DNA of 64,000 nucleotides from positions 124,001 through 188,000 of the forward strand of contig NZ_WESC01000003.1 in assembly GCF_009184905.1 (NCBI RefSeq), in the 5' to 3' direction. The stretch is from Parvibaculum sedimenti (GTDB lineage Bacteria; Pseudomonadota; Alphaproteobacteria; Parvibaculales; Parvibaculaceae). The translations under genes were made by a program, and so were the position numbers. The notes below the pieces were generated by a model. The model was given only the letters and a program-made list of their open reading frames with translations. It was not told the DNA's origin and ran no database searches. Positions 1 to 64,000 of the stretch are shown here, in pieces. Each line of letters begins with the position of its first letter. Within the stretch, counting starts at the first letter, position 1.

Positions 1-67
1 AGCAATTACAGAGCGTCGTCGCCCCGCCCGCGAGATGCGCGGCGAGTTCGGAAGATAAGAATTTCAT
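1..67 (-). CDS. GTA g13-like DUF2163 tail protein, N-terminal fragment
   Basis: Only the first 22 codons lie in the window; the gene runs off the left edge. The visible start (MKFLSSELAAHL, then AGGATTLCNC) has the LAAHLAGGATTLC pattern typical of DUF2163 proteins, which follow DUF2460 in GTA clusters and help form the tail hub. The ATG at 67 lies 4 bases beyond the stop of the DUF2460 gene, as expected for the next gene of one operon. Identification rests on this short stretch plus gene order. Confidence 0.6.
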   Translation of the reverse strand, partial: MKFLSSELAAHLAGGATTLCNC

Positions 68-70
68 GAT

Positions 71-700
71 TTAAACCCTCACCTCGATCACCGGCACATT
101 CGGCACCGATCCTGCCTCGAACGCCGCGAGATTGATCTCCAGAAAGTCCGTGTCGAACCGCACCGGTACATCGAACTCGAAGCCCGCGCTCACTGCCGCG
201 CCCAAGACCGGCGCCACTGCAAAGCTGACGATCCCCGTCGTCGCATCGACCGAAAACGCAGCACCCGCCACTTCGACGCCATCGACCGCGACACGCAGGC
301 TTCCGGCAACAGGTTTCCGGATCGTCCGCAGATAAGACACCCCGCCTGACGAGTAGGCTTTGACGAGCTGAAATGCCGATGTTGCGCCGTCACCCGTTCC
401 GATTGCCTGATCGGTCGCGGTCACTTCTGCTCCGGGCGCGCAGGATTTGAAATCCGCGCGATCCTTCCAGCGAAAGCCGTAAAGTCGCCCATGCCGCGCC
501 TCGAAGAACCCTATAAGCGCGTGCACATCGTCAAGCGAGCGCGTACCGAGCCCCGCATTGTAGCGCCGCCGCGAATGCGCCCAGGCGCTGTTGCGTTCCT
601 CCGCGCCGGAGCCGAGCGTCACGATTTCCGTGCGCCGCTCCGGACCGCCCGTTGCGCCAAGCGCAATGTTCGTTGGAAAGCGAATTTCATGAAACGACAT
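71..700 (-). CDS. GTA g12-like DUF2460 tail protein
   Basis: A 209-residue DUF2460 protein, the family of Rhodobacter capsulatus GTA gene 12, a distal tail (tail-tip) component. The N-terminus carries the family core (FHEIRFPTNIALGATGGPERRTE, written here in parts as FHEIRFP, GATGGPERRT), then a glycine/arginine-rich segment ending in HGRLYGFRWKDRADFKS near residue 75, which is highly characteristic. The C-terminal half is beta-rich. The ATG at 700 is one base from the tape-measure stop, so the genes are translated together. Position between g11 and g13 matches GTA order. Confidence 0.85.
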   Translation of the reverse strand: MSFHEIRFPTNIALGATGGPERRTEIVTLGSGAEERNSAWAHSRRRYNAGLGTRSLDDVHALIGFFEARHGRLYGFRWKDRADFKSCAPGAEVTATDQAIGTGDGATSAFQLVKAYSSGGVSYLRTIRKPVAGSLRVAVDGVEVAGAAFSVDATTGIVSFAVAPVLGAAVSAGFEFDVPVRFDTDFLEINLAAFEAGSVPNVPVIEVRV

Positions 701-701
701 G

Positions 702-1331
702 TCAGAGATTCCTCGCCCCGCGGCTCGTCATGCGATTGAGCATCGCCGCGATTTGCGTTTCGGAGCGGCGAAAGCTCGCAGCGTCCGTCGCCGTCACGTT
801 GAAATGGATGGTCACCGGCTGGCCGCCGCCCTGTGCCGCGACGCCGAGCCGGCCGTCGCTGCCGCGCTGCAGCGGCATGATCGCCTCGGGCCCCGCCTCG
901 CCCGCCAGCCCGGTTCCGTTTTCGAGCGGAAAAAGCATCGGGCTCGACAAAACGCCGCCTTTCGCAAAAGGCTTCACGCGCCCGCCAGCTATCACGTTTC
1001 CATCCGCGCTCGCGAACAACGAACCGAGCGACGATACGAGCGACCCGCTCGCTGAACTTGCCACAGACTTCAGTGCATTGTTGAGCACCAGCTTCGAAAG
1101 ATCGAGCGCAAGCGTCTTGAGCGTCTCAGACAACGACTTGCCCTTGAGCGCAATGTCATCGAAGGCTCGCACCAGGCTTGTGCTGAAATCACGTCCGCCC
1201 GAAGACGCGCGGCGATAATTGTCAGTCACCGAAGAAAGCGTGCGTGTCGTCTCCGCGCCGAAATTCCGCGTCGCCGCCGTCGCCGCGTCGAGCGCCGCCG
1301 CCAGCGCCGCCGGATCGTTTGGATCGGTCAT
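702..1331 (-). CDS. GTA g11-like tail tape measure protein
   Basis: A 209-residue tape-measure protein of the short GTA type, which sets tail length and occupies the tail lumen. An alanine-rich helical N-terminal half precedes a small hydrophobic/Ser-Gly segment, then the conserved FAKGGVLSSPMLFP and GEAGPEAIMPL motifs near residues 130-155 that mark phage and GTA tape-measure C-termini. Siphophage tape measures are usually far longer; about 200 residues is normal for GTAs. It starts at 1331, 34 bases after the spanin-like lipoprotein gene, and leads directly into the DUF2460 gene. Confidence 0.8.
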   Translation of the reverse strand: MTDPNDPAALAAALDAATAATRNFGAETTRTLSSVTDNYRRASSGGRDFSTSLVRAFDDIALKGKSLSETLKTLALDLSKLVLNNALKSVASSASGSLVSSLGSLFASADGNVIAGGRVKPFAKGGVLSSPMLFPLENGTGLAGEAGPEAIMPLQRGSDGRLGVAAQGGGQPVTIHFNVTATDAASFRRSETQIAAMLNRMTSRGARNL

Positions 1332-1365
1332 CCTGTTTGCTCACTCATTGCTGTTGGAAGAGGCT

Positions 1366-1596
1366 TTACCGGCAGGCTGCCCGCGCTTCATCACGCAGCG
1401 CGCCATAATCCGCCATGAAGCGGCCCATCACGGAAGCGGTACCAAGCCTGTCGAGTTCATCGGCTGCCGCCGCCTGCTCCGCTTTCGTGTAGTCGCGCAC
1501 ATGCAGACATGCCGCGTTAGAACCTGCCATCGCGCAGCCGCCGAGCAGCGTCGGACTGATCGCGAGGAGCATCGGCCAGCGCATCGTTGATCGCAT
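1366..1596 (-). CDS. Rz1-like outer-membrane spanin lipoprotein (putative)
   Basis: A 76-residue lipoprotein beginning MRSTMRWPML (an alternative start is the second ATG at 1584). A hydrophobic stretch ends in the lipobox LGGC, so a mature lipidated protein of about 55 residues is expected. Its first 80 bases lie out of frame inside the 3' end of the membrane coiled-coil gene at 1517-1720, the nested arrangement of phage Rz/Rz1 spanin pairs that disrupt the outer membrane at lysis. There is no recognisable family match and no proline-rich segment, so the spanin call is inferred from architecture, overlap and the holin-like gene upstream. Confidence 0.5.
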   Translation of the reverse strand: MRSTMRWPMLLAISPTLLGGCAMAGSNAACLHVRDYTKAEQAAAADELDRLGTASVMGRFMADYGALRDEARAACR

Positions 1597-1720
1597 TCTG
1601 TCTTTCCAGTTCTTGTCGCAGCGCTTCCGCATTGTCGCTTCGCCGCGCAAGCAAAAAGCCGAGCAAGCCAATGCCGAATTCGCCGAGCAATCCGGCGAGC
1701 TTTGCAAAAAGGTCAATCAC
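1517..1720 (-). CDS. Rz-like inner-membrane coiled-coil protein (putative i-spanin)
   Basis: A 67-residue protein starting at GTG 1720. One N-terminal membrane span (about residues 3-24, LFAKLAGLLGEFGIGLLGFL) precedes a charged helical tail (LRQELERQNAINDAL) expected to form a coiled coil, the layout of inner-membrane spanins. The GTG overlaps the stop of the holin-like gene by four bases (GTGA), showing translational coupling. The lipoprotein gene at 1366-1596 begins inside it in another frame. Function is inferred; a small phage membrane protein of other role is possible. Confidence 0.5.
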   Translation of the reverse strand: MIDLFAKLAGLLGEFGIGLLGFLLARRSDNAEALRQELERQNAINDALADAPRDQSDAARRLRDGRF

Positions 1721-2085
1721 GCTTGCGCCCCGACATCGGCCACCCCAAGCCGCGCCTCGATCATGCGCGCAAGATGCTCGCCATCCAGCCCGAGCGCCTT
1801 CACCGTCTGGGGCACATGAAGCACCGCGTAGTTCGCCGCCTCCGCCACCACTTCGCTTCTGACCGCCAGAGTGGAATTGGCATCCTCCATCGCCTTGAGC
1901 TTCGACATGGCAAAGGCAATACCCATGCCGAGCGTCTTGTCGAGAATCTGTCCCAACTCCCCGTCGCGTTTGGCCTTGAGGAGCGCGCAAGCCCTCGCCA
2001 CGACAACCGAAGCAAGCGCCGTCAACGCCGCCAGGACGAGTTCGTTCACAAGCGGCTGCAAAGCCGCCACATCGATCATGTGCAT
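1717..2085 (-). CDS. Holin-like (LLH superfamily) protein
   Basis: About 122 residues from the ATG at 2085, which has AGGA nine bases upstream (the frame stays open to 2124). There is one membrane segment at roughly residues 10-30 (LVNELVLAALTALASVVVAR), then a conserved helical region (LKAKRDGELGQILDKTL) and a C-terminal NYAVLHVPQTVKALGLDGEHLARMI-type segment. This pattern matches the LLH superfamily of phage holins, which often end in a P-x5-LG-x-extension-A-R-L motif. It would open the inner membrane for particle release. It sits inside a GTA-type cluster, where lysis genes are normally elsewhere. Confidence 0.55.
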   Translation of the reverse strand: MHMIDVAALQPLVNELVLAALTALASVVVARACALLKAKRDGELGQILDKTLGMGIAFAMSKLKAMEDANSTLAVRSEVVAEAANYAVLHVPQTVKALGLDGEHLARMIEARLGVADVGAQA

Positions 2086-2355
2086 GCTGATAATTCCTGT
2101 ATGAACAAAGAGGTAGCGCGCCATTTGTCGGCGGCGCGCCTCGCGGCGATTATCGACCCCGACAACATGGAGCGATATGGTCGGAGTGAAGCCGGAAGCC
2201 GTAACATTCTGCCCCCGACCGAACAGCCCAGCTTGTTTCCGATCGTCACCGAGGATTATGCGTTCAGGATCGCTCGCAGCTGAAATGTCCCAACAAGTAG
2301 AGAGATCGAGAAGAAGACGGAATATCAGAGCGGCGCTGAGAGCCGACTGCTCGCG
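2086..2355. other. Unassigned spacer between lipoprotein and holin-like genes
   Basis: These 270 bases hold no convincing minus-strand gene. A 60-codon plus-strand frame (2101-2283, beginning MNKEVARHLS) is open and protein-like in composition, but it opposes the operon, overlaps nothing useful and has no clear ribosome site. The stretch may carry a promoter or decayed sequence from the insertion that brought in the flanking cargo genes. Confidence 0.3.
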
Positions 2356-2874
2356 TCACCAGGTGCCGCTGCCCGACGTATCGAGATTGATGCCATTCCA
2401 GCTTACACAATCCGACTCCGTTGGCGGCACGCTGGTCCGATCTCTGCCGAAGCGCGAGATCAACCCTTTTGCGAGTTTGACAAAGAGATCATACGACGCG
2501 GCGGGCGTCTGTTGACCGGGTTCGGCGGTGTCTGCGAAAGCGACAGACAGAAGCCCACCCTCCTTGAACCTCACGACATAGAACCCGATGACATCCGAAT
2601 AGCGATATGACTTCAGGACATCGACCGTCCCGACACAGGGCATTCGTCCTGACTTGCCGATGTTGCGATCCTGCGGCGACGCGACGAACCCAAGACTTCG
2701 AGCAACCGCGTCGATGCTCGCAAGGTCCGCCTCGGCATTCGTCGACGGATTGATATGCACCTCGTGCATCGTAGGCTGGCGCAAGCTATGCGCCGCACAG
2801 GCAGAAAGTCCGAACGCAACGTGAATGAGGATGAAGATGAGGAAAGTTCCGGCAGAAAAATGTCGTTCCGACAT
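2356..2874 (-). CDS. Predicted lipoprotein in GTA insert
   Basis: A 172-residue protein with a long hydrophobic signal (residues 10-25) ending in the lipobox LSAC, so Cys26 would be lipidated. The rest is a mixed alpha/beta domain of no family I recognise, containing a GFYVVRFKEGGLLSV strand pair that suggests a small sandwich fold and a C-terminal PPTESDCVSW segment. The ATG at 2874 is one base from the stop of the MalM-like gene, so these are one operon. The third of three consecutive lipoprotein genes inserted in the GTA-like cluster; function unknown. Confidence 0.7.
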   Translation of the reverse strand: MSERHFSAGTFLIFILIHVAFGLSACAAHSLRQPTMHEVHINPSTNAEADLASIDAVARSLGFVASPQDRNIGKSGRMPCVGTVDVLKSYRYSDVIGFYVVRFKEGGLLSVAFADTAEPGQQTPAASYDLFVKLAKGLISRFGRDRTSVPPTESDCVSWNGINLDTSGSGTW

Positions 2875-2875
2875 C

Positions 2876-3526
2876 CTATTTGCCCGCGCCCAAGGTCTGC
2901 GCGACGACCTTTACCGTCCCGCCATGCGAATAGGTGAGGTTGGTCGTCGATTCCGATCCCGTATAGGCTACAAATCCGACGATACCATTGGTGACCGGGG
3001 TAGCGGTCGTCGCCCCGGCAACCTGCGATATATTTTGTCCAACCATCTTCGGATCGGAAATGACGACCAGATAACGCTCGGCGTCATGCGCTCGGATGAG
3101 CGCCGTCAATGCACCACCACGGAACATGAAATCGTCGCGCGGTATCCGCCGCAACACGGCGCCCTTCTGATCGAGCAGCATGAGTTGCGGTGCGAAGATG
3201 CTCTGCCCAATCGGCTCGCTTGCCACCGAAATAACGAGTTGCTGACCGGCGGCCGGCAATGCCACGACGCCATAGAGGCTCCTCTCTCCGGGCTTTTGCT
3301 CCAGGCAGGCACTCCCCGCATCGAGAGAGACTGTCACCGGCAGATCCTTCTCCGGATCGAAAACCAGAGGCAGCGCTCTTGTGAGCTCCGGCGCTGCCGT
3401 ACAGACACTCGCAGTCGGAAGCGACAGGATCGGCGGTTGCGAAACCTTATCCTTTGCGCAGCCGCCCAAGCCAGCTGCTACAATAGCGGCCATCGCAATC
3501 GGCACTTCCCATCGAAGGCTTTTCAT
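2876..3526 (-). CDS. MalM-like periplasmic lipoprotein
   Basis: A 216-residue lipoprotein from the ATG at 3526 (lipobox LGGC, Cys23); the frame is open to 3580 but the upstream codons lie over the end of the previous gene. The segments VVALPAAGQQLVISVAS, IFAPQLMLLDQ and AERYLVVISDP align by eye with the MalM family (maltose-operon periplasmic protein), where the same order of sandwich strands occurs (compare TSVFAPNVLILDQ in E. coli MalM). MalM function is itself poorly understood. No maltose genes are nearby. It starts 7 bases after the preceding lipoprotein gene and is one base before the next. Confidence 0.6.
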   Translation of the reverse strand: MKSLRWEVPIAMAAIVAAGLGGCAKDKVSQPPILSLPTASVCTAAPELTRALPLVFDPEKDLPVTVSLDAGSACLEQKPGERSLYGVVALPAAGQQLVISVASEPIGQSIFAPQLMLLDQKGAVLRRIPRDDFMFRGGALTALIRAHDAERYLVVISDPKMVGQNISQVAGATTATPVTNGIVGFVAYTGSESTTNLTYSHGGTVKVVAQTLGAGK

Positions 3527-3533
3527 CGTGCGC

Positions 3534-4262
3534 TCACCGCAACAACCGACCGATAGCATCGGTCGTTTGCGCGAAGGCAACGCTCACCCCTTTGGTCGCC
3601 TTTGCGGGATCTGCTTCGATCTCCGAAAACTTCTCGAAGGAATAAGCTGGATCCGGACTGATCGTGACATGCTCGGCGTCCGCGCCGGCTGCCATGATCG
3701 GGTTGTAGTTGACGCTATCCTCCATCAGCACGGCCCCGTCGCTGGCTTTCACCAGCTTACAATCCGTATAGAGGAAAGGACGATAAGGGGTGTTACCCGC
3801 AATTCCGGCCGCCACATACCCATAATTGACACTCACGACATCGAGATAGGCATCAACCTGATTTTCACTCTGTGTCGGATATGTCTTGAGAAGCTTCCCC
3901 TTATCGTTACGTGAAACGGGTATCAGCTTCACCTCGTAGCCCCTGGACTTCAGTGAAGCCGTCAGATCGTCCGTGAGAGCCTTGTCGGCGGCGAACTTCT
4001 GCGCGGCGAGAACATCTCGCAGCGAACCGTCCCGATTGTCCTTCATGCCAGCATCGACGAGAGCGCCGATGAGGCCAAAGCTCTGCCCAACGCTGCTGGC
4101 CAAGACGGCAGATGGCTCGCTCGGCACATCAGGCGTTAAAAGTCCGATGACTTTTATGCTGCTGGCTGTCGACCTATCGAAAGGGACCGCCGGCTTGGCC
4201 GCGCAACCTGCGACAAGAAAAAAGGCGCAAAGCAGTGTCAGCTTTCGTATGAAAGTTGTCAT
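3534..4262 (-). CDS. Predicted lipoprotein, first gene of inserted operon
   Basis: A 242-residue protein starting at the ATG at 4262, preceded by GGGGGAA. The signal sequence ends in VAGC (Cys20). The mature part looks like an alpha/beta domain: IKVIGLLTPDV strand, a long helix, SLKSRGYEVKLIPV, then AYLDVVSVNYGYVA, resembling small lipoproteins that bind peptides or polymers, but I cannot name a family. It leads a tight three-gene lipoprotein operon (gap 7, then 1 base). Upstream sequence to 4408 is AT-richer than the GTA genes and could hold its own promoter. Confidence 0.7.
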   Translation of the reverse strand: MTTFIRKLTLLCAFFLVAGCAAKPAVPFDRSTASSIKVIGLLTPDVPSEPSAVLASSVGQSFGLIGALVDAGMKDNRDGSLRDVLAAQKFAADKALTDDLTASLKSRGYEVKLIPVSRNDKGKLLKTYPTQSENQVDAYLDVVSVNYGYVAAGIAGNTPYRPFLYTDCKLVKASDGAVLMEDSVNYNPIMAAGADAEHVTISPDPAYSFEKFSEIEADPAKATKGVSVAFAQTTDAIGRLLR

Positions 4263-4408
4263 GAATTCCCCCAGTTCGACGCCCCGGCGTCGCAGCCCCA
4301 AGGATGACCAATGCCATCCGCTGTCGGAGGAAAATAGCCGGTTTCCGAACCATTCGCAATAATTGACAAAGAAGTTTGTAGGCTTGTTTTCTCTGGTTCA
4401 GCCACCAA

Positions 4409-4594
4409 TCAATCGGGAAACAGTCCCATCAATCTGTCCAGATCGCGCATTGTCATCTGATCTCCATCATCACGACGCAGACATCGTGCCGCCGACGCGA
4501 GTTCTGGCAGCGTCATGCCCCAGAACTGCTCCGGTGCAAGACGGAGATGGCCGAAACCGATTTCCATCGCACGTGTCCAAGGGAACGTTTTCAT
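4409..4594 (-). CDS. GTA g10.1-like tail assembly chaperone
   Basis: A 61-residue protein with the compact pattern FPWTRAMEIGFGHLRLAPEQFWGMT, split here as FPWTRAMEIGFG and LRLAPEQFW, found in the rcc01693-type tail assembly chaperone family (Phage_TAC_6). Such proteins hold the tape measure for tail-tube assembly. The ATG at 4594 overlaps the stop of the upstream chaperone gene by four bases. In other GTA clusters the tape-measure gene follows at once; here the inserted lipoprotein operon begins 146 bases downstream. Confidence 0.8.
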   Translation of the reverse strand: MKTFPWTRAMEIGFGHLRLAPEQFWGMTLPELASAARCLRRDDGDQMTMRDLDRLMGLFPD

Positions 4595-4911
4595 ACAACC
4601 GTGTCGCCACCAAAGGTTGCGGTCAGAAGATCGGCGACAACCGCGATGTAGCCCGCAGCGCCTCCCTCGACATTCATGTGCATCACGTTCTCGTCACTCA
4701 CCGTTTCGCCCGCGCCGCGAAGACCCGCGCCAATGACGCGGATCGCGTCGCGCGCCGATATGCGTCCTGTCTCGAAACGCGATGCCAGCGCCAGCATGTC
4801 CTCACCGCCGAAAGCATCTTCGAGCTCGGCCAGCGCGCCGAGCGTGAGCACCAGCGTCCGGCGCTCGCCGCCGAGCATGGCCGCGATTTCACCTCTGTGC
4901 CTGTTGACCAT
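4591..4911 (-). CDS. GTA g10-like tail chaperone / GTA family protein
   Basis: A 106-residue member of the GTA-gp10 family (Phage_TAC_11). The opening NRHRGE and the segment LTLGALAELEDAFG are the signature of the family, which acts as a tail-tube assembly chaperone. It sits between the major tail protein gene and the second chaperone, as in Rhodobacter GTA, with a 7-base gap upstream and a 4-base ATGA overlap downstream. Confidence 0.8.
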   Translation of the reverse strand: MVNRHRGEIAAMLGGERRTLVLTLGALAELEDAFGGEDMLALASRFETGRISARDAIRVIGAGLRGAGETVSDENVMHMNVEGGAAGYIAVVADLLTATFGGDTVV

Positions 4912-4918
4912 GCCGTCC

Positions 4919-5332
4919 TCACAAAGCCGCGAATGTCAGGGCGCCCGCACTTTCGAGCGACATGTCGAACGTCACCTCGCCATCATGCTCACCGGCAAAT
5001 TCCAGCGCCGTGATCTGGAACGGCCCCTCGACCGTGCCGAAATCGGGGATCACCACCTGCCAATTCTTGATCGCACCATCGAAAAACACCTGACGAATAC
5101 TTGCGTCCGATACCTGATCGCGAAAAATACCGCGCCCGCTGATCGAAGCCGAGCGCACGCCTGCGCCTTCGAGCAGCTCCCGCCAACGCCCGGCGGAATC
5201 CGCATTGGTCACATCAACGCTGCGCGCATTGAAGGCGAGCGCGCGCGTGCGCAATCCCGCCACCGTGGTGAATGTCCCCGACCCGTCCGCGTCGAGCTTG
5301 ACGAGCAGGTCCTTGCCTTTCTGGGCTGCCAT
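4919..5332 (-). CDS. GTA g9-like major tail protein
   Basis: A 137-residue protein of the TP901-1-like phage major tail protein family, which polymerises into the tail tube. The N-terminal KGKDLLVKLD, the LRTRALAFNARSVDVTNADSAGRWRELL core and the GPFQITALEFAGEHDGEVTF region are typical, quoted here in short parts of the family motif. Start at the ATG at 5332; the frame is open to 5419 but this would overlap the DUF3168 gene. It starts 4 bases after the DUF3168 stop. Confidence 0.85.
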   Translation of the reverse strand: MAAQKGKDLLVKLDADGSGTFTTVAGLRTRALAFNARSVDVTNADSAGRWRELLEGAGVRSASISGRGIFRDQVSDASIRQVFFDGAIKNWQVVIPDFGTVEGPFQITALEFAGEHDGEVTFDMSLESAGALTFAAL

Positions 5333-5336
5333 GATG

Positions 5337-5750
5337 TCACTCCGTGATTTCGGTGAGCGCGCGGAGGCGGATCGTTCCGCGCCAGGTGATGCCGTCCGGC
5401 TCACGCCGCGTCTCCGCATCGAGAAAGCGCATGCCCACGAGCCGCGCGCCCTCGGGCGTCAGGCCTGCGTCATGCAGCGCCGCGTTGATCGCGCCGAGGA
5501 TAGTCTTTGTCTCCGCGCGTCCGCCTCCGCGCGAATAGACATGGAATGTCAGACGATGTTCGCCGCCCTCGCTGTCGCCGGTGCTCCAGTCGCTCACCTG
5601 CGCCTCGCCCAGCGTCATGTAGGGAAAACCCGCATCGGCCGGCACATTGTCGTAGATGCGCCCCGCGACGAGAGCTGCAAGCGGCGCATCGCCCGAGAGC
5701 CGCGCATAGATCGCCTTCTGCAAGGCAAGGTCGGCGTCAAATGCGCTCAT
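5337..5750 (-). CDS. GTA g8-like DUF3168 tail terminator/completion protein
   Basis: A 137-residue DUF3168 protein. It has the usual elements: ALQKAIYARLSGD at the start, VAGRIYDNVP near residue 30, FPYMTLGE, then a beta-rich half. DUF3168 proteins cap siphovirus tails or join them to the head. The ATG at 5750 overlaps the stop of the adaptor gene by four bases (ATGA), so translation is coupled. Confidence 0.85.
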   Translation of the reverse strand: MSAFDADLALQKAIYARLSGDAPLAALVAGRIYDNVPADAGFPYMTLGEAQVSDWSTGDSEGGEHRLTFHVYSRGGGRAETKTILGAINAALHDAGLTPEGARLVGMRFLDAETRREPDGITWRGTIRLRALTEITE

Positions 5751-6073
5751 GGCCGCGCCTCGCACTCGATAGCGAGCCATCGCCCATGCCCATCGGGATC
5801 GTGGCGCCCCGAAATATCGAGCACCCGCCCGCGCCAGCGCAGCCGCATCTCCGCCGTCACATCATCACGGTAGCGGATGACGACGCGGTAAGGCTCTCGC
5901 GCCTCTTCGCGCTCGGTTGCGGCGAGCGTCGTCCCCTTGAACGAGATGACTTCCGCCCGGACGGTTGCCAATGCGCTCCAGCCAACGGACGCGCCGCCTG
6001 CACCATCCGCCGTCCGCACCGGCGTCTCTATGGTCACGCGCTCGCGCAGCCTGCCCGGATCGCGCCCGCTCAA
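5747..6073 (-). CDS. GTA g7-like head-tail adaptor (TTG start)
   Basis: About 108 residues of the phage head-tail joining/adaptor family. Recognisable parts are LRERVTIETPVRTADGAGG, WSALATVRAEVIS and YRVVIRYRDDVT, with VLDISG near the end. The start is a TTG at 6073, chosen because GGAGG lies eight bases upstream and because it overlaps the connector stop as TTGA; longer starts would run far into the previous gene. The frame upstream is open by chance. The stop overlaps the next ATG. Confidence 0.8.
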   Translation of the reverse strand: MSGRDPGRLRERVTIETPVRTADGAGGASVGWSALATVRAEVISFKGTTLAATEREEAREPYRVVIRYRDDVTAEMRLRWRGRVLDISGRHDPDGHGRWLAIECEARP

Positions 6074-6642
6074 AGCCGGAACCTCCGGTAAGGCGCGATC
6101 AGCGCCGCCACCGTCAGCGGAATGTCCGACGCCGCGCCATCGTAGGCGACCGGCAGCCGCGTCTCGTACCAATGCGCGACAAGCATCAGCACCGCCTGCT
6201 TCAACGGCTGCGGCACGCTCGCCGCGCCGCCATAGCCCGCCGTGAAATCGATAGCGATGCCTGCGATACGCCGCTTCGCCTTCGGCCAAACAGCGCCGTC
6301 TGCTCGCCAGACGCGCGGCGGCTCACCAGCAAGATCGAGTTCGTAGAGCGCTGCATCCAGCGCTTCGTCCGGTGCCGTCCGTGCAATGAGCGAAATCGCA
6401 CTCACCGCGCTCACCGGCGCGAGCGGCAGGACAATCGCGTCCTCGGGAAAGCGGTCGACAAGAAGCCGCCAATGCTGGGTCACGAAGGCGCGCCGCGTTT
6501 CCGCCTCCAGCGTCGCCCGCGCCGCCGTGATAAGCGCCGTCACCAGCGTGTCCTCGCTGGTATCGTCGAGCCGAAGAAACGCCCGCGCCTCGGCAAGCGT
6601 CACCGGCTCCTCGGCCGGCCCCGCCGTCAGGATGAGTGTCAT
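6070..6642 (-). CDS. GTA g6-like head-tail connector
   Basis: A 190-residue connector protein of the phiE125 gp8 / HK97 gp6 type that builds the ring under the portal. Helical N-terminus with the PVTLAEARAFLRLDD motif near residue 13, then LITAARATLEAET, and a C-terminal QPLKQAVLMLVAHWYE helix with ALIAPYRRFRL at the end, the standard features. Start at the ATG at 6642; the longer frame to 6714 crosses a perfect intergenic hairpin. The stop overlaps the adaptor TTG. Confidence 0.85.
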   Translation of the reverse strand: MTLILTAGPAEEPVTLAEARAFLRLDDTSEDTLVTALITAARATLEAETRRAFVTQHWRLLVDRFPEDAIVLPLAPVSAVSAISLIARTAPDEALDAALYELDLAGEPPRVWRADGAVWPKAKRRIAGIAIDFTAGYGGAASVPQPLKQAVLMLVAHWYETRLPVAYDGAASDIPLTVAALIAPYRRFRL

Positions 6643-6666
6643 GAGATGTCTTTCGAGATTGAGAGT

Positions 6667-6704
6667 GTCGTCCCGGCCTTCGGAGGGAGGGGCGAAGGCC
6701 GGGA
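6667..6704. repeat. Perfect 14-bp-stem hairpin between capsid-side gene and connector
   Basis: Arms 6667-6680 and 6691-6704 are exact reverse complements around a 10-base purine loop. No U-tract follows in either direction, so it is not a classical terminator. It resembles the palindromic CCGGCCTTCG-type repeats of alphaproteobacteria and, in the transcript, would end the protease-capsid segment with a stable stem. Confidence 0.75.
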
Positions 6705-6720
6705 CGTTCCGCAAAGCCGG

Positions 6721-7152
6721 TTACGTGACCGGCTTCACATTCGCCTTGGTCAGAAGCGCCAGCGCCGCCACCGGTGTGCCGCTCGCATGCGTGCCGGTGA
6801 GCACGAGGCTCACGCGGCTATATCGGGCATTGCCGACATAGCCGATGCGATAGGCCATCTGCGCCTTCGCCGCCGCATCGACGGTGGCGAAGACACCCGC
6901 CGTCGACACAGGCACGCCCGATGTGAGTCGGCTGTCAGTTACGGGCGACCAGCTCGTCCCGTCTTCCGAGGCTTCGAGCTTCACATCCGTCTTGAGCGTC
7001 GACGACAAGGTGTCCCCGCTCGCGCCGAAAAGCACGATGTGCTCCACCGCCTCGAAGCCCTGGCGATCGAGAGGTGCGCCCGCGCGCGCCGCCGTCGTCA
7101 TCGCCGGATCGAGCGTCTGCACGGTCTTGATGTTGTGGTGAATGTCGCGCAT
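6721..7152 (-). CDS. Capsid-associated phage structural protein (putative)
   Basis: A 143-residue protein directly after the capsid gene, with a strong ribosome site (AAGGAGG, 6 bases from the ATG at 7152). The opening MRDIHHNIKTVQTLDP and the segment DRQGFEAVEHIVLFGASGD are shared by small proteins found after capsid genes in siphophages, and the rest is beta-rich with a KLEASEDG strand, suggesting a decoration or fibre-like role. Standard Rhodobacter GTA has no such gene between g5 and g6, so this is an extra capsid-side component. Confidence 0.6.
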   Translation of the reverse strand: MRDIHHNIKTVQTLDPAMTTAARAGAPLDRQGFEAVEHIVLFGASGDTLSSTLKTDVKLEASEDGTSWSPVTDSRLTSGVPVSTAGVFATVDAAAKAQMAYRIGYVGNARYSRVSLVLTGTHASGTPVAALALLTKANVKPVT

Positions 7153-7162
7153 CGCGTCCTCC

Positions 7163-8461
7163 TTATGCCGTTCCGAACTTCAGAAGCTTCAGCGCCTCGA
7201 AGTTCTGCACACCGCCGCCCACGCGCTTCGTCGTGTAAAAGAGCACATAGGGCTTGGCGCTATAGGGATCGCGCAGCACGCGCACGCTGAGCCTGTCGAC
7301 GATGAGATAGCCGCGCTTGAAATCGCCGAAGGCGATCGCGGTCGCATCCGTGGCGATGGAGGGCATGTCCTCGGCCTCCGTCACCGGATAGTTGAGCAGC
7401 GTCGGCGGCGTGCCCGCCGCGATGCCCGGCTGCCAGAGATAGTTGCCGTCCGTATCCTTGAGCTTGCGAATGGCGCTCTGCGTCGCGCGGTTCATCACGA
7501 AGCGCGCATTGGCGCGATAACCCGCCTTCACCGAATAGATGAGGTCGATCAGCACATCCGCCGGGTTGGAGGTCGGGAAAGCGCCCGCCGCGCCGGTGGC
7601 GAGATAGCCAAGCTTGCCCCATGACCAGTTGGCATTCGTCACCTTCGCATAGGAGAGGAAGCCGCGCGGCCTGCGGATGCCGTCGCCATTGACGAAGGCC
7701 GTGCCCTCCTGTTCCGCGAAGGCCGTCTGCACTTCTTCGGCGAGCCACTGGTCGATATTGATCGCAGCATCGTCGAGCAGCGTCGAGGTCGCCGCCGGCA
7801 TGGCGTAGAGCTCCATCGCCGGAAACTCGATTTCGGACAGCGCCGAGGCGGAAGTCTCCGCCCGCGCTTCCGTCTCACCCACCCAGCCGCTCGCCGGACC
7901 GGACACCGTGAAGGGCTTCTTGTAGCTCGCCGCGCCGATCTGGCGCACACCGGCAATGGCGCGGATCGGCGAAGCGTCCGATACGATGCGGTCGATCAGG
8001 CGTTCCGTTTCCACCGGCACCAGATAGCCGCCATCGGGATCTGACTGCGCCGAAAGCGCCTTGGCTTCGAGCGTCCGCAGATCCTGCGCTTCGCCCTTTC
8101 GCACATAGAGATCGAAAGCGCGCTTGTGCTCGCGCCGCGCCGGATCGAGCCGCAGGCGAGGCTCACCGCCGATTTCGGGCCGCGCCAGCGTCAGCGCCAG
8201 TTCGTCCACCGTCTTCTTCTGCCGGTCCAGCGCGCGGTTGATGCGGTCGACCTTCTCTTCCGTCACCACGTCGGCAGAAAGTTTCTTCTCGATCTCGTCA
8301 AGGCGTTCGTCGTTCGCCTGTTTGAAATCGTCGAAGGCCGAGAGAAATTCGTCCATCGCATCGCGGACCTCATGCGCACCGACGCTTTTCGTCTCCGGCG
8401 CGCGCGGCTCACCCTTCAGCGACGCCCCGATGCGCGGGACGCCGTTCATGAATGCACTCAT
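7163..8461 (-). CDS. GTA g5-like HK97-fold major capsid protein
   Basis: A 432-residue HK97-family major capsid protein that assembles the particle shell. A charged coiled-coil delta/scaffold region (about residues 35-90) precedes the capsid core, which has GGYLVPVETERLIDRIV near residue 145, WVGETEARAET, and FVNGDGIRRPRGFL; C-terminal AFGDFKRGYLIVDR is also typical. The protease encoded just upstream would remove the N-terminal delta domain, probably before about residue 130. The ATG at 8461 has GAGGAG seven bases upstream. Confidence 0.92.
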   Translation of the reverse strand: MSAFMNGVPRIGASLKGEPRAPETKSVGAHEVRDAMDEFLSAFDDFKQANDERLDEIEKKLSADVVTEEKVDRINRALDRQKKTVDELALTLARPEIGGEPRLRLDPARREHKRAFDLYVRKGEAQDLRTLEAKALSAQSDPDGGYLVPVETERLIDRIVSDASPIRAIAGVRQIGAASYKKPFTVSGPASGWVGETEARAETSASALSEIEFPAMELYAMPAATSTLLDDAAINIDQWLAEEVQTAFAEQEGTAFVNGDGIRRPRGFLSYAKVTNANWSWGKLGYLATGAAGAFPTSNPADVLIDLIYSVKAGYRANARFVMNRATQSAIRKLKDTDGNYLWQPGIAAGTPPTLLNYPVTEAEDMPSIATDATAIAFGDFKRGYLIVDRLSVRVLRDPYSAKPYVLFYTTKRVGGGVQNFEALKLLKFGTA

Positions 8462-8479
8462 GGTGCTCTCCTCTTGATG

Positions 8480-9136
8480 TCAGTTGAAAATGCGCGCCGC
8501 CTCGCGGAATGCCCGCGCCAGCCGCGCGCCATCGCCTCCCCTCGCGTCCCGCGAAGCTGGAAGCGCCTTGTATCCGCCCGCCACGATGCGGCGGGCCTCC
8601 GTCCGGCTGAACCCCGCATCCCGCATGAGCCAGCGTTCGAATTGCCGTTCCGTCGGCCGTTCCGATTTGACGGCGCTGATCCGCGCCTCCGGCTGCATCG
8701 GAAAGGTCACGACCGAAATTTCCCAGAGATCGACTTCGATCAGCTTGCGAAGCCCCGTCTTCCCGTCCTTCGTCGCCTTCACGACGTGGTAGCCGATGGA
8801 AAGCCCGTCCACCGCGCCCGCCCGCATCAGGCTCAAGACCTCACGCGAGCGCCCGACATCGGGAAGCAGCTTCCCCTCGACGCGAAGCCCGCGAATATCT
8901 TCGCTGAGCTTCATCCACACACCGATCACTTCGTTGGGGTCGTGCTGATAAAGCATCTTGATCCCGCGAGGGCCGCGCTTTGCCAGCGACGAGCGGAACG
9001 CGCCGGGCATCACCACATCGCGCCCCAGATCCTCCTGCCCGAACAGCGACGCATAGCCCTCAAAACTCCCGTCCTCCTTCAGCCCCTTCACATCGAACCG
9101 CGTCGCCTTCTGCTCCGACCGCCTGCCCTGTTCCAC
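8480..9136 (-). CDS. GTA g4-like prohead protease (S78)
   Basis: About 218 residues of the HK97 prohead protease family (peptidase S78), which trims the capsid scaffold domain. The elements FEGYASLFGQEDLGRDVVMPGAF (seen in parts), LYQHDPNEVIG with the catalytic His, and VDGLSIGYHV with the catalytic Ser are present. Start chosen at GTG 9136, four bases after GGAGG. An ATG at 9190 is in frame but lies across a terminator hairpin. It is the first gene of the protease-capsid segment. Confidence 0.88.
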   Translation of the reverse strand: MEQGRRSEQKATRFDVKGLKEDGSFEGYASLFGQEDLGRDVVMPGAFRSSLAKRGPRGIKMLYQHDPNEVIGVWMKLSEDIRGLRVEGKLLPDVGRSREVLSLMRAGAVDGLSIGYHVVKATKDGKTGLRKLIEVDLWEISVVTFPMQPEARISAVKSERPTERQFERWLMRDAGFSRTEARRIVAGGYKALPASRDARGGDGARLARAFREAARIFN

Positions 9137-9150
9137 TTGACCTCCAACCA

Positions 9151-9178
9151 ATAAAAAAGGCGCCCCCTGGGCGCCTCT
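9151..9178 (-). terminator. Intrinsic terminator just upstream of the protease gene
   Basis: On the minus strand a 7-bp GC stem (AGGCGCC/GGCGCCT, arms 9158-9164 and 9170-9176) with a 5-base loop is followed by six U residues (9153-9158). It lies 15 to 40 bases before the protease start, not after a gene end. It shares the 12-base string CCAATAAAAAAG (plus strand) with the terminator in front of the small terminase gene. Confidence 0.75.
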
Positions 9179-9205
9179 GCATCGCGACATTCCTCACTCG
9201 TCGTC

Positions 9206-9228
9206 ATGGCCCGGCTCGACCGGGCCAT
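9206..9228. repeat. Palindromic intergenic repeat, ATGGCC type
   Basis: ATGGCCCGG and CCGGGCCAT (9206-9214, 9220-9228) form a perfect 9-bp stem with a five-base loop, flanked by CGTC and CCACGTCT. The same unit with the same flanks occurs at 63275-63309, so this is a dispersed genomic palindrome. Confidence 0.75.
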
Positions 9229-9246
9229 CCACGTCTCACCTCTACC

Positions 9247-9330
9247 TCGTCATGCTGGACCTGATCCGGCATCCATCTTCCTTCCCCCCTCGCAGCAAAG
9301 ATGGGCCCCGGATCAAGTCCGAGGCGACGA
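9247..9330. repeat. Inverted pair of dispersed CCGGATC-type repeats
   Basis: Left arm 9247-9279 (tcgtcatgctggacctgatc onwards) and right arm 9298-9330 (ending gtccgaggcgacga) are imperfect reverse complements, a common alphaproteobacterial intergenic element. Located between the small membrane gene and the protease. Confidence 0.6.
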
Positions 9331-9343
9331 AACAGGAACCACA

Positions 9344-9604
9344 TCACCTCCGCGCCACAGCCCGATCAAGCTTCTCCTCGATCCGCGCGAGGCTCGCCCG
9401 CATCGCCTGCGACTGTTCCTCCAGCCGCGCCGTGCGCTCGACCACTTCATCCGTGCGTCCCGACCGCAATTCCAGCGCCGTCAACCGCTCCGCCGCCGCG
9501 CCCGACCATGTGAGCGCCGCACCGGTTTGCAGCGCGATGGTGACGACCAGCGCCACCGGAATATGCCGGTCGAGCTTCCAGCCCGCATTGTCGCCGAGTT
9601 TCAT
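9344..9604 (-). CDS. GTA g3.5-like small membrane protein
   Basis: An 86-residue protein starting at the ATG at 9604 with GGAGGA six bases upstream. One membrane span (residues 15-34, HIPVALVVTIALQTGAALTW) is followed by a helical, charged tail (RLEEQSQAMRASLARIEEKL) likely to form a coiled coil. Small membrane proteins at this place, between portal and protease, are usual in GTA clusters (g3.5) but their role is unclear. The frame to 9730 crosses a dispersed repeat and is not used. Confidence 0.7.
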   Translation of the reverse strand: MKLGDNAGWKLDRHIPVALVVTIALQTGAALTWSGAAAERLTALELRSGRTDEVVERTARLEEQSQAMRASLARIEEKLDRAVARR

Positions 9605-9628
9605 GGTCTCCTCCGGCTTGTCCCACTT

Positions 9629-9710
9629 CGTCATCCCGGACTTGATCCGGGATCCACCTTGGCCGCGTGTCGCAAAGCAAGATGGATCCCGGCCTGCGCC
9701 GGGATGACGA
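9629..9710. repeat. Long inverted repeat of CGTCATCCCGG family
   Basis: The arms begin cgtcatcccggac and end gccgggatgacga; they pair over about 35 bases with a short central loop, with ggatcca boxes in both. This is one of the dispersed hairpins of alphaproteobacterial genomes; a relative lies at 54606-54688. It separates the portal gene from the small membrane gene. Confidence 0.75.
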
Positions 9711-9736
9711 CCCAACATAGGACAGCGCACTCAGCC

Positions 9737-10930
9737 TCACTTCTTGCCATAGCCCACCGCCGCCCGCTTCTCGTCTTCAGTCAGAAAATCCGCCTTGCCG
9801 ACGCGCGCCCACAGCGCCTCGCGCTCGGTTGAAAGCGCCTCGACCTGATCCGTGTCGTAACTGAGCCGCAAGCCCTCACCGAAACGCGGCCCGAGCCATC
9901 TCGTCAGCGCCCGCGCGGTGCGGCTGACGAGCGGCAGCACCGTCTGCCGCCAGAAGGTCCGGTTCGCTTCCTGATAATTCGAAAACGTATTGTCGCCCGG
10001 AATGCCGATCAGCATCGGCGGCACGCCGAAAGCGAGCGCAATTTCGCGGGCCGCTGCGCGTTTGGCCTCGATGAAATCCATGTCCTTGGGCGTAATGCCC
10101 ATCGCCGTCCAGTCTAGTCCGCCTTCGAGCAGCAGCGGCCGCCCGGCATTGGCCGCGCCTTGATAATTCTCCGCGAGTTCGTGCTTCAGCCGCTCGAACT
10201 GATCCTCGGTCAGGTTCCGCGCGCCCTCGCCGCCCTTGTAGACCAGCGCACCGGATGGCCGCGCCGCATTGTCGAGCAGCGCCTTGTTCCATTGCCCCGC
10301 CGCGTTGTGGATGTCGACCGCGAAGGCCGCCGCCTCCACCGGGCTCATGCCATAGTGATCGTCCGTCGGATGAAAGAGCTTCATGTGCAGGATCGGCGCG
10401 ATGCCCCTTGCCGGATCGCAGGCAAACATGGCCGTCCGTCCGTCGACAGAATATTCATAAGCCTCCGGCCAGCCCGCGCGACCCGGCACGACCTTCATCC
10501 GGTCCGGCCGCAGCGCATAAAGCTCGCGGGGTTCGCCGCCGAGTTCCACAACCTCCAGATAGGAATTACCGGCGACCTCCAGAAACCCATACCAGCTCTC
10601 GAAAAGATCGGCGCCGCTCTCCATCGGGTTGGGCGTTTCGAGCAACCGAAGCAGCGGATGCTCGGTCAGTTCCCGCTCCCCCTCGTAAAGAAGCCAGGGC
10701 ACGCCTGCCGCCGCCTCCGCAATCATGCGCACGCAGCGATAGGCGATGGCGTTGCGCTCGAAGCCCTCCCGCGCCAGCGACGCATAATCGCGCGGCGTCC
10801 AGACGGCGCGTCCCGCCAGCGTCAGCGCGACAAGCGGCCCCGCCTTGCTCGCCTTCTGCTCGACGCGCGGCTTTCCGCGCATCGCGGCGGCGAGCCTGCC
10901 CCACGGTCCCGCGATCACATCCGATGGCAT
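9737..10930 (-). CDS. GTA g3-like portal protein
   Basis: A 397-residue phage portal protein (HK97 type) forming the DNA entry vertex. Recognised from the typical sequence of motifs: RNAIAYRCVRMIAEAAAGVPW (around residue 60), HPLLRLLETPNP, GNSYLEVV, LYALRPDRMKVVPG, HMKLFHPTDDHYGMSPVEAA and the C-terminal FGVPPMLIGIPGDNTFSNYQEANR region, cited in short pieces. The ATG at 10930 has GGAGAA upstream. It starts 25 bases after the large terminase gene. Confidence 0.92.
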   Translation of the reverse strand: MPSDVIAGPWGRLAAAMRGKPRVEQKASKAGPLVALTLAGRAVWTPRDYASLAREGFERNAIAYRCVRMIAEAAAGVPWLLYEGERELTEHPLLRLLETPNPMESGADLFESWYGFLEVAGNSYLEVVELGGEPRELYALRPDRMKVVPGRAGWPEAYEYSVDGRTAMFACDPARGIAPILHMKLFHPTDDHYGMSPVEAAAFAVDIHNAAGQWNKALLDNAARPSGALVYKGGEGARNLTEDQFERLKHELAENYQGAANAGRPLLLEGGLDWTAMGITPKDMDFIEAKRAAAREIALAFGVPPMLIGIPGDNTFSNYQEANRTFWRQTVLPLVSRTARALTRWLGPRFGEGLRLSYDTDQVEALSTEREALWARVGKADFLTEDEKRAAVGYGKK

Positions 10931-10955
10931 GTTCTGTCTTCTCCTTCATCCACGA

Positions 10956-12272
10956 TCACAACCGCCGCACCTTCGGCTTTCCCGCCTCGCCTTCGAGCAT
11001 CAGATCCGTCAGCGCCCAGACCAGCGCGTCGAGCCGGTCCGGGCTTTTGCCGCTGCCGGTAAAGTCGCACATCTGGTCCTCGAGCTTCGCGAAACTGCCG
11101 ACATGCGAAACGAGCCCACGCTCATAAAGCGCCGCCACGGGCTCTGCCCGCACACGTTTGCCCCGCGTCGCCCGCACCAGCCGCAGCGCCGCCGTGGGCA
11201 TCACCTGCCGCATTATGGTCGAAACCATCTCGCCGCCCTGATTCACCTCCGCGACGATCCTGTCCGCGTCATGGTCGCGATAGGCCTTGGCCGCGCGGTT
11301 CGCCCAGGCGAGCGGTGTCAGCCCGCCCATCGAGCGATCGTCGAGCACATAGGCCCGGCCTTCGCCATCAACGCCTGCAACCACGATCCCGCATTCATCC
11401 GCGCTCGCGCCGCTGGTCGCGGGCGGATCGACCGCCACGACAACGCGCACAAGTTCCGGTGTCATCGCCATGCGATGCGTCTCGATCATCCCGCGCGACC
11501 AGAGCGCGTCCGGATTGTCCTCAATCAGCTCCGCATCAAGTTCCTGCCGCCCAAGCCGCGTTCCCTCATATCTTGCGATGACCGCGCGGAAGAAACTTTC
11601 GGCAAGGTTCGCACGATTGGCATGGGTCGATGCCCGCGTCACCGCACATGTGGCCTCCGCCATCAACCGCCGCAGGATCGGCACCGGGCGCGGCGTCGTA
11701 GTCACAACCTGGCGCGGCCGCTCCCCGAGCCTCAGCCCGAATTGCAGCATGTCCCATGTCTCTTCCGCATATCGCCACTTCGCCAGCTCGTCGGCCCAGG
11801 CCGCATCAAATTGCGGGCCGCGCAACGACTCCGGCTCCGTCGCCGAAAATGCCTGCGCCACCGCCCCATTGGGCCAGAGCAATCGCCTGCGCGAAGCCTC
11901 ATAGCGCGGTCGCCCTCCGCGCATCCCGATGGCGCGAAGCCCCGACGGCCCGTCGATCATCACTTCGCGGACATCGCCGAATGTCTCGCCGATCAGCGCG
12001 ATGCGGCTCGCGCGGGCAGCTTCAACTTCGCCGCGCACCCATTCCGCGCCCGAGCGCGTTTTCCCCGCGCCGCGTCCCCCCAGAACCAGCCATGTCGTCC
12101 AGGGGCCTTCAGGTGCAAGCTGGTCGGGTCGCGCCCAGAAAAGCCAGTGCTCCATCAGCCATTCGGCCTCAGCCGGGCTGAGACTCGTCAGAAACGCCGT
12201 CCGCATTTGCAGCGGCAGCGAGCCGAGCGAGGCGGCGTTGAAGCTCGGTTCTGAGCGCATCGCCATCCTCAT
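10956..12272 (-). CDS. GTA g2-like large terminase (TerL)
   Basis: A 438-residue packaging motor with ATPase and nuclease domains. The Walker A motif GGRGAGKT is at residues 65-72, the Walker B-type FDAAWADELAKW follows, and the nuclease domain starts at VVVAVDPPATSG with a later DDRSMGG and the C-terminal DALVWALTDL. The size fits GTA terminases, which package host DNA by headful filling. The gene overlaps the small terminase by about 100 bases. Several close ATGs (12272, 12266, 12260) could be the start; the last two have better ribosome-site spacing. Confidence 0.92.
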   Translation of the reverse strand: MRMAMRSEPSFNAASLGSLPLQMRTAFLTSLSPAEAEWLMEHWLFWARPDQLAPEGPWTTWLVLGGRGAGKTRSGAEWVRGEVEAARASRIALIGETFGDVREVMIDGPSGLRAIGMRGGRPRYEASRRRLLWPNGAVAQAFSATEPESLRGPQFDAAWADELAKWRYAEETWDMLQFGLRLGERPRQVVTTTPRPVPILRRLMAEATCAVTRASTHANRANLAESFFRAVIARYEGTRLGRQELDAELIEDNPDALWSRGMIETHRMAMTPELVRVVVAVDPPATSGASADECGIVVAGVDGEGRAYVLDDRSMGGLTPLAWANRAAKAYRDHDADRIVAEVNQGGEMVSTIMRQVMPTAALRLVRATRGKRVRAEPVAALYERGLVSHVGSFAKLEDQMCDFTGSGKSPDRLDALVWALTDLMLEGEAGKPKVRRL

Positions 12273-12675
12273 CCTTCTTCTTGTCCGTCTTTTCCTTGCC
12301 GGACTTCATGTCTTTCAGCTTTTCGAGCGACCGCACCAGCGAGGAGAGCCGCCGCGCGTCGCGCTCCTTCTCGGCGGCCTCGCGCTTCTTCGTGCTCTCT
12401 CCCTCGATTGCCTCGATCTCCCGCGCGATCAGCCGCTTCAGCCGCGTCGCAAGGCTCGATGGCTTCATCGCAGCGCCGGTCAGTTCCGCCGCCGGTGCGG
12501 GTTTTGCCGGCGCCGGCGTTCGCGCCCGCCAGCCCTCCCGCCGCGCCCGCGCGATCAGCGTCTGCGCGTTGACGCCTGCAACCTTTGCCGTCCCGGAAAG
12601 CGGCACCGCAGGGTCTTCATAAGCGGCGCGTATCTTCGCCCAGTCGGGCTCCTTGCGTTTCGCCTTCGTCGCCAT
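12169..12675 (-). CDS. GTA g1-like small terminase (DNA-binding)
   Basis: A 168-residue protein in the small terminase position. The N-terminus (WAKIRAAYEDPAVPLSGTAKVAG, in parts) reads as a homeodomain-like HTH with NAQTLIARARREGWRAR, as in GTA ORF1 and phage small terminases. The middle is helical and Lys/Glu-rich (EKERDARRLSSLVRSLEKL), expected to oligomerise. Start at ATG 12675; the ribosome site is weak, and a TTG at 12705 is in frame but lies beside the terminator. It opens the cluster. Confidence 0.75.
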   Translation of the reverse strand: MATKAKRKEPDWAKIRAAYEDPAVPLSGTAKVAGVNAQTLIARARREGWRARTPAPAKPAPAAELTGAAMKPSSLATRLKRLIAREIEAIEGESTKKREAAEKERDARRLSSLVRSLEKLKDMKSGKEKTDKKKDEDGDALRTELQRRLARLAAAANADGVSDESQPG

Positions 12676-12704
12676 GGCATCGACCAATAAATGGGCATCG
12701 CCCA

Positions 12705-12733
12705 ATAAAAAAGCCCTCCTTTTGGGGGAGGGC
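12705..12733 (-). terminator. Intrinsic terminator directly upstream of the GTA-like cluster
   Basis: On the minus strand GCCCTCC and GGAGGGC (arms 12727-12733 and 12713-12719) form a 7-bp stem with a 7-base loop, followed by six U residues (12707-12712). It could end transcription from the YcgN-like gene 240 bases upstream. Its downstream sequence matches that of the terminator at 9151-9178, so an attenuator in the GTA leader is another reading. Confidence 0.75.
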
Positions 12734-12740
12734 TCGAAGC

Positions 12741-12860
12741 TCCGGCCACAGTTCCGGATATAGCGATCAGATAGTAAGGAGCGTAACGCTCTTCAAGAGC
12801 GATTTCACTCTGCCTACGAATTTTTCGATTATTTTTCCGGACGAAACGAAAGGACACACT
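12741..12860 (-). promoter_or_regulatory. Possible promoter region for the GTA-like cluster
   Basis: AT-rich sequence upstream of the terminator. On the minus strand TTGAAG is separated by 17 bases from TATCTG, and a GAGCG-TAA-CGCTC palindrome (about 12780-12790) lies in the spacer. The match to sigma-70 boxes is only partial and the assignment is tentative. Confidence 0.3.
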
Positions 12861-12971
12861 TCCGGATATGCCAAAACAGATGGCCCCGAGCGTCACGCTC
12901 GTCAAGGCCTCGTCAATCATCCGCCGACAAATCTTTTTCGCCGCGAACTTATCCCCGCTCGGACGAATCGT

Positions 12972-13439
12972 TCAGTCCGCGATGAGCTTCGGCCAGTCGA
13001 CGATGTAGTCGCAGATATCGTCGAAATCGACTTCTTCTTCCGACACGACCTTGCCGCGCACCGACATGCCCGCGCGGTGAACGCTCTCCGTCTCGCCGGA
13101 AACCAGCGGATGCCAGCTCGGCAGGTCTTTGCCCTCCGCAATCAGGCGATAGGCGCAGGACGGCGGCATCCAGCTCACTTCGTAGATGACTTCCGGCGTC
13201 AACTGCACGCAGTCCGGAACATGCTTCGAGCGGTTGGGATAGTCCTTGCAGCGGCAGCTATCGCAATCGAGCAGCTTGCAGACCGAGCTGGTGAAGGAAA
13301 TCTCCAGCGTGTCCTCGTCTTCGAGTTTGACCAGGCAGCACTTCGCACAGCCGTCGCAGAGCGATTCCCACTCCTTGCGGGTCATCTCTTCGAGCGTCTT
13401 GCGCTTCCAGAACGGTTCTATGTCGGCCTGTCTTTTCAT
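12972..13439 (-). CDS. YcgN/UPF0260-type Cys-cluster protein
   Basis: A 155-residue protein of the YcgN (UPF0260) family. The Cys-rich motif CDGCAKCC at residues 28-35 and the second group [17 protein letters not shown] near residue 55 are likely metal or Fe-S ligands (YkgJ-type). Conserved [26 protein letters not shown] follows in the family order. Biochemical role unknown. The gene lies alone, divergent from the penicillin-binding protein gene, and is unrelated to the GTA-like cluster. Confidence 0.85.
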
Positions 13440-13617
13440 CGGCGCACAAAAACCCGGACAGCCTTTCCGGTCAAGTGTTCAGTCCACCATTGAGACACAA
13501 TTGCGGCATGGCCGATCCCAATCCCGCCCTAATCCCGGCACAAAGACGCGGAATCCTGCCTTCGCTGCGGTTCCGGGCGGCAAGGAGCGCGCCCGGATAC
13601 CCAAGGGGGGTTTCAAG

Positions 13618-15639
13618 GTGTCAGATCAGAACGACGAACGACAAGCCGAGGCTGCCGCGCACCGCGCCGCCCATCGCCGCCGCCTGACCCGGCTGGCTAT
13701 CCGGGCAGGCGCCTTCGTCCTCAGCGCAGGCGTCGTTCTCGTCGCCCTCCTCATTTTCGTCACCGTGCCGAAAATTCAGCGCGAGATGGACATGGGCCCC
13801 ACCGCAGCGCTTGCCGTCACCGTGCTCGACGCCGAAGGCATGGAGATCGGCAGCCGCGGCGGCACGACGGCGCCCGTCGTACCTCTCGCGGAACTTCCGC
13901 CCTATCTGGTGAAGGCCTTCCTCGCCACCGAGGATCGCCGCTTCTATTCCCATTGGGGCATAGACCTGCGCGGCATAGCGCGCGCGGCATGGGTCAACCT
14001 TCGTTCCGGCGGCTTCGTCGAGGGTGGCTCCACCATCACCCAGCAGCTGGCGAAGAACCTCTATCTCGATTCCGACCGCACACTCTGGCGCAAGGCGCAG
14101 GAGGCGCTGATCGCCCTCTGGCTCGAAAGCCACATGACGAAGGACGAGATCCTCACCCTCTATCTCAACCGCGTCTACATGGGCGCGGGCAATTATGGCG
14201 TCGATGCGGCTGCTCATTATTACTTCGGCAAGAGCGCACGCGATGTGTCACTGGCCGAAGCCGCCGTGCTCGCAGGACTTCCCAAGGCGCCTTCGCGTTT
14301 CGCGCCGACAAACGACCTGGCCCTCGCGCAGGCTCGCGCCAATCAGGTTCTCGACCGTCTCGTCGACAATGGGGATCTCACGCCTGCGGAGGTCGCCGGC
14401 GCGCGCGCCCATCCGGCGCAGGTCGCCGAACGCGACAAGCGCGACGGACCGCAATATTTTGTCGACTGGGTCGTTGCCGAGGTCCGTAACCGCTTCCCCG
14501 ACGCGCATGGCCGCCTCACCGTGAAAACGACGCTCGATCCGAGGCGCCAGTCCGCCGCCGAAGACGCCATGCGCGCAGCCTTCAAGAATGGCGGCATGAA
14601 GCGCGATGTCGGTCAGGGCGCGTTCATCGCGCTGGCGCCGGACGGCGCCGTCCTCGCCCTTGTCGGTGGACGCTCCTATTTGCAAAGCCAATACAACCGT
14701 GCGACGCAGGCCCTGCGCCAGCCGGGTTCCGCCTTCAAACCCGTCGTCTATCTCGCGGCGCTGGAACAGGGATTCACCCCTTTTGACGAGATGGAAGACA
14801 CGCCCGTCGCGCTCGGCGAATGGGAGCCGCAGAATGCCAACCGCCGCTACACAGGCCCGGTGACGCTGACGGAGGCGCTCGCCCGCTCCATCAATTCCGT
14901 CGCCGTAAAGCTGGCCGATCGCGTAGGCGTCTCTTCCATCGCCAATGCGGCCCGCCGTCTCGGCATTTCATCGCCCATTCAGGACAATCTTTCCATCGCG
15001 CTCGGCAGTTCCGAAGTGACGCTTCTCGAACTCACCTCCGCCTATTCGACTTTCGCCGATGGCGGCCGCCACTTCTCGCCCTATGGCATTGTCGAGGTCG
15101 CCAGTGCAGACGGAAATATTCTCTATACGCATCAAACTGAAGCGACGCAGGCGACCGACGAGACCCATGCCCGCGAGATGACCTATATGCTCCACCAGGT
15201 TGTGACCGAGGGAACGGGGCAGCGAGCAGCCCTGCCCGATCGCCTCGCCGCCGGCAAGACCGGCACCAGCCAGAACAACCGCGACGCCTGGTTCATCGGC
15301 TATACCGGCAATGAGATCGCGGGCGTCTGGTTCGGCAATGACGACAACTCGCCCATGAAGAATGTCTCGGGCGGAAATTTTGCCGCGCTCGCCTGGCATA
15401 ATTACATGGCGGCCGCTCAAACCGGCGTGCCGCCCGCGCCGCTCGCCGGCGCCGAGGGCGACTTCGCCGTCGCTCGCGATGAAAGCTCTGTTGGCGGCCT
15501 TCTTTCGCAGATAGCAGGTCTCTTCCGCGACGCGCCGCCCGCCGCTGCGCCCCGCGCCGAGGGAACGAGCGGCGGCTGGGGCTCCGGCTTCCGCCGTGGC
15601 GGAAATTCTCTTCCGCTCGGCGGTGGCAAGCCGCGCTGA
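13618..15639 (+). CDS. Class A penicillin-binding protein (PBP1A-type)
   Basis: A 673-residue bifunctional peptidoglycan synthase. One membrane anchor (about residues 30-52), then the glycosyltransferase GT51 domain with EDRRFYSHWG near residue 103 and GGSTITQQLAKNLYL, then the transpeptidase domain with SAFK (about residue 372), SIN (about 424) and KTGT (about 547). The start is GTG 13618, seven bases after a GGGGGG run; earlier codons in the frame overlap the divergent gene. The C-terminal tail is Ala/Pro/Gly-rich. It makes and cross-links glycan strands at the inner membrane. Confidence 0.92.
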   Translation: MSDQNDERQAEAAAHRAAHRRRLTRLAIRAGAFVLSAGVVLVALLIFVTVPKIQREMDMGPTAALAVTVLDAEGMEIGSRGGTTAPVVPLAELPPYLVKAFLATEDRRFYSHWGIDLRGIARAAWVNLRSGGFVEGGSTITQQLAKNLYLDSDRTLWRKAQEALIALWLESHMTKDEILTLYLNRVYMGAGNYGVDAAAHYYFGKSARDVSLAEAAVLAGLPKAPSRFAPTNDLALAQARANQVLDRLVDNGDLTPAEVAGARAHPAQVAERDKRDGPQYFVDWVVAEVRNRFPDAHGRLTVKTTLDPRRQSAAEDAMRAAFKNGGMKRDVGQGAFIALAPDGAVLALVGGRSYLQSQYNRATQALRQPGSAFKPVVYLAALEQGFTPFDEMEDTPVALGEWEPQNANRRYTGPVTLTEALARSINSVAVKLADRVGVSSIANAARRLGISSPIQDNLSIALGSSEVTLLELTSAYSTFADGGRHFSPYGIVEVASADGNILYTHQTEATQATDETHAREMTYMLHQVVTEGTGQRAALPDRLAAGKTGTSQNNRDAWFIGYTGNEIAGVWFGNDDNSPMKNVSGGNFAALAWHNYMAAAQTGVPPAPLAGAEGDFAVARDESSVGGLLSQIAGLFRDAPPAAAPRAEGTSGGWGSGFRRGGNSLPLGGGKPR

Positions 15640-15642
15640 GGC

Positions 15643-16036
15643 TCAACTCCGCGAAAGCTCCTCTGCTGGCATTACGGACTCAGGGGTCTTTCACTTCTTT
15701 ATCTGCCCTGTTCCTTCGACTTCACTTTCTATGACCTTTCCCTTTTCGCGGTCTTTTACGGCCTCGACTGGATCGCCACCGTGCCCCCCCCCCACGGTGA
15801 AGCTCGCGACCAGGAGCTTCGGCGAAGAAAATGTCGGCATCTATTTCGGCTGGATCAGCGCCGCTCATCAGCGCGGGGCGGCCTCCGCCGCATGGATCGC
15901 GGGCCTCATCCGCGTCGATCTGGGCGACTATTTTCTGGCCTTCACGCTCGCGGGGTGCCTCTGCATCATCGCTTCGGTCATGGTGCTTTTCATCGGCCGG
16001 GGCACGAAGCTGCAGCCAGTTCCCGTCGTGGCCTGA
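15643..16036 (+). pseudogene. C-terminal remnant of an MFS transporter, truncated and frameshifted
   Basis: Translation from 15643 gives YGLRGLSLLYLP, FDFTFYDLSLFAVFYGLDWIATVP, cited in part; after a run of ten C residues at 15784-15793 the frame changes and continues TVKLATRSFGEENVGIYFGW and AGLIRVDLGDYFLAFTLAG to the stop at 16036. Joined, this is the last four or so transmembrane segments of a major facilitator permease. The first two thirds are missing, cut at the end of the penicillin-binding gene. One base more or less in the C run would restore the frame, so the shift may be slippage or a sequencing error; the truncation is real. Confidence 0.8.
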
Positions 16037-16118
16037 TCGGCTCCCCCAAGCCAGACATTGCCTCGCCCGCTCCGATGCGCCATATAGCCGGTGCCCACAT
16101 ATCACCGGACATTGAACC

Positions 16119-17909
16119 TTGGCCCCGCCCCTTCTCGCCCTTCGCGATATCCGCATTGCCTTTGCCGATCAGGTCCTGATCGACGGCGCTGGCTTTGCCA
16201 TCGGCCCCGGCGACCGGCTCTGCCTCGTCGGACGCAATGGCGCAGGCAAGTCGACGCTTCTGAAAGTAGCGGCGGGCCTCGTCGAGCCAGACGCAGGCGA
16301 GCGATTCCTCCAGCCCGGCACAAGGGTTGCCTATCTCGCCCAGATGCCCGATTTCGGCGGCGCGGTCACCGTCCTCGATTATGCGACCGCTGGCGGCGCC
16401 GAGCCCCATGAGGCCGAGGCCGTTCTCCACGAACTGGGCCTCGACCCCTCGAAGCCGACCGCGACGCTTTCCGGCGGCGAAGGCCGCAAGGCGGCGCTTG
16501 CCCGGGTGCTTGCCGACGAGCCGGATATTCTCCTGCTCGACGAACCGACGAACCATCTCGACCTCCCCTCCATCGAGTGGCTGGAGGAACGCCTCTCGCA
16601 GTTCCGCGGCGCCTATATCCTCATCAGCCATGACCGCGCCTTCCTGAAGCGGCTTGCCACCAACTGCCTCTGGGTCGATCGCGGCACCATCCGCCGCCTC
16701 GACAAGGGCTTCGCGCAGTTCGAGGAATGGTCGGAACAGATCCTCGCCGAGGAAGAGGTCGTCGCTCACAAGCTGGACCGGCTGATCCTGCAGGAAACGC
16801 AATGGTCGCGCGAAGGCATCAGTGCGCGGCGCAAGCGTAATCAGGGCCGCCTCCGCCGTCTCTACTCGCTGCGTCAGGAGCGCGCGCAAAGCATCGCGCG
16901 CGCGGGCAAGGCCGCGCTCGCGGTCGAAACAGGCCAATCCTCCGGCACGCTCGTCATTGAAGCCGATCACATTTCCAAGAGCTTCGGCGACCGCGTTATC
17001 GTTCGCGATTTTTCGACCCGCATCGTGCGCGGCGACAAGATCGGCGTCATCGGTCCCAATGGCGCAGGCAAGACCACGCTTCTGAAAATGCTGATGGGCA
17101 CGCTCCCGCCCGACAGCGGCAAGATTCGTCTGGGTACGAACCTGACGCCGATCATCGTCGATCAGTCCCGTGGCAGTCTCGATCCGGAAGCGACGCTCTG
17201 GCAGACGCTCTGCGAAGGCGGCGGCGATCAGGTCATGGTGCGCGGCCAGCCGCGCCATGTCGTATCTTATCTGAAGGATTTTCTCTTCCGCGAAAGTCAG
17301 GCCCGCCAGCCGGTGAAGGCCTTGTCGGGCGGCGAGCAATGCCGCCTGCTGCTCGCCCGCGCCCTCGCCAGGCCCTCGAACCTGCTCGTTCTCGACGAGC
17401 CGACCAACGATCTCGACATGGAGACTCTCGATCTCCTGCAGGAGATGCTCACCGACTACGAAGGCACCGTGCTCCTCGTCAGCCATGACCGCGACTTCCT
17501 CGATCGCGTCGTCGCCTCGGTGATCGTCGTGGATGGCACCGGCGAGGTAGAGGAATATCCCGGCGGCTATTCCGACTGGCTGAACCGCCAGCGCGAACAG
17601 GCTTCCGCGAAGCAGACGGCAAAATCCGCGAACTCAGCCGAATCCGCTCCCGCCGCTCCGCGCGTCGCGACCAAGCTCAGCTACAAGGAAAACCGGCTCC
17701 TCGAAGAACTCGGCTCCAAAATGCCGAAACTTCAGGCCGAGATTGCGAAGCTCGAAGCCGAACTCGCCGACCCCGATCTCTATTCCCGCGACCCGAAAGC
17801 CTTCGCCTCCAAGACCACGCGCCATGACGCGCTCCGCGCCGAACTGGCGCAGGCTGAGGAAACCTGGCTCGAACTGGAGCTGAAGCGCGAGGCGCTGTCG
17901 GGCGGCTGA
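16119..17909 (+). CDS. ABC-F family ATPase, Uup-like
   Basis: A 596-residue soluble ABC-F protein with two ATPase domains. First Walker A GRNGAGKST near residue 39 and signature LSGGEGRKAALAR with LLLDEPTNHLDL; second GPNGAGKTT near residue 308, LSGGEQCRLLLAR and LVLDEPTNDLDM. A C-terminal helical, coiled-coil extension (LQAEIAKLEAELADPDLY) is the Uup-type domain that binds DNA or ribosomes. Uup acts on ribosomes and in genome stability. Start is TTG 16119, the only start that keeps the intact N-terminal strand; its ribosome site is poor. The gene stands alone between the MFS remnant and the ABC importer. Confidence 0.88.
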   Translation: MAPPLLALRDIRIAFADQVLIDGAGFAIGPGDRLCLVGRNGAGKSTLLKVAAGLVEPDAGERFLQPGTRVAYLAQMPDFGGAVTVLDYATAGGAEPHEAEAVLHELGLDPSKPTATLSGGEGRKAALARVLADEPDILLLDEPTNHLDLPSIEWLEERLSQFRGAYILISHDRAFLKRLATNCLWVDRGTIRRLDKGFAQFEEWSEQILAEEEVVAHKLDRLILQETQWSREGISARRKRNQGRLRRLYSLRQERAQSIARAGKAALAVETGQSSGTLVIEADHISKSFGDRVIVRDFSTRIVRGDKIGVIGPNGAGKTTLLKMLMGTLPPDSGKIRLGTNLTPIIVDQSRGSLDPEATLWQTLCEGGGDQVMVRGQPRHVVSYLKDFLFRESQARQPVKALSGGEQCRLLLARALARPSNLLVLDEPTNDLDMETLDLLQEMLTDYEGTVLLVSHDRDFLDRVVASVIVVDGTGEVEEYPGGYSDWLNRQREQASAKQTAKSANSAESAPAAPRVATKLSYKENRLLEELGSKMPKLQAEIAKLEAELADPDLYSRDPKAFASKTTRHDALRAELAQAEETWLELELKREALSGG

Positions 17910-17999
17910 AATCGGCGCGGCAGGCGGTAGCCGTCGCCTCGCGGCGCTGATACCATCCGCCCCCATTGGAACAGCCGTGTCCTCGGGGGAGGCTCCTTC

Positions 18000-19037
18000 A
18001 TGAATCGCATTCTGCTCATCGGCGCCATAGCCGTCGCCATTCTGGCCCTTGTCGGCGTCTTCGCGCTGAAGCCCGGCGCCAAGGTCGGCGCGCCAACGCA
18101 TATCGTCTTCGCCACGGACTGGAAGGCGGAAGCCGAGCATGGCGGCTTCTATCAGGCGCTCGCCAAGGGCTATTACAAGGATGCGGGCCTCGACGTCGTG
18201 ATCCAGCAGGGCGGCCCCGGCGTGAACGTGCCGCAGTTGCTCGCCACCGACACCGTGCAATTCGGCATCGGCTCGAACAGCTTCATTCCCCTGAACGTCG
18301 TCGCCGCCAATGCAGGCTCGAAGGCCGTCGCGGCGATCTTCCAGAAGGACCCACAGGTCCTCATCGCCCATCCGCGCGACGATGTGAAGTCCATCGCCGA
18401 CATGAAAGGCAAGCCCATCATGGTCGCCGACGCGACGGTCTCTTCCTTCTGGCCGTGGCTCAAGGCGAAGTACGGCTTCACCGACGATCAGATCCGCAAA
18501 TACACATTCAACCTTGCGCCCTTCCTGACCGACGACAAGGCGATCCAGGAGGGTTACCTCTCCTCCGAGCCCTACACGATCGAGAAGGAAGGCAAGTTCA
18601 AGCCGCAGGTCTTCCTGCTCTCCGATTACGGCTATCCGGGCTACGCGGCCTTCATCATGGCGAATGAAAAGCTGATCGCGGAGCATCCGGAGATCGTGCA
18701 GAAATTCGTCGATGCCTCGATCAGGGGTTGGGTCGATTATCTCTATGGCGACCCCTCGCCGGCCAATGCGCTGATCAAGAAAGATAATGCCGAGATGACG
18801 GACGATCTCCTCGCTCATGCCATCGCGACGATCAAGGAACACGGCATCGTCGACTCCGGCGACACCGAAAAGCTCGGCATCGGCGCAATGACAGATGCGC
18901 GCTGGACGGACTTCTATGACAGCATGTCGGCGGCAGGCGTCTTCGCCAAAGACCTCGATGTCCACAAGGCCTATACGCTCGCCTTCGTGAACAAGGGCGT
19001 CGGCAATGACATGAAGAAAGAGCTGACCGGCAAGTGA
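18000..19037 (+). CDS. ABC transporter substrate-binding protein, NMT1/SsuA-like
   Basis: A 345-residue periplasmic binding protein. A N-terminal hydrophobic segment (residues 4-24) is a signal or anchor, without lipobox. The domain has the NMT1/THI5-like pattern: DWKAEAEHGGFYQALAKGYYKDAGLDV near residue 40, FGIGSNSF, and later LIAEHPEIVQKFVDASIRGW. Such proteins bring in thiamine or pyrimidine precursors, sulfonates, nitrate or similar. The EHGGFYQALA motif leans to the NMT1 branch, but I do not see its Cys-rich site. The start at 18000 follows GGGGGAGG. Confidence 0.8.
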   Translation: MNRILLIGAIAVAILALVGVFALKPGAKVGAPTHIVFATDWKAEAEHGGFYQALAKGYYKDAGLDVVIQQGGPGVNVPQLLATDTVQFGIGSNSFIPLNVVAANAGSKAVAAIFQKDPQVLIAHPRDDVKSIADMKGKPIMVADATVSSFWPWLKAKYGFTDDQIRKYTFNLAPFLTDDKAIQEGYLSSEPYTIEKEGKFKPQVFLLSDYGYPGYAAFIMANEKLIAEHPEIVQKFVDASIRGWVDYLYGDPSPANALIKKDNAEMTDDLLAHAIATIKEHGIVDSGDTEKLGIGAMTDARWTDFYDSMSAAGVFAKDLDVHKAYTLAFVNKGVGNDMKKELTGK

Positions 19038-19795
19038 GCGCTGCGCCTCTCATCGAACTTTCCGGCGTTGCCAAGACCTATGGCAGCGGCACGCTCGCGC
19101 TGACCGGCGTCGATGCGAGGATCGAGCGCGGCTCATTCCTCTCTCTGGTCGGCCCTTCGGGCTGCGGCAAGTCCACGTTGTTGCGCATGATCGCGGGGCT
19201 GATCGAGCCGAGCAGCGGCAGCATCTCCTGGCCCGCAACGGGAAACGAGCGGCCAAAGGACATTGGCTTTGTCTTTCAGGATGCGACGCTCATGCCCTGG
19301 GCGCGCGTCATCGACAATGTCTATCTGCCGCTGAAGCTCAAGGGCATCACGCGGAAAGATGCCGAGCCGCGTCTGAGGGACGCGCTCGCCCGCGTTGGCC
19401 TTTCCGATTTCGCGCAGAGCTTCCCGCGTGAACTTTCCGGCGGCATGAAGATGCGCGTCTCCATTGCCCGCGCCCTCGTCACCGAACCGCCGGTGCTGCT
19501 GATGGACGAGCCCTTCGCCGCGCTTGATGAATTCACGCGCGAGAAACTCGACGACGATCTCCTCGACCTCTGGGCGAGCCAAAAATGGACTGTCATCTTC
19601 GTCACCCACAGTGTTTATGAAAGCGTCTATCTCTCCGAGCGCGTCCTCGTCATGGGCGCGCGGCCGGGCCGCATCCTTCAGGACATCGCCATCGAAGGGC
19701 CTTTCCCGCGCCACCACGACTTCCGCGAGTCGGCGGATTTCATCGGCCAATGCGCGAAGGTCTCGGCGGCCCTGAGAGAGGGAGCAAATCCATGA
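19034..19795 (+). CDS. ABC transporter ATPase (SsuB/TauB/ThiZ type)
   Basis: A 253-residue nucleotide-binding subunit: Walker A GPSGCGKST near residue 39, Q-loop FQDATLMPW, signature LSGGMKMRVSIARAL, Walker B LLMDEPFAALDEFTREKL and an H-loop TH in FVTHSVYES. The sequence places it in the family of importers for nitrate, sulfonate and thiamine precursors. Start is GTG 19034 overlapping the binding-protein stop as GTGA; the next gene starts inside its stop codon. Confidence 0.9.
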   Translation: MSAAPLIELSGVAKTYGSGTLALTGVDARIERGSFLSLVGPSGCGKSTLLRMIAGLIEPSSGSISWPATGNERPKDIGFVFQDATLMPWARVIDNVYLPLKLKGITRKDAEPRLRDALARVGLSDFAQSFPRELSGGMKMRVSIARALVTEPPVLLMDEPFAALDEFTREKLDDDLLDLWASQKWTVIFVTHSVYESVYLSERVLVMGARPGRILQDIAIEGPFPRHHDFRESADFIGQCAKVSAALREGANP

Positions 19796-20586
19796 ACGAA
19801 AGCTCCCGCCTCCTCCGCATCCTCGTGCCGATCGCCGTTGGCATCGCGTTCCTGCTCATATGGGAAGGCTCGGTGCGCTATTTCGGCATCCGCGAGTTCC
19901 TGCTTCCCGCGCCGAGCCGCATCACCGAGAGCCTCGTCGATAATTTCGGCTCTCTCATGGGCTCGCTCTGGATCACGCTGCGCATCACCATCGCGGCCTT
20001 CTTCCTGGCCTGTGTTGGCGGCGTCGGTCTCGCGGTGCTCTTTTCCCAAAGCCGCGCCATTGAAATGGCGCTCTTCCCCTATGCCGTCATCCTCCAGGTC
20101 ACGCCGGTCATCGCCATCGCGCCGCTGATCCTGATCTGGGTCGGCTTCGACCACACGCAGCTCGCCCTGCTGATCCTCGCCTGGATCGTCGCCTTTTTCC
20201 CGATCCTCTCAAACACAACCCTCGGCCTTCTCTCCGCGGACCACAATCTGCGCGACCTCTTTCGCCTTTATGGTGCGACGCGCTGGCAGATTCTGACTGA
20301 ATTGCAGCTCCCCTCCGCCACGCCCTACATGCTCGCGGGCATGAAGATCTCCGGCGGCCTCGCCCTCATCGGAACCGTGGTCGCCGAATTTGCCGCCGGC
20401 TCGGGCACCTCGACCGGCCTTGCCTGGCGCATCGTGGAGGCGGGCAACCGGCTCGATATTCCGAAGATGTTTGCCGCCCTTCTGCTGCTTTCCCTGCTCG
20501 GCATCACGATCTTTTTCGGCCTCGCCTGGGTTGAACACACCCTGCTAAAGCGTTGGCATGAAAGCGCAATCAAGCGCGAGCGATAG
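19792..20586 (+). CDS. ABC transporter permease (SsuC/ThiX type)
   Basis: A 264-residue inner-membrane permease with about six spans and the EAA loop near residue 170 (FRLYGATRWQILTELQLPSATPYML, in parts) that binds the ATPase. Start at ATG 19792, with GGGAGC upstream, overlapping the ATPase stop by four bases. This completes a three-gene importer: binding protein, ATPase, permease. Downstream are the sulfite reductase genes, a hint (no more) that the substrate might be a sulfonate. Confidence 0.88.
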   Translation: MNESSRLLRILVPIAVGIAFLLIWEGSVRYFGIREFLLPAPSRITESLVDNFGSLMGSLWITLRITIAAFFLACVGGVGLAVLFSQSRAIEMALFPYAVILQVTPVIAIAPLILIWVGFDHTQLALLILAWIVAFFPILSNTTLGLLSADHNLRDLFRLYGATRWQILTELQLPSATPYMLAGMKISGGLALIGTVVAEFAAGSGTSTGLAWRIVEAGNRLDIPKMFAALLLLSLLGITIFFGLAWVEHTLLKRWHESAIKRER

Positions 20587-20596
20587 AATCGCTCGC
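20576..20596. other. Perfect hairpin over the permease stop codon
   Basis: GCGAGCGAT (20576-20584) and ATCGCTCGC (20588-20596) pair over nine bases with a three-base loop; the TAG stop of the permease spans the end of the left arm and the loop. No U-tract follows, so this is not an intrinsic terminator. It could stabilise the 3' end of the transporter message. Confidence 0.6.
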
Positions 20597-20609
20597 AGCC
20601 CCGCGCCAT

Positions 20610-20762
20610 CATTAAAACATTTTCCATGTGTGGATTATTATTATTTACACAAAGGTTGACGCGCATTGTAAAAAATCCCATGTTACCGGCAACTCGGCAT
20701 GGTCTTGAAAAGTCCAGCGCCGCTACGCCGCGAAGGCGTTCTCAGTCATCAGGGAGGCCCCT
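20610..20762 (+). promoter_or_regulatory. Promoter region of the sulfite reductase operon
   Basis: An AT-rich stretch (20607-20690) with TTGACG at 20658-20663 and an AT-containing -10 area about 17 bases later, upstream of the TTG start of the DUF2849 gene. A short TGTGT...ACACA inverted repeat precedes the -35. No known riboswitch pattern is recognised. Confidence 0.35.
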
Positions 20763-21101
20763 TTGGCCCAGCACACGCGCAAAGGCGCCCAGTTTCAGGC
20801 CGTAACCGCCAATCGCCTCGCGGACGGCGTCGTCGTCTATCTGACCGCCAAAAACGGCTGGTCTGAATCGCTGCAGCACGCCGAAGTCGCCGAGGGCAAG
20901 GAAGCCGGAGAGGCGCTCCTCGCCCGGGGCCAGCATTTCTTCGAGCCCGGCAATCTGGTGATCGACGTCTATCTCTTCGAAGTCGAAATGACCGACAAGG
21001 GCATCCGCGCATCGAGCGTGCGCGAAACCATCCGCCAGGCCGGCCCCACGGTGCGCCGCGACCTTGGCAAGCAGGCGGAACTCGAAGGCGTTCACGAGTA
21101 A
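20763..21101 (+). CDS. DUF2849 protein of the sulfite reductase operon
   Basis: A 112-residue DUF2849 protein. This small family is found almost always before cysI in alphaproteobacteria. It has a beta-rich start (FQAVTANRLADGVVVYLTA), a WSESLQHAEVA helix and the VIDVYLFEVEM segment. Start is TTG 20763, chosen because GGGAGG lies five bases upstream. It is followed 18 bases later by the sulfite reductase gene. Exact role unknown; a maturation or assembly role in sulfite reduction is inferred. Confidence 0.8.
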   Translation: MAQHTRKGAQFQAVTANRLADGVVVYLTAKNGWSESLQHAEVAEGKEAGEALLARGQHFFEPGNLVIDVYLFEVEMTDKGIRASSVRETIRQAGPTVRRDLGKQAELEGVHE

Positions 21102-21119
21102 GAGCGCAAGGAAGAATAC

Positions 21120-22778
21120 ATGTATCGGTACGATGAATTCGACCACCGTCTGGTGACGGAGCGCGTCGAGCAGTTTCGCGGTCAGGTCGCGCGCCGTCTT
21201 TCGGGCGAATTGTCGGAAGACGAATTCAAACCGCTACGTCTGATGAACGGCGTCTACCTTCAGCTCCACGCCTATATGCTCCGCATCGCAGTGCCTTATG
21301 GCACGCTTTCCGCGCGCCAGCTCCACAAGCTCGCCGACATCGCGCGCAAGTATGACAAGGGCTATGGCCACTTCACGACGCGCCAGAACCTTCAGTTGAA
21401 CTGGCCCGCGTTGAAGGACATCCCCGCCCTTCTCGACGAGCTCGCCTCGGTCGAGATGCATTGCATCCAGACTTCGGGCAATTGCATCCGCAATGTGACC
21501 TCCGATCACTATGCGGGCGCGGCTACCGACGAAGTCGAGGATCCGCGCATCATCAGCGAGATCATCCGCCAGTGGTCGACCTTCCACCCGGAATTCTCGT
21601 TCCTGCCGCGCAAGTTCAAGATCGCCGTCTGCGCAACGAAGAACGACCGCGCCGCGATCAAGGTGCATGACATCGGCATTCAGATCCTGAAAAACGCCGC
21701 TGGCGAAATCGGCTATGAAGTCTGGGTCGGCGGCGGCCTCGGCCGCACGCCCATCATCGGCAAGAAGATCGGCGATTTCATTCGCCGCGAGGATTTGCTC
21801 GCCTATCTCGAAGCGACGCTGCGCGTCTACAACATGCAGGGCCGCCGCGACAACGCCTACAAGGCGCGCATCAAGATCCTCGTGCATGAGATCGGCGCCG
21901 ACGAGATGAAGAAGCTCGTCGAGGAAGAGTTCGCAGCCGTGAAGACGCGCGGCGCACTGCAGCTTCCCGATGAGGAAGTCGAGCGCATCAGGGCCTATTT
22001 TGCCCCGCCCGCCTTCGAGCCGCTTTCCGACGCGACGCCGGAACTCGACGCCGCGATCGCTCGCGAACCCGACTTTGCCAATTGGGTGAAGTCGAATGTC
22101 CAGCCGCACCGCGTGCCGGGCTACGCCATCGTCAATGTGTCGCTGAAGCCCATTGGCAAGCCGCCGGGGGATGCGACCTCCGACCAGATGGATGCCGTCG
22201 CCGACATCGCCGAGAAATATGCCTTCTCGGAAATCCGCGTCGCGCATGAGCAGAATCTCTGCCTCGCCCATGTGCGCAAGCGGGATCTCCATGCGGTGTG
22301 GCAGGCGCTCAAAGCCGCCGATCTGGCGACCGCCAATGTCGGCCTCATCACCGATCAGATCGCCTGCCCCGGCCTCGATTATTGCAACCTCGCCAATGCG
22401 CGTTCGATCTCGGTCGCGGAGCGCATTTCCGAGCGCTTTGCCGACCTGAAGCTCCAGCATGAGATCGGCCGCCTGCACATCAACACGTCAGGCTGCATCA
22501 ATGCATGCGGCCACCACCATGTCGGCCATATCGGCATTCTCGGCGTCGACAAGAAGGGCGTCGAATATTACCAGGTGACACTTGGCGGCGCGGCGGACGA
22601 AACCGCCGCCGTTGGCGACATCGTCGGCCCGGCCTTCACCGAAGCCGAAATCGTCGATGCGGTCGACACCATCGTCAAAACCTATCTCGATATCCGCAAG
22701 GACGGCGAAATCTTTCTCGACACCTATCGCCGCGTCGGCGTCCAGCCCTTCAAGGAGAAGCTCTATGCAGCTCATTAA
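21120..22778 (+). CDS. cysI: Assimilatory sulfite/nitrite reductase hemoprotein
   Basis: A 552-residue siroheme and 4Fe-4S reductase reducing sulfite to sulfide. The cofactor ligands are visible: Cys416 and Cys422 in ACPGLDYC and Cys459 and Cys463 in SGCINAC. The N-terminal HFTTRQNLQLNW motif near residue 82 and TSGNCIRNVT near residue 117 are typical of siroheme reductases. Operon with DUF2849 and DUF934 fits CysI in alphaproteobacteria, where electrons may come from ferredoxin or a partner and not CysJ. The DUF934 ATG lies inside the last codons. Confidence 0.9.
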   Translation: MYRYDEFDHRLVTERVEQFRGQVARRLSGELSEDEFKPLRLMNGVYLQLHAYMLRIAVPYGTLSARQLHKLADIARKYDKGYGHFTTRQNLQLNWPALKDIPALLDELASVEMHCIQTSGNCIRNVTSDHYAGAATDEVEDPRIISEIIRQWSTFHPEFSFLPRKFKIAVCATKNDRAAIKVHDIGIQILKNAAGEIGYEVWVGGGLGRTPIIGKKIGDFIRREDLLAYLEATLRVYNMQGRRDNAYKARIKILVHEIGADEMKKLVEEEFAAVKTRGALQLPDEEVERIRAYFAPPAFEPLSDATPELDAAIAREPDFANWVKSNVQPHRVPGYAIVNVSLKPIGKPPGDATSDQMDAVADIAEKYAFSEIRVAHEQNLCLAHVRKRDLHAVWQALKAADLATANVGLITDQIACPGLDYCNLANARSISVAERISERFADLKLQHEIGRLHINTSGCINACGHHHVGHIGILGVDKKGVEYYQVTLGGAADETAAVGDIVGPAFTEAEIVDAVDTIVKTYLDIRKDGEIFLDTYRRVGVQPFKEKLYAAH

Positions 22779-23277
22779 GAATGGCAAATTCGTTCCGGAC
22801 GAATGGAAGCATGTGGCTGATGACGAGGCGCTGCCGGAAGGCGCCGTCATCGTCAGCCTGCAGCGCTGGCAGAAGGAGCAGAACCTGCTGCTCTCGCGCG
22901 GTACACCTATTGGGGTGCGGCTGAAGAGCGGCGAAGAGCCGTCCCTCATCGCCGAGCACCTCGATCGCCTCGCCCTCGTCGCGCTGGAGTTCCCCGTCTA
23001 TCGCAATGGCCGCGCCTTTTCCTATGCGCGTCTTCTGCGCGAGCGTTACGACTACAAGGGCGAAGTGCGCGCGGTCGGCGCCGTGCTGCGCGATCAGTTC
23101 TATTTCCTGGTGCGCTGCGGCTTCGACGCGCTCGAAGTGCGCGATGAGATCACGCCGGAAATCTTCGCGGAATCGATCGGCACTTTCACCCATCCCTACC
23201 AGCCGTCGACAGACGGGGCGGAACCGGTGATGTCCTTGCGCCAGCGTCTTGCCGCGCAGGCGCGGAAAGCCGGCTAG
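22765..23277 (+). CDS. DUF934 protein (sulfite reduction accessory)
   Basis: A 170-residue DUF934 protein, the usual third gene of cysI operons in alphaproteobacteria. It begins MQLIKNGKFVPDEWKHV and has EFPVYRNGRAFSYARLLRERY near residue 80, a family hallmark, then RAVGAVLRDQFYFLVRCGFDA. The ATG at 22765 has AAGGAG upstream and overlaps cysI by 14 bases, so it is cotranslated. The family is thought to act in electron transfer or regulation of sulfite reduction. Its 3' end overlaps the opposing lipoprotein gene by four bases. Confidence 0.85.
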   Translation: MQLIKNGKFVPDEWKHVADDEALPEGAVIVSLQRWQKEQNLLLSRGTPIGVRLKSGEEPSLIAEHLDRLALVALEFPVYRNGRAFSYARLLRERYDYKGEVRAVGAVLRDQFYFLVRCGFDALEVRDEITPEIFAESIGTFTHPYQPSTDGAEPVMSLRQRLAAQARKAG

Positions 23278-24056
23278 CTCCTGGCGGTTCCAGCCTTCAA
23301 CGCATCGACAATGGCCGCATGGCGCAAGGCGCCTGCGGCCATTGTCTCGACACGCGACTCCATCTCCGACAATGCCTGCTCTACCATGCTGAGCCGATCC
23401 TCGACCGGCGCATCGAGCCGCGCATGGGCCAGCGCGACGCGATAGCCGACAAGCCGCGACGCGAGCGCGGTCACGGTTTTGTCGATCAGGACACCATTCT
23501 CGCCGATACGGGCCTGCGCCTTGGCGAATGTCTCGGGCCCTTCATAATCAATGACGGCGCGCGTGCGCTCTGAACCGAGAAGTTCATCCGCCCGCGAATG
23601 ATCGGCGGCAATCACGTCGTCGCAGACCGGCTCGATCATATCCATCCGCGCGTTGTCGACCGCGATGTCGTCGCCCAGCGCATTGACGAGGGAAACCGGG
23701 CTCGCACGATGCCTGTCGGCCAAAGCCTCATAATAGGCGAGACTCGCTGGCGGAGGTGTCGTGACCTGAGACTCGATCCACTCGGTCATGGCGGTCACAG
23801 CGCCCTTGCCTGGCGCGAGGCCTCCCGTCGAGAAATCCGACGACATGGCGCGGAGGTCTCGTTCGGCGGATGTGAGCGGTAGCGAAACCTCACCCCCCTC
23901 GCCCAGATAGGTGAGTGTCTTTTCCTCGAGACGATCAAAGGCCGTCGGCGCGTCGCGGCCGAAATCGGCTTGCTGGGCGCAGGCCGTCAGCATCAGCGCC
24001 ATCAGCGCCATGAGGCCCGAACCCTTCCACTTCGCCGATCGTCTGAATCCGTCCAT
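23274..24056 (-). CDS. Predicted lipoprotein, function unknown
   Basis: A 260-residue protein with a hydrophobic signal (residues 13-25) ending in LTAC, so Cys26 is lipidated. The remainder is helical and soluble, with an RLEEKTLTYLGEGG segment after the signal and a C-terminal helix (LSMVEQALSEMESRVETM). No family is recognised. It faces the sulfite reductase operon and the two stop regions overlap. Its own promoter is not obvious; upstream lies the phasin terminator. Confidence 0.7.
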   Translation of the reverse strand: MDGFRRSAKWKGSGLMALMALMLTACAQQADFGRDAPTAFDRLEEKTLTYLGEGGEVSLPLTSAERDLRAMSSDFSTGGLAPGKGAVTAMTEWIESQVTTPPPASLAYYEALADRHRASPVSLVNALGDDIAVDNARMDMIEPVCDDVIAADHSRADELLGSERTRAVIDYEGPETFAKAQARIGENGVLIDKTVTALASRLVGYRVALAHARLDAPVEDRLSMVEQALSEMESRVETMAAGALRHAAIVDALKAGTARS

Positions 24057-24124
24057 ACCGTCCCCGTCCGCCTGAGGACTGAAACTCTAGGCATCATCGG
24101 TTAGCCGCCGGTAAAGCAACCGGC

Positions 24125-24162
24125 CAAAAAACTAAGCCCGGCGCTCTTTCGAGCGTCGGGCC
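24125..24162 (-). terminator. Intrinsic terminator after the phasin gene
   Basis: On the minus strand GCCCGACGCTC, loop GAAA, GAGCGCCGGGC (one mismatch), then TTAGTTTTTT. It lies 45 bases past the phasin stop and in the right orientation to end its message. Confidence 0.8.
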
Positions 24163-24206
24163 TTACGCAACAGGACTACTAAAGGAAGACGATCAGATCG
24201 CGCGAA

Positions 24207-24578
24207 TTACGCGGCGCGAAGCTTCTCGATCGCGTCGTTGAACTTCTCGGCATAGGGGGCAACGGCTTCGCGCATGGCCGACACGGTGATCTCGTTGATC
24301 TCGCGGGCGGCGTCGATGTTGCGCTTGAAGGCGGTGCGGAGAAACTCGTTCTGAAGTTCGATGGCGGCCTTGATGTCGCCCGACTTCATCACGGCCTTCG
24401 CCGCCTCGACAGATTCTTCGAAATTGGTGCGGGTGAGTTCAGTAATGATGCCCGACGCGACTTCGATCGGGGTCTTCTTCTTGGCTGCAGCAGCCTTCGG
24501 AGCGGCTTTCGCCGACGCGGCCGTGGGCTTCGACTTTGTGGTCTTCTTGGCTTTGGGAGCCGCGGTCGTTTCCGTCAT
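24207..24578 (-). CDS. Phasin family protein (PHA granule protein)
   Basis: A 123-residue phasin (Phasin_2 type). The N-terminus is a Lys/Ala/Pro tail (KPTAASAKAAPKAAAAKKK) and the C-terminal 80 residues are amphipathic helices (NEFLRTAFKRNIDAAREINEI) that coat polyhydroxyalkanoate granules. Strong start: GAGGAG seven bases before the ATG at 24578. The upstream region carries two copies of TTGTGC-N3-GCACAA that fit PhaR repressor sites, so expression likely follows the presence of polymer. A single transcription unit with its own terminator. Confidence 0.85.
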   Translation of the reverse strand: MTETTAAPKAKKTTKSKPTAASAKAAPKAAAAKKKTPIEVASGIITELTRTNFEESVEAAKAVMKSGDIKAAIELQNEFLRTAFKRNIDAAREINEITVSAMREAVAPYAEKFNDAIEKLRAA

Positions 24579-24642
24579 CGTCCATTCTCCTCATTGCATA
24601 AATGCCGCCTTTGGGAGGCATCTGCACAAATCCACGCCGAAT

Positions 24643-24657
24643 TTGTGCGTTGCACAA
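24643..24657. promoter_or_regulatory. PhaR-like operator 1 upstream of phasin
   Basis: TTGTGC-GTT-GCACAA, a perfect 6-bp inverted repeat with a three-base spacer, just downstream of the predicted -10 (24660-24665, TTTAAT on the minus strand). The TGC-N3-GCA core agrees with reported PhaR/PhbF binding patterns. The -35 would be TTGACG at 24681-24686 (minus strand). Confidence 0.65.
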
Positions 24658-24693
24658 TAATTAAATTGCCCACACTCCGCCGTCAAGCATTTA

Positions 24694-24708
24694 TTGTGCA
24701 CCGCACAA
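24694..24708. promoter_or_regulatory. PhaR-like operator 2 upstream of phasin
   Basis: TTGTGC-ACC-GCACAA, the same palindrome as at 24643, with centres 51 bases apart, just upstream of the predicted -35. The two sites bracket the promoter, a layout that would allow repression by two bound dimers. Confidence 0.65.
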
Positions 24709-24737
24709 AAAACTGTCGCACACTGGCTCAAGCAAGC

Positions 24738-26021
24738 TCAAATAAATGAAAATCTCTTTATATTGAAAGGAGTTAGGTCAAGTCTGGGCGTCTCGCCGCA
24801 GACCGCATCGGCGAGCGCCGCAGCACTTCCAGCCCCCAGCGTCCAACCTAGCGACCCGTGCCCGGTATTGAGGTAGAGGTTCCGGTATCGCCCTGCCTGC
24901 CCAATTAATGGGCTTCCATCCGAGCTCATCGGGCGCAGGCCGGTCCAGAACTGGGCCTCGCCGGCCCCCGCCGAAAGCTGCGGCAAAAGACTGAGCAATC
25001 CATCAAGCACCGATTTCGCGCGCGGCATTTCGAGCGTGGTGTCATAGCCGGACACTTCCGCCGTACCCGCCACGCGCATGCGATCCCCAAACCGGCTCAC
25101 CACGATCTTGCGCGCCTCGTCGGTGAGACTGACTTTCGGCGCAACGCCTTCGCCTGCGGGCACCGTCACCGAATAGCCCTTCAGCGGATAGACCGGAATG
25201 CGCAGACCAAGCTGCCGCGCAAGCTTCGCCGAGCCAATGCCCGCCGCGAGCACGACGGCGTCGCCACCGAAAAGCCAGCCATTGGTTCTGACACCTGTGA
25301 TCCTGTCGCCTTGTGTTTCGAAGCGCTCGACCTCCGCGCCGGTGACGAAACGTACGCCGAGGCGTTCCGCGCGTGCCGCCAGCTCGCGCGTGAAAACATG
25401 CGCGTCGCCGCTTCTGTCGCTCGCGCAGTAAAGCCCGCCGACAATCTCGCCGCGCTGCACGGAGGAAGCGAGCGCCGGCTCCACCTCCACGCATTCCGCC
25501 GCCGTCAGAACACGCTGTTCCAGCCCTGCCCGGCGCATCGTCTCCGCGCCATGCGCCGCCTCCTTCAGCGAGCGCTCGTAATGGAAAATCTGCATGATGC
25601 CGTCGCGCCGCTCGTCGAAGGCAAGTGGCGCACCTTCGCTCGTGAGCTTCGCCGCAATCTCATCCATGCGGGATTGCGTCAGCAGCGCCAGGCCGAGGTT
25701 CGGCAACACGCGCTCCTCCCGCGCCGAGGCGCGGCAGCGCATGAGAAAGCGCAGCAGCCATATCCATTGTTCGGGATCTGCCTTCAGCCTCAGTCTGAAC
25801 GGCCCATCCGCGCGGCCCATCCATTTGAGCGCGAGCCAGGGCACTTCCGGCCCAGCCCATGGCGCGACTTCGCCCGCGCCGAGCTGACCGCCATTGGCGT
25901 AGCTCGTCTCGAGGCCCGCCCCCTCGCGCTTGTCGATGAGGATCACCTGATGGCCGCGTTCGGCGAATTCATAAGCTGTGGTGACGCCGACGATACCGGC
26001 ACCAATGACGACGACTTTCAA
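24738..26021 (-). CDS. dadA: D-amino-acid dehydrogenase, DadA-type FAD oxidoreductase
   Basis: A 427-residue FAD-dependent oxidoreductase (DAO family). The dinucleotide-binding motif VVVIGAGIVGVTTAYEFAERG is at residues 3-23 and the C-terminal GLRPMSSDGSPLIGQ and NTGHGSLGWTLG are the flavin-contact segments of DadA-like enzymes that oxidise D-amino acids to keto acids at the membrane. The start is TTG 26021, six bases after GGAGG; in-frame codons further upstream have no ribosome site. It faces a class III aminotransferase gene, and the pair may serve amino acid breakdown. Confidence 0.85.
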   Translation of the reverse strand: MKVVVIGAGIVGVTTAYEFAERGHQVILIDKREGAGLETSYANGGQLGAGEVAPWAGPEVPWLALKWMGRADGPFRLRLKADPEQWIWLLRFLMRCRASAREERVLPNLGLALLTQSRMDEIAAKLTSEGAPLAFDERRDGIMQIFHYERSLKEAAHGAETMRRAGLEQRVLTAAECVEVEPALASSVQRGEIVGGLYCASDRSGDAHVFTRELAARAERLGVRFVTGAEVERFETQGDRITGVRTNGWLFGGDAVVLAAGIGSAKLARQLGLRIPVYPLKGYSVTVPAGEGVAPKVSLTDEARKIVVSRFGDRMRVAGTAEVSGYDTTLEMPRAKSVLDGLLSLLPQLSAGAGEAQFWTGLRPMSSDGSPLIGQAGRYRNLYLNTGHGSLGWTLGAGSAAALADAVCGETPRLDLTPFNIKRFSFI

Positions 26022-26131
26022 GATCGACCTCCGGGATGAGCGCACTCTACTCCCGACATGAGGCGACATGGAAGCGCAACACGCGCTAAGGCATAATGCG
26101 CAGCCTTTTGCCCTCCGACTCAGGATTCGCC

Positions 26132-27454
26132 ATGCACGACTCTCCCTGGCCCTTCGTTCCCGCCCGCGTCTCCATCGACCTCTCCCATGCGGAGGGTCGC
26201 ACGCTCTATCTCCGCAATGGCGGATCGATTCTGGACGCCTCGGGCGGTGCCATCGTTTCGAATGTGGGTCATGGGCGGAAGGAAGTGGCGGACGCCTGCG
26301 CGGCGGCCATGGTCTCCATGTCCTACGCGGTGCCGCCCTTCTCGACGCCAGAGCGCCTGCGCCTGGTCGAGCGTCTGCGCCGCGCCTGGCTGCCGCCGCA
26401 CCTGACCCGCGTCTGGCTGGCGAGCGGCGGGTCAGAAGCGGGCGACGCAGCCATCAAACTCGCCATTCAGCATTTTCAGGCCAAGGGCGAGACGAGGCGC
26501 GTCAAGATCATCGGCCGCGAGATTTCCTATCATGGCACCACCGCGCTGACGCTTGCCGTCGGCGGCCATGTCGCGCGCAAGGCGGGCTTCGAAAGCGTGA
26601 TGCCGCATGTGCTCCATGTGCCGACGCCCTATGCGCTGCGCTCGCCGCTTGGCCGCAATCATCCAGACTTCGACATTGCCGCGGCCAAAGCGCTCGAAGA
26701 AACGATCCTGCGCGAAGGCCCGGAAACCATCGCTGCCTTTGTCGGCGAGCCGCTCAACGGTTCCTCCGGCGGCGCCATCGAGCCCGGCCCACGCTACTGG
26801 CCGATGGTGCAGGAAATCTGCCGCCGCCATGGCATCCTGATCGTTTCCGACGAAGTCATGGTCGGCTATGGCCGCACCGGCAAGCGCTTCGCCGCCGAGC
26901 ATTACGGCCTTGAGCCCGACATCATGTTCGCAGGCAAGGGCCTTGCGGGCGGCTATGCGCCCATCGTCGGCGTCTTCGCGACCGATGCCGTCGTCGCGCC
27001 GCTCGCCGCGAAGGGCGAAGCGCTGATGTTCTACACCTATGGCGCACATCCAGGCGCCTGCGCCGCTGCCGACAAGGTGCTCGAAATCATGGAGCGCGAG
27101 GATCTCGTCGCGCGTTCGGCGACCAAGGGCGACGCTCTCGGTGCGCGCCTCGAAGCAGCACTCGGCCAGCATCCGAACGTCGCCGAAATTCGCGGGCGCG
27201 GCCTGCTGCGCGCCATCGAGATCGTAAAAGATCGCGAGACGCTGGAACGCTTCCCCGTCGAAACCGGCATGACGGGGCGCGTCGTCGCCGCCGGCCTGAA
27301 GGAAGGCGTCTTCTTCTATAGCGGCGGCACGGGCGAGATCCGCGACATCGTCTGCGTGGGCCCGGCCTTCACCGTTGAAGATGGCGAACTCGACCGCATC
27401 GCTGAGACGCTGAGGGTCGCCGTCGACAAGGCCGTCGCAAGCGCGAAGGGCTGA
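26132..27454 (+). CDS. Class III PLP-dependent aminotransferase
   Basis: A 440-residue fold-type I aminotransferase of the ornithine/omega-amino acid group. The PLP lysine is in FAGKGLAGGYAP (about Lys269), the preceding strand is ILIVSDEVMVGYGRTG with the aspartate that pairs to the pyridine nitrogen, and the GGSEAGDAAIKLA segment binds phosphate. Substrate cannot be read from the sequence. The start is the ATG at 26132 with CAGGA upstream; an earlier ATG at 26096 is less likely. Divergent from the D-amino-acid dehydrogenase. Confidence 0.85.
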   Translation: MHDSPWPFVPARVSIDLSHAEGRTLYLRNGGSILDASGGAIVSNVGHGRKEVADACAAAMVSMSYAVPPFSTPERLRLVERLRRAWLPPHLTRVWLASGGSEAGDAAIKLAIQHFQAKGETRRVKIIGREISYHGTTALTLAVGGHVARKAGFESVMPHVLHVPTPYALRSPLGRNHPDFDIAAAKALEETILREGPETIAAFVGEPLNGSSGGAIEPGPRYWPMVQEICRRHGILIVSDEVMVGYGRTGKRFAAEHYGLEPDIMFAGKGLAGGYAPIVGVFATDAVVAPLAAKGEALMFYTYGAHPGACAAADKVLEIMEREDLVARSATKGDALGARLEAALGQHPNVAEIRGRGLLRAIEIVKDRETLERFPVETGMTGRVVAAGLKEGVFFYSGGTGEIRDIVCVGPAFTVEDGELDRIAETLRVAVDKAVASAKG

Positions 27455-27456
27455 AG

Positions 27457-29070
27457 CTAGGCGGCCACCGGCGCGCGTTCGCGCGTGGCGGAGAAGCGGA
27501 CATGTGGCCATTTCTCCGCCGTGTAGCCAAGTTCCCAATTGCTCTTTGCAAGGAACACCGGCGCGCCGTCGCGGTCGTCGGCCATGTTGCCACGATGCGC
27601 ATCGACGAAACGCCTGAGTTCCGCCGGGTCTTCCGCCGTGACCCAGCGGGCTGTCTCGAAGGGCGAGGCTTCGAAGCTCACCTTGATCTCGTATTCAGTC
27701 TCGATGCGGGCGGCCAGAACTTCGAGCTGGAGGCGACCGACGACGCCGACGATCCAGTTCGCGCCGAGCTGTGGCTTGAAGACCTGTGTCACGCCCTCTT
27801 CCGCGAGGCTTTCGAGCGCGCGGCGCATGTGCTTGGCTTTCATCGGGTCGTCAAGGCGTACGCGCTGCAGGATTTCCGGCGCGAAGTTCGGAATGCCGGT
27901 AAAGGTCAGGTCTTCCGACTCTGTCAGCGTGTCGCCGACGCGGATCGTGCCATGGTTCGGAATGCCGATGATGTCGCCCGCATAGGCTTCATCCACGAGT
28001 TCGCGATCCTGCGCGAAGAAGAGCGTCGGATTGTGAATGCCGATGGTCTTGCCGGAACCGGAAACCTTGAGCCGCATGCCGCGCTTGAACTTGCCCGAGC
28101 AGAGCCGCATGAAGGCGATGCGGTCGCGATGGTTGGCGTCCATGTTGGCCTGCACCTTGAAAACGAAGCCCGCGACCTTGGGCTCGGTCGGCTGCACGAG
28201 CCGCACAGACGAGGGCTGCGGACGCGGCGTCGGCGCAAATTGCACGACGGCGTTCAGAAGCTCGCGCACGCCGAGCTTCCTGAGCGCGCTGCCGAAATAG
28301 ACGGGCGTGAGATGGCCGGCGCGATAGGCGTCAAGATCGAAGGCGGGCGAGCCTTCGCGCGCGAGTTCCATTTCCTCGCGGAAGGCAGCGAGCTCGTCCG
28401 CGCTCATATATTTGGCGATCTCGCTTCCCGAGAGGCTCGTCGCTTCCTTGCCCTCGCTCATGCGGTCATAGGGAATGAAACGGTCGCGCTCGGGATCGAA
28501 GATGCCCTTGAGCAAGCCGCCCATGCCCGCCGACCACATCATCGGCGCGGTATCGAGCGCGAGCTTGGTCGCGATTTCATCCATCAACTCGAAGGGGCTG
28601 ACGCCTTCGCGGTCGATCTTGTTGATGAAGGTGATGATCGGCACGTCGCGCAGGCGGCAGACTTCGAAGAGCTTCAGCGTCTGCGCTTCGATGCCCTTCG
28701 CCGCGTCGATGACCATGATGGCCGAGTCCGCCGCTGTCAGCGTGCGGTAGGTGTCTTCCGAGAAGTCTTCATGGCCCGGCGTGTCGAGCAGATTGCAGGT
28801 GATGCCTTCGTAGGCGAAGGTCATGACCGCCGAGGAAACCGAGATACCGCGCTCCTGCTCGATCTTCATCCAGTCCGACCGGGCGCGGCGCGAGTCGCCG
28901 CGCGCCTTCACCTGACCGGCGAGATGGATCGCGCCGCCCATAAGGAGCAGGTTTTCCGTCAGCGTCGTCTTGCCGGCGTCAGGATGGGAGATGATGGCAA
29001 AGGTCCGCCGCTTCTGGACCTCGTCCGCGATCGTGCTCAAGATGGTCTCCAGTTCCGCTTGAAGCGTCAT
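27457..29070 (-). CDS. prfC: Peptide chain release factor 3
   Basis: A 537-residue translational GTPase that recycles class I release factors. GTP motifs: SHPDAGKTT near residue 28, DTPGHEDF near residue 95, NKID near residue 148. After the G domain comes the RF3-type domain II/III set, ending in SFEASPFETARWV and the C-terminal WPHVRFSATRER. Full length for the family. Convergent with the aminotransferase gene, two bases apart, without a visible terminator. Confidence 0.95.
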   Translation of the reverse strand: MTLQAELETILSTIADEVQKRRTFAIISHPDAGKTTLTENLLLMGGAIHLAGQVKARGDSRRARSDWMKIEQERGISVSSAVMTFAYEGITCNLLDTPGHEDFSEDTYRTLTAADSAIMVIDAAKGIEAQTLKLFEVCRLRDVPIITFINKIDREGVSPFELMDEIATKLALDTAPMMWSAGMGGLLKGIFDPERDRFIPYDRMSEGKEATSLSGSEIAKYMSADELAAFREEMELAREGSPAFDLDAYRAGHLTPVYFGSALRKLGVRELLNAVVQFAPTPRPQPSSVRLVQPTEPKVAGFVFKVQANMDANHRDRIAFMRLCSGKFKRGMRLKVSGSGKTIGIHNPTLFFAQDRELVDEAYAGDIIGIPNHGTIRVGDTLTESEDLTFTGIPNFAPEILQRVRLDDPMKAKHMRRALESLAEEGVTQVFKPQLGANWIVGVVGRLQLEVLAARIETEYEIKVSFEASPFETARWVTAEDPAELRRFVDAHRGNMADDRDGAPVFLAKSNWELGYTAEKWPHVRFSATRERAPVAA

Positions 29071-29220
29071 GCCGCTCTGCGGGCCGGAACCTACTCGAAG
29101 GGACCCGATATGTCACCCGCCTGAGGGCCCCGATGCGCGACATCTTGACAGGCTGGCCTCCGGCGCCGTCCCCGGGCATTCTCCCCTCATTCGACATTCA
29201 CTTATGAGAAGACAAAACCC

Positions 29221-29439
29221 ATGACCACAGCCCGCGACATCGCCTCCCCGCATTTCGAGGCCGCCATCGCCGAAGCACGCGAAAAGCAGCTTTCCACCGA
29301 CGCCGTCGCCCGCATCTTCTTTGAAGGCGTGCTCCGCGTCTGGCGCGAAACGCGAAGCCCGGAAGACATCCGCGCCGAACTCCTCGAAGCCGCCGAGCAT
29401 CTCGACCCGGACGAGGACTTCATGTTCATGCGGCCCTGA
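29221..29439 (+). CDS. Small acidic protein, unknown function
   Basis: A 72-residue, helical, acidic protein (MTTARDIASPHFEAAI start, ending HLDPDEDFMFMRP). GAGAAG lies eight bases before the ATG at 29221. No family recognised. It lies between the divergent prfC and the convergent DUF1491 gene, four bases from the latter's end. Confidence 0.5.
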   Translation: MTTARDIASPHFEAAIAEAREKQLSTDAVARIFFEGVLRVWRETRSPEDIRAELLEAAEHLDPDEDFMFMRP

Positions 29440-29442
29440 GTT

Positions 29443-29784
29443 TCAGGCCACCGGCTCCTGAAGGAAGTGCCGCCCCGCGCGATCCTCGATTTCCACGACC
29501 CAGATGTCCGGATCGAATTTGCGCTGCCTTTCGATATAGGCATCAGCCTCTGGTTCGGGCACGGGCTCAGGCCCCGTGCCTGCCATCCAGATCAGCGAGC
29601 CATCGCCCGCGCGCGCGGGTGAATAAACCGAAGCGGAGCGGTCGAGTCTGTTCACTTTGACGAGCACGACGCCCGAATGCGCGTCACCTCGGCGCACGAC
29701 CATGGCCTGCGCGCCCGCGACCTCGCAGCGACGGATCAGCGCTTTCACCCAGATTTCCGCCTTTAGTCGCGGCGCACTTTCCAT
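29443..29784 (-). CDS. DUF1491 family protein
   Basis: A 113-residue DUF1491 protein, found widely in alphaproteobacteria and without known function. It starts MESAPRLKAEIWVKALIRRCEVAGA and has the FDPDIWVVEIEDRAGRHFL segment near the end, both characteristic. The ATG at 29784 was chosen; the frame is open to 29892 but the earlier part lacks a ribosome site and family similarity. Confidence 0.8.
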   Translation of the reverse strand: MESAPRLKAEIWVKALIRRCEVAGAQAMVVRRGDAHSGVVLVKVNRLDRSASVYSPARAGDGSLIWMAGTGPEPVPEPEADAYIERQRKFDPDIWVVEIEDRAGRHFLQEPVA

Positions 29785-30013
29785 ATTCCATCCCTGGATC
29801 TGCGATGCATTGCACTTCGGCGACAAGTAGCCGGACTTTAGCGATCTTTCCGCTTTGCCGAAGCAGGCGACGCGCATTAGAATCCCTACCAATCCGTTAA
29901 CACGTCGGGCGCCGCACCGAAACCGGACAGTCGAAAAGCTTGCCCCGACGGTGCGTCAGGCAGGTAGACGCCGAAAAGCAAAACTAACGGACTCGCTTTC
30001 AAAGGGGACTTGC

Positions 30014-31096
30014 ATGTTGGGTTTGAAGAACCGGGTTGCGTTCATGCGGTTGAAGCGTGGCGTGACGATTGGCGCGAGTTCGATCCTTCTGGGTTTGTTG
30101 ATCGCGGGCTGCACGATCATTCAGGGTGGTTCGGCCGAGAATGAAAGCAACAAGGCCGCGCCCGTAAAGGCCGCCGCCGCTGCGCCAGCATATGCAGCTG
30201 CAAGCCCTGCGGCGGAAAATGTCGCGAGCGCCGGCATCCCCATTCCCCTGCCCTCGCCGCGCCATCGCGAGTTCAAGGTTGCATCCACTTCACCGACCGC
30301 GGGCCTCAGCACCTTCAGCTTCAGCGTGCCGATCCGCCAGCTCGCGGGCGTCTATCTGAAATATGACGATGCAATCGCGCTTGCGGAAAAGAGCAAACTC
30401 AACTCGCCCAAGGAAGTGCGCCGCATACTGAAGGGTCTGCGTTTCGCCCAGCCCGATGACATGGCTGCCGGCTGGTACGCGGTACGCGCGATGACCGCGG
30501 CGCAGAACAAGATCTTCGCTCAAGGGGTGCATGACGAAGTGAGCCGCAACGGCGAGGCCAGGGTTCTCGCCGCACTCGACAACCCCGATTATGTGCGGGG
30601 CATCGCCGGCGCCGGCGCCGCAGAGGCAGATGTTGTCGCTTCCGTCAGCGCCGAGAACCAGCGCATGGCGAGCCTGCACAAGCGCCTCATGGACGTGGCC
30701 CACCAGTTCCAGCGCGAGAAATGGGGCATGATGGAGCCGCTCTCTCCCGCCCAGTATGCAGAAGCGCCGGCCCAATCCACCGCCGCGCCGTCCATGTCAA
30801 CGCGCCTCGCTTCGCTTGCCCGGTCCTTCTCGCCTATCGGCGAAGCCCAGGCCGGTACGCCGACGGTGATGTCGAAGATCCTCGCACTCGGCGCGCGTCA
30901 GGTTCTCTCCGCCCCTGTGGTGAACGCCGCCACACGCGACGAAACGGCGACCTGCCTCAACTGGGCGCGTCTCAATCTCAACCAGTGTATCGCTGCAGCC
31001 CACTTCCCCTCGGAAGAGGCCTGGTGCACCGGCACCCATGGCGTCGAAGATGTGCGCGCCTGCTGGGCGTCTTCCCTGCCGGCCTCGGCGCGCTGA
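30014..31096 (+). CDS. Predicted lipoprotein with helical core
   Basis: A 360-residue protein from the ATG at 30014 (AAAGGGG upstream). The signal ends in IAGC at residue 33, followed by an Ala-rich linker. The body is helical with an EKSKLNSPKEVRRILKGLRF stretch and, near the end, four Cys in TCLNWARLNLNQCIAAAHF and AWCTGTHGVEDVRACW, suggesting disulfides in the periplasm. No family recognised. A good terminator follows at 31119. Confidence 0.75.
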   Translation: MLGLKNRVAFMRLKRGVTIGASSILLGLLIAGCTIIQGGSAENESNKAAPVKAAAAAPAYAAASPAAENVASAGIPIPLPSPRHREFKVASTSPTAGLSTFSFSVPIRQLAGVYLKYDDAIALAEKSKLNSPKEVRRILKGLRFAQPDDMAAGWYAVRAMTAAQNKIFAQGVHDEVSRNGEARVLAALDNPDYVRGIAGAGAAEADVVASVSAENQRMASLHKRLMDVAHQFQREKWGMMEPLSPAQYAEAPAQSTAAPSMSTRLASLARSFSPIGEAQAGTPTVMSKILALGARQVLSAPVVNAATRDETATCLNWARLNLNQCIAAAHFPSEEAWCTGTHGVEDVRACWASSLPASAR

Positions 31097-31118
31097 TCCG
31101 CCGGAACACTTCAAAGCA

Positions 31119-31151
31119 AAGGCCTCGTGGAATATCCACGGGGCCTTTTTT
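31119..31151 (+). terminator. Intrinsic terminator after the lipoprotein gene
   Basis: AGGCCTCGTGG, loop AATAT, CCACGGGGCCT (one G-T wobble), then a run of T residues (31146-31151). It ends the message 23 bases after the stop. Confidence 0.85.
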
Positions 31152-31395
31152 CATGTCCGGCACCAAAAACGGCGACATTCCGCCATCGATAAAAATTGAA
31201 ACAACTCTGCCTCGATTTTGAATCGAATTGGTGTCGAATTAGACTAAATAACAAGAAACAAAATAATCTTCATTTCAACCATCAGTAACTCAACGTCGAT
31301 TTGAAGCCATTTATTATTGCATTTTACGTATCGACTTAACTGGCGCGCAGTAGATCGGGGCTAATTTCGCAGTCGAGACGCGAAAGGAATTGCCC
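31152..31395. other. AT-rich intergenic region with TCGAATT repeats
   Basis: Strongly AT-rich compared with the surrounding genes. TCGATTTTGAATCGAATTGGTG-type half repeats (31211-31240) with several TCGA cores occur, then long A/T runs. It must contain the promoter of the DUF5330 gene; I cannot pick a single -10/-35 with confidence. Confidence 0.4.
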
Positions 31396-31821
31396 ATGTC
31401 GTTCATTCTCAGAGCCGCCTTCTGGCTGACGGTCCTCGCCTTCCTGCTGCCTGCCGCAGGTTACGAAAGCTCGGCGCGCGAGCCCGGAACGGATGGCCTC
31501 AGCGCCGCTACTTATGTCGAAGGCGGGCCCGCGCCCGAGGCAAAGCCTGACATCGACGCCGGCGAAATGCTGACGCTCGCCGCCCGCTCGGCGCAGGACA
31601 TGATGGGCTTTTGCAGCCGTAACGCCGATGTCTGCGAACGCAGCCATGCCGTCGTCGCTCATGTCGCGCATCAGACCGCCTATTACGGCAGCAAGCTCTT
31701 TCTCTGGTTGACCGAAAAGGCCCATGAGCAGCAGGAACAGCCCGCCCAAAGCCCTGCCGACGCGGTCAACCTTCCGCCCACGCCGCGGCCCGTTCCCCCG
31801 GCGCACCTTGCGGGTGCTTGA
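31396..31821 (+). CDS. DUF5330 family secreted protein
   Basis: A 141-residue protein with an N-terminal hydrophobic segment (MSFILRAAFWLTVLAFLLP) and a conserved FCSRNADVCERSHAVVAHV motif with two cysteines, typical of the DUF5330 family of alphaproteobacteria. The C-terminus is Pro/Gln-rich. ATG at 31396, AAGGA eight bases upstream. It sits before sufE in the same direction, an order seen in rhizobial relatives. Confidence 0.75.
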   Translation: MSFILRAAFWLTVLAFLLPAAGYESSAREPGTDGLSAATYVEGGPAPEAKPDIDAGEMLTLAARSAQDMMGFCSRNADVCERSHAVVAHVAHQTAYYGSKLFLWLTEKAHEQQEQPAQSPADAVNLPPTPRPVPPAHLAGA

Positions 31822-31863
31822 GGACCGCCGGCCGGAAGCTTTGTCCTAAGCCTCTGGCCGGCC

Positions 31864-31905
31864 GAACGCTGCCCGGTTGGTTTGCCTACCCGCCGGGCGG
31901 CGTTC
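31864..31905. other. Large imperfect hairpin between DUF5330 and sufE
   Basis: GAACGCTGCCCGG and CCGGGCGGCGTTC pair over 13 positions with one mismatch and a 16-base loop. There is no U-tract. It lies in a 210-base gap with no gene and may be an mRNA processing or pausing element. Confidence 0.5.
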
Positions 31906-32031
31906 CCAGCAAGCGGCCCCTTTGGTCGCAAAGCTTGTGCATCCGCGCCATCGTCGCTATGTCCTGAGCAGAAATGGACGACGCGGCCCTCCCGGCTCCG
32001 GCTGGACAACGGCCCGAAATGGCAAAGCGGC

Positions 32032-32460
32032 ATGAGCATTGAAGACCTGATCGCAGACTTTTCCTTCCTCGACGATTGGGAAGAGCGCTATCGCTATGTC
32101 ATCGAGCTCGGTCGCGAACTCGCTCCCCTGAGCGCGGAGGAGCACTCGCCCGAAAACAAGGTGCAAGGCTGCGTGAGCCAGGTCTGGCTCGTCACCGAAC
32201 CTCACGCCGAAGCGGATGGCCCGCATCTCGTATTCCGCGGCGACAGCGATGCCCATATCGTCCGTGGACTGATCGCCATCCTGCTCCGCATCTATTCCGG
32301 CAAGACGCCCGCCGAGATCCTCGCCATCGATGCGAAGGAAATAATGGCGAAACTCGGCCTCAACGAGCATCTGAGCCCGCAGCGGTCGAATGGCCTTTAT
32401 TCCATGGTTGGTCGCATCCAGCGCGACGCCCGCGCCGTTTCCGCCGCCGCTCACGGCTGA
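32032..32460 (+). CDS. sufE: SufE-like cysteine desulfurase activator
   Basis: A 142-residue SufE family protein that takes the persulfide from SufS for iron-sulfur cluster assembly. The sulfur-accepting cysteine is Cys47 in NKVQGCVSQVW, followed by a typical domain: HIVRGLIAILLRIYSGKTPAEIL and a C-terminal LSPQRSNGLYSMV helix. Start at ATG 32032; the upstream part of the frame is not conserved. Its end overlaps the opposing DUF6456 gene by ten bases. Confidence 0.9.
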   Translation: MSIEDLIADFSFLDDWEERYRYVIELGRELAPLSAEEHSPENKVQGCVSQVWLVTEPHAEADGPHLVFRGDSDAHIVRGLIAILLRIYSGKTPAEILAIDAKEIMAKLGLNEHLSPQRSNGLYSMVGRIQRDARAVSAAAHG

Positions 32461-33245
32461 CGCCCATTTTCTTCGTCCAGCCCGTAATGCATGGCGAGGC
32501 GATCGAGCGCGATCTGCAGCACGACCTTGGCCGACCGTCGTGGCCAGCCAAAATCCTGTTCCGCCGCTTCAAGTCCCTGCAAATGGCAGCAAACCGCCAG
32601 CGCCAGGTCGGAAAGCTTCGGCCCGACGGCCCTGAGCGCCCGGGCCAGCCGCTCGCGAGCAGCGAGCGCCCGGTCGGTCACATCGGATGGATCGCGGGGC
32701 CTGCGTCCGCCGCTATCCGCCGTCATCGCCGCCGACCAGTCGGTGGTAAGCCGTGGCGTCATGGACGACAGCGTGAAATCGCGGCGCAACCGTTCTCCCG
32801 CCTCGAACTGGGTTGACGAAACGAGCGGTTGCCCATCCGCCCCCTTTCGCCGCCTGAGCCACCCGAGCGGAGACTCGCCCTCGTTGAAATCGACTGCGAC
32901 ATCGCCGACCTGCTTCACCGTGGAAAGCTGGTGCTGGGCGCGGAACGGATCGGCGCCAGCGCCAAGGCGCCGCCAATAGGCCAACCCCGCGGAGCTCGGC
33001 CGCCAACGCGCCTCACTGGCAAGCTCTACGAAATCGCGCCGCTCGATTGCCCGCCAGGCAGGCGCCTCGATCCGCGCGATGGGCGCGTGCCAGCGATTAC
33101 GTGCGACGAAAAGGCCATAACCTCCATCCGGCATCGGCGCGACATAGGCCTCGCCTTCGCTCAACCGGGGAAAGAGCCGCCGAACCTCGCGCTCGATTTC
33201 CCGCTCCGCAACCAACGCCCGAGGTTCTTGCGCCGCGGCCATCAT
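32451..33245 (-). CDS. DUF6456 protein
   Basis: A 264-residue DUF6456 protein. The N-terminal half (YVAPMPDGGYGLFVARNRWH) may bind DNA or RNA; the C-terminal domain has SPLGWLRRRKGADGQPL and CCHLQGLEAAEQDFGWPRRSAKVVLQIALDRL, the mark of this family, often fused or adjacent to HTH proteins. The ATG at 33245 overlaps the stop of the DnaA-domain-IV-like gene as ATGA, so these are coexpressed and likely act together. Function unknown. Confidence 0.7.
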   Translation of the reverse strand: MMAAAQEPRALVAEREIEREVRRLFPRLSEGEAYVAPMPDGGYGLFVARNRWHAPIARIEAPAWRAIERRDFVELASEARWRPSSAGLAYWRRLGAGADPFRAQHQLSTVKQVGDVAVDFNEGESPLGWLRRRKGADGQPLVSSTQFEAGERLRRDFTLSSMTPRLTTDWSAAMTADSGGRRPRDPSDVTDRALAARERLARALRAVGPKLSDLALAVCCHLQGLEAAEQDFGWPRRSAKVVLQIALDRLAMHYGLDEENGRQP

Positions 33246-33682
33246 TGCATGCGCTCCGTTACCGGCATGGCGCGAACCGCTCGTTCGAGCCGATCTAGAA
33301 GCATGTCAAAATCCTGATCGTCGCGGCGATCCTCCATCTGCCGGCAGGCATGGGCTGCCGTCGTCCGGTCCCTGCCGAAGTGAAGTCCGACTTCCGAGAG
33401 ATTGAGCCCGAAGGCGACATGGACGAGATACATCGCGATCTGCCGCGCCAGCGCCACCCGGGCCTTGCGGCGAGTGGCCGCCCGAAGCTCGCCCACCGGT
33501 ATGTTGAAGGCCTGCGCGATGATCTCCTGTGTCAACGCCACCTGCGCCGCCCAGGCGACATCCCTGCTCATGCGCGCCTTGATGGCCAGCGGTCGTCGGG
33601 CCAGATGCCCCCCAAAATCCGGGAGAACCGCCTTTCTCACCAGATTGAACCTGCTTGTATGACCCACACTCACAAATTGCAT
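33242..33682 (-). CDS. DnaA domain IV-like HTH protein
   Basis: A 146-residue protein with a DnaA C-terminal-type HTH (Bac_DnaA_C): ALARQIAMYLVHVAFGLNLSEVG and FGRDRTTAAHACRQMED, cited in parts, match the DnaA signature (DnaA box binding) but with no ATPase domain. Such DnaA-domain-IV-like regulators are found in alphaproteobacteria and act as transcription factors. Strong ribosome site GGAGG seven bases before ATG 33682. Coupled to DUF6456. Divergent from an XRE gene. Confidence 0.8.
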   Translation of the reverse strand: MQFVSVGHTSRFNLVRKAVLPDFGGHLARRPLAIKARMSRDVAWAAQVALTQEIIAQAFNIPVGELRAATRRKARVALARQIAMYLVHVAFGLNLSEVGLHFGRDRTTAAHACRQMEDRRDDQDFDMLLDRLERAVRAMPVTERMQ

Positions 33683-33701
33683 GTCGTCCCCTCCTGGGCA
33701 G

Positions 33702-33741
33702 TTGACGCAAAGTTAACGGAACATTACGAGAACCCCTCGTA
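33702..33741 (+). promoter_or_regulatory. Promoter and inverted repeat between divergent regulators
   Basis: TTGACG at 33702-33707, a 17-base spacer, then TACGAG at 33725-33730, which is also the left arm of an inverted repeat TACGAG-AACCC-CTCGTA (33725-33741). A repressor bound there would cover the -10. Sites are weak matches and the reading is tentative. Confidence 0.35.
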
Positions 33742-33830
33742 TACTCACATGGTAAAATTACGGATTCAGTATAGAGCGGGGATAAGTTTGCGTAATTTTT
33801 CGACGCATTTCGAAACGACAGGAGGACGGA

Positions 33831-34403
33831 GTGACCCAAACAAGAATCCGCCACTTCCGAAGATTGAGAGGCATGACGCAGTCGGAATTGGCTCATCGCA
33901 TCGGGACGACGGCTGCAACCGTCTCCCGGCTCGAAACTTCCGACATGACCGTTTCGATGGACTGGCTGGCGAAATTCGCCGACGCGCTGGATGTGCAGGT
34001 CGCGGACCTGATCTCCACGCCGCCGCGCGCCGCCTCCATTCCCTGCATCGGTCAGATCGGCCGCGACGGGCATTTTGAAAGCGTCCTGCCTGCGGGCGAT
34101 GAAACGCTGACGCTTGAATCTCCAGCACGAAATCCGGTCGCGCTGCGCATTCGCGCCAATATCGGTCTTTATTGCGCGGGCGACGTGGTGATCGCCGATC
34201 GGCTGTCGCCGGAACATGCCGCGCGCGCACTCGGCCGCGATTGCATCGTCGAGGTAGACGGAGAAGAGAGCGGTTTCGGCCGCTTCATTTCTTCAGTAGA
34301 CGGAGATTATTTTCTGGTGCCGCCGCAATCGGGCGCACAGGCGCGTTCGCTGCCACGATCGGGATGGGTCGCCCCGGTCGTCATGCTCATTCGCTATCTC
34401 TGA
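33831..34403 (+). CDS. XRE-family HTH regulator with C-terminal domain
   Basis: A 190-residue protein. Residues 1-60 form an XRE HTH (RHFRRLRGMTQSELAHRIGTTAATVSRLE, in parts, then DWLAKFADALDVQVADLI). The C-terminal part is beta-rich (GQIGRDGHFESV, LRIRANIGLYCAGDVVIADR), like the sensor domains of S24-type regulators but without the Ser-Lys protease residues I would expect. Start GTG 33831 with GGAGG six bases upstream. Divergent from the DnaA-domain-IV-like gene, which it may regulate. Confidence 0.75.
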   Translation: MTQTRIRHFRRLRGMTQSELAHRIGTTAATVSRLETSDMTVSMDWLAKFADALDVQVADLISTPPRAASIPCIGQIGRDGHFESVLPAGDETLTLESPARNPVALRIRANIGLYCAGDVVIADRLSPEHAARALGRDCIVEVDGEESGFGRFISSVDGDYFLVPPQSGAQARSLPRSGWVAPVVMLIRYL

Positions 34404-34430
34404 GAAATTTGGGCGATCGCCCGCCAGCAA

Positions 34431-34898
34431 TCAGCGATTGCCGCAGACGACCTTCACGCTCTCCGCGCCGCCTGCGGCGCCGCCACAATCCATGCCCGGA
34501 AAGCACATGGCCTGCGGAACATCGGTGAAGACGAAGGCGATATAGGCGTCGCCCTTGTTCTTCTCGATCGTGCCGTTGAGCTCGAAACGCTTCGTCTCGC
34601 CGGACTTCAACGTCACCGCGTCGCCCACGGCGGGCTCGGACAGCGGGATATAATGCTCGCCGTCGAAGGTGAGTTTGGCCGCGCCTCCGGCGTTCACTTC
34701 ACACCAGGCCGCGAGTTCGGAGGATGTGTCGCGCGGCGCGATCACCTTGAATTCGGCCGATTGCCCTTTTGAGATCGTCTTGTCGCCTTCCTCGATCCGC
34801 GCCCCCTCGGCATGGGCGGCGGAAAGACCTGCCGCACTCAGCAGGACCAATCCGGCGAGAAACGTTGGCAGACGGCGGGTTTCAGCAAAGACGAACAT
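34431..34898 (-). CDS. Secreted protein, unknown function
   Basis: A 155-residue protein with an N-terminal signal peptide (residues 8-30, cleavage near SAAHAEG). The mature part is beta-rich with Cys residues (AAWCEVNAGGAAKL and MCFPGMDCGGAAG) that may form disulfides; the C-terminus ends VKVVCGNR. No family named. Convergent with the XRE regulator gene, with a palindromic GGGCGATCGCCC between them. Confidence 0.6.
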   Translation of the reverse strand: MFVFAETRRLPTFLAGLVLLSAAGLSAAHAEGARIEEGDKTISKGQSAEFKVIAPRDTSSELAAWCEVNAGGAAKLTFDGEHYIPLSEPAVGDAVTLKSGETKRFELNGTIEKNKGDAYIAFVFTDVPQAMCFPGMDCGGAAGGAESVKVVCGNR

Positions 34899-34925
34899 GG
34901 TCTGGCTCCGGTAGCGATGCCCAAT

Positions 34926-35468
34926 TCAGGCTATGCGGAGATTGGCCCGGTTCGCCAGCGCATGTGCCTTTTCCGACTGCAGGAAGGCATCATGGCCCAG
35001 CACCATGACAATGCGGCCCTCGCCATCGACGAGAGGCAGGCGCAGCCAGAACTGGAAGATATGCGGTTGCCGCCACGGCGTCAGCGGAACCACGCCCTGC
35101 GCAGGCCGCCCTCCTTCCGCAACTTCGCGGTAGGCCGCATCCCAATAAAGACGCTGGTCGCCGAGGTCGAACTCGTCGAGGCAGCGCCCCGTCATTTCGA
35201 TACCGAGATAATCGCGCAGGCGCGTTCCCGCCAACCGGACGCGGAGCTTCGGCGTGCCGCCGACCGGGCCTCCATCGAGAATATCGAGAAGGCTGATGCA
35301 GGGCAGCAGCGCCTTGATCTCACCGGGCTGAATATCCGCCCGCATCGGATAGCCAGATGCGCCGCGCTTCGACCGCCAATAGTCGAAAAGCTCCTGCTGC
35401 TCGGGAATAATGAGCTGTGCGCGGATAGCCTGTTCGGCGGCGGTCAGAATGGACGTGTCCCCCAGCAT
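34926..35468 (-). CDS. PAS_5 (DUF1457) domain protein
   Basis: A 180-residue single PAS-fold protein. FDYWRSKRGASGYPMRADIQPGEIKALLPCISLLDI (in parts) is the PAS_5/DUF1457 N-terminus, then FRLRLAGT-like VRLAGTRLRDYLG, and RLPLVDGEGRIVMVLG closes the fold. No output domain, so it may be a stand-alone sensor or partner. In alphaproteobacteria such genes are common near MucR. Followed at a distance by the MucR gene in the same direction. Confidence 0.75.
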   Translation of the reverse strand: MLGDTSILTAAEQAIRAQLIIPEQQELFDYWRSKRGASGYPMRADIQPGEIKALLPCISLLDILDGGPVGGTPKLRVRLAGTRLRDYLGIEMTGRCLDEFDLGDQRLYWDAAYREVAEGGRPAQGVVPLTPWRQPHIFQFWLRLPLVDGEGRIVMVLGHDAFLQSEKAHALANRANLRIA

Positions 35469-35588
35469 GGCAGGCGACCATTGGCAGCCTGCGAATCACG
35501 TTAACGATGATGAATCCCGCCGCGAGCCTTGGCAAGGCGCATGGCGGCATCGGGAAGCACACAGAAAACGAAAAAGCTCGAAGCGCAG

Positions 35589-36017
35589 TTATCTGACTGC
35601 GGCGCGGCGACCCGTGCGGCGGCGGCCCTTCTGGCCGAGCCCCATCTTCTTCGCGAGCTTGGAGCGCGCCTGCGCATAGTTCGGCGCCACCATCGGATAG
35701 TCGCGAGGCAGCCCCCACTTCTCGCGATATTCTTCCGGGCTCAAATTGTAATGCGTCCGCAGATGCCGCTTCAGCGACTTGAACTTCTTGCCGTCCTCGA
35801 GACAGACAAGATAGTCCGGCGTAATCGACTTGCGCGCCGACACTGCCGGCTCCGGCCGTTCCGCCTGCGCGGAAGCTGCTCCGCTTTCCGCCTGCGCCAA
35901 TGCCGCATAGACCTTATGAATTAGGCCCGAAATATCCTCGGCCAGCACTTCGTTATTGCCCACATAGGCGGAAACGATCTCCGCCGTCATGCCGATCAAC
36001 CCCGCCTTTTCGCTCAT
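35589..36017 (-). CDS. MucR/Ros-family zinc-finger regulator
   Basis: A 142-residue prokaryotic zinc-finger regulator. The motif VCLEDGKKFKSLKRHLRTHYNLSPEEYREKWGLP is present in parts: the single Cys-x-(Asp)-type ligand set in CLEDGKKF, then HLRTHY. These silence AT-rich promoters and control exopolysaccharide, cell cycle and motility. The N-terminal helical region and the basic C-terminus (KGRRRTGRRAAVR) are usual. Start ATG 36017 with GGGGGC upstream; a promoter lies about 90 bases further. Confidence 0.85.
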   Translation of the reverse strand: MSEKAGLIGMTAEIVSAYVGNNEVLAEDISGLIHKVYAALAQAESGAASAQAERPEPAVSARKSITPDYLVCLEDGKKFKSLKRHLRTHYNLSPEEYREKWGLPRDYPMVAPNYAQARSKLAKKMGLGQKGRRRTGRRAAVR

Positions 36018-36091
36018 ATCGCCCCCGATATTCCCACGCCCTGCTGCGCAACCAAACCGACATCAAGTCAAGGGTAAAAAACGACGGCGTA

Positions 36092-36119
36092 TTTATATCA
36101 ATTCGTATTGAAAGCGCAA
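36092..36119 (-). promoter_or_regulatory. Possible promoter of the MucR gene
   Basis: On the minus strand TTGCGC, 16 bases, TATAAA (36119 to 36092), about 75 bases before the start codon. The surrounding 36060-36150 is AT-rich, as expected for a self-silenced MucR promoter. Confidence 0.35.
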
Positions 36120-36371
36120 TGCCAGCAGAATTCACAATGAATACAGTGTTTTAAACGATCTAATATTCAGCAAGTGAACCCAAGACGAAATTGGCGGATA
36201 CAGGGACGGTCCACAGTCGACAACACGGCTCATCGCCATTGCCCTCGATCTATGCGACAAAAATGTGTCGGTGCTGTCGCCGCCCCGCCCTGCGACGTAT
36301 GAACGCTTGGCCGAATGGCCCGCCCCCGCGCATTATGCGGGCACCTTTACGCGCATGACCTGGAGATTGGT
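36120..36371. other. Gene-free stretch before the Rieske oxygenase
   Basis: With the MucR promoter this makes a 354-base gap between the two genes. A possible ATG (36315) for the oxygenase lies here in frame but without ribosome site. I see no other gene, no terminator and no strong promoter. Confidence 0.4.
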
Positions 36372-37430
36372 TTGTTCCTGAAAGACATCTGGTATTTCGG
36401 CGCCCCCGGCGAAACGCTCGCCCCCGGCGCCATGATCCACAAGGTGCTGCTGGGCGAGCCGATCCTCATCGGGCGCGACGAGGCGGGCGAGCCGTTTGCG
36501 CTGCGCGACATCTGCCCCCATCGCGGCGTGCCCCTATCCGCCGGCAAGCTCTATGACGCCAAGTCGAGCGGCTGCGGACACACCGCCGTCGAATGCCCCT
36601 ATCACGGCTGGAAATTCGGCACCGATGGCCATTGCGCCGAAATTCCCTCACTCGTCCCCGGTCAGGATATCGAAGTCTCGCGCATCCGCGTTCGCCACTA
36701 TCCGGTGCGCGAGGTCCAGGGCAATATCTGGATCTATATCGCCGACGACAAACGCGCCGACCTCGCGCCTGCGGGCGAGCCGCCGCTGATGCCCGGCTTC
36801 GATGCCGACCAGAGGCCCAACATCCGCGAGAAGATGACGTTCTCCTGTCATATCGATCATGCGGTCATCGGTCTGATGGATCCTGCCCACGGTCCCTTCG
36901 TTCATCGCAGCTGGTATTGGCGGACGCAGAAGTCGATCCATGAAAAGGCGAAGGCCTTCGCGCCGGCGGAACTCGGCTTCGCGATGGTCGAGCATGCGCC
37001 GTCGAGCAATTCATTTGCCTACAAAATTCTGGGTGGCGCGCCGCGCACGGAAATCTCCTTCCGCCTGCCCGGCATCCGCATCGAGCGCATCACCGCCGGA
37101 CGCCACCGCGTCACCGGCCTGACCTGCGTCACTCCCGTCGATGAAAAGACGACGGAGATTACGCAATCCTTCTATTGGACCATGCCGCTCCTCACGATGC
37201 TGAAACCCGTTCTGCGTCCCTTCATGCGCGCTTTCCTCGATCAGGACCGCGCCATGGTGGACCTTCAGCAGGAAGGCCTGCGCTTCGATCCGCGTCTCAT
37301 GCTCATCAACGACTCGGACGTGCAGGCGAAGTGGTATCACCGCCTGAAGACCGAATGGCAGGAAGCGGGGGAGCAGGGCCGCCCCTTCGAAAATCCCGTA
37401 AAGCCAACGACGCTCCGCTGGCGGAGCTGA
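36372..37430 (+). CDS. Rieske non-heme iron oxygenase, alpha-type subunit
   Basis: A 352-residue Rieske oxygenase. The 2Fe-2S ligands are Cys48 and His50 (CPH) and Cys75 and His78 (CPYH), with a 24-residue gap between pairs, longer than usual (about 15-18). The catalytic iron triad is Asp170, His173 and His178 (DPAHGPFVH). The C-terminus lacks a second domain, as in VanA/phthalate oxygenase-like enzymes. It hydroxylates or demethylates an unknown aromatic or steroid-like substrate and needs a reductase not seen here. Start TTG 36372, GGAG six bases upstream; a start at 36315 is an alternative. Confidence 0.8.
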   Translation: MFLKDIWYFGAPGETLAPGAMIHKVLLGEPILIGRDEAGEPFALRDICPHRGVPLSAGKLYDAKSSGCGHTAVECPYHGWKFGTDGHCAEIPSLVPGQDIEVSRIRVRHYPVREVQGNIWIYIADDKRADLAPAGEPPLMPGFDADQRPNIREKMTFSCHIDHAVIGLMDPAHGPFVHRSWYWRTQKSIHEKAKAFAPAELGFAMVEHAPSSNSFAYKILGGAPRTEISFRLPGIRIERITAGRHRVTGLTCVTPVDEKTTEITQSFYWTMPLLTMLKPVLRPFMRAFLDQDRAMVDLQQEGLRFDPRLMLINDSDVQAKWYHRLKTEWQEAGEQGRPFENPVKPTTLRWRS

Positions 37431-37606
37431 TCGCGCCCGCACCCCGCGCGCTTGATGGACTTTCCGTGCGGCCTATGTTTCGATCTTCGGCATCACCCGG
37501 CCTGCGGATTCCGCACCATGGATGCCGAGAATCGGATATCTGACGATGACCCCGCGCGGAAGCCGACTTCGGCTGGTGGGGCAGACGACGAGCGGAGCGG
37601 AATTTC

Positions 37607-38404
37607 GTGAGCGATCAGACATCCAGAAGCGAATCCGACGACAAGCCCCATCAGCGCGTGATGGGGCCCGACGGCGCACCGCTCTACGTTCTCGTTCCCG
37701 TTGCCGAATATGAAACGCTGACGCGCGTGACCGACGCCGCGAGCGAGCTTTCCCAAGCCCGCGCCGCGCTGACCGAACGTCTCGGCGGCGCGCCCGCGAA
37801 AGTCGCGCACCGGATCGCGGATGGCGAAAATCCGGTTCGCGTCTGGCGTGAGTTTCGGGGACTGAAAGCCGTGGCACTCGCCCGCGCCGCAGGCATGAGC
37901 CCCGCCTATCTTTCCGAAATCGAAACCGGCAAGAAGGATGGCACCTTCCGCACCATGGCCGCGATCGCCCGCGTTCTCGATGTCTCGCTCGACGATCTCG
38001 CGCCGCCTGCCGACGAAGGCGAGAAGCGGCTGCGCGAACGCAATGCGCTGATCGACGGCGTGCGGGCGCAGGTTCGCCTGCTCGTCGGTCTGGTGAACGG
38101 TTCGATGGATTTCAACACCGCCGCCGTGCGCCGCACGGTGACGACACTCGCTGCCGACGCGGTTGCGCTCAAGGCGCAGGGCAGCAATCCCGATGGCTGG
38201 CTCGACGGCGTTCTGGCAGGTGCGCGGGAAGTTCTCGATCTCGTCGATCAGGCCGAAGGCGACATCATCGCCACGGCCGAGAAAGCGCAGCGCGCCCTCG
38301 AGACCATCGTCAGCAAACCCATCTTCCAGCCTCCGGCAACTGCAGCGACGCTTGATCTCGCTGCGACGGAGAAGGCAGGCATCGCGGTTTCAGCAGCCGA
38401 ATAG
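37607..38404 (+). CDS. XRE-family regulator with antitoxin-like N-terminus
   Basis: A 265-residue protein. The opening (GPDGAPLYVLVPVAEYETL) matches the N-terminus of XRE antitoxins, followed by NPVRVWREFRGLKAVALARAAG and MSPAYLSEIETGKKDGTFRTMAAIARVLDVSLDDL, a clear HTH. The last 120 residues are helical. The usual RelE-like toxin is absent on either side. Start GTG 37607; the ribosome site is weak. Convergent with the DUF2336 gene. Likely a transcription factor, but the antitoxin origin is a reasonable guess. Confidence 0.7.
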   Translation: MSDQTSRSESDDKPHQRVMGPDGAPLYVLVPVAEYETLTRVTDAASELSQARAALTERLGGAPAKVAHRIADGENPVRVWREFRGLKAVALARAAGMSPAYLSEIETGKKDGTFRTMAAIARVLDVSLDDLAPPADEGEKRLRERNALIDGVRAQVRLLVGLVNGSMDFNTAAVRRTVTTLAADAVALKAQGSNPDGWLDGVLAGAREVLDLVDQAEGDIIATAEKAQRALETIVSKPIFQPPATAATLDLAATEKAGIAVSAAE

Positions 38405-38412
38405 GCGCCCTG

Positions 38413-39534
38413 CTACTCGGTGGGCAGGACGATCTGCGCATCGCCCGAAATCGACCAGTCCCAGGAATGAAGCACGAGATCGGCGCGGTCGATAGAGATC
38501 GCATCGAAAACCTTGACGATGCGCTCGACGTCACCGCGCGAGGGAATGGCACCGCCGCGAATGCTCGCGGCATGGACCATGAGATCGCCGAACTCGCCGC
38601 GCGTGAAGCCAACGGCCTTGGCGAAAACCGCGAGCGGTTCGCCACCCGTGTCGTTGACGATGCGGAACGCCGTTTCGGTCCGAATACGGCCCGCTTCGGC
38701 CAGTGCGCCGACAAATTCCTCGCTCTGCCCGCTGCCGGCGAAACTGGCCAGCTGCCCGAGATGCGACTTTGACGCCGATCTCGGCGGACGCACAAGCGAC
38801 AGGACGACGCGCAACGCTTCGTCGGTGTCCGCCGCCTCCATGCCGGTTTCAAGCACATCGTCGAGCGCGACATGCATCATGCGCCGCTCCACGGTGAAGC
38901 GCGCAAGGATCTCGCTTCTGACCTGCGAAGGGCTCCACCAGAACATGAGAAGCGCCTGCCGCGTATTGAGTTCTGACCGCGCGAGCAATAGCGGCACGAA
39001 TTCCGGTTCGCTGGAACTCCGCCGCGCCAGCGTCTCCACCGCACGGGAGGAGAGCAGCGCACCCTTGTTCGCGAGCATCCGGCAGATGGTCTCTGCATTG
39101 CCATGATCGACCAGCGCATCGACGACAACGGGCGGGAGCGAGCGCCTGCCCGCAATCGCAAGCGCATGATCGCGTCCGGCGTCACGCACGATATCGGCAA
39201 GATCGGTGGCGCCGAGGCTCACGGATTGCGCAAGAATGGGTTCGGCGACGGAGAAGGCATCGCGCGCAAGCGTCAGGGTCAATTCGCGCGGGCCTTCCGG
39301 TAACGGCGCGATGCGTTCGGCAAGCCGCCTGCGCACTCCTTCGTCGAGGCGAGAAACCGCCGTCGCCATCACCATGTCGACAAGGCCGCGTTCCTGCGTG
39401 GTAATATGGCTTGGAGGCAGAACGGCGAGATCCGCAAGCCGCCTCAGCAGCAAATCGCGCTCATGGGCGGTTGACGACGCGGATGCGCCGAAACTCATAT
39501 TGCCCGGTATTGCGATCGAAGCCATGGTCGCCAC
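38413..39534 (-). CDS. DUF2336 protein
   Basis: A 373-residue DUF2336 family protein, alpha-helical throughout and typical of alphaproteobacteria. It resembles armadillo-like repeats: TTQERGLVDMVMATAVSRLDEGVRRRLAERI near residue 45 and LADIVRDAGRDHALAIAGR, quoted in parts. Relatives affect stress, motility and light signalling via unknown partners. Start ATG 39534, with a second at 39525. Alone in its direction. Confidence 0.75.
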   Translation of the reverse strand: MATMASIAIPGNMSFGASASSTAHERDLLLRRLADLAVLPPSHITTQERGLVDMVMATAVSRLDEGVRRRLAERIAPLPEGPRELTLTLARDAFSVAEPILAQSVSLGATDLADIVRDAGRDHALAIAGRRSLPPVVVDALVDHGNAETICRMLANKGALLSSRAVETLARRSSSEPEFVPLLLARSELNTRQALLMFWWSPSQVRSEILARFTVERRMMHVALDDVLETGMEAADTDEALRVVLSLVRPPRSASKSHLGQLASFAGSGQSEEFVGALAEAGRIRTETAFRIVNDTGGEPLAVFAKAVGFTRGEFGDLMVHAASIRGGAIPSRGDVERIVKVFDAISIDRADLVLHSWDWSISGDAQIVLPTE

Positions 39535-39692
39535 TTGTCAGCCGCCGGAGGCACTTCCCTCCCGCAAAGCCCCATCTGAGCATCATGCCTGTTAAAAGGT
39601 CGTAAACTATAAAGCTAATAAGCGCCCAGGCTTGCGGGCAGAAGCTGCTCCGCTATGCTTCGCCGCGAAATGACAAGAGCCGGAATGGAATT

Positions 39693-40013
39693 ATGACAAG
39701 GAATATCCGAAAAACCGCCCTGCTCGGCCTCGTGCTTGGCCTCGCCCTCTCCGGCTGTGGCACTTTCGGCGACGATCAGTCGGATGACCCGAACTACCCG
39801 ACGGGCTATTCCGCCGGCTGCGGCACCGGCACGGGCTATATTCCCGGCAATTCCTCGACCGTCATCCGGGATCCGGACATGTGGCGCACGAGCAAGGCCT
39901 ATCGCGCCGGATGGAAGAAGGGCTTCAATGCCTGCCGCACCAGCACGGCGGCATCCCCAAGCGCCGGCAGCGAATATGGCCGCGGCCGAAGCAACGGTCC
40001 AAGTGGCTACTGA
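39693..40013 (+). CDS. Small lipoprotein
   Basis: A 106-residue lipoprotein: signal (residues 8-21) and lipobox LSGC, Cys22. The mature part has DPDMWRTSKAYRAGWKKGFNACR, one more cysteine pair (YSAGCGTG) and a Ser/Gly-rich tail. No family recognised. First of three small secreted or membrane genes in a row. Confidence 0.65.
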   Translation: MTRNIRKTALLGLVLGLALSGCGTFGDDQSDDPNYPTGYSAGCGTGTGYIPGNSSTVIRDPDMWRTSKAYRAGWKKGFNACRTSTAASPSAGSEYGRGRSNGPSGY

Positions 40014-40069
40014 ACAAAAAGGCCGCCAGTGAAAAGGCAGCCATTGAACGACAGAGCGGAGACGTCCCG

Positions 40070-40345
40070 ATGCGCATCATCCTTGGTCTGATTATCGTGC
40101 TACTCATCGCAGCCATCGGAACTCCGCTCGTCCGTTACGGGACGCTTGACCCCTGCCGCATCCTGGCCAAGGACCTCGCGCGAGAGAGCTATTCGAAGGT
40201 GGCGAAGGCCATGGGCGTCGAACCCGGAGAAACGCCGGAAGCCGCCGAGAGCCTCGCCCGCGCCATGACCAGCCAATATTCGGAAGGCGAATGCGTGTCG
40301 CGGCTCAAGGACCGCTGGTTCGGCGTCGAAAAGCCCGCCGAGTAA
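40070..40345 (+). CDS. Small membrane-anchored protein
   Basis: A 91-residue protein with an N-terminal membrane anchor (residues 2-19, ILGLIIVLLIAAIGTPLV) and a periplasmic part containing Cys in LDPCRILAKDLARE and EGECVSRLKDRW, possibly a disulfide. GGAG lies nine bases before ATG 40070. Function unknown. Confidence 0.6.
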   Translation: MRIILGLIIVLLIAAIGTPLVRYGTLDPCRILAKDLARESYSKVAKAMGVEPGETPEAAESLARAMTSQYSEGECVSRLKDRWFGVEKPAE

Positions 40346-40380
40346 ACGCTGGACGACACAAGCGCGGGGAGGCCGAAGCC

Positions 40381-40794
40381 ATGCGTTCAACCGCAATAGC
40401 CGCGCTTCTTTTCGCGCTTGCCACCTCATTGGTCGCGTCCCCGGCCCAGGCCGGAAGCCGCATATCGACCGGACGCGATCTCGTCACGGCCTGCCAGGCG
40501 CTTGCCGAATACCGGCTGAACCCGCAAGGCCCGACGCCGCGCCCCGCCCTTCTTTGCCGCAAATACATAGCGGGCTATTTCGCCTCGACCCACTATGTCC
40601 GCAGCGCCGGCGATACAAAGGAAGCGCTGGACCTGCCGCGCTCGGCTGATGAATGCGCGAATATCGACGGACCACAATCCTACGACCAGCTCGCCTCGCG
40701 CATCGTGCGCCAGGCCGAATGGCAGCCCGCGCTGCTCGACAGACCTGCCATCGAGCTTGCGCGCGCCGCCTTCGGTTCGAAGCCGCCTTGCTGA
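40381..40794 (+). CDS. Rap1a/Tai-like secreted protein
   Basis: A 137-residue secreted protein; signal peptide to about residue 24 (PAQAGS). The body matches the Rap1a/Tai immunity-like domain: a Cys-containing LVTACQALAEYRLNP, CRKYIAGYF helix, and later CANIDGPQSYDQLA, the ordered Cys/Tyr pattern of the family. Tai domains guard against peptidoglycan amidases of type VI secretion, but many members lie far from such systems, as here. GGGAGG eight bases upstream. Convergent with the citrate synthase gene. Confidence 0.65.
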   Translation: MRSTAIAALLFALATSLVASPAQAGSRISTGRDLVTACQALAEYRLNPQGPTPRPALLCRKYIAGYFASTHYVRSAGDTKEALDLPRSADECANIDGPQSYDQLASRIVRQAEWQPALLDRPAIELARAAFGSKPPC

Positions 40795-40804
40795 AAGAGC
40801 GACT

Positions 40805-41926
40805 TCACGCAGCCTTGTCGTCGGGCCAACGGCCGACATAGCGCGACTGTGGCCGGATGAGCCTGCCGACGCGCTCCTGCTCGATCACATGAGCGCTCCA
40901 GCCCGCGACGCGCGACATGCCGAACACGGCGGTGACGGCGACGCGCGGAATGCCCAGCGCCTCGAGCAGGACGGCGGTGTAGTACTCCATATTGGTGTCG
41001 AGCCGCTGATTGGGCTTCGCGGCCTTCAACGCCGCAAGTGCTGCCGTCTCGACATCGCGGGCAAAGCGCACACGCTCATTGCCATTGGTGAGCAGCATCA
41101 CCGCCTTGTTGAAGACATCGGCGCGGGGATCGCGCACCTTGTAGACACGATGGCCAAAGCCCATCAACCGCTCGCCCTTCGCAATCTCCCGGACAAGCCA
41201 CGCGTCGATGTTTTCGCGCGTACCGATATCATCCAGCATGTCGAGCACATGGCCCGGCGCGCCGCCATGAAGCGGCCCCTTCAACGCGCAGAAGGCGCCG
41301 ACAACAGCCGAGATCATGCCTGCCCGCGTCGAGGCGATCACACGCGCCGTGAAGGTCGAGGCATTCATGCCATGATCAGTGACGGTAACGAGATAGGCAT
41401 TGAGCGCTCTTACCTCCGCTTCACTCGCGGGCGCGCCCCTCAGCATGCGGATGAAATCGGCGGCGTGGCCCACCTCCGCGTCCGGCGCGATGGCGTCCTT
41501 GCCTTCGTCCCGGCGGCACAGCGCGGCGATGAAGACAGGCGCGCTGCCAACCGTCCTGATATGCGCCGCGAGATCTCCCTCGTCCGAAAGCAGCGAGAAC
41601 CCCGTCCTCAACCCCTCGGTCACGCTGAGCCCCCTGGTCGCTGCCAGAAGCGCCGGAACAAGCCGGAAGGCCTCCATGCGCGCCCGGCCGAGATCGCGGC
41701 GGACATCGTCGCCGGAGGGTGCAGGCTCAAGCCCCGCCACCCGCCAGAGCAACGCGACCGCGCCCTCGAAGTCGTAAGCCGCAACCAGATCCTCGACATC
41801 GTGACCGGCGATGATGAGCCGCCCGGCTTCGCCGTCGACATGGCTCAAGGGAGTCTCGGCGGCGACCACATTGTCGAGGCCGAAGGCGCTCGCCTTGCTC
41901 ACATCTGAAAAATGACCATTGGACAT
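40805..41926 (-). CDS. Citrate/methylcitrate synthase paralogue
   Basis: A 373-residue citrate synthase family enzyme. Catalytic His are in GPLHGGAPGH and GFGHRVYKVRDPRA. The catalytic Asp position of the family (NVDFY) is NMEYY here, so Glu314 replaces Asp. It condenses acetyl-CoA or propionyl-CoA with oxaloacetate, activity not certain given the change. Start ATG 41926, GAGG six bases upstream; it may be longer at 41965. It faces the HTH-fused paralogue across a 111-base gap with a palindrome. Confidence 0.8.
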   Translation of the reverse strand: MSNGHFSDVSKASAFGLDNVVAAETPLSHVDGEAGRLIIAGHDVEDLVAAYDFEGAVALLWRVAGLEPAPSGDDVRRDLGRARMEAFRLVPALLAATRGLSVTEGLRTGFSLLSDEGDLAAHIRTVGSAPVFIAALCRRDEGKDAIAPDAEVGHAADFIRMLRGAPASEAEVRALNAYLVTVTDHGMNASTFTARVIASTRAGMISAVVGAFCALKGPLHGGAPGHVLDMLDDIGTRENIDAWLVREIAKGERLMGFGHRVYKVRDPRADVFNKAVMLLTNGNERVRFARDVETAALAALKAAKPNQRLDTNMEYYTAVLLEALGIPRVAVTAVFGMSRVAGWSAHVIEQERVGRLIRPQSRYVGRWPDDKAA

Positions 41927-42002
41927 CTCACACCTCATTTCCGCAGACCCATGAGCGGGCCTCATGCGTCAAAGGTGTTGCGCCGCACAAATATCGTCAA
42001 TC

Positions 42003-42019
42003 TTGATTAAGCTAATCAA
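42003..42019. promoter_or_regulatory. Palindrome between divergent citrate synthase paralogues
   Basis: TTGATTA-AGC-TAATCAA, a perfect 7-bp inverted repeat, overlapping a partial TTGATT -35 for the plus-strand gene. A TATAAA box follows at 42024. TCAATCT occurs on both sides as a direct repeat. A likely operator; the HTH domain of the neighbour is the first candidate to bind it. Confidence 0.55.
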
Positions 42020-42037
42020 TCTATATAAAAACAACAC

Positions 42038-43294
42038 ATGCCAAAAGCCGCTCCACCGCCCGAAAACCTCTACCTCTCCGCAAAGGAGGCCGCCGCCGAA
42101 CTCGGCGTCAGCCTGGCGACCCTCTACGCCTATGTAAGCCGCGACATGATCCGATCGGAGCCGGTGCCCGACAGCCGGGCCAAGCGATACCGGGCCGAGG
42201 ATGTGCGGGCGCTGAAACAGCGCCGCGTCGCGGGCAGCGGCCCGACCTCACCCCAATTCGAAGGCGGACGGGACGCGCTCACGGCCGCGCTCAATTACGG
42301 CGGCGCGCCGGTCCTCGACTCCGCGATCACCCTCATTGCCGACGGCAAGCTCCATTACCGCGGCTCGAACGCAATGGCGCTTGCCCGCAGCTCGAGCCTC
42401 GAGCAGGTGGCCGCCCTGCTTTGGGGTTGCCGCGACGTGCAGCCCTTCACCCGCGATGCCGTGCCGCACATGACGCCGCTGCTTGAAAAGTTGGCGGCCG
42501 ACCTTTCCGACGCGCCCCGCATCGAGCGATGCCTCTCGCTGCTGCCTCTCGCGGGGCTCGACGATCCATCCGTCTACAACATGACGGATCGGGGCCTTGC
42601 CGCCACCGGCGCGCGGCTCCTGCGCTTCGTCGCCTCAGTCATTGCTGGCGTCGCGCCTTCCGCCGATCCGGTGCACGAAGTCCTTGCCCGTTCGCTCACC
42701 TTTGGCGACCGCCGCGCAGCGGAGCTGATCCGCGCCGCTCTGGTCCTCTGCGCCGACCACGAGCTCAACGCCTCCGCCTTCACCGTGCGCTGCGTCGCGG
42801 GCACGGGCGCCACGCTTTACGCCGCCGTGCAGGCGGGCATATGCGCCGCGCAAGGCCCGCGCCACGGCGCCTTCACCAGCCGCGTTGAAAGCTTCCTCAC
42901 CGACATCGCCCATCGCCAGGACATTGAAGACGCGGTTCTGAACCGACTGCGCAATGGCGACCTGGTACCGGGCTTCGGTCATCCGCTCTATCCGGATGGC
43001 GACCCCCGCGCGTCGACTCTGCTCGATCTCATGCGCGCCAATCACGGAGACGACCCGGCCTTCCTCCGCGTTCAACGCATTGTCAACGTCATGGCGGAGG
43101 CGGGTGGCGTCCACCCGAATATCGACTTCGCAGTCGGCGCACTCAGTGTCACACTGAGAATGATGCCAGGAACAGGCCTTGCAATCTTCGTCCTTGGCCG
43201 CACGGCGGGCTGGATCGGCCATGCGATCGAACAATATCGTTCAGGCCAGATGATCAGGCCACGCGCCCGCTACACGGGAGAAGCGCCAAAATGA
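42038..43294 (+). CDS. HTH-fused citrate synthase paralogue
   Basis: A 418-residue fusion. Residues 11-65 are an excisionase/MerR-like HTH (YLSAKEAAAELGVSLATLYAYVSR, in parts, and KRYRAEDVRALKQRR). The rest is a citrate synthase core with the catalytic His276 (GPRHGAF), His315 (GFGHPLYPDGDPRA) and Asp363 (NIDF), so the active site looks intact. No ribosome site is visible; a TATAAA box lies nine bases before the ATG, so the mRNA may be leaderless. It likely binds DNA and could sense acyl-CoA or oxaloacetate. The next gene overlaps its stop. Confidence 0.85.
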   Translation: MPKAAPPPENLYLSAKEAAAELGVSLATLYAYVSRDMIRSEPVPDSRAKRYRAEDVRALKQRRVAGSGPTSPQFEGGRDALTAALNYGGAPVLDSAITLIADGKLHYRGSNAMALARSSSLEQVAALLWGCRDVQPFTRDAVPHMTPLLEKLAADLSDAPRIERCLSLLPLAGLDDPSVYNMTDRGLAATGARLLRFVASVIAGVAPSADPVHEVLARSLTFGDRRAAELIRAALVLCADHELNASAFTVRCVAGTGATLYAAVQAGICAAQGPRHGAFTSRVESFLTDIAHRQDIEDAVLNRLRNGDLVPGFGHPLYPDGDPRASTLLDLMRANHGDDPAFLRVQRIVNVMAEAGGVHPNIDFAVGALSVTLRMMPGTGLAIFVLGRTAGWIGHAIEQYRSGQMIRPRARYTGEAPK

Positions 43295-43968
43295 CCAAGA
43301 CGGCTCTCCTTGCCGGCGCCACCGGCCTCGTCGGCGGCATCCTGCTGAAGCGCCTGCTCGATGCCCCCGCCTATGACCGCGTGATCGCGGTCACCCGGCG
43401 CAGCCTCGGCTTCTCGCATCCGAAGCTCACCGAGATCGTCACCGATTTCGACACGCTGGAACTCGCCCTCGCAAAATCCGCCGTCCATGCCGACGACGCC
43501 TTCTGCGCATTGGGCACAACAATCAGAAAAGCCGGCAGCCAGCCCGCCTTCCACCGCGTCGATTTCGATTATGTTGTGAATTTCGCCCGCGCTGCGAAGG
43601 CGTCCGGCGCGACACGCTTTCTCCTCGTCTCAGCCATCGGCGCGAGCGCAGGTTCGACGATTTTCTATTCGCGCGTGAAAGGCGAGGCGGAAGAAGCGGC
43701 GAGCGCGCTCGGCTTCGAGGCAACACATATCTTCCGGCCCGGCCTCATCCTCGGCGACCGCGCCGAGCGCCGCCCCGCCGAAGCCGCCATGATGGCCGCA
43801 ATGCCATTGCTCAATCCGCTGCTCATCGGCCCCACGAAGATCTATCGCGGCATTCCTGCTGACACGATAGCAGCGGCCATGATTGCAGCCGCAGCCACGT
43901 CGACCACGGGACGTATTATCCACACCTATGCGTCGATGAGCGCCCTCACCACTGACAGAGAGCATTGA
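43291..43968 (+). CDS. NAD(P)-binding Rossmann protein (HTATIP2-like)
   Basis: A 225-residue short-chain-like protein with a Rossmann GATGLVGG motif at residues 9-16 and a YSRVKGEAE motif (Tyr/Lys pair) near residue 130. Resembles NmrA/HTATIP2-type NAD(P)-binding proteins, which are often regulators or oxidoreductases. The ATG overlaps the citrate synthase stop by four bases, so the two are coexpressed. Confidence 0.75.
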   Translation: MTKTALLAGATGLVGGILLKRLLDAPAYDRVIAVTRRSLGFSHPKLTEIVTDFDTLELALAKSAVHADDAFCALGTTIRKAGSQPAFHRVDFDYVVNFARAAKASGATRFLLVSAIGASAGSTIFYSRVKGEAEEAASALGFEATHIFRPGLILGDRAERRPAEAAMMAAMPLLNPLLIGPTKIYRGIPADTIAAAMIAAAATSTTGRIIHTYASMSALTTDREH

Positions 43969-44027
43969 GCTTGCGGGAAGCGCCCGGCAGCATCTCTGCA
44001 GCCGGGGTCCCAGCCAGTCTCGACGTA

Positions 44028-45901
44028 TCAGAACGAATAAGACAGGCTAACCGCAGCAAAGTCGCGATCGGTCAGGCTGTTGTACCAGCCACCACCGAAG
44101 TAGTTGGTGTAGCTCAATGATCCGGTCCATTGCTGATAGGTGCCATTGAGCCCGACGGTCGCCGTCTTCATGCCCTTGGAATAGCCGGCGGTGTTCGGTC
44201 CGGGCGATCGCCCCTGAATACCATCCGAGAACTGAAGAACGGGCGACAGGGTAATGGGTAGACCCCAAGGATTGTTGTAGGTCGCGGATAGCAGCGTCGT
44301 AAACCCCCATGACCAGTCAGTGGCATAGACGCCGTTCTGGTTTGCATTTCCGTAGTAGTCGGGCGTGATGTAGTAGGCCGCATAGTAGTTGCGGAGGCCT
44401 CCATTGGACCCGCTGTAGCTCAACGGATAGAGCCCTGCATCTTTCGCATAGACGAACCCGGGATTGAAAACGAAGGTGGCGCTATCCGAATGAATGAGCT
44501 TCGGTAGCGGGTCGCTACCATTGAACACCGTGATCGTTGTGATCTGCCCCTGCCAGGTGTCGAGGTCCACATGTGTCACCGAAGATTGACCCGGCGCTGC
44601 TCCAGCCAGACGGCTCCAGCGCGTGTAAGCGCCTCCCGTCAGATAGGGCGTCGCGCCCGTTCCGTCCGCGATCGATGCAAGCTGTTCGTAGAAGTCGGTC
44701 GCCAAGGGCATGTCAGGCGTAAAGCTCGCTTCCCCCGACAGCGCTGTTCCGCCGACGGTCGTGTTGAAGCTCGCGCCCATCGCATTAATCTTGTCAGGAA
44801 ATTCATAGTAATATTTGACCTTATTCGCCCCGACGACATATGCCGTTCCAACTTGCGTCGCATTCGCGCAGGCGTGCCCATAAAGCGCCACACATGTCTC
44901 GGCAAAGGTCGAAGAGCCGGAGAGCCGGAGATGACGCCGATATAGGGCAGCTTGCTCGTGTAGCGGACGAAATAGAGCGCCGTGTCCGTTCCGTCGCCGA
45001 GACCGGCAAAGTAATTGCGGAGAGCAAATCCGAACTGATCCGTGTCGCTCCCGCGCTTATCGGCCGTTCGATAAATATGAATGATGGCGTCCGAATCGTT
45101 CGTTCCACCACTATTTAGCGAGATCGATCCCGCGCCCGTGATATCGCTGGTCGAGAAGTAAGAGCCGGATGGATCGACCTCCGTCTCGGCATGACCAAAC
45201 TGCCAGAACGCTTCGGTACTGAGTGTATCGGTGATCTGAAGCGAGCCGAAGACCATTGGCATCGGCGTAATGATGTCCTTGAGTTCGGCACCCGGACGGC
45301 GCGCCGCACTGACATCTATCGCCTGATAGGCGTTGATACCGCCGCGCTGGAATGTGCTTTCGCCCCAGTTCACGACCTGCTTGCCGAAGCGCAGGGCTGC
45401 GGAATGTCCCCCTACCTCGAAGTTCGAATAGGCAAAGGCGTCGAGAATCCCAACACCATAATCAAGCCGCTGCTTGGCGTCGTGATTGAGGTCTCGCCAC
45501 TGAAGATCGTCTTGGGCATAGACAGCGTCATAATAAAGGCGCGGCCTCAGAAAGATTCCTGAATTCTGCCATTTGACGTTGACATCCGAGACGGATTTCA
45601 CGGTCGCGCCCGTTAGATCCCAACGATCGAAGTTGAGGTTGCCGTCGTCGGTGTTGAGTCCGCCGGCATTCACGCCGGAAGGACACCCTCCATCGCCCTT
45701 CGCGACGTGACTGCAATCTCTGTTTGATACGCGCGTTGAAACTCCAAGGCTAACCGTAGTGTCGATGCTGACGCTGATCTCGCCAAAGGTAAATTCGTCG
45801 GCATACGCAGCACCCGCGGTCGACATCAGGAAAAGAAAGGCAAGCAGCAACGCACGGCTGCCCAATCGAGGTACGGTTGTCGTGAGAACGGGAAAATTCA
45901 T
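44028..45901 (-). pseudogene. DUF1302 outer-membrane protein gene broken by an 8-bp tandem duplication
   Basis: Two frames together code for a DUF1302 protein: signal peptide (residues 1-35), TVSLGVSTRVSNRDCS, WNGESTFQRG-like WGESTFQRGGINAYQAID, then LPYIGVISGS. At 44913-44928 (plus strand) AGAGCCGG is present twice in tandem. Removing one copy joins ISGS to STFAETC and restores one frame of 621 codons down to FAAVSLSYSF at 44028. DUF1302 proteins are beta-barrels, often near steroid or aromatic uptake. The downstream half is well preserved, so the break is recent or phase-variable. A sequencing error is not excluded. Confidence 0.8.
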
Positions 45902-46018
45902 TATGCCCTCCCCAGGGAATATTGATTTTAAACAGCCACAGAATTACGGCCGACCTTTCGGGCCGGCCGCTAGGTGTCGAGGGATGCTGACCTAGCGAGA
46001 GGAGTCGCCGGTCAATTC

Positions 46019-46065
46019 TTGTTGTGACTGCGTCAAGTTAGCGGTTGAGTCGACAGTCACCACAA
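46019..46065. promoter_or_regulatory. Inverted repeat upstream of PadR and DUF1302 genes
   Basis: TTGTTGTGACTG (46019-46030) and CAGTCACCACAA (46054-46065) pair at 11 of 12 positions with a 23-base loop. It lies in the divergent AT-rich gap and may be a PadR operator or a hairpin. AT-rich sequence 46070-46140 separates it from the regulator. Confidence 0.45.
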
Positions 46066-46192
46066 GAAGAGTTTCACTTTTTTAAATATTGGACAATTAT
46101 GTTTAAATAGTAATATTGACTTTAATAGTATTCATTAAATGATAGAGGTTTTAATATTTGCATTTTCTTACACTCTTGGTATTGAAGCACCC

Positions 46193-46762
46193 ATGGGGGA
46201 GATCGCGAGGTTGCCATTGAATACGAGGGAGATTCTTCTGTGCCTGCTCTTGAACGGACCGATGGCCGGTTACGACATTAAAAAGGCGCTGGATGGCGAC
46301 ATCGCTGGCGTCCTCGACATACGCATCAGCAATCTCTACCCATTATTGAACGAACTAGCCGACAGTGGACTGGTGCAGTTCGTCCGCGTCGAACAAACAA
46401 GTCGACCGAACAAGAAGGTCTATTGCCTGACCGAAGCCGGACGCAAACTGTGTCTGGACGCACTGCTGCATTGCCGGATTCGTCAAAAATTTCGGTCTGA
46501 GTTGTTGTTTCCGCTGCAGTTCGCGTGCTTGCTGCCCGCCTCGCACATAGACCGGCTTCTCGACGACCGTCTCAGCGAACTGCGAGGATATCTTGATGAA
46601 CTTGCTCGTTCATCCGTGCCGACAGCCGCTGCCTATCACAAGTTCAAGATCGGCCTCGCGCGGGCCATGATCGAGGCCGAACTGGAATATATCGTCAGCG
46701 AACGCCATTTGTTGACCGCAGACCCCCGAAGCCGAAAGCGAAGATCGTGCAACACTGCCTGA
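46193..46762 (+). CDS. PadR-family transcription regulator
   Basis: A 189-residue PadR-like protein: winged HTH with NTREILLCLLLNGPMAGYDIKKAL and SNLYPLLNELADSGLVQFVRVE, cited in parts, followed by a helical C-terminal dimer domain. PadR proteins repress phenolic stress and efflux genes. Start ATG 46193; the ATG at 46139 precedes in frame but the region between is AT-rich and non-conserved. Divergent from the broken DUF1302 gene and next to a histidine kinase on the other strand. Confidence 0.8.
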   Translation: MGEIARLPLNTREILLCLLLNGPMAGYDIKKALDGDIAGVLDIRISNLYPLLNELADSGLVQFVRVEQTSRPNKKVYCLTEAGRKLCLDALLHCRIRQKFRSELLFPLQFACLLPASHIDRLLDDRLSELRGYLDELARSSVPTAAAYHKFKIGLARAMIEAELEYIVSERHLLTADPRSRKRRSCNTA

Positions 46763-46765
46763 GCC

Positions 46766-48010
46766 TCAGGCCGCGTCGTTCTTCGCCTCGCGCAAAACGC
46801 GCTCGGCCGGCAAAACCGCCCGCACCCGCGTGCCCTTGTCGATCACGCTTTCGATCCAAAGCCGACCGCCATGCGCCTCGACCATCGCCTTGGTGAGCGG
46901 CAGGCCGAGCCCCGTTCCAGCCCGCGTACGCGTGAAGGAATTCTCCACCTGCTCGAACGGCTCCAGCACCTTTTCGAGCTTGTCTGCCGGAATGCCGATG
47001 CCGGTATCTGCGACGGCGAGTTCGAGCCCGCCATCGGCGCGTTCGGCGAAGGACAGCGTGATCCGTCCGCCCGCAGGCGTAAACTTGATGGCGTTCGACA
47101 GGAGATTGACGAGGATGCGCCGTATCTGCTGCTCATCGGCCATGATATGCGGCAGGTCGCTCGCCACGCGCATTTCGAACTGCACCCGCGCCGTCTCGAC
47201 CGACTGGCGCAGCATGCGCGTCACTTCCTCACAGATTTCGAGCGGGCAAATCTCGGCGTCATGAAGATCGAAGCGTCCAGCCTCGATCTTCGCCATGTCG
47301 AGCAATTCGTTGATCATGTGCAGCAGGTGAACGCCACTGCCGTGAATGTCATGCACGTATTCGAGATAGCGCGAGGGCTGGATATCGCCGAAGAGCTGCA
47401 TGCGCATCAGATCGGCAAAGCCGATGATCGCGTTGAGGGGGGTGCGAAGCTCATGGCTCATGCTGGCGAGAAACTGCGTCTTGCTTTCACTCGCCGCCTC
47501 CGCACGACGACGCTGCTGCTCCAGTTCCTCCGCGCGGCGCATGTTGATTTCCGCCATGACGCGCATCAGCACGGCGGCGGAGCCGAGCCCGATATACTGT
47601 TCCCTCTCCACCACGATGAACCCCTGCAGCGGCGAGCTGCCCGCAAGCTCCGAGAGCCGCGCATTGATTTCCTCGCAGCTCGCGCCCGCTTCGACGATGG
47701 TCGGCGACTTGTGCATCAGGGCGCTGATGGGCTGGCGGCCATAAATCTCGCGCCCGTACATGCGCACATAAACGAGCATGAAATCCAGCCGATTCACGAG
47801 ACCGACGGGGCGGCCCTGCTCAACCACGGGAATGTTCAACACCTCGCCATCGGAAAGAAGAAAATCGAAAACCTCGGCGCACGTTATATCCGGGTCGATC
47901 GGCTCGACCGGTTCGGCTAGCTCGCGGGCTGTCGTCGTCATCATCCTGAACTCGAGGCTGAAGAATCGTGGCGCATCTGCGTCCCTTATCGCCCGCGTTT
48001 CCTTTACCAC
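46766..48010 (-). CDS. Soluble sensor histidine kinase with CBS domain pair
   Basis: A 414-residue histidine kinase. Two CBS-like repeats at about residues 40-150 (DITCAEVFDFLLSDGEVLNIPVV, GFIVVEREQYIGLG), a short coiled coil, HisKA with His186 in SHELRTPLNAIIGF and HATPase (VNLLSNAIKFTPAGG, DTGIGIP, GLGLPLTK). No membrane spans, so it senses something in the cytoplasm, likely an adenylyl nucleotide. No response regulator or receiver domain lies nearby. Start GTG 48010 has no clear ribosome site; ATG 47941 or 47944 are options. Confidence 0.85.
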   Translation of the reverse strand: MVKETRAIRDADAPRFFSLEFRMMTTTARELAEPVEPIDPDITCAEVFDFLLSDGEVLNIPVVEQGRPVGLVNRLDFMLVYVRMYGREIYGRQPISALMHKSPTIVEAGASCEEINARLSELAGSSPLQGFIVVEREQYIGLGSAAVLMRVMAEINMRRAEELEQQRRRAEAASESKTQFLASMSHELRTPLNAIIGFADLMRMQLFGDIQPSRYLEYVHDIHGSGVHLLHMINELLDMAKIEAGRFDLHDAEICPLEICEEVTRMLRQSVETARVQFEMRVASDLPHIMADEQQIRRILVNLLSNAIKFTPAGGRITLSFAERADGGLELAVADTGIGIPADKLEKVLEPFEQVENSFTRTRAGTGLGLPLTKAMVEAHGGRLWIESVIDKGTRVRAVLPAERVLREAKNDAA

Positions 48011-48150
48011 TGACTAAAACCGCGCCTTTCCAGTAGCTTGTCAAAAAAATTTCACATTGGTCGCCCCCCAAGCGAGCATCGAAGAAGCAAACGCGATAGA
48101 AGGCGACAAGGGACGGAGCGGTCAACGCCGCGAAGAGTGAGGGGAGTGTC

Positions 48151-49398
48151 ATGGAGCGTCCGCGGGAACCGGCGGCGAAAGCCGCAGCGGACAGGGGTAA
48201 CGAATTCGCCTGGTACATGTCGGGCGTCTGGATCTATTTCTTTTCGGCCGGCATCCAGGGCGTCCTCTTTCCCTGGATCGTCGCTATCGTTCTGCATGAA
48301 AGCTCCGACCGCGTCGGCATCGCCCAGATGCTCTCCATGCTACCCATGATGGTGCTCGGCCTTTTCGGCGGTGCCATGGCCGACCGGCGGGAACTCCGCA
48401 CCCATCTCTTCCGCCTGCAACTCGCCGCCATCGTTCCGCCTGCGATCCTCGCCATGCTGATCTTCACGGGCTGGCTCAGCTATCCGCTGATGATCTGTTA
48501 TGCGCTGCTCATGTCGGCGCTTGGCGGCTTCGTCATGCCCGCCCGCGATGCCATGCTCTCACGCGTCGCCGCGTCGCGGCCCGGCGGCCACATCCAGCAC
48601 GCCGTCGCCCTTGTCATGGGCGGACAATTTCTCGCGCAGGTGATCGGCTATCTCGTAGCGGGCAGCGCGGTCATCGTCGGCGCACCCGCGCTCCTCGCCC
48701 TTCAATGCCTCGGCCTCGGACTTGCCGCCTTCACCACCTCGCGGCTTTCCGTTGTCCTGCCCACACCGCGTCCCGGCGCTCCCGCCCGCCGCTCACCCTT
48801 CCGCGACGTGCGCGAGGGGCTCGAAGCCGTCTGGCGGCATGAGAGCATCCGGCCCGTACTGCTCTATAGCTTCTTTTCCGGCGTGCTCTTCATGGGCGTC
48901 TTTCTCGTGCTCTTCCCGGTGCTTGTCTGCGACGTCTATCACGGCACATCCTTCGAGATCGGTTTCCTCAATATGTGCTTCTTTGGCGGCATCGGCTTTT
49001 CATCACTGATGCTGAGCCGCTTCCGCCCGATCAAACGTCAGGGCCGCATGATGATGCTCACGGGATTCACCGGCTCCATTGTCACCATACTCATGCATTT
49101 CGGCCCGCCGCTCTGGACGGTGAACCTGCTCGCGTTAATCTGGGGCCTCTCCGGCGGCATATCGATGAGCCAGTCCCGCGCCATTGTTCAGGAAGCGGCA
49201 ACCGAGGCGCTGCGCGCCCGCATGCTCGCCGCGTTCCAGCTCGGCTCGATCGGCGGCGGCCCCATCGGCGCGCTCCTCACCGGCTTCGTCGCGAAATGGC
49301 TCGGGCCGCTCAACGCGCTGCTGGTGCCCTGCACCCTTATGATGGTACTCTGGCTCGCGATCTTCTTCTTCACGCCGCTATGGAACGTCGAAGCGTAG
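48151..49398 (+). CDS. MFS transporter (EntS-like)
   Basis: A 415-residue major facilitator permease with 10-12 spans of the MFS_3 (EntS-like) group: NEFAWYMSGVWIYFFSAGIQG opening, MLPMMVLGLFGGAMADR in loop 2-3, GFVMPARDAMLSR and GGGPIGALLTGFVAK. Likely an exporter of a small molecule or siderophore; substrate unknown. The start at ATG 48151 is preceded by GGGGAG. Divergent from the histidine kinase. Confidence 0.85.
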   Translation: MERPREPAAKAAADRGNEFAWYMSGVWIYFFSAGIQGVLFPWIVAIVLHESSDRVGIAQMLSMLPMMVLGLFGGAMADRRELRTHLFRLQLAAIVPPAILAMLIFTGWLSYPLMICYALLMSALGGFVMPARDAMLSRVAASRPGGHIQHAVALVMGGQFLAQVIGYLVAGSAVIVGAPALLALQCLGLGLAAFTTSRLSVVLPTPRPGAPARRSPFRDVREGLEAVWRHESIRPVLLYSFFSGVLFMGVFLVLFPVLVCDVYHGTSFEIGFLNMCFFGGIGFSSLMLSRFRPIKRQGRMMMLTGFTGSIVTILMHFGPPLWTVNLLALIWGLSGGISMSQSRAIVQEAATEALRARMLAAFQLGSIGGGPIGALLTGFVAKWLGPLNALLVPCTLMMVLWLAIFFFTPLWNVEA

Positions 49399-49456
49399 AA
49401 CCGCAACTACACACCCAATCCCTGAAGCTCCGCTGTCCGCCTCGAAAGCCCATCAC

Positions 49457-50233
49457 ATGAACAAGTTCGACGAAGCCAGTTTGAGCAAGGTGCCCCAGGT
49501 CACTCTTGCCTTCTGGATCATCAAGGTCGCTGCAACGACACTCGGCGAAACCGGTGGCGACGCAGTGTCCATGTCGCTCAATCTCGGCTATGCCGTCAGC
49601 AGCATCATCTTCATTGGTATCTTTCTCGTGGCCGTCGTTGCGCAGGTCAGGGCGAAGGCCTTTCATCCCCTGCTCTATTGGGTGGTCGTCATCGCGACCA
49701 CGACGGCGGGAACGACGATGGCCGATTTTGCCGACCGCTCATTGGGAATCGGCTATGCAGGCGGATCGTCGCTCCTTCTCGCGCTGCTCATCGCATCGCT
49801 CGGCATCTGGTACCGTTCGGCCGGCTCCGTTTCGGTCGCCGCCATCACCTCGCACAAGGTCGAGATATTTTACTGGGTGACGATCCTCTTCTCGCAAACG
49901 CTCGGCACTGCGCTTGGTGACTGGATGGCCGACACCAACGGGCTCGGCTATGAGGGTGGGGCGCTGGTCTTCGGCGCGGGGCTGGCGCTCGTCGCAGCCG
50001 CCTATTACTTCACGAAAATCTCGCACACGCTGCTGTTCTGGTTTGCCTTTATCCTGACGCGGCCGCTCGGCGCGACGGTCGGCGACTTGCTCGACAAACC
50101 CCTCGATCAGGGCGGCCTCGCCTTCAGCCGCTATACGGCCTCGGCGGTCCTCGCAGTCTTCATCATCGCCTGCATCCTGTTCCTGCCGCAAAAGGCGGGC
50201 AGCCATTCGGGTGCGAAGGCGCAGGCTGACTGA
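49457..50233 (+). CDS. COG4705-type membrane protein with four tandem repeats
   Basis: A 258-residue membrane protein made of four similar blocks of two spans, each with a conserved polar G/T/D pattern: WIIKVAATTLGETGGDAV, WVVVIATTTAGTTMADFADRS, WVTILFSQTLGTALGDWMAD and WFAFILTRPLGATVGDLLD. This repeated block is the signature of the COG4705 family of membrane-anchored proteins, with weak links to metal handling. No function proven. It follows the MFS gene by 58 bases and may share its message. A hairpin ends the unit. Confidence 0.7.
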   Translation: MNKFDEASLSKVPQVTLAFWIIKVAATTLGETGGDAVSMSLNLGYAVSSIIFIGIFLVAVVAQVRAKAFHPLLYWVVVIATTTAGTTMADFADRSLGIGYAGGSSLLLALLIASLGIWYRSAGSVSVAAITSHKVEIFYWVTILFSQTLGTALGDWMADTNGLGYEGGALVFGAGLALVAAAYYFTKISHTLLFWFAFILTRPLGATVGDLLDKPLDQGGLAFSRYTASAVLAVFIIACILFLPQKAGSHSGAKAQAD

Positions 50234-50242
50234 CGCACAATT

Positions 50243-50270
50243 CCGAAGCCCGCCCGGAAGCGGACTTCGG
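50243..50270. terminator. Hairpin between convergent genes
   Basis: CCGAAGCCCGC (50243-50253) and GCGGACTTCGG (50260-50270) pair over 11 bases with one mismatch and a six-base loop. No strong U-tract; it could act in both directions. Confidence 0.4.
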
Positions 50271-50281
50271 ATATGCAAGTC

Positions 50282-51187
50282 TCAGCTGTATTTCTTCTCG
50301 TCCCACCAGGGGAAGAAGGACGGCATGTCCGTCGAGACCTTGTTCGGATAGGTTGCCGGGCGCTTCTCGAGGAAGGACATGACGCCTTCCTTGGCGTCCG
50401 CCGAGGCCCCGCGCGCATAAATGGCGCGGCTGTCGATCTTGTGCGCTTCCATCGGATGATCCTGCGCCGAAAGACGCCACAGCATCTGCCGCGTCAGCGC
50501 AACGGAAACGGGCGCCGTATTGTCGGCGATCTCACGGGCTAGCGCCCGGGCGGCGGGAAGCAGCTCGTCAGCCTTGTAGACCTTCTTTACCAGACGGCCT
50601 TCCTGCGCTTCCTGTGCATCGAACACGCGGCCCGTATAGGTCCATTCGAGCGCTTGGGAAATGCCGACGATGCGCGGCAGGAACCAGCTCGAGCAAGCTT
50701 CCGGCACGATGCCGCGACGCGCAAAAACGAAGCCGAACTTCGCATTCTCCGACGCAAGACGGACATCCATCGCAAGCTGCATGGTAACGCCGATACCGAC
50801 AGCCGGTCCGTTGACCGCAGCGATGACGGGCTTCAGGCATTCGTAAATGCGCAGCGTCACGCGGCCGCCGCCATCGCGCACGGAGGGGTGGCTCCAGTCG
50901 ATTTCGCCGTTGGGCATAATGGGCGACGCGGCCTTGTCGGGCCGGTCATCGCGCTCGGCATAGTCGAACGTCTTGGCGCCCGCGGAGAGATCGGCACCGG
51001 CGCAGAAGGCGCGGCCCTCGCCCGTCACGATGATCGCGCGTACATTGTCGTCTGCATCCGCCTTGTCGAAGGCGTCGATCAGCTCGGACATCATTTCGCC
51101 GGTAAAGGCGTTCAGCTTGTCGGGCCGATTGAGCGTGATGGTCAGAATCCCTTCCGACACTTCGTATTTGATTGTCTGGTAGCTCAT
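50282..51187 (-). CDS. Enoyl-CoA hydratase/isomerase family protein
   Basis: A 301-residue crotonase-fold enzyme. The oxyanion-hole motif AFCAGADLSAGA near residue 60 and AAVNGPAVGIGVTMQLAMDVRLAS, EACSSWFLPRIVG with the second acidic catalytic residue, are visible in short parts. Acts on acyl-CoA esters in fatty acid or related breakdown. Start ATG 51187 with GGGAGAGG upstream. Divergent from an acyl-CoA synthetase gene, sharing a 230-base promoter region. Confidence 0.85.
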   Translation of the reverse strand: MSYQTIKYEVSEGILTITLNRPDKLNAFTGEMMSELIDAFDKADADDNVRAIIVTGEGRAFCAGADLSAGAKTFDYAERDDRPDKAASPIMPNGEIDWSHPSVRDGGGRVTLRIYECLKPVIAAVNGPAVGIGVTMQLAMDVRLASENAKFGFVFARRGIVPEACSSWFLPRIVGISQALEWTYTGRVFDAQEAQEGRLVKKVYKADELLPAARALAREIADNTAPVSVALTRQMLWRLSAQDHPMEAHKIDSRAIYARGASADAKEGVMSFLEKRPATYPNKVSTDMPSFFPWWDEKKYS

Positions 51188-51251
51188 GCTTCCTCTCCCT
51201 GTTGATGGCAAATTGCCTGAATTTCTTGTCGTCTGCGCCGCGCCGCCCCTG

Positions 51252-51273
51252 CGTCAACGCGCATGAGTTGACG
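51252..51273. promoter_or_regulatory. Palindrome in the shared promoter of the acyl-CoA genes
   Basis: CGTCAAC-N8-GTTGACG, perfect 7-bp arms (51252-51258 and 51267-51273), in the 230-base divergent region. Spacing suits a TetR- or FadR-like dimer. No regulator gene is adjacent. Confidence 0.45.
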
Positions 51274-51417
51274 AGGCCATCATCTTGCGCTCACTTTCAC
51301 GCAAAGATGTGGCGCGGCAAATGTCCCGCCCAGATATAACAACGGACCAACATAAAAGCGAAGTCCGGCTCGGCGGAGTACGTTTCCGTCCGTTCAGAGC
51401 CCCGGGAGAGGACCCTA

Positions 51418-52965
51418 ATGCATCCCTATATTCACGCGCAGAAGACGCCGTCGAAACCCGCCTACATCATGGCCTCGACCGGCGAGACCGTCACTTTCAA
51501 GGAGCTCGACGAACGCTCCAACCAGCTCGCACATCTCTTTCGCGCGGCGGGCCTGAAGGCCGGCGACGCCATCGCGATCTTCATGGACAACAATGTCCGC
51601 TATTTCGAAATCTGCTGGGCTGCCCAGCGCGCCGGTCTTTATTTCACCTGCGTCCCCTCGCGCCTGACGGCCAGCGAAGTTGCGTACATCGTTGGCGATT
51701 GCGGCGCGCGCCTCCTCTTCGTCTCAAAGGCGCTGGAGCCGGTTGCCGCCCAGCTCGTTGCGGAGAAGCTCGTCCCCAAGGTCGAGCGCTGCTTCGCCAT
51801 CGGCGGCGACATCCCCGGCTACGAGACCTATGAAGAGGCGCGCAACGCCTTCCCGACGACACCCATCGCCGACCAGAGCGCCGGCACCGACATGCTCTAT
51901 TCGTCCGGCACGACCGGCCGCCCGAAAGGCGTGAAGCACCCGCTGACCGGCGGTGCCATCGACGAGGAGACTGGCCTCACCGGCCTCGCCCAGCTGCTCT
52001 ACGGCTTCGACGAGAACACCATCTATCTCTCACCCGCGCCGCTCTACCACGCAGCGCCGCTCCGCTGGTGCATGACCGCCCAGCGCCTCGGTGGCACCGT
52101 CATCGTCATGGAACATTTCGACGCCGAGGAAGCGCTGAAGCTCATCGAAAAGTACAAGGTCACGCACAGCCAGTGGGTGCCGACCATGTTCGTTCGCATG
52201 CTGAAAATGCCGGAAGACGTTCGCAAGAAGTACGACGTCTCCTCGCTGAAAGTGGCGATCCATGCCGCCGCCCCCTGCCCCGTGCCGGTGAAGCAGCAGA
52301 TGATCGACTGGTGGGGTCCGGTGATCTTCGAATATTATGCAGGTTCGGAAGGCAACGGCTTCTGCGCGCTCGACTCGAAGGAATGGCTCTCCCACAGGGG
52401 CTCCGTCGGCAAGGCGCTCAACGCAATCGTCCATATCTGCGACGACGAAGGCAACGAGCTTCCGGTCGGAGAAGCGGGCACGATCTATTTCGAAAGCGCC
52501 ACGCAGTTCGAATATCACAACGACCCGAAGAAAACCGCCGAGAGCCGCCACTCCAAGGGCTGGTCGACGCTGGGGGACATCGGCCGCCTCGACGAGGAAG
52601 GCTATGTCTATCTCACCGACCGCAAGGCCTTCATGATCATCTCGGGCGGCGTCAACATCTACCCGCAGGAAGCCGAGAATACGCTGGTCCTCCATCCGAA
52701 GGTCGCGGACGTCGCGGTCATCGGCGTGCCCAACGAGGATTTCGGCGAAGAGGTGAAGGCCGTCGTTCAGCCTGTCGACTGGACCGACGCAGGCCCGGCG
52801 CTTGAAGCGGAGCTCCTCGAGTTCTGCAAGCAGCATTTGTCGCCCATCAAATGCCCGCGTTCGATCGACTTCGAGGAGCAGTTGCCGCGCCATCCGACGG
52901 GCAAGCTCTACAAGCGCCTCATTCGCGACCGGTACTGGGGCAACAAGGAATCGAAGATCGTTTGA
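51418..52965 (+). CDS. Acyl-CoA synthetase (AMP-forming)
   Basis: A 515-residue AMP-binding ligase. The P-loop-like motif MLYSSGTTGRPKGVKHPL near residue 160, then APCPVPVKQQMIDWWG, EYYAGSEGNGF near residue 305, and the C-terminal ISGGVNIYPQEAENTL and PRHPTGKLYKR with the catalytic lysine (KLYKR). Activates a carboxylate as an acyl-CoA. It lies opposite the enoyl-CoA hydratase and is followed by MaoC two genes on, so a catabolic module is likely. ATG 51418, GGGAGAGG upstream. Confidence 0.88.
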   Translation: MHPYIHAQKTPSKPAYIMASTGETVTFKELDERSNQLAHLFRAAGLKAGDAIAIFMDNNVRYFEICWAAQRAGLYFTCVPSRLTASEVAYIVGDCGARLLFVSKALEPVAAQLVAEKLVPKVERCFAIGGDIPGYETYEEARNAFPTTPIADQSAGTDMLYSSGTTGRPKGVKHPLTGGAIDEETGLTGLAQLLYGFDENTIYLSPAPLYHAAPLRWCMTAQRLGGTVIVMEHFDAEEALKLIEKYKVTHSQWVPTMFVRMLKMPEDVRKKYDVSSLKVAIHAAAPCPVPVKQQMIDWWGPVIFEYYAGSEGNGFCALDSKEWLSHRGSVGKALNAIVHICDDEGNELPVGEAGTIYFESATQFEYHNDPKKTAESRHSKGWSTLGDIGRLDEEGYVYLTDRKAFMIISGGVNIYPQEAENTLVLHPKVADVAVIGVPNEDFGEEVKAVVQPVDWTDAGPALEAELLEFCKQHLSPIKCPRSIDFEEQLPRHPTGKLYKRLIRDRYWGNKESKIV

Positions 52966-52973
52966 TGACATCC

Positions 52974-52996
52974 GCGGGCGGCCATTGGCCGCCCGC
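52974..52996 (+). terminator. Perfect 10-bp hairpin after the acyl-CoA synthetase gene
   Basis: GCGGGCGGCC, loop ATT, GGCCGCCCGC nine bases after the stop. Only three T residues follow (ATGGTTT), so termination may be weak or Rho-assisted. Confidence 0.5.
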
Positions 52997-53052
52997 ATGG
53001 TTTCCGGCGGTCAATATGCTAGGTTGGGCCACCGAATCTGATGGGGGCAAAC

Positions 53053-53526
53053 ATGCACATCGAACGTCTGGCGCTTGCCGCCGCAGGACTTGCGGTCTCT
53101 ATCGCCCTGCTCGCAACGACGCCTGCCATGGCCGACGAGGTCTCGACCTATGGCGGCCGCTGCCGGAACAACCCCGGCGCGGGCCGCGCTTTCACCCAGG
53201 ACTACTACGTCTATTTCGACACCAATTCGAGCCGCATCAAGCCGGACGGCCAGGAGCGGATCGAATATGTCCATGGCCTCGCCACCGGCAAACAGGCAGG
53301 CCAGATCTGCCTTTTCGGCAAGTCGAGCAAGACGGGCGACGAGGCAGCCAATGCCCGCCTCGCCCGCAAGCGCGCGGCGAATGTGGCCCATGCCTTCGAG
53401 GCCCTGGGCTGGCCGCGCTCCAAGATCGTTATTGTGCCGGAAGGCGAGGCATGGGGCTGGCTCAATGAGGCCCTGACCTCGGATTCCGAGGACGACCGCC
53501 GCGTCCGCATGCGGCTTTCTTTCTAA
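53053..53526 (+). CDS. OmpA-like periplasmic protein
   Basis: A 157-residue secreted protein: signal peptide to about residue 24, then an OmpA-C-like peptidoglycan-binding domain (YVYFDTNSSRIKPDGQERIE and CLFGKSSKTGDEAANARLARKRAANVAHAF in parts, ending EDDRRVRMRL). The usual NxxLSxxRAxxV pattern is altered. May anchor to cell wall. ATG 53053 preferred over 53041 for ribosome-site spacing. Confidence 0.75.
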   Translation: MHIERLALAAAGLAVSIALLATTPAMADEVSTYGGRCRNNPGAGRAFTQDYYVYFDTNSSRIKPDGQERIEYVHGLATGKQAGQICLFGKSSKTGDEAANARLARKRAANVAHAFEALGWPRSKIVIVPEGEAWGWLNEALTSDSEDDRRVRMRLSF

Positions 53527-53653
53527 AAGCCGCCGCCGGCCCCCCTACCGATTCCCGGTTGGCGGCGCGGCCCCACGCGGCTAGTTTACCCGCCAACGGG
53601 GCCGGGCTCCCGGTCCCTGCAGAATACCCCATAATTCGAACGGGAGACAGCGC

Positions 53654-54106
53654 ATGCGCACCTTCAATACAGTCGCCGACTACATCGCCGAAAAAGGCAA
53701 CGAGATCGGTGTCAGCGATTGGGTCCAGATCGACCAGGACCGGATCAACAAGTTCGCCGACGCGACGGGCGACCATCAGTGGATCCATGTCGATCCCGAG
53801 CGCGCCAAGAAAGAGCTCGGCATGCCCACCATCGCGCATGGCTATCTCACCCTGTCGCTGCTCCCCTACCTCATGGGCATGGTCAGCACGGTCAAGAGCG
53901 CGACCCGTGGCATCAACTACGGCTCGAACTCGGTGCGCTTCACCCAGATGGTGCCGGTCGGTTCCAAGGTCCGCGCCCGCGTGAAGCTGAAGGACGCGCA
54001 GCCCAAGGCCGGCGGCTGGCAGGTCACCAATGAAGTGACGATGGAAATCGAGGGCCAGGAGCGCCCGGCAATGGTCGCCGAGACGCTGAGCCTCATTTTC
54101 GAATGA
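53654..54106 (+). CDS. MaoC-like (R)-enoyl-CoA hydratase
   Basis: A 150-residue MaoC/hot-dog dehydratase, of the NodN-like branch. Catalytic motif: [19 protein letters not shown] near residue 37 with the Asp/His pair, then [17 protein letters not shown]. It hydrates trans-enoyl-CoA, for PHA supply or beta-oxidation-like steps, which fits the phasin in the window. ATG 53654, GGGAGA upstream. A terminator follows. Confidence 0.85.
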
Positions 54107-54112
54107 GATACC

Positions 54113-54150
54113 GCCCGCGCCGCCTCCTGCGGCGCGGGCATTCTTCTCTC
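54113..54150 (+). terminator. Intrinsic terminator after the MaoC gene
   Basis: GCCCGCGCCGC, loop CTCCT, GCGGCGCGGGC (perfect 11-bp stem, 54113-54139), then ATTCTTCTCT. It comes seven bases after the MaoC stop and before msrB. Confidence 0.65.
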
Positions 54151-54165
54151 AGCGGAGGTCTCCCC

Positions 54166-54591
54166 ATGTCCGACAAGTCCCGCCCCAAGGTGGTCAAAAG
54201 CGAAGCGGAATGGCGCGAAGAACTGACGCCCGAGCAATATCAGGTAACGCGGCAGTCCGGCACCGAGCGCGCCTTCACCGGCCCCTGGCTCGACGAGCAT
54301 CGCAAGGGCACCTTCCACTGCGTCGCCTGCGGCGCGCCCCTTTTCCGCTCCGAAACGAAATATGAAAGCGGCTCCGGCTGGCCTAGCTTCTTCGCTCCCA
54401 TCATGCAGGACGCCGTCGACGAGCATGAAGACGTCTCTCACGGCATGCGCCGCATCGAAGCGCGCTGTGCCACCTGCGAGGCCCATCTCGGCCACGTCTT
54501 CCCCGATGGCCCCCGCCCCACCGGCCTGCGCTTCTGCATGAACGGCACCGCGCTCGACTTCGAACCTGACGATGATCAGGAAGCGCCCTGA
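54166..54591 (+). CDS. msrB: Peptide-methionine (R)-S-oxide reductase
   Basis: A 141-residue MsrB. Zinc CxxC pairs CVAC and CATC, the [10 protein letters not shown] motif, and the catalytic cysteine in RFCMNG near the C-terminus. Repairs methionine R-sulfoxide in proteins. GGAGG before ATG 54166 with GTCTCCCC spacing. Single gene between two dispersed repeats. Confidence 0.93.
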
Positions 54592-54605
54592 TCCGGATTA
54601 TTGAT

Positions 54606-54688
54606 GTCACCCCGGCTTCATCCCGGGGTCCAGGGGCCGCTTGCTCCGTGCTTGTTGCCCCTGGATCCCGGCACAAGGCCGGGATGAC
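54606..54688. repeat. Long palindromic CCGGGATGAC-family repeat
   Basis: Imperfect inverted repeat of about 80 bases: left part gtcaccccggcttcatcccg, right part ending aggccgggatgac, with GGGGTCCAGGGGC and GCCCCTGGATCCC in the arms. Same family as 9629-9710. Lies between msrB and oligopeptidase B. Confidence 0.75.
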
Positions 54689-54703
54689 AGATAGAGTTGC
54701 AGC

Positions 54704-56797
54704 ATGAACCTCACGCCCCCCGCCTCTGCCCCCATCGCCGCCAAACACCTGGCATCCGACACCCACCACGGCATCACCCGTACGGATGACTACGCATGGC
54801 TGCGCGATCAGAACTGGCGCGATGTGATGCGCGACCCCGCCGCGCTCTCGCCCGATATCCGCGCCTATCTCGAAGCCGAAAACGACTACACCGACGCTGC
54901 CCTCGCACCACTTGGCGATTTGCGCGAAACGCTCTTTGCCGAGATGAAAGGGCGCATCAAGGAGGAGGACGCCTCGGTTCCCTCACCCGACGGCCCCTTC
55001 GCCTATTACCTCCGCTATGCGCAGGGCTCGCAGCATCCGATCTTCTGCCGCCTCGACACGGAGGGATCGGAACAAGTCCTGCTCGACTGCAACAAGGAAG
55101 CCGAAGGCGAAGCCTATTTCCGTATCGGCGAGGTCGACCACGCGCCGATGCATGACCTCGTCGCCTGGACGGCAGACCGCAAAGGCTCGGAATATTTCAC
55201 TATCCGCGTTCGCGACGCCGCGACGGGCAAGGACCTCGCCGACGAGGTGCCCGACACCTCCGGTGACATCGCATGGGATGCGAACGGCAAGAGCTTTCTC
55301 TATGTCCATGTCGATGAAGAGCACCGTCCGCTCAAGGTCTTCCGTCACATTGTCGGCACGCACGCCAAGGACGATACGCTCGTCTATGAGGAAGAAGATC
55401 ACGGCTTCTATGTCGACGTCGGCAAGACGCAGAGCGGGCGCTTCCTTCTCATCGACATACATGACCATCAGACGAGCGAACTCCGCCTCATCCCGGCTGG
55501 CGCACCCGCGACACCGCCGCGCCTCGTCGCGGCGCGGGAGCATGGCGTCGAATACGACATCGAGCATGATGAGGACCGCGAGCGCTTCCTCATCCTCACC
55601 AATGTCGATGGCGCGGAAGATTTCAAGCTCATGGAAGCGCCGGTCGCCGCGCCTGAACGCGCGAACTGGCGCGATTTCGTGCCCCATCGTCCCGGCACGC
55701 TCGTCCTTGCGCATGTCGCCTATCGCAACCACCACGCGCGGCTCGAACGCCGCGACGGCCTGAGCCGCATCGTCATCCGCCGCCTTGGCGACGGCGCGGA
55801 ACACGAAATCGGTTTCGACGAGGAGGCCTACGACCTCAACCTCTCGTCGGGCTACGAATACAACACGACGCGCACGCGCTTTGCCTACAACTCCATGACG
55901 ACCCCGTCGGAAGTCTATGACTACGACATGGAGAGCCGCGCCCGTACGTTGAGAAAGCGCCAGGAAGTTCCCTCCGGTCACAACCCGGCCGATTACGTCA
56001 CGCGGCGTATTTTTGCCAAGGCTGGCGACGGCGAACTCGTTCCCGTCTCGCTGCTCTATCGCAAGACGACGAAGCTCGACGGCAGCGCGCCCTGTCTTCT
56101 CTATGGCTACGGCTCTTACGGCATCAGCATCCCCGCCTCCTTCTCGGTGACGGCGCTGTCGCTTGTCGATCGCGGTTTCGTTTATGCCATCGCACATATT
56201 CGCGGCGGCAAGGAAAAAGGCTATCGCTGGTATTCGGACGGCAAGCTCCTGAAGAAACGCAACACCTTCACCGACTTCATCGCGGCAGGCGAGCATCTGG
56301 CGAAAGAGGGCCTCACCTCACGCGGGCGGATCGTCTGCCATGGCGGCAGCGCGGGCGGCATGCTGATGGGCGCCGTCGCCAACATGGCGCCCGATCTCTT
56401 CAACGGCATCATCGCGGAAGTGCCCTTTGTCGATGTCATGGCAACCATGCTCGACGCATCGCTGCCGCTGACACCGCCCGAATGGCATGAATGGGGCAAT
56501 CCCATCGAGGATGAGGACGCCTATAAATACATGGCGTCCTACTCACCTTACGACAATGTGCGCGCGCAATCCTATCCGCACATCTTCGCTCTTGGCGGCC
56601 TCACAGATCCGCGCGTGACCTATTGGGAACCCGCGAAATGGGCGGCGAAGCTCCGTGCTCTCCGCACCGACGCAAACCTCACACTTCTTCGCATCAACAT
56701 GGAAGCGGGGCATGGCGGCGCGCCCGGCCGTTTCGAGCGGCTGAAGGAAGTGGCACTCGTCTACTCGTTCGCGCTCGCCGTCAGCGATAGCATCTGA
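54704..56797 (+). CDS. ptrB: Oligopeptidase B (S9A prolyl oligopeptidase family)
   Basis: A 697-residue serine peptidase. N-terminal beta-propeller (residues 1-75 and about 75-410) gates the active site; the alpha/beta hydrolase domain has Ser549 in CHGGSAGGMLMG, Asp635 in GLTDPRV and His670 in EAGHGG. It cleaves small peptides after basic residues. No signal peptide, so cytoplasmic. Full length for the family. Confidence 0.92.
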   Translation: MNLTPPASAPIAAKHLASDTHHGITRTDDYAWLRDQNWRDVMRDPAALSPDIRAYLEAENDYTDAALAPLGDLRETLFAEMKGRIKEEDASVPSPDGPFAYYLRYAQGSQHPIFCRLDTEGSEQVLLDCNKEAEGEAYFRIGEVDHAPMHDLVAWTADRKGSEYFTIRVRDAATGKDLADEVPDTSGDIAWDANGKSFLYVHVDEEHRPLKVFRHIVGTHAKDDTLVYEEEDHGFYVDVGKTQSGRFLLIDIHDHQTSELRLIPAGAPATPPRLVAAREHGVEYDIEHDEDRERFLILTNVDGAEDFKLMEAPVAAPERANWRDFVPHRPGTLVLAHVAYRNHHARLERRDGLSRIVIRRLGDGAEHEIGFDEEAYDLNLSSGYEYNTTRTRFAYNSMTTPSEVYDYDMESRARTLRKRQEVPSGHNPADYVTRRIFAKAGDGELVPVSLLYRKTTKLDGSAPCLLYGYGSYGISIPASFSVTALSLVDRGFVYAIAHIRGGKEKGYRWYSDGKLLKKRNTFTDFIAAGEHLAKEGLTSRGRIVCHGGSAGGMLMGAVANMAPDLFNGIIAEVPFVDVMATMLDASLPLTPPEWHEWGNPIEDEDAYKYMASYSPYDNVRAQSYPHIFALGGLTDPRVTYWEPAKWAAKLRALRTDANLTLLRINMEAGHGGAPGRFERLKEVALVYSFALAVSDSI

Positions 56798-56803
56798 TCG
56801 AAG

Positions 56804-56837
56804 CGGGGCCGCACCCCCTCCTCGGACTGCGGCCCCG
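56804..56837. terminator. Bidirectional hairpin between convergent genes
   Basis: CGGGGCCGCA (56804-56813) and TGCGGCCCCG (56828-56837), a perfect 10-bp stem with a 14-base loop, between the oligopeptidase and DUF1254-like genes. Weak U-tracts on both sides. Confidence 0.5.
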
Positions 56838-56845
56838 TTCGGCGC

Positions 56846-57376
56846 TCACCCCTGAAAGGGAGCGCAAGTCCCCTTCTTGCGGACCTCATCAAGTGCCGGG
56901 AAGGCCTCCGCGCTCTCGACCACGCGCCGCACCAGAACGAGCCCCTTGGCAGTCGGCGCCGTCACAACGTCCGTGCCTTCAGGGACGTTCGCGGGGGCCG
57001 CGCCCTTCGGCACGATGACGACATCGAGTTCCTTGCCCTTGGCCTCGCGATCGTTGCGCACGAAATAATTGTCCGTCGTCGAGGAGTAGAGCGCGACCGA
57101 GGTGTAGGGCCCGGTCAGCGGCACCTGCACACGCACGGCCCCCTTCGAGAGATCGAGAATGCAGACCGAGTAGGCGAGATCTGGGCTCGGCCGCACGACG
57201 CGCCGCGCCGCCGCGGTCGCAAGCGGCATCTCGACGAACTTGTTCACCTCCGCATCGCCGGCGATTGCGCTCATCACCTTCGCCATGATGACGCGCGGCA
57301 AGGCCTGTACCGTCGCCACATGAACGGCGCCAGCGACAATGGCCACGCCGACGATAAATGTCAGGATGCGCTTCAT
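56846..57376 (-). CDS. DUF1254-like membrane-anchored protein
   Basis: A 176-residue protein with an N-terminal anchor (residues 4-22) and a domain with VVRPSPDLAYSVCILDLSKG, matching the N-terminal domain of DUF1254 proteins (PSPDTLYS-like motif), then a YTSVALYSSTTDNYFVRND strand pair. The ATG at 57376 overlaps the stop of the DUF1214-like gene by four bases. Together the pair has the two halves that are often one DUF1254/DUF1214 protein. Confidence 0.7.
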   Translation of the reverse strand: MKRILTFIVGVAIVAGAVHVATVQALPRVIMAKVMSAIAGDAEVNKFVEMPLATAAARRVVRPSPDLAYSVCILDLSKGAVRVQVPLTGPYTSVALYSSTTDNYFVRNDREAKGKELDVVIVPKGAAPANVPEGTDVVTAPTAKGLVLVRRVVESAEAFPALDEVRKKGTCAPFQG

Positions 57377-57948
57377 TTGCAGCTCTCCTTCGTAATGCGG
57401 GGAAGTTCCGCCGAAGCCGGCGCGGCTGAGACCTCTGCATCCGGATTATAGAAGCGCGCCGTCATGTCGAAGCTCTGCCCCCGCTTCACCGGCAGCCAGT
57501 TGCCTTCCTGACGATCCGCCGAAACGCGCACGATATAATGCCCATCCGCCTCGCGCTTCACTGTCGTCTTGGCGAAGGAGTAAACATTGGCTTCGTTCGG
57601 AATGAGAAAGCTGTCGGGCCCATAGGCCGTGACGCTCCACCAGCGCGCGGCGAGATCCTTGCCTTCGACCACATAGGTACAATCGCCCGAGAGCGGTTTG
57701 CCCGCGTCGTCGGTCGAGGCTGTGTAATACATGGTCTCCTTCCGATCGAGCGCGAGAAGACCGTAAAGCGCGACGCGCGCCCGCGTATACATGTCCGCGT
57801 TGGCGCTGCCGAAATCGGTTCCGGTTTTCCAGGGGCCGACGCTGTAGCCACCATCGAGCGCGCCGAGCCTCAGCATGAAAGCGGCAGAGCCGACGCCGAG
57901 CGCGAGCCCCAGCACGATAATGCCGCCCCAATAGGCGAATCTTTTCAT
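57373..57948 (-). CDS. DUF1214-like membrane-anchored protein
   Basis: A 191-residue protein: membrane anchor (residues 7-26), then DUF1214 beta-sandwich: YTARARVALYGLLALDR-like DMYTRARVALYGLLALDRKE, GKPLSGDCTYVVEG, WWSVTAYGPDSFLIPNEANVYSF, and KRGQSFDMTARFYNP, all typical for DUF1214. Unknown function, linked to envelope stress. Cotranslated with the DUF1254-like gene. Divergent from the IclR gene. Confidence 0.8.
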   Translation of the reverse strand: MKRFAYWGGIIVLGLALGVGSAAFMLRLGALDGGYSVGPWKTGTDFGSANADMYTRARVALYGLLALDRKETMYYTASTDDAGKPLSGDCTYVVEGKDLAARWWSVTAYGPDSFLIPNEANVYSFAKTTVKREADGHYIVRVSADRQEGNWLPVKRGQSFDMTARFYNPDAEVSAAPASAELPRITKESCK

Positions 57949-58034
57949 CGCTATTCTCCTCTTCGTCGGGGCCCGGCGCCGAGCCCCGCCTAACTAGGCA
58001 GGACATGCCCGCCGATGCGCGTTCAAAGTTTTGC

Positions 58035-58053
58035 AATTCCGCAATACGGAATT
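58035..58053. promoter_or_regulatory. IclR-type operator
   Basis: AATTCCG-CAATA-CGGAATT, perfect 7-bp arms and a five-base spacer, 11 bases before the IclR start codon. The TTCCGNANTNCGGAA pattern fits IclR-family operators. Likely controls iclR and the divergent DUF1214 operon. Confidence 0.7.
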
Positions 58054-58064
58054 ATGATCGCGTC

Positions 58065-58826
58065 ATGGACAATCAGCCGGTACAGCCCGTCCTCCGGGCA
58101 CTGCATATTCTCGAAGCGCTCAACAAGGAGACGGTGACGACGCTCGAGCGGTTGCATGAGCGAACGAAACTGCCGAAGCCCACTCTCGTCCGGCTGCTCG
58201 AGACTCTGATTGCCGGCAAATATGTGCGCCGCGTCTCGCGCCGCGCGGGCTACAGCCTGACAGCTCGCGTCCTGCGCCTGTCCGATGGCTTCCGCCATAC
58301 CGATCAGGTTGTGGAGGCGGCACGTCCCGTCATGCATGCCCTCACCGCCGAGCATAAATGGCCGGTCGCGCTTGCGACCTTCGATGGCGACGCGATGCTC
58401 GTGCGCACCGGCACTCTTCGCAAGAGTCCGCTCGGAACAGGTCCTGACTATCTCGACGCGCGCCTGCCGATACTCCTTTCAGCACTTGGCCGCGCTTATA
58501 TCGCTTTTTGTCCGGAGACGGAGCGTCAGACGATCCTTTCGGTTCTGCGCTTGTCGAAAGCCCCCACGAATGCCATGGCGAAGGACGAAAAAGCCGTGAC
58601 GCGTCTCATCGCTGAAATCCGGAAACGTGGCTATGCCTCTACGGCCCCCATGCCCGGCGAACCTGCCACGGGCCTCGCCGTGCCTGTCATGCAGGGCAAT
58701 CAGGTCGTCGCCACGCTCACCATGCGCTATTTCGGCTCGGCCATGACCGAGGAGGAGGCGACACGCCGCTACCTCGCTCCCATGCGCGCCGCCGCCGACG
58801 CCATCTCGGCGTCGCTTGCAGACTAG
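58065..58826 (+). CDS. IclR-family transcription regulator
   Basis: A 253-residue IclR protein: HTH (VLRALHILEALNKETVTTLERL, LPKPTLVRLLETLIAGKYVRR, in parts) and a GAF-like C-terminal ligand domain with EIRKRGYAST and GLAVPVMQGNQVVATLTMRY. Commonly controls aromatic or acid degradation genes. Directly upstream is a perfect palindrome, suggesting autoregulation. The stop overlaps the GH5 stop from the other strand (CTAG). Confidence 0.85.
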   Translation: MDNQPVQPVLRALHILEALNKETVTTLERLHERTKLPKPTLVRLLETLIAGKYVRRVSRRAGYSLTARVLRLSDGFRHTDQVVEAARPVMHALTAEHKWPVALATFDGDAMLVRTGTLRKSPLGTGPDYLDARLPILLSALGRAYIAFCPETERQTILSVLRLSKAPTNAMAKDEKAVTRLIAEIRKRGYASTAPMPGEPATGLAVPVMQGNQVVATLTMRYFGSAMTEEEATRRYLAPMRAAADAISASLAD

Positions 58827-60769
58827 CGTATTGGCGTAATGCTCACGCCCACCTTGCCCGGCATATCCGCCCGCACCAGCAGGCGTTGATTGGCGTCATC
58901 CCGCACCGCCGAGCCCCCTTCAACTTCAACCGTGAAACCCTTGGGATATTGAAGCCTCGGCACGAAGATTTCCGTCTCGCCCTCGCGCGTCGCCTCATAG
59001 ACATAGCGGAACGCACCCGTCTCGCGCTTGAACTTCATCTTCAGCGGACGGCCCGCCGTTGTCCGCGCATAGGGCCTGACGAACCCTTCGAGCGCGCGCC
59101 CGCCACTGTTGATGTCGTTGGCAGAGCCGCCTTGATCGGCGGAATAGATGGAAAGATCTTCCTGGTTCCAGCCGTCCCCCACCGCCTGATCGTTACGGTT
59201 CGACGCCGTATAATTCCACTGCGTCGAGGAGATGAGCAGCGCGTCCATCGCGTTGTACATGAGATCGAGCGCGACCACATGCTCTTCCCACGGCTTTGAA
59301 CTGCGGTCGCCCTCGGCCCAGGCCTTGTAGGCTGCCGCGTGGTCGAGATCGAACGGAATGCCGAATTCGCCGATCAGCGTGGGCGCGCCAAGGCCCTCGT
59401 TGAGAGAGCTGCCGAGGCTCTTGATGAAGGCGAGATTGCGCGTATAGGAATCCTCGCGCGCCTGCATCTGTTCGGGCGTCTCCGGAATCCTGAATTCCTT
59501 GGTCACCAGCGTTCCCACATCGTACCAGTGGCTCGCATTGACGGTGCCGCGCGGCGTTTCCTTCGGGAAGCCGTGTCCGAGCCGCCACGGGTCGACCTCC
59601 GCGAAGAGAAGCCAGTCGGGATCGATGCCGCGAACCCGGTCGGCAACGCGGTGAAAGAAGGGCGACATGAAATCCCGCTCCATGGAGACGACGTGTCCGC
59701 TGCGCTTCATGAAGAAGAATTCGTCGACAACCTCGACACCACCGTCCTTGACGCGATAGGCCCCTGCCCGCTCGAAGGGGCATTCCGCGCCCTTGAGCCA
59801 GATCGAAACCTCGGCGGCGTTGACCCGCTCGTCATCCATGCGGACGATCTTGCCCGCCGCCTTGTCGACACGGAAATTCGGAATGTCACGCGAGAGCCCG
59901 CGCGCGACAGCGAGCCCGTCAATCGGCGACCAGGCAAGCCCCGGCTGCGGCCCGCTCCTGTCGAGCTCGCTGGGGCCGACATGGCGATAGCTCATATGCT
60001 TCTCGACATAGCCGGAACCCGGCTCGTTGAGCGAGTCGAAGCCGAGCACGTTCGGCAAGCCCTTCACACGATGCGCGACGGCCTCCATCGCACCGAGATA
60101 GTGATCCTGCAGGAAGTCCTGCACGTTCCGGCCTTCGACCATGAAGTCCGGACAGAAGGCCTTGCCGGCGAAGAAGAAAGTCCACATCAGCGCGTTCGCC
60201 GGATAGCGGTAGTTCTGCGACCAGGTCATCGTCGGATAGCGGTCTTCCTGCCGCCCGCCCCGCGCGAAGTCATATTTGTATTGCATCACATGCGCCGCGC
60301 CCGCCGCGTGGAACTTCGTGAAGTCGAGGCCGACAGTCTCGAAGGTCCATCCCGGCGCGCCGTCGCCGCCCGTCATCCGGCTCCAGACATCCTGATGAAA
60401 GTCGATGAAGACATAGAGCCCGTGCTCGTCCGCCATGCGGCAGATCGTGGCGAAATAATCGAGATAGGCCTCATCATAATTGCCCGGCCCCGCATGCTCG
60501 ACGGCCTCCCATGTCGTCAGCAGGCGGACGCAATTGAAACCCCATGCCTTAAGCCTGCCGAGATGTTCCGCGGCCTCGGCAAGCGGAAAAGGGCGGCCGA
60601 TGAAGGAGACGGTACGGTGATCGGAAAAATCGGTCGGAATATTCGTGTAGCCGTTCGGCGTGAATGGAACCTTGCAATCGCCGCCGAGATTGACACCCCG
60701 CAGGATATGCGTCCTGCCATCCTCACCCTCGAACCATTCGCCTTCGATCTGGAGCCGCGGTAACGCCAT
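58823..60769 (-). CDS. Glycoside hydrolase family 5 (endoglycoceramidase-like)
   Basis: A 648-residue GH5 enzyme. Catalytic acid Glu249 in LNEPGSG and nucleophile Glu468 in LIGEFGIPFD, in a TIM barrel with DFHQDVWSRM and HWYDVGTL. The C-terminal part is a beta domain (about 570-648). No signal peptide: it would be cytoplasmic, unusual for an endoglycoceramidase-type enzyme. Start ATG 60769, GGGAGAAGAG upstream; frame open to 60919 but without ribosome site. Confidence 0.85.
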   Translation of the reverse strand: MALPRLQIEGEWFEGEDGRTHILRGVNLGGDCKVPFTPNGYTNIPTDFSDHRTVSFIGRPFPLAEAAEHLGRLKAWGFNCVRLLTTWEAVEHAGPGNYDEAYLDYFATICRMADEHGLYVFIDFHQDVWSRMTGGDGAPGWTFETVGLDFTKFHAAGAAHVMQYKYDFARGGRQEDRYPTMTWSQNYRYPANALMWTFFFAGKAFCPDFMVEGRNVQDFLQDHYLGAMEAVAHRVKGLPNVLGFDSLNEPGSGYVEKHMSYRHVGPSELDRSGPQPGLAWSPIDGLAVARGLSRDIPNFRVDKAAGKIVRMDDERVNAAEVSIWLKGAECPFERAGAYRVKDGGVEVVDEFFFMKRSGHVVSMERDFMSPFFHRVADRVRGIDPDWLLFAEVDPWRLGHGFPKETPRGTVNASHWYDVGTLVTKEFRIPETPEQMQAREDSYTRNLAFIKSLGSSLNEGLGAPTLIGEFGIPFDLDHAAAYKAWAEGDRSSKPWEEHVVALDLMYNAMDALLISSTQWNYTASNRNDQAVGDGWNQEDLSIYSADQGGSANDINSGGRALEGFVRPYARTTAGRPLKMKFKRETGAFRYVYEATREGETEIFVPRLQYPKGFTVEVEGGSAVRDDANQRLLVRADMPGKVGVSITPIR

Positions 60770-60912
60770 TCTCTTCTCCCCATCAGGTTGTTGGGATTGA
60801 GGATAGCGGTCTCTCCGCCAAGCACAACGGCTACGGTGCCCGTCGGACCTTTCCCATACGTCGAAAAAGCAGTTAGTTTTGAGCGAACCCAACCGTATTC
60901 GATGGACCTCGC

Positions 60913-61956
60913 ATGACATCCCTGCCGCCGCTTCCCCCGCAGCCCGCCGGTACGCCCTGGCCCACCGAGGAATGGCCGCTCGGCGATCTTCCAGCTGGCA
61001 TGGATCGCGCGCGCTTCGATGCGCTGGTCGATGCGCCCTTCGTCCGTCAGCATGGCGATTTCGGCGAGACCTTCGCCTTCGTCGCAGTGCACAAGGGACG
61101 CCTCGTCTACGAACGCTACGGCCCCAACCACGGTCCCGATGTCACCTGCCCCTCATGGTCGGAAGCAAAGAGCATCACGCAGGCGCTGGTGGGTATTCTG
61201 GTGGATGACGGCAAACTCGACATCCAGGCGCCCGCCGATGTCCGCGAATGGCGCGAGGCGGCCGACGACCCTCGCCGCGCCATCACGCCCGATCTGCTTC
61301 TGCGCATGTCGAGCGGCCTTGCCTTCATTGAGGAATATTTGCCCGATCGCCCCTCCGACGTGGTCGAGATGCTTTGGGGCAAGGGCAAGGAAGATGTTGC
61401 GCATTTCGCCGCCTCCTTTCCCCTCGCCCACAAGCCCGGCACATTCTATTCCTACGCCAGCGGAACGACGAACATCGTCAGCCGCTGTGCGGCCCAGGCC
61501 GCCGACGCTTTCGGCCCGGACTTCGAGAGCTTCATGCGCGAGCGCCTCTTCGAGCCGATCGGCATGAGAACGCCGCGGCCGAAATTCGACAAGGCCGGCA
61601 CCTTCATCGGTTCGTCCTTCTGCTTCGCGACACCGCGCGACTTTGCGCGCTTCGGCCTGCTCTATATGCGCGACGGCGTCTGGGACGGAAGGCGCATTCT
61701 GCCGCCCGGCTGGGTCGATTATGCTCGCACGCCGACCTGGCAGCAGGAGACGACGGTTGACGGCCCCTATGGCGCCCATTGGTGGCTTGGCCTCGGCGGT
61801 CGGGGCTCTTTCTCGGCCAATGGCTATGAAGGACAGTTCACTGTCATCGCACCCGATATCGATCTTATTCTCGTGCGTAACGGAAAGGCGCCCGGCGTGA
61901 CAGAAAAGGAAAACGTCAGACGCTGGCTCGGCAAAATCGCGGACTGCTTCCGCTGA
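60913..61956 (+). CDS. Beta-lactamase-fold serine hydrolase (1)
   Basis: A 347-residue class C beta-lactamase-like hydrolase. Nucleophile Ser83 and Lys86 in SEAK (within SWSEAKS), Tyr motif YSYASGTTN near residue 175. No signal peptide, so likely an esterase or 6-aminohexanoate-dimer-type hydrolase. Starts next to the divergent GH5 gene and is followed 30 bases later by a second, related hydrolase. Confidence 0.8.
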   Translation: MTSLPPLPPQPAGTPWPTEEWPLGDLPAGMDRARFDALVDAPFVRQHGDFGETFAFVAVHKGRLVYERYGPNHGPDVTCPSWSEAKSITQALVGILVDDGKLDIQAPADVREWREAADDPRRAITPDLLLRMSSGLAFIEEYLPDRPSDVVEMLWGKGKEDVAHFAASFPLAHKPGTFYSYASGTTNIVSRCAAQAADAFGPDFESFMRERLFEPIGMRTPRPKFDKAGTFIGSSFCFATPRDFARFGLLYMRDGVWDGRRILPPGWVDYARTPTWQQETTVDGPYGAHWWLGLGGRGSFSANGYEGQFTVIAPDIDLILVRNGKAPGVTEKENVRRWLGKIADCFR

Positions 61957-61986
61957 CGCACCGATAGAAAAAAGGGAGGATAAAAA

Positions 61987-63228
61987 ATGAATATCGCCAC
62001 GAAGCTCGCACGGCCCGAAGATGTCGGTCTGAATGCAGATCGCCTCGCCGCCATTCCCGATTATTTCGGCTCCTATGTGGACAAGGGCAAGCTCGCAGGC
62101 CTTTCAACGCTCGTTTCACGGCGTGGCCAGATTGTCCATTTCGAGAGCATCGGCAAGCGCGACCGCGACTTGGGTGCGCCCATGGAGCGTGACTCGATCT
62201 TCCGCATCTATTCCATGTCGAAGCCGATCACGAGCGTCGCGTTGATGATGCTCTTCGAGGAGGGGCACTTTCAGCTCAACCACGAGGTTTCGCGCTATAT
62301 CCCCGAATTCAGGAAGCTGCGCGTCTGGGCGGGCGGCACCAACGCGGCATGGGCGACGAAGGAACCTGCGCGGCCGATGACGATCCGCGATCTCCTTACG
62401 CATACATCCGGCCTCACCTACGACTTCATGAACCAGCATCCGGTGGACCGGCTCTATCGCCGCGCGGGCATCGACAGTCTGGCAAAAGACAAGATGACGC
62501 TGAAGGAGATGATCGAGCGCCTTGCCGAAATTCCGCTTCTCTTCTCGCCCGGCGAATTCTGGAACTATTCCGTCGCCACCGACGTCTGCGGCTATCTGAT
62601 TGAGGTGCTCTCCGGTCGTCCGCTCGACGAATTCCTTCAGTCGCGAATATTCATGCCGCTCGGCATGGTCGACACGGGCTTCACCGTGCCGAAGGAAAAG
62701 CTCCACCGCTTCACGGCCAATTACGAGAAGAACGCGCAGACAGGTGAAACGCGCCTCGTCGACAGGAGCGACGAGACCAGCGCCTATGTGAAGGCGAAGC
62801 CCTTCCTGTCCGGCGGCGGCGGCCTCGTCTCGACCATGACGGACTATTGGCGCTTCTGCCAGATGTGCCTCAATGGCGGCGAACTCGATGGCACGCGCGT
62901 CATTTCGCGCAAGACGCTCGAATTCATGCGGCTCAACCATCTGCCCGGCGGGCGCACGATGAAGGAAATGAGCCTGTCGAGCTTCGGCGAGCTCGCCGCC
63001 GAAGGCGCGGGCTTCGGCCTCGGCTTTCAGGTGATCCTCGATCCTGCGGAAGCGCAGTCGATTGGCTCTGTCGGCAACTATTCATGGGGCGGCGCCGCCT
63101 CGACCTATTTCTGGATCGACCCGGAAGAAGAAATTGTCGCCATCCTGATGACGCAACTCATGCCGTCGAGCACCTACCCGCTGCGGCCTCAAATGCAGCA
63201 GCTCGTTTACGCTGCAATAGAGGATTGA
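61987..63228 (+). CDS. Beta-lactamase-fold serine hydrolase (2), EstB-like
   Basis: A 413-residue beta-lactamase-fold esterase. Active motif YSMSKPITS with Ser76 and Lys79, then HTSGLTYDF and WNYSVATDV (Tyr motif) as in EstB-type family VIII esterases. GGGAGG before ATG 61987. Together with the preceding gene it forms an operon of two carboxylesterase-like enzymes. Confidence 0.82.
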   Translation: MNIATKLARPEDVGLNADRLAAIPDYFGSYVDKGKLAGLSTLVSRRGQIVHFESIGKRDRDLGAPMERDSIFRIYSMSKPITSVALMMLFEEGHFQLNHEVSRYIPEFRKLRVWAGGTNAAWATKEPARPMTIRDLLTHTSGLTYDFMNQHPVDRLYRRAGIDSLAKDKMTLKEMIERLAEIPLLFSPGEFWNYSVATDVCGYLIEVLSGRPLDEFLQSRIFMPLGMVDTGFTVPKEKLHRFTANYEKNAQTGETRLVDRSDETSAYVKAKPFLSGGGGLVSTMTDYWRFCQMCLNGGELDGTRVISRKTLEFMRLNHLPGGRTMKEMSLSSFGELAAEGAGFGLGFQVILDPAEAQSIGSVGNYSWGGAASTYFWIDPEEEIVAILMTQLMPSSTYPLRPQMQQLVYAAIED

Positions 63229-63274
63229 TCGGCGCGATCAATGTGAGGCGGCGCGGTCACGCCCGCCCCGAATA

Positions 63275-63309
63275 CGTCATGGCCGGGCTTGACCCGGCCA
63301 TCCACGTCT
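63275..63309. repeat. Palindromic intergenic repeat, ATGGCC type
   Basis: Perfect stem ATGGCCGGG / CCCGGCCAT with loop CTTGA, flanks CGTC and CCACGTCT as in the copy at 9206-9228. Confidence 0.75.
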
Positions 63310-63370
63310 TCCTTTATGGAGCATCGCAAGCGAAGACATGGGCGCGCCGGTAAAGCGCGCGCAAAGCATC

Positions 63371-64000
63371 ATGCCCCTCTGGATCCCCCTCACCATCGCC
63401 GCGGCCTTTCTGCAGAACATGCGTTCGACGCTGCAGAAGCAGCTGACGGGCGACCTCTCTGCCATCGCTGCAACCTATGTGCGCTTCGCCTTTGGCCTGC
63501 CTATCGCGCTCGCCTATTTCTGGGGCCTTCATGCGATTGCGGGCTATGACATCCCGACGCCGAACCGGACGTTCCTTCTCTACTGCGTCATAGGCGGTTT
63601 CGCACAGATACTGGCGACCGCGCTGCTCGTCGCGCTCTTTGCCTATCGGAACTTCGCCGTAGGCACGACCTATTCGAAGACAGAGACGGTACAGGCGGCC
63701 CTTTTTGGCATCATTGTGCTGGGCGATCATCCAAGCTCCGGCGCCGTCGCCGCGATCCTTGTAAGCCTCGCGGGCGTCGTTGCTATCTCGATGGCGAAGT
63801 CGCATCTGACTTTCGCGAATTTCGTTCGTTCATTCGCGGAGCGCCCGACGCTGATGGGTCTCGGCTCGGGTGCGGGCTTCGGCATTTCGGCGGTTGCCTA
63901 TCGCGCTGCCTCGCTCTCGCTCGGCCGCCCGGACTTCCTGATGCCCGCCGCTTTCACGCTCGTCGTGGTGCTCGTCATCCAGACTGTCGCCATGACGGCA
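63371..64000 (+). CDS. EamA/DMT family transporter, N-terminal part
   Basis: The first 210 residues of a drug/metabolite transporter; the window ends before the gene does. MPLWIPLTIAAAFLQNMRSTL is span one, then VRFAFGLPIALAYFWGL, LLYCVIGGFAQILATALLV and a TETVQAALFGIIVLGD segment that marks EamA-type permeases; six spans are visible. An in-frame ATG at 63338 is an alternative start; neither has a strong ribosome site. Substrate unknown. Confidence 0.8.
   Translation, partial: MPLWIPLTIAAAFLQNMRSTLQKQLTGDLSAIAATYVRFAFGLPIALAYFWGLHAIAGYDIPTPNRTFLLYCVIGGFAQILATALLVALFAYRNFAVGTTYSKTETVQAALFGIIVLGDHPSSGAVAAILVSLAGVVAISMAKSHLTFANFVRSFAERPTLMGLGSGAGFGISAVAYRAASLSLGRPDFLMPAAFTLVVVLVIQTVAMTA

Follow-up and report, generated by a model that had tools for sequence, protein, structure and literature searches.

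A citrate synthase homolog that carries a helix-turn-helix (HTH) domain, here termed HTH-CS, faces a second citrate synthase gene across a short conserved site in Parvibaculum sedimenti, and in our judgment it is probably an autoregulated one-component trigger enzyme that controls an acyl-CoA-using enzyme and reads acyl-CoA and/or oxaloacetate. The locus lies in a 64,000-nucleotide stretch of DNA, the whole of which is referred to here as the window. Comparative sequence analysis demonstrates the operator and its link to HTH-CS, together with the classes of genes that the operator precedes and the conservation of both domains of the protein; these observations strongly support the claim of an earlier sequence-only reading that the HTH protein owns a palindrome between the two genes and controls the divergent gene, with the binding, the ligand, the enzymatic activity, and the sign of control being what we infer.

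The divergent locus and its operator

The HTH-CS gene (42038-43294, + strand) was identified as a putative regulator from its 418-codon open reading frame, Pfam matches, and conservation. It is followed by a gene for an NAD(P)-binding SDR-like protein (43291-43968, + strand) that overlaps the HTH-CS stop codon (ATGA) and is likely part of the same operon. The divergent gene, the presumed target (40805-41926, − strand), encodes a CitA-type citrate synthase of 373 residues from an ATG at 41926, although a longer 386-residue product starting at 41965 is possible. This partner passes the curated cut-off of NF009005 (CitA-type citrate synthase; 393.8 versus 332 bits, NCBIfam), carries a Glu where the catalytic Asp normally stands, and has as its best PDB match 2c6x, 'citrate synthase 1', which we take to be Bacillus subtilis CitA. 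The two starts are separated by 111 bases (41927-42037), and the description of a second paralogue facing HTH-CS across such a gap thus stands.

The palindrome TTGATTA-AGC-TAATCAA is present exactly as first described, at 42003-42019. The conserved unit exceeds it, however, and comprises TCAATnTTGATT-N5-AATCAAT at 41997-42020, of which the palindrome is the core. In the window this operator reads TCAATCTTGATT-AAGCT-AATCAAT on the + strand, and it is the sole copy of the spacer-5 pattern at up to three mismatches in the 3.7-Mb genome (the reversed control pattern yielded none).

Candidate promoter elements flank or overlap the operator. A putative −35 element of the leftward (partner) promoter, TTGACG (41995-42000, − strand), overlaps it, and a candidate −10 element that is not TATAAT-like lies 17 bp from that −35 (41972-41977, − strand); four bases of the latter, which read AA..TG on the + strand, do not vary among 37 Parvibaculaceae-like loci grouped by hand. 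When the position 17 bp from the TTGAC of the operator was scored for matches to TATAAT in hand-assigned groups of loci, the spacer-4 group yielded 4.1 matches (2.9 in shuffled sequence), the other spacer-5 loci 2.9 (2.7 shuffled), and the Parvibaculaceae-like loci 2.3 (2.6 shuffled), such that a leftward −10 element at this distance appears only partly borne out. On the other side, TATAAA (42024-42029, + strand) is a candidate −10 element of the HTH-CS promoter; this box had been noted before, although it ends eight bases before the ATG rather than nine. The 20 bases before the ATG contain no G and therefore no ribosome site, in agreement with the earlier reading. Among starts picked by rule, Shine-Dalgarno-like sequence precedes 19 of 94 HTH-CS starts versus 66 of 88 partner starts. 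Leaderless expression of HTH-CS would fit both the layout in the window and this family-wide scarcity of ribosome sites.

A citrate synthase fold joined to a DNA-binding domain

Pfam confirms the two-domain architecture that had been proposed for the 418-residue protein. Residues 12-63 (42071-42226, + strand) comprise a MerR/excisionase-like HTH domain that passes the HTH_17 cut-off (28.5 versus 27 bits) and does not reach those of MerR_1 (16.4 versus 21.6 bits) or MerR (14.1 versus 28.2 bits); it includes a TLYAYVSR motif, and we take its pattern to resemble the helix-turn-helix and wing of MerR. HTH-CS differs further from the MerR family in that its effector domain is an enzyme fold. Residues 89-409 (42302-43264, + strand) comprise a citrate synthase domain that passes the Citrate_synt (PF00285) gathering cut-off (210.3 versus 27 bits) and retains His241, His276, His315, Arg324, Asp363, Arg388, and Arg407. 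In a tree of 50 rows, 26 HTH-CS proteins form one side of a single branch with support of 100/100. Database records annotate these genes merely as 'citrate synthase family protein.'

Alignment of 119 HTH-CS proteins (two of 121, L145 and L148, were left out as too short) indicates that residues of the recognition helix and of the active site are near-invariant. In the HTH domain, R47 and Y51 are near-invariant, with Y51 among the residues (L22, Y30, Y32, S34, R35, and Y51) that are invariant in the alignment. We presume a catalytic role for His276, His315, and Asp363 from the corresponding positions of the pig enzyme; the prediction that they are intact was borne out, with the full set kept in 117 of 119 relatives. 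His276, Asp363, Arg324, Arg388, and Arg407 are present in all 119, and His315 is replaced by Gln only in L062 and L076.

These data bear on whether HTH-CS merely binds DNA and a ligand, with a citrate synthase fold that no longer turns over substrate, which we regard as rather unlikely. A precedent exists in BzdR, in which an HTH domain is joined to a shikimate-kinase-like domain; this protein has lost enzymatic activity and senses benzoyl-CoA (PMC3602430). In BzdR, as in HTH-CS, DNA binding is assigned to an N-terminal domain and the effector domain derives from an enzyme, the layout of a one-component regulator. HTH-CS differs in that its catalytic residues are retained, its effector domain has the fold of citrate synthase, and its HTH is MerR/excisionase-like. 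Consistent with a sensor, HTH-CS falls under all NCBIfam citrate and methylcitrate synthase cut-offs (the best being TIGR01800, 156 versus 421 bits), the two Gln substitutions affect a catalytic position, and ligand binding alone could account for part of the residue conservation. However, a pure sensor need not retain the His/His/Asp set or the residues common to all relatives.

Linkage of the operator to HTH-CS across genomes

The sequence-only reading had proposed conservation of the fusion together with the palindrome in relatives as a check, and this pairing is widespread. The operator was identified at up to three mismatches within 400 bp upstream of HTH-CS at 107 of 121 distinct loci (147 less 26 collapsed repeats), as compared to 0 of 2420 mononucleotide shuffles, which preserve base content alone. 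By record title, which for many entries is that of a metagenome-assembled genome, these loci span at least five phyla. Of 46 genomes searched, 27 of the 28 from the genus or family carry the operator at HTH-CS, and the exception (G021, 88% complete) has neither the operator at HTH-CS nor a full HTH-CS; among the 18 from outside the family, seven have matches at up to two mismatches, at HTH-CS in two (G037 and G040). Across 385 genomes of the class, a site with at most one mismatch lies directly upstream of HTH-CS in 26 of 41 genomes with a full HTH-CS, while such a site occurs anywhere in 15 of 343 genomes without one (Fisher, 1.3e-19); seven of 49 class genomes were dropped here because the match begins at residue 84-105 and includes no HTH. 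All 17 sites in the 385 class genomes that are perfect to TCAATNTTGATTN6ATCAAT lie directly upstream of HTH-CS. We considered the palindrome as a general promoter element or the site of a global regulator and rejected this on the basis of that exclusive association.

Fourteen of the 121 loci lack an operator at up to three mismatches within 400 bp upstream. Four of these have versions with four mismatches (L036, L136, L140, and L148), two have the operator about 1.2 kb further upstream (L075 and L077), four have it elsewhere in the genome (L072, L100, L112, and L115), and one is cut by a contig end (L145); at L078, L092, and L097, a genome search with spacer 4 only detected no convincing site. 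No operator was found for Caballeronia L207 or in genomes G388 and G311. Conversely, 17 one-mismatch sites in the class are not upstream of HTH-CS. One of them (G182, L188) marks the start of a truncated HTH-CS gene, and at the 11 examined among the remaining 16, no gene for a citrate synthase, an HMGL-like enzyme, or a CoA-transferase lies nearby. Genomes searched with spacer 4 also hold further sites with one or two mismatches, of which the three examined (L211, L218, and L221) have no gene of a target class; the reversed control pattern in that search matched once each in G418 and G420.

The operator also marks genes away from HTH-CS. In five genomes with a single HTH-CS gene, it precedes a distant CitA-type synthase (perfect in G420 and G421), HMGL-like gene (perfect in G422), or family III CoA-transferase (perfect in G423, one mismatch in G018, which has a second site at its own HTH-CS). 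The same three classes face HTH-CS at other loci. Considered as candidate Re-citrate synthases, the HMGL-like proteins L107, L094, and L205 score highest as homocitrate synthase NifV, below the cut-off (150 versus 463 bits for L107), and the best PDB match of L107 is a homocitrate synthase. A further survey at one mismatch yielded 23 sites in 21 genomes, with two genomes lacking a match. In a first batch of 12 sites, six adjoined an HTH-CS gene, which in one case was a second paralogue (L236), and three were letter-identical to an operator already known from an HTH-CS locus; a further two were beside CoA-transferases (L227 and L237), and L235 had no such neighbor; ten of the 11 sites in a second batch were letter-identical to a known HTH-CS operator, and L248 lay within a coding frame. 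Because the site tracks HTH-CS across phyla and survives changes in the divergent gene, and because genomes with a solitary HTH-CS have it at the same target classes elsewhere, ownership and control by HTH-CS are the likely explanation.

It is also conceivable, although we consider it quite improbable, that the two citrate synthases associate and that the partner protein, rather than a small ligand, sets DNA binding in a feedback loop. A close partner (E ≤ 1e-90) adjoins HTH-CS in all 30 class genomes that have one, and a partner is divergent within 700 bp at 92 of 121 distinct loci; yet loci where an HMGL-like or CoA-transferase gene faces HTH-CS keep the operator with no CitA-type partner in the fetched stretch. 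Least probable is an ordinary enzyme with a vestigial HTH beside another regulator's site or a conserved promoter. Overlap with the TTGACA-like −35 could explain part of the conservation of the site, but HTH residues invariant over phyla, perfect sites confined to HTH-CS in the 385 class genomes, persistence of the operator beside non-homologous and distant targets, and the far weaker conservation of bases outside it speak against this reading.

Proposed mechanism and significance

Returning to HTH-CS as an autoregulated trigger enzyme, we suggest that it is the cognate transcription factor and would bind TCAATnTTGATT-N4/5-AATCAAT; the recurrence of half-sites makes a dimer or higher oligomer the probable binding form. 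It may limit its own transcription, as the operator overlaps its promoter region, and it would control the facing gene, whose TTGACA-like −35 appears to be built into the operator. The oxaloacetate- and acyl-CoA-binding residues of its fold are retained, and DNA binding is therefore most likely governed by ligand or by turnover state. The favored scheme is that both promoters are repressed and that acyl-CoA together with oxaloacetate would relieve this repression. The targets are likely acyl-CoA-using enzymes, with the CitA-type synthase here and the HMGL-like enzyme or family III CoA-transferase elsewhere. Of the features expected of a trigger enzyme, an enzyme fold with intact active-site residues and a DNA-binding domain were identified from sequence, and a cognate operator and target genes from comparative genomics. 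A bolder proposal, which we consider less likely than not, is that a catalytically active citrate (or methylcitrate-like) synthase serves as an ancient cross-phylum transcription factor with few targets. Its own turnover state would report the supply of acyl-CoA and oxaloacetate, and it would switch chemically related enzymes, some of them non-homologous (the CitA-type synthase, HMGL-like enzyme, and CoA-transferase), via a single operator that has hardly changed across several phyla.

The trigger enzymes BirA, NadR, and PutA each devote one domain to DNA binding, and we know of no citrate synthase among these examples. HTH-CS is predicted to share their combination of catalytic and DNA-binding domains, autoregulation, and few targets; the folds are unrelated, and its activity is a prediction. 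In Bacillus subtilis, the LysR-type regulator CitR controls adjacent citA, which encodes a minor citrate synthase. The locus described here likewise pairs a CitA-type synthase with a predicted dedicated adjacent regulator, but this putative regulator is itself a citrate synthase homolog. Among the literature matches listed, no title or abstract opening describes an HTH-fused citrate synthase, and a Collimonas 'citrate synthase family protein' that is tabulated among genes with strong changes is not termed a regulator there (PMC12542777).

If correct, this scheme would represent a direct enzyme-to-promoter switch in central carbon metabolism, in which a citrate synthase homolog reads its own substrates, and would assign a function to genes recorded just as members of a citrate synthase family. 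HTH-CS would also be a candidate natural biosensor of acyl-CoA and oxaloacetate. Collectively, these comparisons point to HTH-CS as a promising example of an enzyme that may double as a gene switch via a short site kept in several phyla.

The divergent gene pair and its proteins

The window encodes two citrate synthase homologs, which are divergently oriented. The rightward gene (42038–43294, + strand) encodes HTH-CS, a 418-residue protein in which the fusion proposed by the sequence-only reading was recovered (HTH_17 at residues 12–63, citrate synthase domain at residues 89–409). Gene records name proteins of this type ‘citrate synthase family protein’, ‘citrate synthase’, or ‘citrate/2-methylcitrate synthase’. 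The leftward gene (40805–41926, − strand), hereafter the partner, encodes a CitA-type synthase that scored above the NF009005 cut-off; its top PDB match was 2c6x (‘citrate synthase 1’), and 6wgy (‘putative citrate synthase 2’) was matched as well, which we take to be the Bacillus and mycobacterial CitA, respectively. The two starts are 111 bases apart and, as the same reading had stated, a perfect palindrome lies between them (42003–42019). A third homolog, at G000:C3 in the Parvibaculum sedimenti genome (3.70 Mb, 41 contigs), scored highest in that genome against the citrate synthase profile, at 474 bits. An SDR-like NAD(P)-binding gene (43291–43968) begins in an ATGA overlap with the stop codon of HTH-CS; among the fetched loci, 42 ORFs resemble it, a count that includes repeats and some ORFs that are not immediately downstream.

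In a tree of 50 sequences (26 HTH-CS, 23 partners, and the third P. sedimenti homolog), HTH-CS comprised one side of a fully supported branch, as did the partners, although the long branch of the third homolog leaves the rooting unsure. Among 119 aligned HTH-CS, residues L22, Y30, Y32, S34, R35, and Y51 of the HTH were invariant and R47 was nearly so. In the citrate synthase domain, H241, H276, R324, D363, R388, and R407 were invariant and His315 was kept in 117 of the 119, in agreement with the earlier description of an intact-looking core. The recognition helix and the predicted operator described below are therefore conserved together, as is the active site. Asp is the usual catalytic residue of citrate synthases at a position where 93 of 94 aligned partners have Glu (N-x-E-Y) and one has Asp; in four PDB alignments, this position is Glu in 2c6x, 8gmf, and 8gll and Asp in 6abx. 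The canonical triad is therefore found in HTH-CS and not in the partner.

A predicted operator associated with HTH-CS

Comparison of regions upstream of HTH-CS in relatives revealed a conserved unit, TCAATnTTGATT-N5-AATCAAT (41997–42020 in the window), beyond which the intergenic sequence mostly drifts. On this comparison, the palindrome is a portion of a longer putative operator. This site was the sole match at up to 3 mismatches in the P. sedimenti genome, where a reversed control pattern yielded 0 matches.

In one scan of 46 genomes, of which 28 were from the genus and family, the operator was identified at HTH-CS in 27 of those 28; the sole exception (G021, 88% complete) has no full HTH-CS gene. 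HTH-CS itself was surveyed in a set of 61 genomes (full protein in 35 of 37 from the family), in the best 80 of 486 relatives with named loci, and in the class (49 of 385 genomes at E ≤ 1e-30), yielding 147 loci that encode 121 distinct proteins. The operator was present at ≤3 mismatches within 400 bp at 107 of the 121 distinct loci (58 perfect, 33 with one mismatch, 11 with two, and 5 with three), compared to 0 of 2420 mononucleotide shuffles. Conservation of the HTH fusion together with the palindrome in relatives, which the sequence-only reading had raised, is thus borne out. The spacer between the arms was 5 bases in 78 of these loci and 4 in 29, with the former associated among named loci with alpha- and betaproteobacteria and the latter with others; in one genome (G126), both half-sites were perfect and the spacer was 6. 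Parvibaculum loci such as L010, L013, and L052 carry an extra TTGATT half-site immediately left of the operator, for a total of four alternating half-sites upstream of HTH-CS; the window is without it.

Among the best 80 of 486 relatives, with phylum labels taken from record titles, the operator was identified in Alphaproteobacteria (38/39), Chloroflexota (8/16), Actinomycetota (10/10), Acidobacteriota (7/7), Poribacteria (2/2), and Betaproteobacteria (4/4); the remainder comprised one locus labeled Bacteroidetes and one unspecified proteobacterium. Six plasmid loci were opened, and the operator was perfect in Deinococcus (L205), Chelatococcus (L206), and Agrobacterium fabrum C58 pAt (L204), carried one mismatch in Azospirillum (L208) and two in Ensifer (L209), and was not found in Caballeronia (L207). 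These comparisons indicate that the predicted operator tracks HTH-CS across phyla. The annotated starts of the A. fabrum pair (L204:5887-7164 and L204:4788-5888) overlap; since a perfect operator lies at 5948, that HTH-CS start is probably annotated too far upstream. A second, diverged HTH-citrate synthase in Paraburkholderia sp. C35 (L236:304-1518; the genome of L118) has a one-mismatch operator at its gene start.

Within the 385 class genomes, all 17 perfect sites (matches to TCAATNTTGATTN6ATCAAT) were directly upstream of an HTH-CS gene in the same orientation. A site with ≤1 mismatch was directly upstream of HTH-CS in 26 of 41 genomes with the full protein, whereas one occurred anywhere in only 15 of 343 genomes without HTH-CS (Fisher p = 1.3e-19). 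Several of the 15 HTH-CS genomes without such a site hold weaker versions; no version was found in two (G388 and G311).

Genes preceded by the operator

The divergent gene within 700 bp encoded a CitA-type synthase at 92 of 121 HTH-CS loci. Partner homologs were detected in 37 of 385 class genomes at E ≤ 1e-60, and all 30 at E ≤ 1e-90 adjoin HTH-CS on the same contig. In G254, the partner homolog and HTH-CS are on separate contigs, and six weaker homologs (41–45% identity) were from class genomes without HTH-CS. The operator is also kept where a non-CitA gene faces HTH-CS, including HMGL-like enzymes, which are kin of homocitrate/isopropylmalate synthases (L093, L094, L107, L205), family III CoA-transferases (L040, L106, L108, L118, L120, L208), a cupin (L083), and other single cases (L103, L142). 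In L091, L095, and L104, a cupin-like ORF (24–37 bits to the L083 cupin) separates HTH-CS from the partner.

The strongest indication comes from five genomes in which the operator was identified away from the single HTH-CS gene. Perfect sites precede a CitA-type synthase (G420, G421), an HMGL-like enzyme (G422), and a family III CoA-transferase (G423); in these four genomes, HTH-CS lies on a different contig and has no site of its own close by. In G018, from the genus of the window, a one-mismatch operator lies just upstream of a family III CoA-transferase (L222:1655-3043), ~26 kb from an HTH-CS that has its own site. This CoA-transferase type also faces HTH-CS in Paraburkholderia and Herbaspirillum. 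The TCAATnTTGATT arm is toward the target gene in all five cases, as in divergent pairs. However, one set of the genomes searched for unlinked sites holds further sites with 1–2 mismatches, which counts against the operator reading; three that were inspected (L211, L218, L221) had no target-class gene. Nevertheless, because it is kept by non-homologous and unlinked targets and is rare without HTH-CS, the site resembles the operator of a regulator.

Promoter context and proposed regulation

On the minus strand, the operator's left arm spells TTGAC, and in the spacer-4 group it is followed by a TATAAT-like element, which is 17 bp away in 19 of 29 loci (4.1 matches versus 2.9 shuffled). At this 17-bp distance, 37 Parvibaculaceae-like loci have a hexamer in which four bases are invariant but which is not TATAAT-like; for the remaining 41 loci with a spacer of 5, the TATAAT signal is barely above shuffles. 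The operator probably overlaps both the target's −35 element and the HTH-CS promoter region, and autorepression of HTH-CS is therefore predicted; the target gene could be either repressed or activated from upstream. SD-like motifs are rare at HTH-CS starts (19/94) and usual at partner starts (66/88), and in several loci no more than a few bases separate the HTH-CS ATG from the operator. A leaderless HTH-CS message, as proposed earlier, would be compatible with the scarcity of SD-like motifs, which is not proof of it.

HTH-fused citrate synthases are undescribed among the matches listed from a full-text library with few subscription papers. Several enzymes, including BirA, NadR, and PutA, are known as trigger enzymes. 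The logic of HTH-CS would be closest to these and to BzdR, in which the enzyme domain is reported to have lost its activity (PMC3602430).

The sequence comparisons establish a predicted operator, its tie to HTH-CS, the classes of its targets, and the conservation of both domains. The best-supported reading is that HTH-CS is an operator-binding regulator that couples ligand state to transcription, for which we infer binding, oligomeric state, ligand, turnover, and sign of control. HTH-CS would bind the operator, and the ligand state of its citrate synthase domain may thereby be coupled to how strongly an acyl-CoA-using enzyme and HTH-CS itself are transcribed.
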